Source of the DNA: a bacterium
Lineage (GTDB): Bacteria > Patescibacteriota > Minisyncoccia > JAHIHE01 > JAGLIN01
Length of the DNA: 37,864 nucleotides
Direction: 5' to 3'
Assembly (NCBI GenBank): GCA_030638825.1
Contig: DAOWDU010000029.1
Location: 1-37,864, forward strand
Of this stretch, positions 1 through 37,864 are shown piece by piece. Each line of letters begins with the position of its first letter. Position 1 is the first letter of the stretch. Made by a program: the position numbers and the translations under genes. Under the pieces are notes generated by a model, which saw only the letters and a list, made by a program, of their open reading frames with translations, had not been told where the DNA came from and did no database searches.

Positions 1-1
1 A

Positions 2-997
2 TTGCAAAAATTTTCCAATTTTGTTATTTTTCAAACCGAAAGCGGAAAAGTTAATATTGATGTATTTTTTCAAAATGAAACTCTTTGGCTGACCCAAAAG
101 AAAATGGCAGAGTTGTTTGAGGTGGATAGAACAGTGATCACGAAACACATAAAAAATGTTTTTGAAACAGGAGAACTGGAAGAAAATTCAGTTAGTGCAA
201 AATTTGCACATACTGCCGAAGACGGGAAAATATACCAAACCACATTTTATAATCTTAAAGTTATTACGGCTGTCGGATATCGCATCAATTCACACAGGGC
301 AACAGAATTTCGCAAATGGGCAACAGATATTTTGCATGAATATATCATCAAAGGTTTTGCTATGGATGACGAGAGGCTCAAGCAGATAAAACATTTTGGA
401 CAAGATTATTTTGATGAAGTGCTTGAAAGAATTCGCGCGATTCGTTTAAGCGAGAGAAGGTTTTATCAAAAAATTACCGATATTTATGCTTTGTCTGCCG
501 ATTATGATAAAAATGCAGAAATAACAAAAGAATTTTTTGCAACAGTGCAAAACAAACTTCATTGGGCAATCACAGGGAAGACGGCGGCAGAAATAATTTA
601 TACGGAATCCGATGCAAAAAAAGTTTTTATGGGATTAAAAACATGGAAAAATTCACCTAGGGGTATTATTTTGAAATCTGATGTGGTAATTGCTAAAAAT
701 TATTTGGCAGAAAATCACTTAAAGCAATTGGAAAAAATTGTTTCTGCTTATTTGGATTTAGCAGAAAACAGAGCAGAAAGACAAATTGTAATGAATATGC
801 AAGATTGGATAATCTTTTTGGATAAGTTTTTAGAATTATCAAATTATTCAATCCTGATAAATGCAGGAAAATTTACAGCACTGGAGGCAAAGATAAAAGC
901 CGAAAGCGAATATGATAAATTTCGTATTATTCAAGACCGAGAATATATTTCTGATTTTGATCGTGAAGTGAAAAAACTTTTAAATAAAAAGAAATAA
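2..997 (+). CDS. RhuM family (virulence RhuM / Fic-DOC-associated type) protein, possible TTG start at window edge
   Basis: 331-aa ORF; N-terminal pattern 'NETLWLTQKKMAELFEVDRTVITKHIKNVFETGEL...VSAKFAHTAEDGKIYQTTFYNLKVITAVGYRINSHRATEFRKWAT' is characteristic of RhuM-family proteins. Confidence 0.9.
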   Translation: MQKFSNFVIFQTESGKVNIDVFFQNETLWLTQKKMAELFEVDRTVITKHIKNVFETGELEENSVSAKFAHTAEDGKIYQTTFYNLKVITAVGYRINSHRATEFRKWATDILHEYIIKGFAMDDERLKQIKHFGQDYFDEVLERIRAIRLSERRFYQKITDIYALSADYDKNAEITKEFFATVQNKLHWAITGKTAAEIIYTESDAKKVFMGLKTWKNSPRGIILKSDVVIAKNYLAENHLKQLEKIVSAYLDLAENRAERQIVMNMQDWIIFLDKFLELSNYSILINAGKFTALEAKIKAESEYDKFRIIQDREYISDFDREVKKLLNKKK

Positions 998-1000
998 ATT

Positions 1001-1393
1001 ATGCCTCAACAATTTCTCTACGAACAATTAGACAGCGTTTCAAAAATGGGATTTTTAAAAAAAGAAATTCCAAATTTTGTGGCGGAAAATTTAAATTCAT
1101 CTTTTGAATTGCGAGAATATCAAAAAGAAGCGTTTGAGCCGGATTATCTTTTGTTTCTGGTTGATAAGACTGGCAAGGAAATTACATATCAGCTTTTTTT
1201 AGAGCCAAAAGGAAAATATTTAGTAGAGTATGATAAGTGGAAAAATGAATTTTTGGAAGAAATTAAAGAAAGATTTAAAGATAAAATTCTGGAATTCTCA
1301 AAATCACGAAAATATAAAATAATCGGTCTACCGTTTTATAATCAAGAGACGGAAAACGATTTTAAAGAGAAATTATTTGAGAGTATAAAATAA
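1001..1393 (+). pseudogene. Apparent remnant of a type III restriction enzyme Res subunit: N-terminal helicase start joined directly to the C-terminal nuclease end
   Basis: 130-aa ORF; 'NLNSSFELREYQKEAF' looks like the N-terminal Q-motif region of a DEAD/DEAH Res helicase, and 'EPDYLLFLVDKTGKEITYQLFLEPKGKYL..YDKWKNEFLEEI' looks like the Res C-terminal nuclease region; no Walker A/B between them. Confidence 0.65.
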
Positions 1394-1474
1394 AAACAAA
1401 TTTTTTATAATTCTTTTATCTGCATAACTTTATCTTTCAAAACTATCTTACTTTTAAAAAAGAAAATAGATTGA

Positions 1475-1729
1475 ATGAATAACAAAAATAAAGATGAGAA
1501 GTTTAAAATATCTTACGCGTTAAGTTTAGTTACTCAAATCGGGGTCACGGTTTCCGTTATAACTTTAGCGTTTCTTGGACTTGGCTATTACACGGACAAA
1601 CATTTCAACACTTCGCCAATTTTTATTTTAATCGGCGCGATTTTGGCGTTTATATCTTCAATGCTCGCGATTTATCATCTTGTTTTGCCTGTTATGGATA
1701 GAGATAAAAAAAGAAACAATAATAGTTGA
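1475..1729 (+). CDS. AtpZ/AtpI-like F0F1 ATPase-associated membrane protein
   Basis: 84 aa, two TM helices, 'GVTVSVITLAFLGLGYYTDKHFNTSPIFILIGAILAFISSMLAIYHLV' typical of AtpZ. Confidence 0.75.
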   Translation: MNNKNKDEKFKISYALSLVTQIGVTVSVITLAFLGLGYYTDKHFNTSPIFILIGAILAFISSMLAIYHLVLPVMDRDKKRNNNS

Positions 1730-1730
1730 C

Positions 1731-1758
1731 AGTAGGAAACATTCCTGCTATTTTTTGT
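1731..1758 (+). terminator. Probable Rho-independent terminator downstream of atpZ-like gene
   Basis: agtaggaa-aca-ttcctgct stem followed by attttttgttt. Confidence 0.65.
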
Positions 1759-1811
1759 TTAAGAGGATTGAATTGTGATTTGGAGGGTAAAACTGAAGAG
1801 GAGTTTGATCT

Positions 1812-2550
1812 TTGAAAAACAGAGGAAGTGGTATAAAGGTGAAAAGACTAATAACAAGAGATAAAGCTGTAATAGTAGCAGCTGATGTAATGACAATCAA
1901 AGAGCTTGAAAAGCTTGTCGCACAGACATGTAATGTAAAAGGTATAGAAGGATACAGGATAGGATTGGCCTTAGCGCTGACTTATGGCATAGAAAAGATT
2001 GTAGCAATTATTAGGAAGCATACGGACTTGCCTATAATCTATGATCACCAAAAAGCAGGTAATGATATTCCTGAAATGGGTAAAACCTTTGCCGGAGTTG
2101 TTGCTGATGGCGGTGTTGATGCTGCAATACTATTCCCATTTGGCGGAGGTCTAACAGAAAGAACATGGATAAAAGCATGTGAAAATGCTGGACTTACCGT
2201 TCTTGTTGGAGGACATATGACCCAGAAAGAATTTCTGGAGAGCGAAGGAGGTTTCATTGCTGATAGTTCGCCGTCAAAAATATATACTCAAGCAGCAGAA
2301 TGCGGTGTGACTAACTTTGTTGTCCCTGGCAACAAAATTCAATTTGTCAGCAAGTATAGAAAGCTTTTGGAAAACATCCTTGGACCAAACAACTTTGTTC
2401 TATAGGCACCTGGATTTATCAGTCAAAAAGGCAAAATAACTGAATTTGCTGAAGAGGCTGGTCCTGTATGGAGAGCGATTGTCGGCAGTGCAATATATAA
2501 AGCTGACAATATGAACGAAGCAGCAGAAATGATCACTGCAAGTATAGTGT
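1812..2550 (+). pseudogene. pyrF: Orotidine 5'-phosphate decarboxylase, interrupted by an in-frame TAG at 2403-2405 (start could be GTG at 1839)
   Basis: ORF to 2405 reads as OMP decarboxylase ('IIYDHQKAGNDIPEMGKTFAGVVADGGVDAAILFPFGG'); the same frame continues after TAG with 'APGFISQKGKITEFAEEAGPVWRAIVGSAIYKADNMNEAAEMITASIV*', the expected family C-terminus. Confidence 0.8.
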
Positions 2551-2599
2551 AGTGGTTGAGATAATCTCAGCCACAAATTTTTTAAAGAGGTGATAAGAA

Positions 2600-3274
2600 A
2601 TGGACAAAGAAACATTGGCGTTGGTATTATTTAATCTTGGAGCTATCCAATTTGGACAGTTCAAATTAAAAATGCACGAGCAATATCCGAATGCTCCGCT
2701 CTCGCCAATATACATAAATTTAAGAATACCTTCTAACAAAGGTAACCTTACAGATGAATTGGTAGAAGAAATTGGATGGCAATTTTATAATATTGCCGAC
2801 TCAGAAAATCTTTACTACCAGCGTATCGCAGGTCTTCCAAAAGCGGGCGATCCTTTGGCAGAAGCGTTTATACTTGCTTCTGACGGTATTCTGTGTTCAG
2901 AAGAACTTCTGTATCTTGAAAAAGAAGAGACAGAAAGTAGACGAAGAATTTTATCAGATATTAGAGGTGTATCTCAGGAAGGAGAAACTGCTCTCGTAAT
3001 TGATGATATGATTACAAGAGCGACTACAAAAATAGAAGGCGTTGATGCGTTGAGAGTAAACAATCTATTGGTAACTGACTGCATTGTTCTAGTAGATCGT
3101 GAGCAAGGAGGTGTGCAGCAACTTGCTGAATATGGCGTACAATTACACGCTCTATTCACTATGACAGAGCTTCTTAATATTTATGTTGAGAGCAAATATA
3201 TAACCAAAGAAACACAGCAAAAAGTTGCTGGCTATCAAAAGGAGGTAGAAAAATATTTAAAGAAACATTCATGA
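2600..3274 (+). CDS. pyrE: Orotate phosphoribosyltransferase
   Basis: 'RIAGLPKAGDPLAEAF' and PRPP-binding loop 'ETALVIDDMITRATTKIEGV'; RBS aagaggtgataagaaATG. Confidence 0.85.
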   Translation: MDKETLALVLFNLGAIQFGQFKLKMHEQYPNAPLSPIYINLRIPSNKGNLTDELVEEIGWQFYNIADSENLYYQRIAGLPKAGDPLAEAFILASDGILCSEELLYLEKEETESRRRILSDIRGVSQEGETALVIDDMITRATTKIEGVDALRVNNLLVTDCIVLVDREQGGVQQLAEYGVQLHALFTMTELLNIYVESKYITKETQQKVAGYQKEVEKYLKKHS

Positions 3275-3306
3275 GCGTGTGATTTGTCACTCGCTTCTTT
3301 TTTTTA
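3272..3306 (+). terminator. Rho-independent terminator after pyrE
   Basis: agcg-t-gtga-tttg-tcac-t-cgct hairpin followed by tctttttttt. Confidence 0.7.
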
Positions 3307-3317
3307 TAAAAAAATAA

Positions 3318-3341
3318 GACTCTTGATTCAAGAGTCCTTTT
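3318..3341. terminator. Bidirectional hairpin terminator between convergent pyrE and pyrD
   Basis: gactcttgattcaagagtc palindrome with ctttttatttt on + and T-rich tract on -; contains the pyrD stop codon. Confidence 0.7.
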
Positions 3342-4200
3342 TATTTTGTCCTATTTTATTTAGAACTTCTCTTAATTTCCACGGATAGAAAAATATAGAT
3401 CCAAAACTAAATGCTTTGGCATTTGCCATTTTTTTCAATTCTCTGATATCAGAAGATTCCCAAACACTTGGCCAAATTACTGGAATTGAAATCATTTCTG
3501 AAATCTCATACGCAAACGACCAAGTGTGTGATTGAATGATTTTTCCAGAAACTCCGCATTCTTCAATGCCATAGCGTTTGAACGGATTTTCCTGATTGGG
3601 AAAAGCAACTGACCAGGGAACGCTATTGATAGAAATCGCTTCAATAAAATCTTCTATATACGGAATAATTTTTTCAGGTTGATGGACTACTGAAAGTTTA
3701 AGAATAATTGGAAAGATACTAATTTTAGATAATATCTTGATCTTTTCTATAACTTCTTCTGTATCCTGAAAATTATTACAGACATTAGGACAACCTTCGT
3801 TAAGTTCTATTGCGACGATGTTCTTAAATTTATTAAGCATAAGTGCCATTTCTTTAATCTCATTTGCGTTGCCAGCAATTGAGATAATCAGCGGAATTTT
3901 TAGACTATCAAGTTTTGGTCCAACTTCGCGACACCACCATTCAATTCCAGGATTTGTAAGTCCAACCGCATTAACAATCCCATCTTTTATAAAACGAATT
4001 GAACCCCACGGCTTGTACCAAACATAATTGCCTTCTTCTGGATGACGAGTCATTGTTTTTGTCACAACAACATCAATTGCAGAAAAATCTAAATAACCAA
4101 TTCTTGAAAGTATTCTGTCTGGCAAATATCCTTTATTAAATCCGAATGTTCCGCTCGCGCCCATAATTTCAATTTTAAATCCAGTTGATAATTCAATCAT
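3328..4200 (-). CDS. pyrD: Dihydroorotate dehydrogenase-like protein
   Basis: 290 aa; 'GASGTFGFNKGY', 'VTKTMTRHPEEGN', 'NAVGLTNPGIEWW', 'IAIELNEGCPNV' match the DHODH FMN-barrel pattern. Confidence 0.8.
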   Translation of the reverse strand: MIELSTGFKIEIMGASGTFGFNKGYLPDRILSRIGYLDFSAIDVVVTKTMTRHPEEGNYVWYKPWGSIRFIKDGIVNAVGLTNPGIEWWCREVGPKLDSLKIPLIISIAGNANEIKEMALMLNKFKNIVAIELNEGCPNVCNNFQDTEEVIEKIKILSKISIFPIILKLSVVHQPEKIIPYIEDFIEAISINSVPWSVAFPNQENPFKRYGIEECGVSGKIIQSHTWSFAYEISEMISIPVIWPSVWESSDIRELKKMANAKAFSFGSIFFYPWKLREVLNKIGQNKKDS

Positions 4201-4359
4201 CTTATTTCCTCCTTTTATTTTTAATGTTCATTCCTCTGTTCTTAAAAACAGTATAATTTAAAATAAACAAAAAATCAAATTTTTTAAATAAACCCATTGA
4301 TTTATTCAAAAATAAATGCTAAGATATTGTATAGTTGATTTTAAATTTTTTTATGGCAT

Positions 4360-4439
4360 ACGGAATTTATCCTTTAGGATTTCATTTGTTTGATTTGAAT
4401 AAGTGAGACTGCGATAAAACCCTAAAGGGTAAATTCCGT
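4360..4439. repeat. Inverted repeat with 23-nt arms (acggaatttatcctttaggattt / aaaccctaaagggtaaattccgt)
   Basis: Arms complementary except 2 positions; loop about 34 nt; upstream of dnaJ. Confidence 0.8.
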
Positions 4440-4474
4440 AATTCGTAATTCTTGATTCATAATTCCAAACACTT

Positions 4475-5608
4475 ATGTCAAAAGACTATTATAATATCTT
4501 AGGAATTTCCAAAAGCGCCAGTGATAATGAGATAAAAAAAGCGTTTCGGAAATTAGCGCATAAATATCATCCAGATAAAGGCGGGGGAGACGAGGCGAAA
4601 TTTAAAGAAATAAATGAAGCGTATCAGGTTTTATCAGATAAACAAAAAAGGGGGCAGTATGATCAGTTTGGATCAGCTTTTGATCAAGCGGGCGGCGGGG
4701 GAGCTGGACAAGGTTTTGGCGGGTTTGATTTTTCTGGATTTTCCAGCGGATTTTCAGGCGGCGGACCGGGCGGGATAAAATTTGAATTTGGCGGAGACGG
4801 AGGCGGCGGATTTGGAGATATGTTTGGAGATTTATTTGGCAGTAGAAATAAAGAGAGAGGCGGACAGGAAAAAGGAGACGATGTTGCCGTAGATTTAGAT
4901 ATTTCGTTAGAAGAAGCGGCGACAGGAATTGAAAAAGAAATCAATATTTATTTATCTTCCGTCTGCTCTGAATGCAAAGGAAGCGGCGTGAAAACGGGAA
5001 GTAAAATTACAACTTGCAAAACCTGCCGCGGCGCGGGGCAAATTAAAAGAGAACGAAGAACGATTTTAGGAATTTTTGCCCAAATGGAAATATGCCAAGA
5101 TTGCCAAGGACAAGGAGAGAAACCAGAAAAAAATTGCGGTAAATGCGGAGGCGATGGAAAAGTAAAAGAAAATAAAATAATTAAAATCAAAATTCCCGCT
5201 GGCATTGCCGACAACCAAACAATCCGCCTATCTGGACAGGGAGAAGCTGGCTTCAGGCCAAGCAGCGGAAAATCAATTCCAGGAGATTTGTATATCACAG
5301 TTCATCTCAATCAACATTCTTTATTTGAAAGAAGAGGAGATGATATTATTTACAAACTGGAAATAAATTTTTCTCAAGCAGCGCTCGGCGATAAAATTGA
5401 AATTCCTACTTTAAGCGGAAAAGTAAAACTGAAAATTCCCTCAGGAATTCAGTCTGGAAAAATTATTAAATTAAAAAATAAGGGACTTCCGCATCTTCAG
5501 GGACGAGGAGAAGGAGATATGTTTGTTGTCATCGTTATTAAAACACCAGATAAATTGTCAAGAAGGCAAAAAGGGATTATAGAAAAACTGAGGGAAGAGG
5601 GAATATAA
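4475..5608 (+). CDS. dnaJ: Chaperone DnaJ
   Basis: J domain with HPD ('HKYHPDKGGGDEAKFKEINEAYQVLSD'), G/F region, four CxxCxGxG zinc repeats, C-terminal domains. Confidence 0.95.
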   Translation: MSKDYYNILGISKSASDNEIKKAFRKLAHKYHPDKGGGDEAKFKEINEAYQVLSDKQKRGQYDQFGSAFDQAGGGGAGQGFGGFDFSGFSSGFSGGGPGGIKFEFGGDGGGGFGDMFGDLFGSRNKERGGQEKGDDVAVDLDISLEEAATGIEKEINIYLSSVCSECKGSGVKTGSKITTCKTCRGAGQIKRERRTILGIFAQMEICQDCQGQGEKPEKNCGKCGGDGKVKENKIIKIKIPAGIADNQTIRLSGQGEAGFRPSSGKSIPGDLYITVHLNQHSLFERRGDDIIYKLEINFSQAALGDKIEIPTLSGKVKLKIPSGIQSGKIIKLKNKGLPHLQGRGEGDMFVVIVIKTPDKLSRRQKGIIEKLREEGI

Positions 5609-5609
5609 A

Positions 5610-5746
5610 TGTCATTCCCGCAGAGGCGGGAATCCAGTAAGTTTCAATAAATAATATTTTTCGTATAATTTATTAAAGTGATACTAACTGGATCCCAGAC
5701 ATTTTTTTCTAAAGCTTTGCTTTTTAGAAAAAATTCTAGGATGACA
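5610..5746. repeat. Palindromic element with TGTCATT...ATGACA ends and internal GGGAATCCAGT/ACTGGATCCC inverted repeat
   Basis: tgtcattcccgcagaggcgggaatccagt ... actggatccc ... tctaggatgaca; 137 bp. Confidence 0.75.
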
Positions 5747-5814
5747 AAATCTTTCTTTGCCTAAATGCTTTAAAAGTGCTATACTTTGAGCATAGAATTC
5801 AGTAAAATAAATAT

Positions 5815-6507
5815 ATGGCAGACGAAAAAAAAGGACCAAATGATGGAGGCAATTATTATCAAAAAGGAGATGACGATAACCAAAGCGAAGAGGAAAGAGG
5901 ATTGAGAAAAGATGAGAAGTTTAGAAAAGAGACGGAAGATTTGGAAGAGATAGGCAGGGAAATGGAAGAAAGAAAGAAACAAAAACTGAAACAATTTAGA
6001 ATGAAAGGGGTAAAAACGAAAAAACAAATTAGAAAAGAAGAAGAATCTAAGGTGGGCGGACAGATTACAAAAAGAAAGGTTTTTGATCATAAAAGAGAAG
6101 ATCTTTTTGTGAGAAATAAATTAAAAAATTATTTGCGAAAGATTGAAGAAAAAATAAATAAAACTCACGGACTTTCTACTAAAGAAAAAAAATTGTTTCC
6201 AGAAGCTTTAGGCGCTTATAACCCAAGCAAATCCGTGCTTGAAAAAAAGAAATTAAAAAAATTTATTCGCGGCTTAAAACATAAAACATATAAGGGCAGT
6301 GATTTTAACAGATTGAAAAAAACCTTTGACACAGATTTTCTAAAAAAGAATCTCGGCAACAAAAGAACAATGAATAAAATCAAAGAGGCGTTATTGGGAG
6401 GAGAAAACCGTCTTAAGCATACAATGAAACAAACTTCAAATAGAAATCCGGGAGCTGACAAGATAGGATCAAACTCGGCAAGGGTTAGAGTTGGCAAAAG
6501 ATTTTAA
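5815..6507 (+). CDS. Lysine-rich, highly charged hypothetical protein
   Basis: 230-aa ORF, K/R/E-rich; no recognised domain. Confidence 0.6.
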   Translation: MADEKKGPNDGGNYYQKGDDDNQSEEERGLRKDEKFRKETEDLEEIGREMEERKKQKLKQFRMKGVKTKKQIRKEEESKVGGQITKRKVFDHKREDLFVRNKLKNYLRKIEEKINKTHGLSTKEKKLFPEALGAYNPSKSVLEKKKLKKFIRGLKHKTYKGSDFNRLKKTFDTDFLKKNLGNKRTMNKIKEALLGGENRLKHTMKQTSNRNPGADKIGSNSARVRVGKRF

Positions 6508-6519
6508 AATTTTAAAAAA

Positions 6520-7533
6520 ATGCTTTTATTATCTTGGATTGGAATATTTATTATCAGTTTGGCGGTTCTTGTAAAAGCGGCTGATGTTTTTACGGAAAGC
6601 AGCGAGAAAATCGGGCTTGCTTTTAAGATTCCCTCCTTTATCGTTGGAATTGCGATCGTAAGTATCGGCACATCCTTGCCAGAACTTGTAACTTCCTTAA
6701 TCGCTGTGTCTAAAAATGAAACAGAGATAGTTGCCGCCAATGCCATCGGTTCAAATATCGCGAACATATTTTTAGTGATCGGCTTTTCAGCTATTGTCGC
6801 CAGGAAAATGAGTATTAAAAGAAGCTTGATAAATCTAGACTTACCGCTCTTGGCTTGCGTGACGACACTGCTTATTTTCATTCTTTGGGATAAGCAAATC
6901 ACTTTCGTTGAAGGAATTATCGCAATTTTGACTTATATTATTTATTCTTTTTATCTAATTTCATCTGGAAAAGAAAGAAAGATTTTAAGCCATAAGAACG
7001 CTAATGATAAAAGTAATAATCATTTACCCGCTACTAGAATTGACCGCTTGAAAATTTTAAAAAGATTATGGAAGCGTCACGAAAAGCTTGAGAAGGGAGT
7101 TTTTCCTACTTTATTATTAAGCGCGATCTTTTTATATCTAGGAGCGAATTATACGATTGAATCAATAATTCATATCGCGGACAGTTTAAATATCGCGCCG
7201 CCAATAATTGCGATGAGCGCAATGGCGATCGGAACATCACTTCCTGAACTTGTTGTCTCAGTCAGAGCGTCAATGAAAAGAAAATATGAAATCGCTCTGG
7301 GAAATATTTTCGGATCTAATATTTTTAACGCTTTAGTCGTTATCGGTATTCCAGCATTATTTACAACCCTAAAAGTTGACGAGATTACTTTTTCTGTCGG
7401 ACTTCCATTTTTAATCGGCGCCACTGTTCTCTACTTAATTTCAGGAATTTCAAGAAAGATTTATAATTGGGAAGGGATGATGTATTTAATGATTTATGTT
7501 TTATTCTTGGTAAAGATTTTCGGGATAGTTTAG
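6520..7533 (+). CDS. Calcium/sodium antiporter (CaCA family, YrbG-like)
   Basis: Two alpha repeats: 'GTSLPELVTSLIAVSKNETEIVAANAIGSNIANIF' and 'GTSLPELVVSVRASMKRKYEIALGNIFGSNIFNALVVIG'. Confidence 0.93.
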   Translation: MLLLSWIGIFIISLAVLVKAADVFTESSEKIGLAFKIPSFIVGIAIVSIGTSLPELVTSLIAVSKNETEIVAANAIGSNIANIFLVIGFSAIVARKMSIKRSLINLDLPLLACVTTLLIFILWDKQITFVEGIIAILTYIIYSFYLISSGKERKILSHKNANDKSNNHLPATRIDRLKILKRLWKRHEKLEKGVFPTLLLSAIFLYLGANYTIESIIHIADSLNIAPPIIAMSAMAIGTSLPELVVSVRASMKRKYEIALGNIFGSNIFNALVVIGIPALFTTLKVDEITFSVGLPFLIGATVLYLISGISRKIYNWEGMMYLMIYVLFLVKIFGIV

Positions 7534-7542
7534 AAAAAATCT

Positions 7543-8301
7543 ATGAACATTTTAGAAAAAGAATATTATAAGCAATATGAGAAAGAAATAAATATTGATT
7601 TGGCGGTTTGTTTTAATGACTTAAAAAAAGATTCTTCAAAAATTAACTTCAAATATTTAACGGAAGCCTCAGCGGTTTATTCGTCAAATATAGAAGGCAA
7701 TTCAATGGATTTGAATTCTTTTATGAACGCCAAGACGATGAAGCAGAAGGCTAAACCAAAAGAGTATTCTGAAATTACGGAGTTAGTTGACGCTTATGAT
7801 TTTGCGCAAAGCAATAAATTAACAGAAGAGAATTTATTAAAAGCGCATCAGATTTTATCAAAGTCATTTTTAATTAAAAGTCAAAGAGGAAAATATAGAG
7901 ACGATAAAGTAGGAGTTTTTGATCAAAATGGTTTAGTTTATTTAGCAATAGAACCAGAAAAAGTGGCAGAAGAAATGAAGATTTTCTTTGTGACAATTAA
8001 TAAATTATTAAAACAGGATTTAGATATTAACGAAGTATTTTATTTTGCTTCAATGCTGCATTTAAGATTTGCCCACATTCATCCTTTCCAAGACGGAAAC
8101 GGCCGCGCCGCGCGGATTTTGGAGAAATGGTTTTTAGCGTCAAAATTGGGAAATAAGGCGTGGCTAATTCAGTCGGAAAAATATTACAAAGAAAACATTA
8201 AAGAGTATTATCAGAATATAAATTTGGGAGTTAATTTTTATGAATTGGATTATGAGCGATGCTTGCCGTTTTTGCTGATGCTACCCTTGACATTTCGTTA
8301 A
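7543..8301 (+). CDS. Fic family protein
   Basis: Active-site motif HPFQDGNGRAAR; putative N-terminal inhibitory motif 'SSNIEGNS'. Confidence 0.93.
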   Translation: MNILEKEYYKQYEKEINIDLAVCFNDLKKDSSKINFKYLTEASAVYSSNIEGNSMDLNSFMNAKTMKQKAKPKEYSEITELVDAYDFAQSNKLTEENLLKAHQILSKSFLIKSQRGKYRDDKVGVFDQNGLVYLAIEPEKVAEEMKIFFVTINKLLKQDLDINEVFYFASMLHLRFAHIHPFQDGNGRAARILEKWFLASKLGNKAWLIQSEKYYKENIKEYYQNINLGVNFYELDYERCLPFLLMLPLTFR

Positions 8302-8347
8302 AAATTTGATAGAGTGTAAGGTATTTTAATTAGTTTAAATTAAAAAT

Positions 8348-11300
8348 ATGAATGAGAAAAATAATTTAGATTGGATGTCAGCAAGTCCAGAAGATGTTAG
8401 TTTGGTTGACGAAACAATTGGTAAAATGGGTGAGAAGGGGGAAGTTGTGGAAGCTGAAAAAGAAAAGTGGAATGAACTTGAAAATTCTTTAAAAAAAGAT
8501 GTTGAATCATTAAGAGAAAATTACGATAAGGCTCTTTTTTGTGGTCTTGTTATTATTTCAATTAAAGAGAAAATAGAGGATTTCACTGTCAATAAGGATT
8601 ATATAAAAGATTTTCTTGGTAGTGCTAATATAAAATTTACAAAAGAAAATAAAGAAAAGCTTTCTGATTTGGCTTCAAAGTTGTATGGAAATTTATTGGA
8701 AGAATTGGAAGGTGGGCAAGAAACACAGCTGGAAAAATCAGAAAAAGAAAAGTGGGTTCTCGTTGAGGATAATTTTAAAAAACGCGTTAAGCAGTGGATA
8801 GATTCCTCTTCTGGCGGATCTATTAATGTTTCTTCAATTTTTGATGGTGCTAAGAAAATCTTTCTTGAGAATTTTGATATAGAACCTACAAAAGAAAACG
8901 AAGAAAAACTTTCTGCTTTAGCGGTAGAGGCGTATGGCGAACTTTTTAAAGAAAAAGGAAATTCGGAAACAGATCCTCAGGTAGAAAACGAAGAAAATGG
9001 TAAAAAAATGGATAAGGAAAATTTAGAAGAACAAAGGCAAAAAATCATAGAAGAGCTAGAGGGATTGGGAGATAAGGGATACATAGATAAAAATAGGCGA
9101 GAAGAATTAGAGAGAGAATTAGAGAAAATAGAAATAATGACAAAAGGAACAGAACTTGAAAAACCAGAGGAAAAATTGACATTAGAGTTTATGAGTCAGG
9201 ATGAAATTGAAAAAATGAGTGCTGAAGGATTAAAGAAGGAAATAGAAAGAGTATTAAAAACTCCAGAATTTGGGCGTGCTAAAAAATATCATGAAGCTGA
9301 AGAAAGAGGCGAGGTTCTTGAAGAGACTTCTTTAAATGAATACAATAAAAAATGGAGGGAGCAAAATGAGGGGAAATTTGAGGATTATAATAATTATTTA
9401 GAAGCGTTGGAAAAAGAAAGGACAAAGAAAGAAAAGGAAAAAGAACCACGGACTACGAGAGAAGTGATAGAGAAATTGGGACTTTTGAAAGAGTTGGAAA
9501 TGTTTGAAGAGCATTTGAAATCAAGAGAAATTGAGTTGGCTGAAATAGAGAAATTGAAAAACGGAGAGGAAGTAACTGAGGAAAATAAGATAGAACGCAT
9601 AAGGGCTTTGGGGGAAGTTGAAAGAGCAAAGATTAATGTTACTACTGCCAAAGGAGTTGGAGCGTCTTTGGAAGTTCCCGAAGGAGGCACGGCTGAGGAA
9701 ATAAGAAAAGACGAAATGAGAATATTAGATAAAGAAATAATGTTAACAGACCTTCTTTCAAGACAACTTGATAATTATATAAAAATAAATAGTATAGAGA
9801 ATGAAAAAGTTGAAAGATTAAGCAAAGAAAAGCAGGGAGCGTTCAAAAAATATTGGGGTGCTACTATTGACAAAGTATATGGCAAACTTCCGAATTGGAT
9901 TACTCATGAAAATAAAGGCGCTAATAACAATCAACAAACAGAAGAGCCAAAAGAGAAGTGGTATAATAGAGGATTATTAAAAAAGGTCTTTGGTGATAAA
10001 GCTGAGGAAAGTGAGAATGATCAGGAAAAATTTAATGAAGATAAACTCAAAAATGCGGTGCTTGCTAAGTGCTTGAAAATGTGGGGCGTAACAAATAAAA
10101 AAGAGTTAGATGACTTTCTAGACGAAATGAAGAAAAAAGATAAAGAGAAAGGAAAACAAATGGATGTAAACATTGAAGAAGAAAAAGACGCAAAAGAAAT
10201 AGCAGAGAGTCTTTTTGATGAATATGGGGAAGAAAAAAAGATGGAAGATTTAGTAGAGATAATAAAAGAATTTGGATTTACGCAAAAAGATATTAAAGAG
10301 GCGGTGGAGAAAATGAAGATTGATGAAATAAATTATGACGATTATGAAATTGTTGTAGAGCCAAGTGGAAAGTTAGCGCTATGGAATAAAAAAGATGGAG
10401 ATCCGCCAGTAGAAAAAGGCAAATTATTTAAAAAAGGTTTTGTTGATAATCCTAATGAAATAATAAAAAAGTTATTAGAACAAGAAGGAGGAATGGATAT
10501 GATTGATGTGATTTTTAATGAAGACGAAATTAGCAAAGTAAAAAATGCCAAAGATATTGAAAGTTTTAATGAAATAGCTAAGAATCATTTATTTAAATTT
10601 GATTTTCATAAAGACAACGACAAAGCTACAAAATATTATCACAGCCTCTTGTTTAGTCTTCATAATATGCTTTCTAGTTATTGTAGAAAGGAGATAGATT
10701 TAGATGAGCTTTACAAATCAAGTATTAAGTATTTAGCCACAGACAAAAAATATAGTGAAAACGCTGATAACTATTTTGCAGTAGCTTTAGAAAAAATTAA
10801 AGAGTTTGTAGAAGCAGAAAAAAATAACAACGATGAGAATTCAAGTGAAGGGGAAGATGGGAAAGAGATTACGGATGAGATGAAAGAAATTAAAAGAGAA
10901 TTATTTGAGAATGCTGGAAGTAAAAGCAAAGAAGAATTATGGGAGCTTATTTCTGATGTTGAAGAGATTCTATTTGAAGAGAAAGAAGAAGGGAAAGGAA
11001 AATTGAAAGATAATATTCAAGAAATAAAAAATAGCGAATATGGTAAAGAAAAATTTACAGATAGAGCAATTACTTATTTACCAAAAGGCGGTGAAGCAAT
11101 ATTTATTGGAGATACGCATGGAGATCCTGACGCAACTGTGTCTATAATTGAACAAGAGAAATTTATTGAAGCAATGGAAGGGGGCGAGAAAAATAAGTAT
11201 TTAGTATTTTTAGGAGATTATGCGGATAGAGGCAAAGGCGATATTGAAAATCTTGAACAAGTAATAGCGTTAAAGAGAAAATATCCTGATAATGTGATAT

Positions 11301-12187
11301 TACTTAGAGGTAATCATGAGGAACTTGATACGGGTAGTCGCTATGGACTTAACTCGTCTATATCTAAAAGATATAAAGAAGCCGAAAAAGATAGAGGAAG
11401 ATTATTTAAAAAATATAATAAATTATTTGAAAAAATGCCAGGTGTTTTGGTTTGCGCAAATGGTGTTGTTGCAGTGCACGGAGGAATACCAAGCGAAGAT
11501 ATAAGATCATTGAAAGATCTTAATAATGAAGATAGATTATATCAAATGCGTTGGAACGATCCTATCGATTCTGAAAACTATAAAGAGCACAGTATAAATG
11601 AAGATAGAGGCGGAGATAAAGGAAATAAAATTAGTCTCTTCGGTAGAGATGCATTTGATAGATTTATGAAAACAATAGGCGGAAAAGTGATGATGAGAGG
11701 ACATGAATATGAAGGCATAGGAAAGCCCATATTTGACGATAAACTTGTGACATTATTTTCCAATGGTAAGGGAGGAGAAAAAAGTCATTATAATGCTCAT
11801 TATATTGTTCCAAAATACGCAAAAATTGGTTTAGAAAATGGGATAGATAAGATAGATGTAAACGACATAAAACAGGTAAATTATTTGAAAATGTCTAATT
11901 TGGAAACAGAAGCAGGAGAAATAAGCAAACAATTGGAAGAAAAAATAAAGAAGAAATTAAGAGATGCAAAGAAAGCGAATAAAGAGCAATTTGAAGCTGT
12001 GAATGGTCTTATAAGTCAAGTTGATGGAGAAAAAACTGTTGAAGAAAATTGTAAAAAAGTTTCATTTCTTGGTGAATTGCTTATAACAGATTTAGTGAGT
12101 TTAATGTCTGATACGGAAAAAAATGAAATTTATGGAATGAAAGCAAAAGATTTAGTTGAGTTGTATAAAAAAATTAAAAGAGAATAA
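8348..12187 (+). CDS. Very large charged, helix-rich protein with C-terminal PPP-family Ser/Thr phosphatase-like domain
   Basis: 1279 aa; C-terminal 'FIGDTHGD', 'LGDYADRGKGD', 'LLRGNHEE', 'AVHGGIPS', 'RGHEYEG' are PPP metallophosphatase signatures; N-terminus has two related segments of about 90 aa. Confidence 0.85.
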   Translation: MNEKNNLDWMSASPEDVSLVDETIGKMGEKGEVVEAEKEKWNELENSLKKDVESLRENYDKALFCGLVIISIKEKIEDFTVNKDYIKDFLGSANIKFTKENKEKLSDLASKLYGNLLEELEGGQETQLEKSEKEKWVLVEDNFKKRVKQWIDSSSGGSINVSSIFDGAKKIFLENFDIEPTKENEEKLSALAVEAYGELFKEKGNSETDPQVENEENGKKMDKENLEEQRQKIIEELEGLGDKGYIDKNRREELERELEKIEIMTKGTELEKPEEKLTLEFMSQDEIEKMSAEGLKKEIERVLKTPEFGRAKKYHEAEERGEVLEETSLNEYNKKWREQNEGKFEDYNNYLEALEKERTKKEKEKEPRTTREVIEKLGLLKELEMFEEHLKSREIELAEIEKLKNGEEVTEENKIERIRALGEVERAKINVTTAKGVGASLEVPEGGTAEEIRKDEMRILDKEIMLTDLLSRQLDNYIKINSIENEKVERLSKEKQGAFKKYWGATIDKVYGKLPNWITHENKGANNNQQTEEPKEKWYNRGLLKKVFGDKAEESENDQEKFNEDKLKNAVLAKCLKMWGVTNKKELDDFLDEMKKKDKEKGKQMDVNIEEEKDAKEIAESLFDEYGEEKKMEDLVEIIKEFGFTQKDIKEAVEKMKIDEINYDDYEIVVEPSGKLALWNKKDGDPPVEKGKLFKKGFVDNPNEIIKKLLEQEGGMDMIDVIFNEDEISKVKNAKDIESFNEIAKNHLFKFDFHKDNDKATKYYHSLLFSLHNMLSSYCRKEIDLDELYKSSIKYLATDKKYSENADNYFAVALEKIKEFVEAEKNNNDENSSEGEDGKEITDEMKEIKRELFENAGSKSKEELWELISDVEEILFEEKEEGKGKLKDNIQEIKNSEYGKEKFTDRAITYLPKGGEAIFIGDTHGDPDATVSIIEQEKFIEAMEGGEKNKYLVFLGDYADRGKGDIENLEQVIALKRKYPDNVILLRGNHEELDTGSRYGLNSSISKRYKEAEKDRGRLFKKYNKLFEKMPGVLVCANGVVAVHGGIPSEDIRSLKDLNNEDRLYQMRWNDPIDSENYKEHSINEDRGGDKGNKISLFGRDAFDRFMKTIGGKVMMRGHEYEGIGKPIFDDKLVTLFSNGKGGEKSHYNAHYIVPKYAKIGLENGIDKIDVNDIKQVNYLKMSNLETEAGEISKQLEEKIKKKLRDAKKANKEQFEAVNGLISQVDGEKTVEENCKKVSFLGELLITDLVSLMSDTEKNEIYGMKAKDLVELYKKIKRE

Positions 12188-12217
12188 TAATAAACTTATA
12201 ATTTAAAATAAAACCAT

Positions 12218-12523
12218 ATGAAACTAATCACAGACAAAATAATTGAGGATGTTGCTGATTCTTTGGGATTGAGATTTTTGCCGGAAGAAAAACAGGGCGA
12301 AGTTTTGACAGGCGTGCTGGGGATAATTAGCAAAAGAGCCGGGATGAGAATTGTGGAGAAATTCAGCGAAGAAGAAGCGAAGGAGTTTAACCAGATTTCT
12401 AAAGACGATTTGGAGAAAATGGAAGAATTTATGATCGTCAAAAATCCTGAGGCAGAAAATATTTTTAAAGAAGAAGCGGAGAAAGTGAAAGAAGAACTGT
12501 TGAATGCGAAAGTGGGGGAATAG
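12218..12523 (+). CDS. Small acidic conserved-type hypothetical protein (DUF5663-like, tentative)
   Basis: 101-aa ORF 'LITDKIIEDVADSLGLRFLPEEKQGEVLTGVLGIISKRAGMRIVEKFSEEEAKEFNQI'; family assignment by resemblance only. Confidence 0.6.
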   Translation: MKLITDKIIEDVADSLGLRFLPEEKQGEVLTGVLGIISKRAGMRIVEKFSEEEAKEFNQISKDDLEKMEEFMIVKNPEAENIFKEEAEKVKEELLNAKVGE

Positions 12524-12732
12524 CGATGGTTCCATAGTCCCGAATGGCTCAATCGTTGGCTCCATAGTCTCCACAGAGCTATGGAGCCCATATGCAGGCT
12601 TATTTATTAAAATAAATTTATAGAATTATTAAGAGTTTGCGCCAAGGCTCCACAGCCCTTCGGGACTATGGAGCCAACGAACGAATTTATTTTAGCAATT
12701 AATCTTGCATTTAAAGTTCCACAGAACCATCG
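12524..12732. repeat. Nested palindromic element, GGTTCCATAGTC family (inner copy about 12554-12679 inside outer copy)
   Basis: Outer ends cgatggttcc / agaaccatcg; inner ends cgttggctccatagtc / gactatggagccaacg; each arm carries its own hairpin. Confidence 0.8.
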
Positions 12733-12768
12733 TTTAATAACATAATTATGAAACTTAACTTTGATACT

Positions 12769-13929
12769 ATGAATAATACAAATGAACAACAACCAGATTT
12801 AAATCCTGATGAAATAATTGAGGAAGATTTAGAACAAGAGCCAAGCATTTCTCAAATCAAAGAAAAAATTAAAGATGGAAAAGAATTAAATAATGAAGAA
12901 GAAAAAGTTTTAATGAAAGAACTTGAAATAATAATGGAAGTTGTGAGGAAGCAAGAAGAAGGTGAAATTTTGACTAAAGAAGAAGAAAAAATAAATAACG
13001 AGGGAGGAGAAATAATCTCATTAGTTGCTGAAGCTATAGATAAAGGATTTATTTCCGTTGGGAGAGAAATGAATGGAGTAGTAGATAATATGGATGAAAT
13101 AAAAGATTTTAAAAAACTTAGCGAAGAAGAAAAAACGGAGAGAATAGAAGAGAGAAAAGGTAAAATAGAAAACGCTGCTAAAGAAATGGGTATTAAGTTG
13201 AAAGATGATATTGGAGAGATTGAAAAACAGATAGAAGATTTTAGAGAAGAATTAAAAGACAAATATGAGGAATACGCAGAAATTGAAAATAATCTAAACC
13301 AAATTCATGGCGCAAATGTTGAAGAAGGAGAAGGGATAAGAAAAATGAAAGAAACTTTCTCCTCTTTAAAGGGAATATATAAAGGCCAGTTGCATATAGC
13401 ATATCTTGAATATTGGAAAAAATATAAACAAGATCCAAAATTGCTTTTTGAATCTCATGCTGAGCGCGAATTGCTTATGAGCAAATGGGAAGCGCTTATT
13501 GGAAATCTTGAAATAGCAGGAGATGCAGAAGAGGAAGTATTAAGAGCTTGGGCGCAATGGGTAAAAGACCATCCAGGAATAACACTCGCCGCATTAGCGT
13601 TGGCGCTTGCAGCGGGAATTACAGCAGGAGTTTTGTTGTATCCTGAAGTGATGGCATTTTTAGCAGAAAGAGGCGGAGAAGAAATAATAAAGGAAGTGGG
13701 TCCAGAGGTGGCAAAAACAAGTATCTGGGTAGCTGGAAAAGCATTTGCTGTTTCTGCAGCTGGTGTAGCAGCTGGCACAGCTGTTGGTGCAGGATTTTTG
13801 GGAAAAGTTATTTCTTTGCTTTCCGATGAAGAGAAAAGAGATAGTCTCGCAGAATGGCTCTGTGGAGCAAAACTTTCAGGAGTTGCTTATTGGGCAAACG
13901 GAAGACCAGGCGCAAAAAAAACTGCGTAG
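12769..13929 (+). CDS. Acidic hypothetical protein with C-terminal hydrophobic segments (ORF may start at 12748)
   Basis: Charged helical N-terminus, then 'GITLAALALALAAGITAGVLLYP' and 'AFAVSAAGVAAGTAVGAGFLG'. Confidence 0.65.
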   Translation: MNNTNEQQPDLNPDEIIEEDLEQEPSISQIKEKIKDGKELNNEEEKVLMKELEIIMEVVRKQEEGEILTKEEEKINNEGGEIISLVAEAIDKGFISVGREMNGVVDNMDEIKDFKKLSEEEKTERIEERKGKIENAAKEMGIKLKDDIGEIEKQIEDFREELKDKYEEYAEIENNLNQIHGANVEEGEGIRKMKETFSSLKGIYKGQLHIAYLEYWKKYKQDPKLLFESHAERELLMSKWEALIGNLEIAGDAEEEVLRAWAQWVKDHPGITLAALALALAAGITAGVLLYPEVMAFLAERGGEEIIKEVGPEVAKTSIWVAGKAFAVSAAGVAAGTAVGAGFLGKVISLLSDEEKRDSLAEWLCGAKLSGVAYWANGRPGAKKTA

Positions 13930-13975
13930 AAAACTTTCTAACTTTACAAACTTTTAACTTTATAACTTTTATTTT

Positions 13976-14395
13976 ATGCCAGAATTAAATGAAAATATAA
14001 AATTGCAGGAAATAGAAAAATTAGAAAAAGAACTAGCAGAAAAAAGAGCGTCAATTGAGAGCGTGGGAATTGAAAATAGAGAAGCTGAAATTACGAAAGA
14101 AAATTTAGGAGAACGACAATCTCAAGCAATTTCAACCCAGCAAACAACAACTGCGATTACAGACGATAAAGAAAAAACAGAAGAAATAATAAAAGACGCC
14201 AAAGGAATAAAAAATCTTGACACCGCCAGACAAGTGAAAGTTCTTGTCACTTTAGCGTTTGAAAAAGGAATCGGACACAGCATTAAAGTCGCCAGAAATT
14301 TAAACGACGCGTATTTATTAGACGAGCTGCATGATAAATTGGTTGGGGAGTTGAGGAGTGAGTTAGTAGAGAAAGGGAAGTTGAAAGAGATATAA
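13976..14395 (+). CDS. Hypothetical protein upstream of VirD4-like ATPase
   Basis: 139-aa ORF; 'NLDTARQVKVLVTLAFEKGIGHSIKVARNLNDAYLLDELHDKLV'. Confidence 0.65.
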   Translation: MPELNENIKLQEIEKLEKELAEKRASIESVGIENREAEITKENLGERQSQAISTQQTTTAITDDKEKTEEIIKDAKGIKNLDTARQVKVLVTLAFEKGIGHSIKVARNLNDAYLLDELHDKLVGELRSELVEKGKLKEI

Positions 14396-14411
14396 ATATT
14401 AAAATGATTTT

Positions 14412-16901
14412 ATGGAAATTCAAATCGGCGATTATATCATTGAATTAGCATCTTTAAACCTTGCAATTCTTGCGATGCTTTTTGTTGTTTTAATAGCGCT
14501 TATTTACGCCAAAATAAAACTTGCCAAATCGGGACAAATTACGAGATCATTAAATATGGTCATCTTACAAGTTTCAGTTTCTAAAAATATAGAAAAGCAA
14601 TCTCAAGATAAAAAAGAAGAGCAGAAAGAATATATTTCTATTATGGAACAGCTATTTTCAAGTCTAAGCAATATCCGCGAAGAGATGGCAAAGAAAATTA
14701 TTTATGGACCGTTTTATTTATCATTTGAAATTGCGACGCCAATTGACAGCAAGGAAATATTTTTCTATGTTTCCGTTCCTAAAAAGTTCCAATCAATTAT
14801 TGAAAAACAGATCAACAGTTTTTATCAGGACGCCGAAATAAAAAGAGTTGACGATTATAATATTTTTGTTCCCAATGGCGGATCAGCCGCTTCATATATG
14901 ACTCTTAAAAAACGCCACATTTTTCCGATTAAAACATATCAGCAATTAGAAACCGATCCTCTTTTAAATATCACAAACGCTTTCAGTAAAATTCCAAATG
15001 GAGAAGGAGCCGCTTTGCAGATTATTATCAAACCGATTGGCAATATTTGGCAGAAAGAAAGCAAAGATACAATAAGACTGATGCAAAAAGGGAAGGGGTT
15101 TGAGAGCGGACATGTTGAATCTTCTTTCATTATGAAAATGTTCAAAGAATTCATCGGCATATTTTTTACGGGAGGAACTAAAACGGACGAGCAGCGCAAA
15201 CAGGAAGAAGCGCAAGTTAATCTTACTCCGGAACAGGAGGAAACCATCAAAGCGGTAGAAACAAAATCAACCAAAATTGGTTTTGAGACAAATGTCAGAT
15301 TGGTAGCCTCAGCGCAGACAAAAGAAAAAGCGCAAACATTACTGAAAGAACTGGAAAATTCATTTTCACAATTTAACGCTCCTAATTTAAATTCATTTAA
15401 AATTACGGAAACATTTTTGAATAAAGCGGGATTTTTAAACAAAACCATTTATAATTTTATTTTTAGAAGTTTTGAAAAAAGCAGAAAAATAATTCTAAAC
15501 ACGGAAGAGCTGTCAAGTATTTTTCATTTCCCAATTGCAACGACAGACACGCCACAAATAAAATGGTTAAAATCCAAGCAAGCGCCACCGCCAAATAATA
15601 TCACAGACGAAGGATTACTCTTAGGATACAACGCTTATCGCGGAGATAAAACTGAAATCAAAATAGGTAAAGATGATCGTCGGCGGCATATGTATACAAT
15701 CGGACAAACTGGAACTGGAAAGTCGGCGTTTTTGGGCGAACTTATCAAGCAAGATATCAGAAATGGCGAAGGACTTTGCGTTATTGACCCGCATGGCGAT
15801 TTAGTGGAGAGCGCTTTGGAATGCGTTCCAAAAGAAAGAGCGGATGATGTGATTTTGTTTGATCCTTCTAATGTTCAAAATCCGCTTGGCTTAAATTTGC
15901 TTGAGTATGACGAAAATTATCCAGAACAAAAAACTTTTGTGATCAACGAGATGATTAAGATCTTTGATAAATTATATGACTTGAAAGCAACAGGCGGACC
16001 AATGTTTGAGCAATATATGAGAAACGCGATGCTGCTTATTATGGACGATCCAAGTTCTGGCTCAACTTTAATTGAAATTTCAAAAGTTCTGGCGGACGCT
16101 GATTTTAGAAAATATAAATTATCAAAATGCCAAAATTATATCGTCAAAAATTTCTGGGAAAAAGAAGCTGAAAAAGCGGGCGGAGAAGCAGCGCTGGCGA
16201 ATATGGTTCCTTATATTACGAGCAAGTTAACTCAATTTATTTCTAATGACACGATGCGTCCGATTATCGGACAGCAAAAAAGTTCCATCAATTTCAGAGA
16301 GATTATGGATAATCGAAAAATTATTCTCGTCAATTTGTCCAAAGGAAAAATTGGCGAGATGAACGCTTATTTGCTGGGATTAGTAATCGTGGGAAAAATT
16401 CTCGTTTCTTCTTTAAGCAGAACAGATATTCCGCAAGAAGAAAGAAAAGATTTTTATTTATACATTGACGAATTTCAAAATTTCACCACGGACAGCATTT
16501 CCACAATTCTCTCTGAAGCAAGAAAGTATCGCTTGGTTCTCAATATCGCGCACCAGTTTTTGGGACAGCTTCCAGAAGAAATTCAAAAATCAGTTTTTGG
16601 AAATGTCGGAACAATAGTTTCATTCAGAATCGGACCAGAAGACGCGGAATTTATGACGAAACAATTTACACCGAATTTCAATGAACAGGATTTGATCAAT
16701 ATTGATAATTACAACGCCTATGTAAAACTGATGATGAACGGAACGATTAGCGAAGGATTTAATATGACAACTTATCCGCCCGTAAAAGGAAGCAGAGAAT
16801 TGGCGGAAGCAATTAAAAAATTGTCTACTTTGAAGTATGGACGGGATAGGGAAGTTGTTGAGAGAGAGATTAGAGAAAGGTCGGAAGTAGGGAAGAAATA
16901 A
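14412..16901 (+). CDS. VirD4/TraG-like conjugative coupling-type ATPase (FtsK/HerA superfamily) with N-terminal TM
   Basis: Walker A 'TIGQTGTGKSAFLGELIKQDI', 'LCVIDPHGDLVESAL', Walker B-like 'DFYLYIDEFQNFTTDSISTILSEARKYRL', 'NIAHQFLGQL'. Confidence 0.9.
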   Translation: MEIQIGDYIIELASLNLAILAMLFVVLIALIYAKIKLAKSGQITRSLNMVILQVSVSKNIEKQSQDKKEEQKEYISIMEQLFSSLSNIREEMAKKIIYGPFYLSFEIATPIDSKEIFFYVSVPKKFQSIIEKQINSFYQDAEIKRVDDYNIFVPNGGSAASYMTLKKRHIFPIKTYQQLETDPLLNITNAFSKIPNGEGAALQIIIKPIGNIWQKESKDTIRLMQKGKGFESGHVESSFIMKMFKEFIGIFFTGGTKTDEQRKQEEAQVNLTPEQEETIKAVETKSTKIGFETNVRLVASAQTKEKAQTLLKELENSFSQFNAPNLNSFKITETFLNKAGFLNKTIYNFIFRSFEKSRKIILNTEELSSIFHFPIATTDTPQIKWLKSKQAPPPNNITDEGLLLGYNAYRGDKTEIKIGKDDRRRHMYTIGQTGTGKSAFLGELIKQDIRNGEGLCVIDPHGDLVESALECVPKERADDVILFDPSNVQNPLGLNLLEYDENYPEQKTFVINEMIKIFDKLYDLKATGGPMFEQYMRNAMLLIMDDPSSGSTLIEISKVLADADFRKYKLSKCQNYIVKNFWEKEAEKAGGEAALANMVPYITSKLTQFISNDTMRPIIGQQKSSINFREIMDNRKIILVNLSKGKIGEMNAYLLGLVIVGKILVSSLSRTDIPQEERKDFYLYIDEFQNFTTDSISTILSEARKYRLVLNIAHQFLGQLPEEIQKSVFGNVGTIVSFRIGPEDAEFMTKQFTPNFNEQDLINIDNYNAYVKLMMNGTISEGFNMTTYPPVKGSRELAEAIKKLSTLKYGRDREVVEREIRERSEVGKK

Positions 16902-16905
16902 TTTC

Positions 16906-17038
16906 TAATTTTCAATTTCTAATTTCTATTAAATTTTCAAGAATTCAATTTTCAAGTAGTGTTTTTAATAGCGGAAATTTAGAAATTAAAGAATTAGAAA
17001 TTTAATGAAAATTAGAAATTAGAAATTGAAAATTATCT
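16906..17038. repeat. AT-rich inverted repeat (aatttctaattttcaatttctaatttct ... agaaattagaaattgaaaattat)
   Basis: Long complementary arms separated by about 60-70 nt, between VirD4-like gene and tRNA-Gly. Confidence 0.7.
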
Positions 17039-17108
17039 TATCACTCATTATCTGCCATTGCCAAATTTTATACAATTGCTATAATAATGCAACAAGATAA
17101 TTAAATCT

Positions 17109-17181
17109 GCGGGTATCGTATAATGGCTTATTATGTCAGCCTTCCAAGCTGAAGACACGGGTTCGATTCCCGTTACCCGCT
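17109..17181 (+). tRNA. tRNA-Gly (anticodon TCC), CCA not encoded
   Basis: Acceptor GCGGGTA/TACCCGC, anticodon arm TCAGC-CTTCCAA-GCTGA, T-arm ACGGG-TTCGATT-CCCGT. Confidence 0.95.
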
Positions 17182-17225
17182 CTGCGTGTCATGCTAACAT
17201 GTAAACATGTAAACATTTAAACAAA

Positions 17226-17582
17226 ATGAAACCGCAGAAATTTACATTTAAAGATACAACAAAAGTTGATTTGGGGACGAAGGTTATTTATAAGTATCCT
17301 TCTCTTTCAAGGTCAATAGAATTAAATTATATGGTCGTCAACGGTCGTCATCCAGAAAAAGAAAATGAATATATTATGGAGCATGATTGTCAGTTTATAA
17401 TTTACATTACAAAAGGCAGCGGAAAAATATATGCAGGTGATGAAGTTTTTGATGTAAAAGTTGGTGATACTGTTTATGTTCCGACAGAAAATAAATTTGC
17501 TGTGGAAGGAATTGGTCTTGAATATGTAACTACCGAAACGCCTGCTTGGTATCCAGAACAAGCAGAGGTTGTTTCAGAATAA
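17226..17582 (+). CDS. Cupin-domain protein
   Basis: 118 aa; 'YITKGSGKIYAGDEVFDVKVGDTVYVPTENKFAVEGIG' cupin signature. Confidence 0.8.
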   Translation: MKPQKFTFKDTTKVDLGTKVIYKYPSLSRSIELNYMVVNGRHPEKENEYIMEHDCQFIIYITKGSGKIYAGDEVFDVKVGDTVYVPTENKFAVEGIGLEYVTTETPAWYPEQAEVVSE

Positions 17583-17596
17583 AAATAAAAAAACAA

Positions 17597-19396
17597 ATGA
17601 ACTTTATAAAAAATATAAATATTATCAGGAGGAATGAATCAGCGGTTTTTAGATTAAAACTGTTTTTTTGTATTGCGTTATTTTTTGTAATATTATTTTC
17701 TGTAACCTTGTTTACAAAAATTACTAAAGCAAACGAGCTTGGAGAAAGCCAGAATTTTTTAATTGATTCTTCTTATGATTACAATAGCCGTTCAAATATA
17801 GAAGCAACTTTAAAAAATGTCAGCGCGAACGCGTATTTTTATGTGGAAGACGATTATTATAATAGTTTATCCAGCAGTTCTAAAATAGGATTTAATGTGG
17901 ATTTGAATTCGTTGGCAACAAGTTTTGATAGTGTAATATATCCAAAAACGAGAGAGATTTTTGGATACGAATGGAGTCCTGGAATTGATAATGATAGTCA
18001 AATTACTATTTTATTCACAAAAACGAAAGAAACTGTCGGCGGTTATTTTAATCCAAATGACGAATATAAAAAAGAGAATATTTCTGGCGGAAAAAGCAAT
18101 GAAAGAGAAATGGTTTATTTGAACGCGGCTTTTATGGACGATCAAAGAATTGAGAGTTTTCTCGCGCACGAATTTCAGCATATGATTACCTGGAACCATA
18201 AAACGAGACTAAGAGGAATTAATGATGATGTTTGGTTAAATGAAGGAAGGTCTGAATATGTTTCTACGGCAATTGGCTACGACGATAATTATCCAAATAG
18301 CAATCTCAAAGCGAGAGTTAATAATTTCTTAAAGAATCAAACAGATTCTCTTGTTGAATGGAAAAATGAAATCATTGATTATTCTTCAGTTAATTTATTC
18401 TCGCAATATTTGGCTGATCGTTTTGGAAAAGCGATTTTTAAATTAATGGTTAGCAATAACAAGACTGGAATAGAAAGCGTGAATAACGCCTTAATTAATT
18501 TGAATCGTCCGAATATAGATTTTAGAGATATTTTTACGGACTGGACAATCACAAATTACCTGAACGATAAGACGCTATCAGCTGGCAATAGATATGGCTA
18601 TTTTAATCCAAATCTTTCCTATCAAAATTTCCATTTTAGTCCGACAAAAAGTTATGAGGTGGATGATTTCCTGAAAGTAAATTTTACTTCTTCCATAAAA
18701 GATTGGAGCTGCGAATATTATGAGTTTAAAGCTAGTGGAAATAATTATCGGAAAAATATTCTTGAAATTAATTTTGACGGAGATAATCCAGGATTTTTTT
18801 CGGTCCCTTATATTGTTTTTTACAACGACGGAGCAAAGAAAGTAAATTATCTTGATTTAAATAAAAATCAGGACGCAAGATTAACAATGGCTGATTTTGG
18901 AATAAATATTTCTTCCGTACTGCTAATTCCAAGCAGTCAAAAACAAACTTCCAATAATGGAAACGACGCTAAAAGTTATTCCTTTTCAATTTTTGCCGAA
19001 ACAGTGGAAAACAAAACGCAATCCAATGGATCTATTTTGAAATCCATAAAAAGCCCCAAAATTTATTCTATTGAAAATAATAAGAAAAGATGGATTGTAG
19101 ATATTAACGCCTTTGTTTCAAATGGATATAAATGGGAGAATGTTGTCCTGGTTTTAGAAAGTGAGTTAGAAACATTTAAAGCTGGAGAGAATATTTATGC
19201 CGCAAATTTAAATCTAAAACAAGATGGCAGCTTGATAAGGGGAAGCGGTTACATGGTTTATTTAATTGAAAATGGAAATAAAAGATGGATAACATCGGAA
19301 AAAGTTTTCGTTGCTCTTGGATATGATTGGAATAATATAATTTCAGTTTCAGACGGAGAGTTAAATTTGTATTCTGACAGCGGAGATATAAAATAA
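17597..19396 (+). CDS. Secreted M30 (hyicolysin)-like zinc metallopeptidase with two C-terminal ~57-aa repeat modules (ORF track start 17546)
   Basis: N-terminal hydrophobic signal; 'AHEFQHMITW...VWLNEGRSEYVS' (HExxH + downstream E); C-terminal 'GSILKSIKSPKIYSIENNKKRWIVDINAFVSNGYKWENVVLV...'. Confidence 0.8.
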   Translation: MNFIKNINIIRRNESAVFRLKLFFCIALFFVILFSVTLFTKITKANELGESQNFLIDSSYDYNSRSNIEATLKNVSANAYFYVEDDYYNSLSSSSKIGFNVDLNSLATSFDSVIYPKTREIFGYEWSPGIDNDSQITILFTKTKETVGGYFNPNDEYKKENISGGKSNEREMVYLNAAFMDDQRIESFLAHEFQHMITWNHKTRLRGINDDVWLNEGRSEYVSTAIGYDDNYPNSNLKARVNNFLKNQTDSLVEWKNEIIDYSSVNLFSQYLADRFGKAIFKLMVSNNKTGIESVNNALINLNRPNIDFRDIFTDWTITNYLNDKTLSAGNRYGYFNPNLSYQNFHFSPTKSYEVDDFLKVNFTSSIKDWSCEYYEFKASGNNYRKNILEINFDGDNPGFFSVPYIVFYNDGAKKVNYLDLNKNQDARLTMADFGINISSVLLIPSSQKQTSNNGNDAKSYSFSIFAETVENKTQSNGSILKSIKSPKIYSIENNKKRWIVDINAFVSNGYKWENVVLVLESELETFKAGENIYAANLNLKQDGSLIRGSGYMVYLIENGNKRWITSEKVFVALGYDWNNIISVSDGELNLYSDSGDIK

Positions 19397-19430
19397 AAAT
19401 TAATTATTAAATAAATTTTAGAACTTCATT

Positions 19431-19778
19431 ATGAAGAAAACTTTTAAAAAGGCGGCTGTTTTATTTTACAGCGTAGCAATCATAACTATTTTCTGCGTAA
19501 ATAGCGTTATTGCTCAGGTTTCTGTTAATATAGATAATCCAATAAACGCAAATGATTTTACGAAAATCATTGAGAATACTTTGTTGTGGGTTTTAGGCGT
19601 TGCCGGATCAATAGCTCTGCTTGCCTTTATAGCTGGAGGAGTTATGTATATGATGTCAGCTGGCGACGAGCAAAAAATCACTACGGCTAAAAAGATTTTT
19701 AATTTTACCATAATCGGGCTAATTTTAATTCTTTTGTCGTATTCAATAATTGTAATCACGACTAATATTCTTACCTAA
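19431..19778 (+). CDS. VirB2/TrbC-like pilin or small two-TM membrane protein
   Basis: 115 aa with signal peptide, 'FIAGGVMYMMSAGDEQKITTAKKIFNFTIIGLILILLSYSIIV'. Confidence 0.7.
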   Translation: MKKTFKKAAVLFYSVAIITIFCVNSVIAQVSVNIDNPINANDFTKIIENTLLWVLGVAGSIALLAFIAGGVMYMMSAGDEQKITTAKKIFNFTIIGLILILLSYSIIVITTNILT

Positions 19779-19808
19779 ACCTCTAAATTTATACAAAATC
19801 ATTTTAAG

Positions 19809-22800
19809 ATGAAAGATATAGTAAAAGTAAAAAAAAATTATAGAATAAGAACTGTTATTTTAGTTTTAATGGTATTTTTTAATTGTCCCTTTATTTTCTG
19901 CCAGGCAGTTAATAATTTAGATATTCCAAAAATAATTTATAGATCGCAATGGGGAGCGAATGAAGCGAAAGTTGTTTCGCCAGCGCAATATGCCAGGACA
20001 GATAAATTTATTATTCATCACACCGCCAGTTCAAAATTGGTTCCGGATTCAGACGGCAGCGGCGAATATAAAAATATGGTCAATAACATATTTTTATATC
20101 ATATCAACGGACGAGGATGGAATGATATCGGCTATAATTATTTAATTGATCCAAACGGAAATATTTACGAAGGAAGAAACGGCGGAAATAGAGTTGTCGG
20201 CGTGCATGCAGGCAGTTATAATACGGGCAGTATCGGAATTTCGGTTTTAGGAACTTATGGCGGGACAGTAAAAAACGAACATATTTCCCACCCGCTCACT
20301 TCCAAAATTATAAAATCGCTGGAAAAATTAATTGGCTGGGTAGCGGCAAATAATAGCATAAGCTTAAATAAAATCATTGGCCAAAATTCCAAAGGCAAAA
20401 ATCTTGACGGCGTTGTCGGTCATCGCGATGTCGGAGCGACCAATTGTCCCGGGGACGAGTTGTATCAAAAATTAGGCAGCATTCAAAATAATGCTATCAC
20501 TTACGCTAATATATATAAAAACTACGCGTACCAAATCGGCGGAGACAAGGCTGTTTATATTCTCGCAGACGGTTTTAAAATAAAATTCAATTCCGCCAAA
20601 GAATTGCCAGGCGCGTATCAAGACAATATTATTAAGCCGATCTCTACAACTCAGCTGGAAATGTATAAATATAAAAACATCATCATTTACCCAGATGGAA
20701 GCTTGTTGCAAAAATTTGACGAGCCAACCGTTTACTATTTAGAGAATGGCAAGAAAAGAGCAATGAGCATGAGTGGCGCAGATTTTGTGAAAATGGGATT
20801 TAAGACCGCAGATTTAAAAAATGTTTTTGAGAGCGATTTAAAAATATATGATGACGGCGCGATCATAAAATATGGGACAGACGGAAGTTTATTGAGCGCT
20901 AAAAACGGCACTGTTTATTTTATAGAAAAGGGACAGAAAAGGAAATTTACCTCAGCGCAGCTTTTTGAATATTTAAATTACAAATGGGAAGATGTTAAGG
21001 AAAGTTCAGAAATAGATTTTTACTTAGAAGAATTGGATATGATTTATCCTGATGGAGTTTTAGTTAAAAGCGTCAGAAATAATACGGTGTATCTAGTTGA
21101 AAATAAACAGAGAAGAGAAATAACTTCAGGTGTTTTATTTAAGACTTTAAATTACGAATGGGAAAATGTGCTTTCAATATCTGAAGACGAGATGGATCAT
21201 TTTCCAGTCGGCGCGAAAATGGTTTATCCTGATGGAGTTTTGGTAAAAGATGATGATTTCCCAGCGGTTTATTTAATTAAAAATGGCAAAAGAAAAGAAT
21301 TTACTTCACTGGCTTTGTTTGAAAAATTGGGATATAAATGGAGCGATATAATTTCTATTAAGGCGGAGGAAATGAGCAATCATCCAATGGATGGCAATGT
21401 CTTATATCCCAATGGAATATTGATTAGGTCCGCAGATTACCCCGATATTTATTTGTTGGAAAATAGTAAAAAGAGAAAAGTGACTTCTCTAAAATTATTT
21501 GAAAAATTAGGATATAACTGGGACAATGTCACTGTTCTTAATTCCGATGAATTCAAAGATTATCCTGACGGAAAAAATTTGATTTATCCTGATGGAACAC
21601 TAATCAGAAGAAAAGGCTACCCTGTTGTTTATAAAATAGAAAATGGAACAAAAAAAAGATTTACCTCGCTTGCTTTATTTGAAGCGACAAAAAGCGATTG
21701 GGCAGCCGTTCTTGATTTGAACAAAGAAGAATTTATGGCTTATCCTGACGGCGGAATTTTGAAATATCCAGAGGGAACTTTAATTAGGCAAATTGGCGGT
21801 GATAAAATTTATGTAATGAAAAACGGTAATGCTGAATGGATAAAATCTATGGAAGAATTCTTGGCGGCTAAATATAAATTATCTAGTGTTCTTGAAATTA
21901 CCGCTGAAGAAATGAGCTTGTATATTAATGTTGAAAAGAAGGAAATAAAAAATAATGACAGCGCTAATAATTCTAAGGAAGATGATAATGCAAATAATAA
22001 TACCGAGGATACGAACGACGAACCTTTGATGAGAGTGTCTATTTATGCAACGACAAGCGAAGATATTGTGATTACAGCTAATGGAGATTATACAGTAAAT
22101 TATTATAATGCTAATAACACAATTTCCAAAACAGAAGATAAATTTTCAGGAGAACAAACAGCTGTTTCTTATTTTGATTCCGCGGACTATTTAAAATTTA
22201 TTCCAGCAACTGAAAATGTGATTTTAGAAGTTTTGTCTTACGAAGATCTCTCCTGGAATAAAGAAGTTAATGACAATAAATTCAGAGGAAATATTGAAAT
22301 TAAATATTCTGGTACCTCTGATAAATTATGGGTTATCAATGAATTATTATTGGAGGATTACGCTAAGGGAATTTCTGAAGCGGCGGATAGCAGTTCAGAA
22401 GAATATTTGAAAGCTTTTTCAGTAATTGCGCGGACTTACGCAATGTCTTATCTTGAAAAAGGAGGCAAGCATATTGGCGAACCATTTTATTTAAAAAACA
22501 GCCGTAATGGCAACGGCAATGATCAGCATTATAAGGGGTATAATTTTGAAATGAGAGCGCCGCAAATTGTTGCGGCTAATAAATCAACTACTGGCTATAT
22601 TATAAATTACAAAGGCAATCCGATTGTCGCGGCGTACTCTTCCGATTCTAGCGGCGTGACGAAAAGCGGCTGTGAAGCATTAAGCTTAAGCTATTGCGGT
22701 AATGATTACGCTTATCTTGGCGGCGGGGTAGCAGATCCAGAAAACACAAAGCATAATCCCGCTAAAATTGCCGCTAGCCACGGCGCTGGCGTGAGCGCCG

Positions 22801-22892
22801 TCGGCGCATACCAAATGGCTGTTAATGGAAGTGGCTGGCAAGAAATTATTAAGCATTATTATTTAGGAGTTGAGGTGGAGAAATATTATTAA
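19809..22892 (+). CDS. PGRP/amidase_2 N-acetylmuramoyl-L-alanine amidase + ~8 tandem repeat modules + C-terminal SpoIID/LytB domain
   Basis: 'IIHHTASS...DIGYNYLIDPNGNIYEGRNG...GVHAGSYNTGSIGISVLGTYG...GHRDVGATNCPGDELY' amidase; repeats about 20529-21945; 'LLEDYAKGISEAADSSSEEYLKAFSVIARTYAMSYLEKGGKH...YKGYNFE...' SpoIID. Confidence 0.9.
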   Translation: MKDIVKVKKNYRIRTVILVLMVFFNCPFIFCQAVNNLDIPKIIYRSQWGANEAKVVSPAQYARTDKFIIHHTASSKLVPDSDGSGEYKNMVNNIFLYHINGRGWNDIGYNYLIDPNGNIYEGRNGGNRVVGVHAGSYNTGSIGISVLGTYGGTVKNEHISHPLTSKIIKSLEKLIGWVAANNSISLNKIIGQNSKGKNLDGVVGHRDVGATNCPGDELYQKLGSIQNNAITYANIYKNYAYQIGGDKAVYILADGFKIKFNSAKELPGAYQDNIIKPISTTQLEMYKYKNIIIYPDGSLLQKFDEPTVYYLENGKKRAMSMSGADFVKMGFKTADLKNVFESDLKIYDDGAIIKYGTDGSLLSAKNGTVYFIEKGQKRKFTSAQLFEYLNYKWEDVKESSEIDFYLEELDMIYPDGVLVKSVRNNTVYLVENKQRREITSGVLFKTLNYEWENVLSISEDEMDHFPVGAKMVYPDGVLVKDDDFPAVYLIKNGKRKEFTSLALFEKLGYKWSDIISIKAEEMSNHPMDGNVLYPNGILIRSADYPDIYLLENSKKRKVTSLKLFEKLGYNWDNVTVLNSDEFKDYPDGKNLIYPDGTLIRRKGYPVVYKIENGTKKRFTSLALFEATKSDWAAVLDLNKEEFMAYPDGGILKYPEGTLIRQIGGDKIYVMKNGNAEWIKSMEEFLAAKYKLSSVLEITAEEMSLYINVEKKEIKNNDSANNSKEDDNANNNTEDTNDEPLMRVSIYATTSEDIVITANGDYTVNYYNANNTISKTEDKFSGEQTAVSYFDSADYLKFIPATENVILEVLSYEDLSWNKEVNDNKFRGNIEIKYSGTSDKLWVINELLLEDYAKGISEAADSSSEEYLKAFSVIARTYAMSYLEKGGKHIGEPFYLKNSRNGNGNDQHYKGYNFEMRAPQIVAANKSTTGYIINYKGNPIVAAYSSDSSGVTKSGCEALSLSYCGNDYAYLGGGVADPENTKHNPAKIAASHGAGVSAVGAYQMAVNGSGWQEIIKHYYLGVEVEKYY

Positions 22893-22909
22893 GATAATTG
22901 TTTCAAAAA

Positions 22910-23048
22910 TGTCATTGCGAGGAGTAAAATTATCCGTAGGATAATTGAGCGACGAAGCAATCCCGTAACTATGCACGATGAATTTAATCACGGGATTGCT
23001 TCGTCGCCATTTCATTCGCTACGCTCATTCAGGCTCCTCGCAATGACA
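22910..23048. repeat. Palindromic element, TGTCATTGCGAGGAG family, copy 1 (orientation opposite to copies 2 and 3)
   Basis: 139 bp, tgtcattgcgaggag...aagcaatcccgt...acgggattgctt...ctcctcgcaatgaca. Confidence 0.9.
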
Positions 23049-23065
23049 GCTTTAAACTATCTCCT

Positions 23066-23827
23066 ATGTCCGAACAAATAAAAATCTTAGGCGTAAAAAT
23101 AGATAAAATTAATAATCAAAAAATTCTTGATAAAGTTGAAGGTTTTTTGTTATCTAATAAGCAAAATTATATCGTCACCTTAAATTCTGAAATAATTCTG
23201 AAGACGCAAAAAGACGAAGAATATTTTCATATTTTAAATAACGCGGATTTATCTATAACTGACGGAATTGGATTAAAACTTGCTGGCTTAGTAAGTGGTT
23301 GTAATATTGAAAGAATTCCTGGAGCTGATTTAACAAAACAGATTTTACAGATTGCTCAAAATAAAAAACTAAAAATCGCAGTTTTAAATTGGAGAGGGGG
23401 ATTGTCTGAAAAAGAAGATATTGAAAAAGCTTTAATAAAAAAATACCATGGCTTAGAATTTATTATAGAAGATATTGAACGAGATTTTGTGAATTTTACA
23501 GAAACAGAAAGTTTTGTAAACTTACAAAACTTTGAACCAGCTATTTTATTTGTCGCGTTAGGCGCTCCGTATCAGGAAAAATTGATTTATCATAATCTAA
23601 GCAAAATACCATCTGTAAAATTAGCGTTAGGCGTCGGCGGATCTTTTGATTTTATTTCTGGCAAAATCAAACGCGCGCCTTTGCTTTTTCAGAAATTAGG
23701 ATTAGAATGGTTATGGCGGTTAATAATGCAACCAAAAAGATGGAAGCGGATTTATAACGCGGTGATTGTTTTTCCTTGTAAATTTATCAAATGGAAATTT
23801 GTTAATAGAACACCGAGGGTTCCATAG
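23066..23827 (+). CDS. WecB/TagA/CpsF family glycosyltransferase
   Basis: 'VTLNSEIIL', 'NADLSITDGIGLKLAGLVSG...RIPGADL', 'FVALGAPYQEKLI', 'LGVGGSFDFISGKIKRAPLLFQKLGLEWLWRLIMQPKRWKRI'. Confidence 0.93.
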   Translation: MSEQIKILGVKIDKINNQKILDKVEGFLLSNKQNYIVTLNSEIILKTQKDEEYFHILNNADLSITDGIGLKLAGLVSGCNIERIPGADLTKQILQIAQNKKLKIAVLNWRGGLSEKEDIEKALIKKYHGLEFIIEDIERDFVNFTETESFVNLQNFEPAILFVALGAPYQEKLIYHNLSKIPSVKLALGVGGSFDFISGKIKRAPLLFQKLGLEWLWRLIMQPKRWKRIYNAVIVFPCKFIKWKFVNRTPRVP

Positions 23828-23960
23828 TCTCCGCAGAGCTGTGGAACCCAAAATGCAAGTCATTGGATATTCTAAAATTCTATTATATAAAAACTACTTG
23901 CAAATACAGTTCCACAGCCTCACTCCACTGCGGTTCCGTTTCGGACTATGGAACTATCGG
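23813..23960. repeat. Palindromic element, GGTTCCATAGTC family, second locus
   Basis: ccgagggttccatagtctccgcagagctgtggaaccc...atgcaagt...acttgcaaatacagttccacagcc...ggactatggaactatcgg. Confidence 0.85.
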
Positions 23961-24067
23961 AGTTGATGAATTGATTAGCGAGTCTGACGAATTGCGTGGA
24001 GAAGCTTATGAGATTTTTTTGGAGAAGTTTCGTTCTATAAAAAAATAATTAGAAACAGAAAACATTG

Positions 24068-24167
24068 ACTTACAACACAGACGAACACAGATAATATAAA
24101 AAATCGTCAACATAATCAGTGTTCATCAGTGCCTTTAGTCAGTGTTTATCAGTGTGCTATTAATATA
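24068..24167. repeat. CTGTGTTTGTCTGTG-type repeat, copy 1
   Basis: cacagacgaacacagat ... atcagtgttcatcagtgcctttagtcagtgtttatcagtgtgctatta. Confidence 0.8.
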
Positions 24168-24179
24168 TTAAAATTTTCT

Positions 24180-25694
24180 ATGTCAAAAAAAATACGGACA
24201 AGATTTGCGCCAAGTCCTACTGGAGCGCTTCATGTGGGAAGTTTAAGAACAGCGCTTTATAATTATCTTTTTGCCAAGCATAATAAAGGCGATTTTATAT
24301 TGAGAATTGAAGATACAGATAAGGCAAGATTTGTGGAAGGATCTATAGAAAATTTAGTGAAGATATTGAATTTAACAGGGTTGAAATATAATGAAGGTGT
24401 GTTCGCAGATAATGATGTAAAAATCGTTCAGAGAGGCGATTTTGGGCCGTATGTGCAGTCAGAAAGGTTAGAAATATATAGAAAATATGTTGATGAACTG
24501 ATAAAAAATGATTATGCGTATTTTTGCTTTTGCAGTCAAGAACGGCTGGAAGAAATGAGGAAAGATCAGCAAGCGAAAAAAACAGCGCCGATGTATGATG
24601 GGAGGTGTAGGGGATTAAGTAAGATAGAAGTTGAGAATTTGTTGGATAAAAAAACACCTTATGTGATCAGACTAAAAACTCCGAAAGAAGGCTTTACAGA
24701 ATTTAATGATTTGATTTATGGAAAAATAAAAATAGAAAATAAAATAATAGACGATCAGGTTCTGATAAAATCAGACGGCTATCCAACATATCATTTGGCG
24801 AATGTTGTTGACGATCACTTAATGGAAATTTCTCATATTATCCGCGGCGAAGAGTGGCTGCCATCAACACCGAAGCATATTTTATTATACAAAGCATTCG
24901 GCTGGGAAATTCCTGAATTCGCGCATTTGCCGCTTTTACTAAATCCCAATAAAAGCAAATTAAGCAAGCGCCAAGGCGATGTCGCTGTGGAAGATTATTT
25001 GGAAAAAGGATATTTACCAGAAGCTCTCTTAAATTTTATTTTATTCCTTGGCTGGAATCCAAAAACAGAAGAAGAAATTTTTTCTTTAGAGGAAATGATA
25101 AAACGATTTGATTTGCCTGGAGTAAATAAAACTGGCGCGATTTTTAATACGGAAAAATTGGATTGGATAAATGGAGCGTATATTCGGGAGATGGATTTGG
25201 GGGAGCTTACTAAACTATGCGTGCCATATTTAAAAAAGGCAGGAATTTCGGAACTAAGTTCTGGGTACCCAGAACTTAGTTCCGAAACACAATTTGATTA
25301 TTTGAAGAAAGTTATTTCGCTTGAGCAGGAACGGATGAAAAAAATAAGTGAAATAGGGGAGTTGGTAAAATTTATTTTTGTTGATAAATTGGAATATAAT
25401 AAAGAGTTGTTGATTTGGAAGAAGATGAGTTTTGAGGAGGTGAGGAATAATTTAAAATTAGTTTATAATGAATTAGAGAAAATAGAAGAAGATAATTTTA
25501 CTAAAAATAACTTAGAAAAAGTTTTGAGAGATTTGATGGAGCGAGAGGGGATTAAAGCGGGGGAATTGTTATGGCCTTTGCGAGTTGCTTTGACTGGGTT
25601 GAAAGGTTCGCCAGGGCCGTTTGAAGTGGGGAAGGTTTTGGGGAAGGAGAGAGTTTTGGGGAGAATTAGATTTGCTGTTAAGTTGTTGGAATAA
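24180..25694 (+). CDS. gltX: Glutamyl-tRNA synthetase (ORF track start 24129)
   Basis: 'RTRFAPSPTGALHVGSLRTALYNYLFAKH', 'LRIEDTDKARFVEGS', 'NKSKLSKRQGDVAV'. Confidence 0.95.
   Translation: MSKKIRTRFAPSPTGALHVGSLRTALYNYLFAKHNKGDFILRIEDTDKARFVEGSIENLVKILNLTGLKYNEGVFADNDVKIVQRGDFGPYVQSERLEIYRKYVDELIKNDYAYFCFCSQERLEEMRKDQQAKKTAPMYDGRCRGLSKIEVENLLDKKTPYVIRLKTPKEGFTEFNDLIYGKIKIENKIIDDQVLIKSDGYPTYHLANVVDDHLMEISHIIRGEEWLPSTPKHILLYKAFGWEIPEFAHLPLLLNPNKSKLSKRQGDVAVEDYLEKGYLPEALLNFILFLGWNPKTEEEIFSLEEMIKRFDLPGVNKTGAIFNTEKLDWINGAYIREMDLGELTKLCVPYLKKAGISELSSGYPELSSETQFDYLKKVISLEQERMKKISEIGELVKFIFVDKLEYNKELLIWKKMSFEEVRNNLKLVYNELEKIEEDNFTKNNLEKVLRDLMEREGIKAGELLWPLRVALTGLKGSPGPFEVGKVLGKERVLGRIRFAVKLLE
25246..25287. 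repeat. Perfect 42-bp palindrome inside gltX coding sequence
   Basis: tttcggaactaagttctgggtacccagaacttagttccgaaa equals its own reverse complement; translated in frame as ISELSSGYPELSSET. Confidence 0.97.
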
Positions 25695-25771
25695 AATCTG
25701 TGTTTGTCTGTGTGCTATTAAATAATTAGACACAGAAAAACACAGACTAAAGGCACAGACAAACACAGATA
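25692..25771. repeat. CTGTGTTTGTCTGTG-type repeat, copy 2 (inverted-repeat arrangement)
   Basis: aatctgtgtttgtctgtgtgctatta ... gacacagaaaaacacagactaaaggcacagacaaacacagat. Confidence 0.85.
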
Positions 25772-25845
25772 CGAACTTTTATTATTGAACAAATTTCTAA
25801 AATATACTATAATAAAATTAGTTTAAATAAAAGTTTTATTTTAAA

Positions 25846-27180
25846 ATGCTCACAATCAAACACAAAAAACTAATCATCACATTCTTTATAGCGTCTTTTA
25901 TCTTGACGCCGTTTTTTGGTGTGAATACAAAACAGACCAGCGCTGATTTAGTAGATGAAATAGAAGATCAAATTGAAGAAAAAAATGATAAAATAAAAAA
26001 TCTGGAAAATCAGGCGGAGGAATATAAGGATGTTATTTATGATCTTAGAGTAAAAGAACAAAGTTTGGAAAATGAGATTGAACTTTTTGACGCGCAAATC
26101 GCGCAGTTGGATCTTGAAATAGAAGCAACCCAAATGCAAATAGATCGGGCGAATTTGGAAATAAATAATTTGCTGCTTAGAATTCAAATTAAGGAAGACG
26201 AAATAGAAGATCAGAAAGATGTGTTAAAAAAAATAATTAGAGAATTGAATGATTACGACAAAGAGTCAATGCTGGAAATTATTTTGAAAAGCGAAGAGTT
26301 TTCTGACTTTCTAAATCAAATTGAATATACCAATACTGTCGGAGAGAAAATAAAAGGAGTGCTTGATGATTTAAAAAATATAAAAAGCGAACTTGAAGAA
26401 GAGAAAAAAGAACTGCAAGACAATAAATTAAAACTTGAAGAATTAAGCGCGGAACTTTTGAATAAAAAAGAAATCGCGGACGCGCAAAAAACAGCGAAAG
26501 AAGTTTTGCTCAAGGAGACAAGAGGAAAAGAATATAGATTTCAGGATTTATTATTTGGTGTCAGGAATCAGAGAAAAACAATCTTGGGGGATATCAATAA
26601 ATTAAAGCGCGACAAAAAAGCGGAAATTGCGAGAATTACAGCAGTGTCAGAAAGGCCATCAGAGAATCTTGCTTCCACAAAATGGTATTTTTCCCAAAAT
26701 GATCCGCGATGGAAAAATATGACCATCGGATTTTCAAATTCAACCGTTGACGATTATGGATGCGCGATTTCGTCCGTGGCGATGGTTTTCAAATATTATG
26801 GCATAGGTATAGACCCCGGCCGTTTAGCAAAACAGCCGATCTATTATCGCGATTTAATTTACTGGCCGAATCAATGGAGATTTCTTGATTTGGTTAAAAA
26901 AACAGGACATAAATCAGGCGGATTAACTAACGCTGACTGGAATCTAATAGATCGTGAAATTGCCAGCGGCCATCCTGTGATTGTGTTTATTAGGACCCGC
27001 GGAAGCGCTGGACACTATGTTGTGATTCATAGCAAGGATTCCAAAGGCTATATCGTTCACGATCCCGTTATGTGGAACGGTCAAAGCGGCGCGAATATTT
27101 ATCTTTCCACAACCAAAAAATATCTATCATCAATTTACGGAACAAGCACAGTTGTTGACCAGATGATTATTTATCATTAA
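25846..27180 (+). CDS. Secreted coiled-coil protein with C-terminal C39-like peptidase domain
   Basis: N-terminal signal, long CwlO/EnvC/PcsB-like coiled coil, then 'FSQNDPRWKNMTIG...DYGCAISSVAMVFKYYG...ASGHPVIVFI...GHYVVIHSKDSKGYIVHDP'. Confidence 0.85.
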   Translation: MLTIKHKKLIITFFIASFILTPFFGVNTKQTSADLVDEIEDQIEEKNDKIKNLENQAEEYKDVIYDLRVKEQSLENEIELFDAQIAQLDLEIEATQMQIDRANLEINNLLLRIQIKEDEIEDQKDVLKKIIRELNDYDKESMLEIILKSEEFSDFLNQIEYTNTVGEKIKGVLDDLKNIKSELEEEKKELQDNKLKLEELSAELLNKKEIADAQKTAKEVLLKETRGKEYRFQDLLFGVRNQRKTILGDINKLKRDKKAEIARITAVSERPSENLASTKWYFSQNDPRWKNMTIGFSNSTVDDYGCAISSVAMVFKYYGIGIDPGRLAKQPIYYRDLIYWPNQWRFLDLVKKTGHKSGGLTNADWNLIDREIASGHPVIVFIRTRGSAGHYVVIHSKDSKGYIVHDPVMWNGQSGANIYLSTTKKYLSSIYGTSTVVDQMIIYH

Positions 27181-27287
27181 AATATATAAAAGGAGGGAGA
27201 TAGAATGAAAGTTGTTTTTCTTTGTGTTATAAAAATTCTCTTTCAATGTCGTAAAAGCTACCTTGTGCGACATTGTAACAATCTTTT

Positions 27288-27312
27288 AAAACCCGCTTCT
27301 CTGACGGGTTTT
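27288..27312 (+). terminator. Hairpin downstream of C39-like gene, possible terminator
   Basis: aaaacccg-cttctctga-cgggtttt; weak U tract. Confidence 0.5.
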
Positions 27313-27321
27313 AGTTTTAAT

Positions 27322-27366
27322 CTGTGTTCTTCTGTGCCTTTAGTCTGTGTTCGTCTGTGTGCTATT
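27322..27366. repeat. CTGTGTTTGTCTGTG-type repeat, copy 3
   Basis: atctgtgttcttctgtgcctttagtctgtgttcgtctgtgtgctatt. Confidence 0.85.
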
Positions 27367-28672
27367 TTTTGTTAATAACATCTTTTCCAACCCATTTTCT
27401 CAAAACTTCTGGCACAATAATACTCTCATCTTTTTGCTGATAATTTTCCAAAATCGCAATCATCGGACGGACAGTTGGCAAGGCAGTATTGTTTAACATA
27501 TACACAAATTTTTTATTATCATCTTTATCTTTATATTTCACATTCAATCTTCTCGCCTGCCAATCCAGAAAATTAGACGCTGAACCTGTTTCGCCGTAAC
27601 TATTTCTATTTGGCATCCATGCTTCAATATCAAACATTTTATATTTTCCCGCGCCCATATCGCCAGTGCAAATTTGCAAAAGACGATAAGGCAATCCTAA
27701 ATCTTCGTGCAATTCTTTTGATATCTCTATCATCTCTTTTTGGATTTTATCAGATTCTTTAAGATTAGCTTTGCAAATACAAACCTGTTCTACTTTCATA
27801 AATTCATGAACGCGATAAATTCCTTTTGTGTCTTTTCCATAGCTTCCGATCTCGCTTCTATAACATTGTGAAAATCCGCAAATTTTCAACGGCAAATCTT
27901 TTTCGTCTAAAACTTCGTTAGCGTAATAAGCAAGTAAAGATGGTTCCGCTGTTCCAACTAAAAACTTATTTTCTTTTTTTGTTGTGCCATCAGCTAATTT
28001 TTCATCATTAGCGATTTTATAAATCTCGTCAACTTCAGGATTATATTCTTTGCCAGCAAAATAGCCGCTGCCAAATAAAGCGAATTCTCTCACTAAAGTC
28101 GGCGGAATCATCGGCGTAAATCCTTTGCTGATTAATTTCTCCAGCGCTAACATCATCAAGCCCATTTGCAGCATCACCGCTTCATTTTTTACATAGTATC
28201 CCCGATACCCTGCTGTTTTTACCCCGCGTTCAAAATCAATTAAATCTAAATTTTTGGCTAATGTTATATAGTCTTTCGGCTCAAAATCAAACTCTGTCGG
28301 TTCGCCCCATTTATAAACTTCCACATTATCATTTTCATCTTTGCCAACTGGCGTATCTTCGGATGGAATCGTTGGAACTTTTATCATTAAATCTAAATAC
28401 TCTTTTTCTACTTCTCTAAATTCTTTCTCTATCTCAGCGATTTTAGTTTTTATTTTCTTGCCTTCTTCAATCTGTTCCCCTGTCGGTTTCTGCCCTTGAG
28501 TATTTTTCGCTAATTTATTTTTTATTATTTGCAACTCATCAATTTTTGAAATAAATCCCCTCCTCTCTTTGTCAATTTGAAGAAGCTGATCAACATCCAA
28601 ATCAATATTCTTATTACTGACTGCTTCTTTAATCTTCTCTGAATTTTCTCTAATGAATTTTATATCTAACAT
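27362..28672 (-). CDS. serS: Seryl-tRNA synthetase
   Basis: 'MLDIKFIRENSEKIKEAV', class II motifs 'GTAEPSLLAYYANEVL', 'CGFSQCYRSEIGSYGKDTKGIYRVHEFMKVEQ', 'SNFLDWQARRLNVKYK'. Confidence 0.95.
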   Translation of the reverse strand: MLDIKFIRENSEKIKEAVSNKNIDLDVDQLLQIDKERRGFISKIDELQIIKNKLAKNTQGQKPTGEQIEEGKKIKTKIAEIEKEFREVEKEYLDLMIKVPTIPSEDTPVGKDENDNVEVYKWGEPTEFDFEPKDYITLAKNLDLIDFERGVKTAGYRGYYVKNEAVMLQMGLMMLALEKLISKGFTPMIPPTLVREFALFGSGYFAGKEYNPEVDEIYKIANDEKLADGTTKKENKFLVGTAEPSLLAYYANEVLDEKDLPLKICGFSQCYRSEIGSYGKDTKGIYRVHEFMKVEQVCICKANLKESDKIQKEMIEISKELHEDLGLPYRLLQICTGDMGAGKYKMFDIEAWMPNRNSYGETGSASNFLDWQARRLNVKYKDKDDNKKFVYMLNNTALPTVRPMIAILENYQQKDESIIVPEVLRKWVGKDVINKK

Positions 28673-28699
28673 AGTTTTTGATTAAATTTTTAATAATAA

Positions 28700-29386
28700 T
28701 TATTTTTTGCCATCAATCTCATCTGAAAATCTCTTAAAGAATTCTTTCATAAATTGATCCCTACTCCTACCAATTTCTTTTCCTGCTTTAGTCAATAATT
28801 TATTTTTAATATATTTTAATTTAAACTCGTATTCCATTAAACTAGAATCTTCTTTTGTGTAGGAATAATCTTTACCGCTTTTCGCTAAATGCTTTTCATT
28901 TCCAGTATAAAGTATATTAGAACCAAAACTCCCAGCAAACAAAAAAGCGCGCGCAATTCCAATTGCTCCAATTGAGTCTAATTTATCAGCGTCAAATAAA
29001 ACTTTAGCTTCAATTGTTTTTGGAATATTAGCGTTTCTATATCTATGTGTTAAAACGCAATGTACAATATTTTCAATGCTTTTATTATCTATTTTATATT
29101 TTTTCAAAATCTTCTTAGCAATTTTTGCGCCCTCTTCCGCATGACAAAATTTGCCTCCATTTTTCATTTCTTGTTTTCTACTAATATCATGTAATATAGT
29201 TGCCACTTCTAAAATTTGCAAATTAGCTTTTTCTTTTTTTCCTAATTTCAAAGCAAGCATTCTTACTCTTTCAATATGCGTCCAATCATGACATCCGCTT
29301 GCGCCCTTAAAATATCTTTTAGCTTCTTTTTCTATTTGATTAATTATTTTTTTATTTATCATACTTTTTATGTTGGATAGTTTCAA
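28700..29386 (-). CDS. HD-domain phosphohydrolase
   Basis: 'GCHDWTHIERV', 'VATILHDISRK', 'FDADKLDSIGAIGIARAF'. Confidence 0.88.
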   Translation of the reverse strand: MKLSNIKSMINKKIINQIEKEAKRYFKGASGCHDWTHIERVRMLALKLGKKEKANLQILEVATILHDISRKQEMKNGGKFCHAEEGAKIAKKILKKYKIDNKSIENIVHCVLTHRYRNANIPKTIEAKVLFDADKLDSIGAIGIARAFLFAGSFGSNILYTGNEKHLAKSGKDYSYTKEDSSLMEYEFKLKYIKNKLLTKAGKEIGRSRDQFMKEFFKRFSDEIDGKK

Positions 29387-29392
29387 ACATAA

Positions 29393-30865
29393 TTATATTT
29401 TTCTAGTTTTTTTTGGTCGCATCATCGGAAAAAACACCGTATCTCTAATATTTTCCTGATTAGCTAAAATCATAAATAATCTATCAATTCCTACGCCAAA
29501 TCCTGCCGTTGGGGGCATTCCATATTCAAGCGCTTCAATAAAATCTTCATCTGTCATTTGCGCTTCCTTATCTCCTGCTGTTCTGAGTTTAGCTTGTGCA
29601 TCAAATCTTTCCTTTTGATCTATTGGATCATTTAATTCTGAAAATCCGTTTCCGACCTCTGAACCAGCAATTAAAATTTGAAATCTTTGAACTTTATTTT
29701 CGCTATTATCTTTTTTCTTAGCAAGTGGCGAAATATCTAAAGGATGATTTATTAAAAATGCTGGCTGAACTAATTTCGGACGAACTAATTTTTTATAGAG
29801 CTGGTCAATTAAGCGTCCCCTACCAACTGTCTTGTCAAATTTAATTTTCTTCTCTCTCAAAACCTTTTGCATATCTTCTGTGGATGGATGTTTTTCAATA
29901 TCAACTCCTGATTTTTCTAAAATAATTTCTCGAAAATCAATTCGTTGCCAGGGAGTTTTAAAATTTAAAATCTCATCTTGATATTTAATTTCTAAAGTTC
30001 CAAATGTTTTTTTAATAATCGCTGTATAAAAATCTTCTGTAAATCTCATCAGTTCTTCATAGTTAACATAAGCGCAATAATATTCAAGCATTGTAAATTC
30101 TTGAAGATGTTGAGTGCTTATTCCCTCATTCCTAAAAACTCTGCCGAGCTCATAAATTTTTTCAAACCCGCCGACAATTAATCTTTTCAAATGAAGCTCT
30201 AAAGAAATTCGTAAATATAAATCTGTATCTAATTTATTATGATGAGTTATAAATGGTTCTGCATCTGCTCCCCCTGGAACGCTTTCTAAAATAGGAGTTT
30301 CCACTTCCAAATAATTATTACCATTTAAGTATTCTTTAATATTATTTATGAATTCAATTCTTTTAATAAATAAATTTTTAACATCTTTATTCATTATTAA
30401 ATCTAAATATCTTTTTCTATATTTTATTTCTTCGTCTTTCAACCCATACCACTTCTCTGGCAAAGGCAAAAGCGACTTGGTTAAAAGTTTATATCCTCCA
30501 ACATTCAAAGTCTGCTCACCTCTTTTGGTTGTAAATAAAATTCCTCTTGCTTCAATAAAATCGCCCATATCTAAATTCTTGAGCATCGCGTATTCTTCTT
30601 TACCGATTTCATCTCGTTTAAAAAACAACTGGATTTGTCCGCTTTGATCTTCAATATTCGCAAAAGTCAATCCGCCGTGCGCTCTAATCATTCTTATTCT
30701 CCCCGCCAAAATAATTTCTTTTTCTGATTTAGAAAACTCGTCAAAATTATCAAAAGCTTGTTTTATAATATGCGTTCTTTCACACTTCGCGGGATACGGA
30801 TCTATGTCAGCTTCTTTTATCTTATTTAATTTATCAAGTCTAGCTTGTTTTAATTTGTCTATCAT
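29393..30865 (-). CDS. lysS: Lysyl-tRNA synthetase (class II)
   Basis: 'AGRIRMIRAHGGLTFANIEDQSGQIQLF', 'ETPILESVPGGADAEPFITHHN', 'RNEGISTQHLQEFTMLEYY', 'PPTAGFGVGIDRLFM'. Confidence 0.96.
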   Translation of the reverse strand: MIDKLKQARLDKLNKIKEADIDPYPAKCERTHIIKQAFDNFDEFSKSEKEIILAGRIRMIRAHGGLTFANIEDQSGQIQLFFKRDEIGKEEYAMLKNLDMGDFIEARGILFTTKRGEQTLNVGGYKLLTKSLLPLPEKWYGLKDEEIKYRKRYLDLIMNKDVKNLFIKRIEFINNIKEYLNGNNYLEVETPILESVPGGADAEPFITHHNKLDTDLYLRISLELHLKRLIVGGFEKIYELGRVFRNEGISTQHLQEFTMLEYYCAYVNYEELMRFTEDFYTAIIKKTFGTLEIKYQDEILNFKTPWQRIDFREIILEKSGVDIEKHPSTEDMQKVLREKKIKFDKTVGRGRLIDQLYKKLVRPKLVQPAFLINHPLDISPLAKKKDNSENKVQRFQILIAGSEVGNGFSELNDPIDQKERFDAQAKLRTAGDKEAQMTDEDFIEALEYGMPPTAGFGVGIDRLFMILANQENIRDTVFFPMMRPKKTRKI

Positions 30866-30965
30866 TGATTTAATTTTAATTTAATACTACTCTAAATATA
30901 CTATTTTAGTTTGAATTAGTCAAAAAAATAACGGATTGTAAAATCCGTTAATAAATAATAAAAAT

Positions 30966-31427
30966 TTATTTTATTTCAATAATTTTATATTTTACTTTCC
31001 CCTTCGGAGTTTCAACTTCAACTTTGTCATTTACTTTATGTCCCAAAAAAGACATTGCCAGCGGTGATTCATTAGAAATCCTGCCTTCTGACGGATCGGC
31101 CTCGTTGGAGCCAACAATGGTGAGCGTGCGTTCAATTTTTCCATTCTGCGCTTTTATTGTAGATCCAATATTAACAACATTGGATCTGGAATGGCGGTCA
31201 TCAATTGTCTCCGCATTTTTAAAAGTTTCTTCTAACTCCGCAATTCTTGACTCGTTAAGCGCTTGCTGTTCTTTCGCTTCGGAGTATTCCGCGTTTTCAC
31301 TCAAATCTCCCAATTCTTTTGCGTCCTGAATGCGTTTTGATATCTCCTGTCTTTTTGATGTTTTTAAATAATTGAGTTCTTCTTTTAATTTTTTTAAACC
31401 ATCTGTTGTAATAAATTCTTTTGCCAT
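30966..31427 (-). CDS. greA: Transcription elongation factor GreA
   Basis: 'TTDGLKKLKEELNYLKTSKRQEISKRIQDAKELGDLSENAEYSEAKEQQALNESRI', C-terminal GreA_GreB domain. Confidence 0.95.
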   Translation of the reverse strand: MAKEFITTDGLKKLKEELNYLKTSKRQEISKRIQDAKELGDLSENAEYSEAKEQQALNESRIAELEETFKNAETIDDRHSRSNVVNIGSTIKAQNGKIERTLTIVGSNEADPSEGRISNESPLAMSFLGHKVNDKVEVETPKGKVKYKIIEIK

Positions 31428-31567
31428 TTTTTTATTTTATTTAATTATTTTATAGAGCTGCTAAAAGTAGCAATTTATAAAATTAAAAACCCGCCAAACA
31501 AGCTGGGTAAAAATTACTTGTATCATAATATCATATTGAAATTGTATGTCAACCCCTTGCAACGAAA

Positions 31568-32143
31568 TCACTTCACAATCTTATCCACAATTCCATACTT
31601 CCTCGCCTCTTCCGCGCTCATATAATAATCACGGTCAGAATCTTTTTCAACTTTTGCGAATGGCTGGCCGGTATTTTTAGCGAGAATTTTATTAAGACGA
31701 TCCTTCACTTTCAAAATATGTTTTGCCGAAATATCAATATCGCTCGCCTGCCCTTCCGCGCCGCCCATAACCTGATGGATTAAAACTTCCGCATTTGGCA
31801 GAATAAATCTCTTCTTTTTCGCGCCGCTGGATAATAGAAGCGAAGCAGCGGAAGCGGCAAGCCCGACGCAAGTTGTTGAAATATCGCACTTCACATAATT
31901 CATCGTATCATAAATCGCTAACGCCGAACTCACAACTCCGCCTGGTGAATTTATGTAAAGCTGAACATCTGCTTTTCCATCCTGCTTTTCTAAAAATATA
32001 AGCTGAGCAATGATCGTATTCGCCATGTCATCATTAATAACGCCGCTCAAAAAAATAATTCTCTCCTTTAATAAGCGCGAATAAATGTCATAAGCTCTCT
32101 CGCCATAGTTTGATTTTTCTATTACGGTTGGGATTAGGTTCAT
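31568..32143 (-). CDS. clpP: ATP-dependent Clp protease proteolytic subunit
   Basis: '[32 protein letters not shown]', '[18 protein letters not shown]', '[14 protein letters not shown]', '[10 protein letters not shown]', '[20 protein letters not shown]'. Confidence 0.95.
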
Positions 32144-32171
32144 AATTGTAAGATTAAATAGTTAGTAAAAT

Positions 32172-32310
32172 TGTCATTGCGAGGAGCCCGATTGAGCGTA
32201 GCGAAGAGATGGCGACGAAGCAATCCCGTAATTAAATTCACTGGACATAGTTACGGGATTGCTTCGTCACTCCACTTCGCTATCGCTCCGTTACGCTCCT
32301 CGCAATGACA
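32172..32310. repeat. Palindromic element, TGTCATTGCGAGGAG family, copy 2
   Basis: 139 bp with tgtcattgcgaggag / ctcctcgcaatgaca ends, between tig and clpP. Confidence 0.9.
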
Positions 32311-32318
32311 GTGAAAAA

Positions 32319-33605
32319 TTAAGCTTTATTACTTTCCGCAATTCCTTCTAATATCCCAAAAACTTTCTCATTCATAATAACCCCCGCCATATGATCTTTG
32401 AACTTCTCCAAGTCCATATTCTTCCTTAACTCTTTTTCGTTAGGATAAAACTTCAAAGTCTCATTAACTTTCTGCTCTATCTCTTCATCGCTTATCTTTA
32501 TTTCTTCCTGCAAAGAAATTTCTCTCATCACTAATCCCGTCTTAGTTCTCTTCTCCGCCATTGGCTGCCATTCATTTTTTAATTTCTCAAGATTAGTATT
32601 TACATTTTTCAAATACTCCTCAAATTCAATTCCCGTCTGAGTAATATTATTTTTGAATTCGTTAATCATATTATTCAATTCCGATTCAATCAAAATTTCC
32701 GGGATTTCCACTGTTATTTTCTCTGCCACCTGATCAATCAATTTGCCTCTTAGTTTTTCTTTCGCTTTCCCCTCTTCTTCTATCGTCATTCCTTTTCTCA
32801 TATTCTTTTTTAAATCTTCCAAACTTTCAAATTTGCCAAGCCCTTTCGCAAACTCGTCGTTTACTTCTGGCAAATCAACTTTCTGCACTAAATTAATTTT
32901 GACTTTAAAACTCGCTTTCTTTCCCGCCAAATCCTTTTTATAATTCTCTGGGAAAACTAAGTCAAATTCTTTTTCCTCATCTTTTTTCATTCCGATTATT
33001 CTGTCTTCAAATCCCGGCACAAATTTTCCTTGTCCAATTACTAGAGGATGATTTTTGCTTTCTCCGCCTTCCAATTTTACGCCCGCGACTCTTGTCTCAA
33101 AATCAATTTCCACCCGATCATCTTTCTCAGCAGCTTCATTTTTAGTCAGATAACTTGCCTTTTTCTTCTGTAAAGTTCTTATTTCTTTTTCTATCATCTC
33201 ATCATCTATTTTCTTGACTTCCATTTTTCCAAACACTGTTTTGTAATTGCCCAATTTTATTTCTGGCATCACGGAAATGACAATTTTATATTCCAACGGA
33301 TTACCCAGCGCTGATTTTGTAATTTCCACTTTCGGCTGACCAAGAGGGTTTAATTTATTTTCTTTAATTATTTTAAAATAAGAATCTTCAATCGCCAGCT
33401 GATTTGCTTCTCCTGAAATAGCGTCATCACCTAACTGTTTTTTAGCAACATTTTTAGGAACTTTCCCATCCCGAAACCCGTCTAGCTTAATATTCTTAGC
33501 TAATTTATCCAAAGCATTATTTAGATACTTTTCCATTTCCTCCACAGAAATCTCCACGCTTATTTCTTTTTGTGATTTTGGTAAATCTTTAATTGTATTT
33601 TTCAT
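32319..33605 (-). CDS. tig: Trigger factor
   Basis: 'VEEMEKYLNNALDKLAKNIKLDGFRDGKVPKNV', PPIase region 'DDRVEIDFETRVAGVKLEGGESKNHPLVIGQGKFVPGFEDRIIGMK'. Confidence 0.93.
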   Translation of the reverse strand: MKNTIKDLPKSQKEISVEISVEEMEKYLNNALDKLAKNIKLDGFRDGKVPKNVAKKQLGDDAISGEANQLAIEDSYFKIIKENKLNPLGQPKVEITKSALGNPLEYKIVISVMPEIKLGNYKTVFGKMEVKKIDDEMIEKEIRTLQKKKASYLTKNEAAEKDDRVEIDFETRVAGVKLEGGESKNHPLVIGQGKFVPGFEDRIIGMKKDEEKEFDLVFPENYKKDLAGKKASFKVKINLVQKVDLPEVNDEFAKGLGKFESLEDLKKNMRKGMTIEEEGKAKEKLRGKLIDQVAEKITVEIPEILIESELNNMINEFKNNITQTGIEFEEYLKNVNTNLEKLKNEWQPMAEKRTKTGLVMREISLQEEIKISDEEIEQKVNETLKFYPNEKELRKNMDLEKFKDHMAGVIMNEKVFGILEGIAESNKA

Positions 33606-33642
33606 TTGGTTTGTTTATTAATAATTTAATTTAATTACAAAC

Positions 33643-33780
33643 TGTCATTGCGAGAAGCCTTCGGAGCGTAGCGAACGAAATGGCGACGAAGCAATCCCGT
33701 GACCAAGTCATTTGGACATAGTTCTGGGATTGCTTTGTCGTTCAATTATCCTTCGGATAATTTCACTTCTCGCAATGACA
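33643..33780. repeat. Palindromic element, TGTCATTGCGAG family, copy 3
   Basis: 138 bp with tgtcattgcgagaag / cttctcgcaatgaca ends, between ppaC and tig. Confidence 0.9.
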
Positions 33781-33788
33781 GATAATTT

Positions 33789-34721
33789 CTACTTTCCCAA
33801 CTCCCTCATCAACACTGGCACTACTTGTTTCTTTCTTGAAACAATATTTTTCAAAAACATTATCTCATCCTCAATCTTACTCCCAAAAACTTTTTGACTT
33901 AAAATATTTTCTTCCTCCCTAACAATATACAAATAAGAATTATTTTTAATAATATCAACCACCGCAAAAAATAAATAATCTAATTTCTCTTTTCTCTTCT
34001 TATTTACTAATTCTTTAATAATCTTATTTTTCTGAATATTTACGCTTTCTGGCATTGTCGTTTCCCAAACGCCAATGCCTACTTTATTTTTTCCCATCTC
34101 AAACTGCTTGTAATCTTTATTTATAATATCTCTCACAGAAATTCCCTTTAAGCTTGATTTCGCCGCAAATAAATCTTTCGTAAATTCTTTAAGATTTAAT
34201 TTAGCGATTTTATTTAGTTCTCTAAGTATTTTTTTATCATCGCTTGTAGTTGTTGGCGAGTTAAAATTTAGCGTATCAGAAATAATTCCCGCAATCATTA
34301 GTATCGCCGAGATTTTATCTATCTTAATATTTTTCTCTCGCAGGATTTTATAGATTACAGAACCTGTGCAGCCTATAGATTCAATTCTACAATAAATCGG
34401 TTTTGAAGATTGCAATCCGCCGAGATTATGATGATCAATAATCGCCAGCAAATTATCTTCTGTCAGTCCGTCTATTATCTGATTCGGTTCTGTCGTATCA
34501 ACAAGAACAACTTTCTCATTTTTTATTTTCTTTAAAATTCTTGGCTTTTTTATTTTTAATAAATTTAAAACAAACCCTGTTTCGTTGTTTATCTCATCCG
34601 CTGTCACCGCTTCAACTTCAAGCCCAAACATTTTCTTTCCAAGCCTTGAAACCAAAATCGCCGCCAAAACCGAATCCGCATCTGGATTTTTATGCCCGAT
34701 AGAAATGATTTTTTGTTTCAT
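33789..34721 (-). CDS. ppaC: Manganese-dependent inorganic pyrophosphatase (DHH family)
   Basis: 'SIGHKNPDADSVLAAI', 'VVLVDTTEPNQ', 'AIIDHHNLGGLQSSKPIYCRIESIGCTGSVI', 'GIISDTLNFNSPTTTSDD'. Confidence 0.92.
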   Translation of the reverse strand: MKQKIISIGHKNPDADSVLAAILVSRLGKKMFGLEVEAVTADEINNETGFVLNLLKIKKPRILKKIKNEKVVLVDTTEPNQIIDGLTEDNLLAIIDHHNLGGLQSSKPIYCRIESIGCTGSVIYKILREKNIKIDKISAILMIAGIISDTLNFNSPTTTSDDKKILRELNKIAKLNLKEFTKDLFAAKSSLKGISVRDIINKDYKQFEMGKNKVGIGVWETTMPESVNIQKNKIIKELVNKKRKEKLDYLFFAVVDIIKNNSYLYIVREEENILSQKVFGSKIEDEIMFLKNIVSRKKQVVPVLMRELGK

Positions 34722-34754
34722 ATTTTTGTTTTTAAAATTTATTCAATATCCAAT

Positions 34755-35993
34755 TCACTCCTTATTCTCTTTAACCTCCTCATCTTCATTTTTCTCTTCT
34801 GACTTTTTTTCATCATCAGAATTTTCCTCTTTCTTATTTTCCACAACATCAATCTTCCACCCCGTCAATTTCGCCGCTAAACGGACATTCTGTCCCTGTT
34901 TGCCGATCGCCAAAGATAATTGATCTTCATCCGCGTAAGCAGTCGCGATTTTTTTATCTTCATCTATGTCAATATGCGATATTTTCGCGGGTGACAAAGC
35001 GTGCTGAATATAAGTTCCGACATTTTCATTCCACTCAATGATATCGATTTTTTCTCCGCCGAGTTCATTGATAATCGTTTGAATTCTTGTTCCTCTTTGT
35101 CCAACACACGAACCAACAGGATCTATTCCATTTTCATTTGAGTAAACCGCCACTTTAGCTCTTGAGCCAGCCTCGCGCGCGACTGATTTTATTTCCACAG
35201 TTTTGGAAAATATTTCTGGAACTTCAAGTTCAAATAATTTTCCGATGATTTCGGGATTAGTTCTGGATAAAACCAAGCTAGCGTCTCTTGATTCTTTCTC
35301 AACTTTAACAATGTAAATTTTAAGTCTTCGCCCCACTTCATATTGCTCGCCGCTTATCTGTTCAGCTGGATAAAGAATGCCAACCGCTTTTCCGATATCA
35401 ACAAAAACATTTCTTCCTTCAACTCTCTGGACTGTCCCGTTCACAACCTCCCCTTCCTTGTCTTTAAACTCATCAAAAATTGCCGCTTTTTCCGCTTCTC
35501 TAATTTTTTGAATCATAACTTGTTTGGCTGTCTGCGCGGCAATTCTCCCAAAATCACTTTTTGAGGGAAGCGCGATTTCTATCTCGTCATCAATTTCAGG
35601 TTTCTTCTTAAATTCTTTTGCTTCTTCAATTGTCAAATTCCTTTCTGGATTAAATTTCTTTTTCACCAAATCTTCTTTATTTTCAAATTCTTCTTTTTTG
35701 CTATTTTTACTATCCTTTTTAATTTTTACTTTTTTTGCTTCTTTTATATCCTCTATATTATCCTCACCATTTTCTTCATCATCAATTTCTTCCGCGACAA
35801 TTTTAACTTGAAAAACTTTTATGTCTCCCGACACTTCGTCAAAATTAACTTTTATAATTTGCCCTTTCTCGCAATACTCTTTTTTATACGCCGCCGCCAA
35901 AGCCGCTTCCACAACATCTATCGCAACTTCTTTTGAGATTCCTTTCTCCTCACATATTTGATTAATCGCCAACACGAATTGTTTCTGATCCAT
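34755..35993 (-). CDS. nusA: Transcription termination/antitermination protein NusA
   Basis: 'EEKGISKEVAIDVVEAALAAAYKK', S1 and KH regions 'DPVGSCVGQRGTRIQTIINELGGEKIDIIEW', 'LSLAIGKQGQNVRLAAKLTGWKIDV'. Confidence 0.95.
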   Translation of the reverse strand: MDQKQFVLAINQICEEKGISKEVAIDVVEAALAAAYKKEYCEKGQIIKVNFDEVSGDIKVFQVKIVAEEIDDEENGEDNIEDIKEAKKVKIKKDSKNSKKEEFENKEDLVKKKFNPERNLTIEEAKEFKKKPEIDDEIEIALPSKSDFGRIAAQTAKQVMIQKIREAEKAAIFDEFKDKEGEVVNGTVQRVEGRNVFVDIGKAVGILYPAEQISGEQYEVGRRLKIYIVKVEKESRDASLVLSRTNPEIIGKLFELEVPEIFSKTVEIKSVAREAGSRAKVAVYSNENGIDPVGSCVGQRGTRIQTIINELGGEKIDIIEWNENVGTYIQHALSPAKISHIDIDEDKKIATAYADEDQLSLAIGKQGQNVRLAAKLTGWKIDVVENKKEENSDDEKKSEEKNEDEEVKENKE

Positions 35994-36432
35994 AGTTTTT
36001 ATTTATTTAAATTAAATTTTGAATTATTTTGAAAGCCTTTTTTAAAAAAACCTATCCGTTTCTTCGGGTAGGCAATCGTTTCTCATCTCCTTAATAATTA
36101 CAGTGTAGCATAGAATAAAATTATGTCAAATTCATTAAACATCCAATATCCAGTTTCTAATTTCCCATTTTATACCACCCTAATTCTTCTTCATTAACAA
36201 CATATATCTCATCCCATTTTTTGCCGGAGCTGATAAATTCTTCCGCTGAAATATTAAGCCAGTGTTTGATTTTGTTGCTATCTATTTCATAAACTTTATA
36301 ATCGTTGCTTGCTCTGACAAGATAGCTTTCTTGATAATTATCTACCAAGGAAGAATTGACTTCTTGAACATTATCCCAATTCAAATGTCCGTAGAAATCA
36401 AAGATCTCTCCGTCTAAAATATGTCTCTTGTA

Positions 36433-36458
36433 AGCCTGTCCTGAGCCTGTCGAAGGAT
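36433..36458. repeat. Dispersed-type repeat CCTTCGACAGGCTCAGGACAGGCT inserted in frame (encodes PSTGSGQA)
   Basis: Plus strand agcctgtcctgagcctgtcgaagg; interrupts the repeat module relative to its neighbouring copy. Confidence 0.75.
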
Positions 36459-36520
36459 TGTTGATAATATAAACTTTGTAATTGTTGATAGCTCTGATTA
36501 AAGAGCCGTTAAGAAGATTA

Positions 36521-36549
36521 GTAGAGACGAGGCACTGCCTCGTCTCTAC
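36521..36549. repeat. 29-bp palindrome in coding sequence (gtagagacgaggca-c-tgcctcgtctctac)
   Basis: 14-bp perfect arms around one centre base; translated as (E)VETRQCLVST. Confidence 0.9.
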
Positions 36550-37742
36550 CTCATAAACTTCAGATACTCCTCCCGTCTCAGATCTGAACTTAAGATAGAC
36601 TTTTTTAGCATCAGGCAGAACTACATTTTCCTGATATGGCTCCCATGAGACATCTTTAAAATCAGGAGTGGTGGAGATTGCTATTTGATGAGCATTCTCT
36701 ACATTGCTGAGATTGATTGTCGTTTGGTTGTTAGTTGTGGTTATTTCAAAAGTTGGCTGGTTTTCGGAAGTAGGAATAATAGGAGGAGTTGAAGGAATAA
36801 AGCCGCTACTGCAAGCCATCGTTAAATTGAAGGTTGAGGAATCAGTTGAATTGCCGGCGTTGTCTATCGCTTTGACATACCAGATGTGAGCGCCGCAAGA
36901 TAAAGAATTACTTGAAGCAATAGAGGTCGCGCTGTTGCTGATATTGTCTGTATCTAAACTTCCGTCTATATAAAGCTGATATTTGGCAACACCAGAAGTA
37001 GCGTCTGAACCAGACCAAGCTAATGTTGGAGTATTGTCCCCAGTAGAACTATTATTAGCGGGAGAAGTAAGAGAAATAATTGGACCAGTAATATCCACTG
37101 TCCAAGTATGCGTTGTCGCTGATCCTTCGGCTTGCCAGTTGCCAGCAGTGTCTTTGCCGATTAAAGAAATGGTATGTTCGCCATCGGTTAAATCAGATAA
37201 AGCAAGATGAACGGCAATGGCTGTTTCACTGCCATAACTGCCAGAGTCTATTTTGTATTTGTAATGTGTAATGTCTGTTCCTGCGATAGTAATGTCTGTT
37301 GTGTTTTGATTAGTTGGATCAGCGGGAGCGCCAGAGTCAAAAGTGGCAAAGGAAGAAGCGGTATCTAAAACAAAACTTCCAGTGTTATATGAACTGCCTG
37401 CGTTTTCCAAACTGTCTCTGAATTGAGCATAAATTGTTTTACTGCCGTCAGCGTCTACGCATCCCGCGCCTGTCTTAATATTAAAATCTGTTTTTGGCGT
37501 AGCGTAATTTTCCCAAGTTGACCAAGATGAATTATCGCAGGAAAATCTCATTTGCGCGCTGGCTGTTCCTATTCCAGTATCGGCAATGGATAAATTCAAG
37601 GTTGGCGTAGTGTTATTTGTCGGATTACCTGAACCGTTAGAAATTGTCCCAGTAGAACCAGTAGTGTCAACGCCGACTGTCCAAGTAGAAGTTGATTGTC
37701 TGGAATTGCCGGCGTTGTCAATCCAGGGCTGTGCATTTATCT

Positions 37743-37862
37743 CTAACTCAGCTTATCATAGCTGAATAATCTCTTAATGTTTAAACTGTTTTTATATAAT
37801 TCCTGACTGATATTTTCTACTTCATTTGCTCTCATTGCGTTTAAAGCGAAGCTGCGCAGTCT
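37743..37862 (-). mobile_element. C-terminal fragment of a probable DDE-type (ISAs1-like?) transposase, cut by window edge
   Basis: Minus-strand reading 'RLRSFALNAMRANEVENISQELYKNSLNIKRLFSYDKLS*'; followed by IS-end-like agggctgtgcattta at the break in the adjacent ORF. Confidence 0.5.
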
Positions 37863-37864
37863 GG

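Follow-up and report, generated by a model that had tools for sequence, protein, structure and literature searches.

A dispersed GTAG-type palindrome lies in frame in a patescibacterial surface-protein gene and is probably a copy of a REP

GTAG-tagged REPs and their RAYTs have been described, along with scattered copies inside genes; in classical REPs the GTAG tag is unpaired (PMC3733652). RAYT genes have been described as flanked by REPs (PMC2817692). Recognition of GTAG together with a hairpin by TnpA-REP has been demonstrated for E. coli, among others (PMC8266576), and in-frame palindromes are known in Rickettsia (PMC10969869). A term search of the open-licence literature, which is weak evidence of absence, returned no report of a palindrome inside a RAYT reading frame or in the phylum Patescibacteria. 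Nothing relevant on in-frame palindromes in the Candidate Phyla Radiation was found in that literature, and we found no published biochemistry on patescibacterial RAYTs.

The window, that is, the whole stretch of 37,864 nucleotides that was analyzed, derives from a patescibacterial genome of 1.15 Mb in 57 contigs. At 36521-36549, it contains a 29-bp perfect palindrome, GTAGAGACGAGGCA C TGCCTCGTCTCTAC, composed of two 14-nt arms (36521-36534 and 36536-36549, both on the plus strand) with 100% complementarity and a 1-nt center. It is crossed by an ORF on the minus strand and is read in frame as VETRQCLVST (36520-36549, minus strand), one flanking base completing the last codon, exactly as the preliminary description had stated. 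The sequence GTAGAGACG occurs in the window only at the two arms; the chance expectation is 0.02, and none of 100 shuffles reached two occurrences. By arithmetic, a perfect 14-bp inverted pair at fixed spacing is expected approximately 37864/4^14 = 1.4e-4 times per window. Folded as single-stranded DNA, the palindrome region yielded -19.4 kcal/mol (z = -4.8), which was equaled by 0 of 200 shuffles. A palindrome arising by chance was ruled out by the shuffles, by the 13 copies in the genome, and by the 99 stretches elsewhere. GTAG forms the 5' end of both strands. On either strand, two of the three frames are open, encoding VETR[QH]CLVST and xRDEA[LMV]PRLY, and the third starts with TAG. Since the palindrome is the same on both strands and has two open frames, it is able to be coding, and both open frames are in use among the copies of the host and other genomes. 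Also noticed in the same window, between genes at 32172-32310 and 33642-33781, were two copies of a composite repeat that has TGTCATTGCGAGGAGC at its ends and contains an GACGAAGCAATCCCGT...ACGGGATTGCTTCGTC hairpin.

Pattern searches of the host genome revealed that the palindrome is dispersed in 13 copies, 12 of which are intragenic and in frame within long open frames. The genes, whose identities were assigned via NCBIfam/Pfam, encode Elp3, MiaB, a NifS-type cysteine desulfurase, MutM/Fpg (two copies), an Eco57I-type methylase, a YaeI-like phosphodiesterase, an O-antigen ligase, FemAB, a nucleotidyltransferase-like protein, and the surface protein of the window and its paralogue. The thirteenth copy (C28:2906) is intergenic, between a Fur-like gene and the start of a permease, which rules out a genic location for all copies. 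Two host copies are imperfect: that in MutM at C23:1032 is changed in one arm, and that in FemAB on contig C54 is altered at one end. In a simulation, a proportion of 0.50 of random 30-bp insertions had a frame of at least 40 aa on both sides; against this, 12/13 corresponds to a binomial P near 0.002, and 11/12, with the surface paralogues merged, to 0.003; as the null was drawn from loci of other genomes, this genic enrichment in the host is indicative only. The preliminary description had seen in the palindrome a dispersed, intergenic-type element tolerated or used as coding sequence, and had proposed a genome-wide count. Dispersal and coding were borne out by that count, whereas the intergenic character was not.

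An exact scan, with one genome per species, found the 29-mer in 99 stretches of other genomes. The carriers are mostly Patescibacteria (Moranbacteria, Falkowbacteria, Komeilibacteria, and Magasanikbacteria), with a few WOR-3, Omnitrophota, and Calditrichaceae and one member of the Chitinophagales. Approximately 40% of the copies in other genomes are genic; an open frame of at least 60 aa on both sides was present for 35 of 89 copies, compared to 4% and 41% for random insertions of 29 and 30 bp, respectively. In the congeners G001 and G002, the palindrome is located within the genes for RecO, TsaE, TsaD, and a class I tRNA synthetase. A search of viral contigs for an exact match to the palindrome yielded none, and a viral origin was rejected on this basis.

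Empty sites were compared between genera or species, against relatives rather than parents, so that junctions are approximate. The compared stretch of NifS has 120 nt in the host and 93 nt in 11 relatives, a gain of 27. Gains at the other sites were 21 bp for the phosphodiesterase (three relatives), 18 bp for FemAB (nine relatives), and 21 and 18 bp for the two MutM sites (one relative). All net gains (18, 21, and 27 bp) are multiples of three and never 29 or 30 bp, which rules out a uniform 30-bp insertion and implies that target bases disappeared during the insertion or afterward, the frame being kept. Measured against these relatives, the target loss is 2 to 11 bp, whereas clean IS200/IS605 insertion would give otherwise. 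Judged from these alignments, the palindrome replaces a few target bases, with selection keeping the frame. Neither translational bypassing nor excision of the element need be invoked, since the frame is kept and the palindrome contains no stop.

Other repeats occupy some of the same positions. In congeners, the loop of Elp3 and MiaB that holds the palindrome in the host is occupied by different dispersed repeats. One loop of the O-antigen ligase contains differing repeats in the majority of the family's genomes: two congeners have this palindrome there, at two positions, G391 has a GTAGGAACAAGGC palindrome, and four further genomes have unrelated repeats. Loops with such varied repeats are therefore recurrent landing places. 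Separately, we noticed dispersed-looking repeats in frame in the same loops of MiaB (L161, L162, and L163) and Elp3 (L160 and L165) of congeners, namely CHPELVSGSS, IPASAGMTRSVGMT, and PPRPLLQRGSTTPPFAKGA; it thus seems that several repeat families, unrelated to each other, are coding there. The O-antigen ligase loop, which follows FPLYFIITS, was likewise noted as an insertion hotspot with different in-frame repeats per genome (L119, L185, L272, L261, L262, L263, and L283).

In relatives, the palindrome is associated with RAYT genes. Of the 15 RAYT-like genes among loci of other genomes selected for the palindrome, 10 contain it in frame; in each, it is read as RDEA[LMV]PRLY and lies a short distance behind the HUH motif MPNHxHGI. 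Several of these genes have a further copy just upstream of the start. To remove selection for palindrome-bearing loci, a palindrome-free query was employed on 382 genomes of the phylum. Of 27 RAYT genes examined from this search, 14, including one of the host, harbor a GTAG...CTAC palindrome with varied cores at the same place. In a test in which every genome represents a different genus, the core in or beside the RAYT gene matched a dispersed core of the same genome exactly in 22 cases, with 3.6 expected from shuffles (P = 0.0002); allowing two mismatches, there were 47 matches versus 10.3. One REP is located upstream of several RAYT genes (L064, L075, L080, and C50) and one inside the ORF, and a downstream copy is present in some only.

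The HUH motif of the RAYTs is conserved, and they have a Y1 fold with similarity to 4er8, a solved RAYT-REP hairpin complex. The model of the host RAYT encoded on contig C50 (pLDDT 86.6) is confident except for the N-terminus and residues 91-120, a low-confidence (disordered) loop that includes the palindrome-coded part. Its best fold match is 4er8 (Foldseek E value of 2.8e-7), and a PDB profile search with the RAYT sequence also matched this entry. The core of the C50 RAYT gene agrees with a dispersed family in the host genome. However, the host RAYT-like genes with matching architecture (C50 and C23) have other cores in that loop, GTAGGGGCAGGTCGCGACC and a GTAGGGGTTGACC composite, and a cognate RAYT gene with the GTAGAGACGAGGC core was not found in the host genome. 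The mobilizer of this palindrome would therefore be absent, lost, or unassembled here. The RAYT-like gene on C23 (L115, 1560-2165) was also observed to contain, downstream of its HUH motif and in frame, the composite palindrome GTAGGGGTTGACC...GGTCCGCCCCTAC, with more copies beside it, and to adjoin the MutM gene with two in-frame palindromes.

We consider it likely that the element is a GTAG-type REP: one copy of a mobile palindrome that is non-autonomous, is moved by a RAYT, and is kept where the frame is preserved. According to this model, the RAYT (TnpA-REP, an HUH tyrosine transposase) would recognize GTAG and the hairpin on single-stranded DNA and would copy or move the palindrome. Gene-breaking insertions would be lost, and frame-preserving ones located in loops or linkers would survive. 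The data show that the palindrome is dispersed, is placed in frame in genes, replaces target bases with the frame kept, and is associated with RAYTs in relatives; its movement by a RAYT, and the manner of it, we infer rather than observe. Counted against the assignment as a GTAG-type REP are the pairing of GTAG with CTAC, a host without a matching RAYT, and a target loss unlike that of IS200/IS605.

The conservation of the arms allows other explanations. At four sites shared by the host and G001, 112 of 112 arm bases are identical, compared with 86% identity of the flanks (P of about 6e-8), and the central base is free among the copies (A33 G32 T28 C15). Divergence is seen in the second MutM copy (21/28), and the copies of G002 are changed too. 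Identical arms could be explained by selection on the hairpin, by recombination between copies, or by repeated insertion, each alone. Homogenization of copies of low mobility, by recombination or repeated reinsertion at the same sites, is rather doubtful; identical arms with a free center fit it, as does the variety of repeats in the O-antigen ligase loop, but the insertions in this loop occupy different positions, which suggests independent events and not conversion. We regard it as unlikely that the hairpin itself, as an element of mRNA folding, of translation pausing, or as a DNA-binding site, is under selection and more than tolerated. The excess of arm over flank identity argues for such selection, but the changes in MutM and G002 indicate that it is not universal, the host genes are functionally unrelated, and repeated exchange among copies would generate the same pattern. 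As a separate observation, both arms have changed together at L191:2766, L134:609, and L181:1086, with palindromy kept in coding sequence (GTAAAGAC...GTCTTTAC and GTAGGAACG...CGTTCCTAC).

The ORF of the window that carries the palindrome (36157-37599, minus strand) encodes a surface protein with Ig-like domains followed by KVYxI..KRHIL/KHWLNI modules. Its listed start is arbitrary; the open frame continues upstream, to 531 aa in total. By alignment, VETRQCLVST follows the Ig-like part (Pfam Big_13/Big_7 upstream) and precedes the first KVYxI..KRHIL module, in agreement with the linker position assigned in the preliminary description. The structure model of the window protein fragment has a mean pLDDT of 47. 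In L073, the closest homologue from another genome, the same linker is occupied by an unrelated peptide of about equal length, SEVVSDSIIYTNKSNPNISNGSLIRA; L073 carries the palindrome in a neighboring loop of the Ig-like domain instead. The homologue alignment that had been proposed thus revealed a relative without this insert at the linker. Neither is the sequence unique to this site, given its 13 copies, nor is the peptide conserved through nonpalindromic codons. A paralogue on contig C14 is 77% identical and has kept VETRQCLVST. The same ORF contains a second, unrelated dispersed repeat, CCTTCGACAGGCTCAGGACAGGC (36434-36456, minus strand), which is read as PSTGSGQA and was found at 16 places in the genome by pattern search with up to 2 mismatches; this peptide is common to the window protein and L073 at the same position. 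The palindrome fills the linker between the Ig-like domain and the next module, and VETRQCLVST probably has no specific protein function. That it is a functional linker to which the palindrome is incidental is very improbable, since its retention in the C14 paralogue is set against the unrelated linker of L073 and against RDEALPRLY being encoded by the same DNA in other genes.

We tentatively suggest that the patescibacterial RAYT gene holds its own recognition palindrome in frame, at a fixed position after the HUH motif, so that the RAYT may recognize its own gene or mRNA, and that REPs may be a continuing source of in-frame peptides in essential genes of a reduced genome. Self-recognition would represent autoregulation, or the palindrome would be an internal end of the REPtron. 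REPs were named for their extragenic placement, yet in this streamlined genome an element of REP type occurs almost exclusively inside genes. Likely essential ones are among them: Elp3, MiaB, and NifS in the host, and TsaD, TsaE, RecO, and a class I tRNA synthetase in congeners. This would be a clear case of mobile DNA supplying new peptide segments to protein loops. RAYT-internal palindromes would also make the pairing of transposase and REP readable from a single gene, and its specificity directly testable.

In comparison with known systems, the TnpA-REP proteins of E. coli and S. maltophilia (PMC8266576) are likewise HUH tyrosine transposases that recognize GTAG and a hairpin, and the fold match to 4er8 is in keeping with this. 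The REP described here differs in having no bulge and a 1-base center. Rickettsia palindromic elements (Ogata 2000; reviewed in PMC10969869) are also palindromic repeats translated in frame in unrelated protein genes, a feature found here as well. However, those first described are approximately 150 bp, whereas the present palindrome is 29 bp, occurs in another phylum, and is linked to RAYTs. GTAG-tagged REPs and REPtrons (Di Nocera 2013, PMC3733652; Nunvar 2010, PMC2817692) are palindromes of 20 to 40 bp beginning with GTAG, with several families per genome, an association with RAYT genes, and some intragenic copies, including in DNA-repair genes. At 29 bp, starting with GTAG, dispersed in 13 copies, and associated with RAYTs in other genomes, our palindrome resembles them. 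In contrast to them, GTAG is paired with CTAC in all perfect copies and the element is fully symmetric, for which reason we call it GTAG-type and not a canonical member. GTAG-tagged REPs are predominantly extragenic, whereas the host copies are nearly all genic, and unlike in REPtrons, the patescibacterial RAYT gene has a copy inside its reading frame and not in flanking positions alone.
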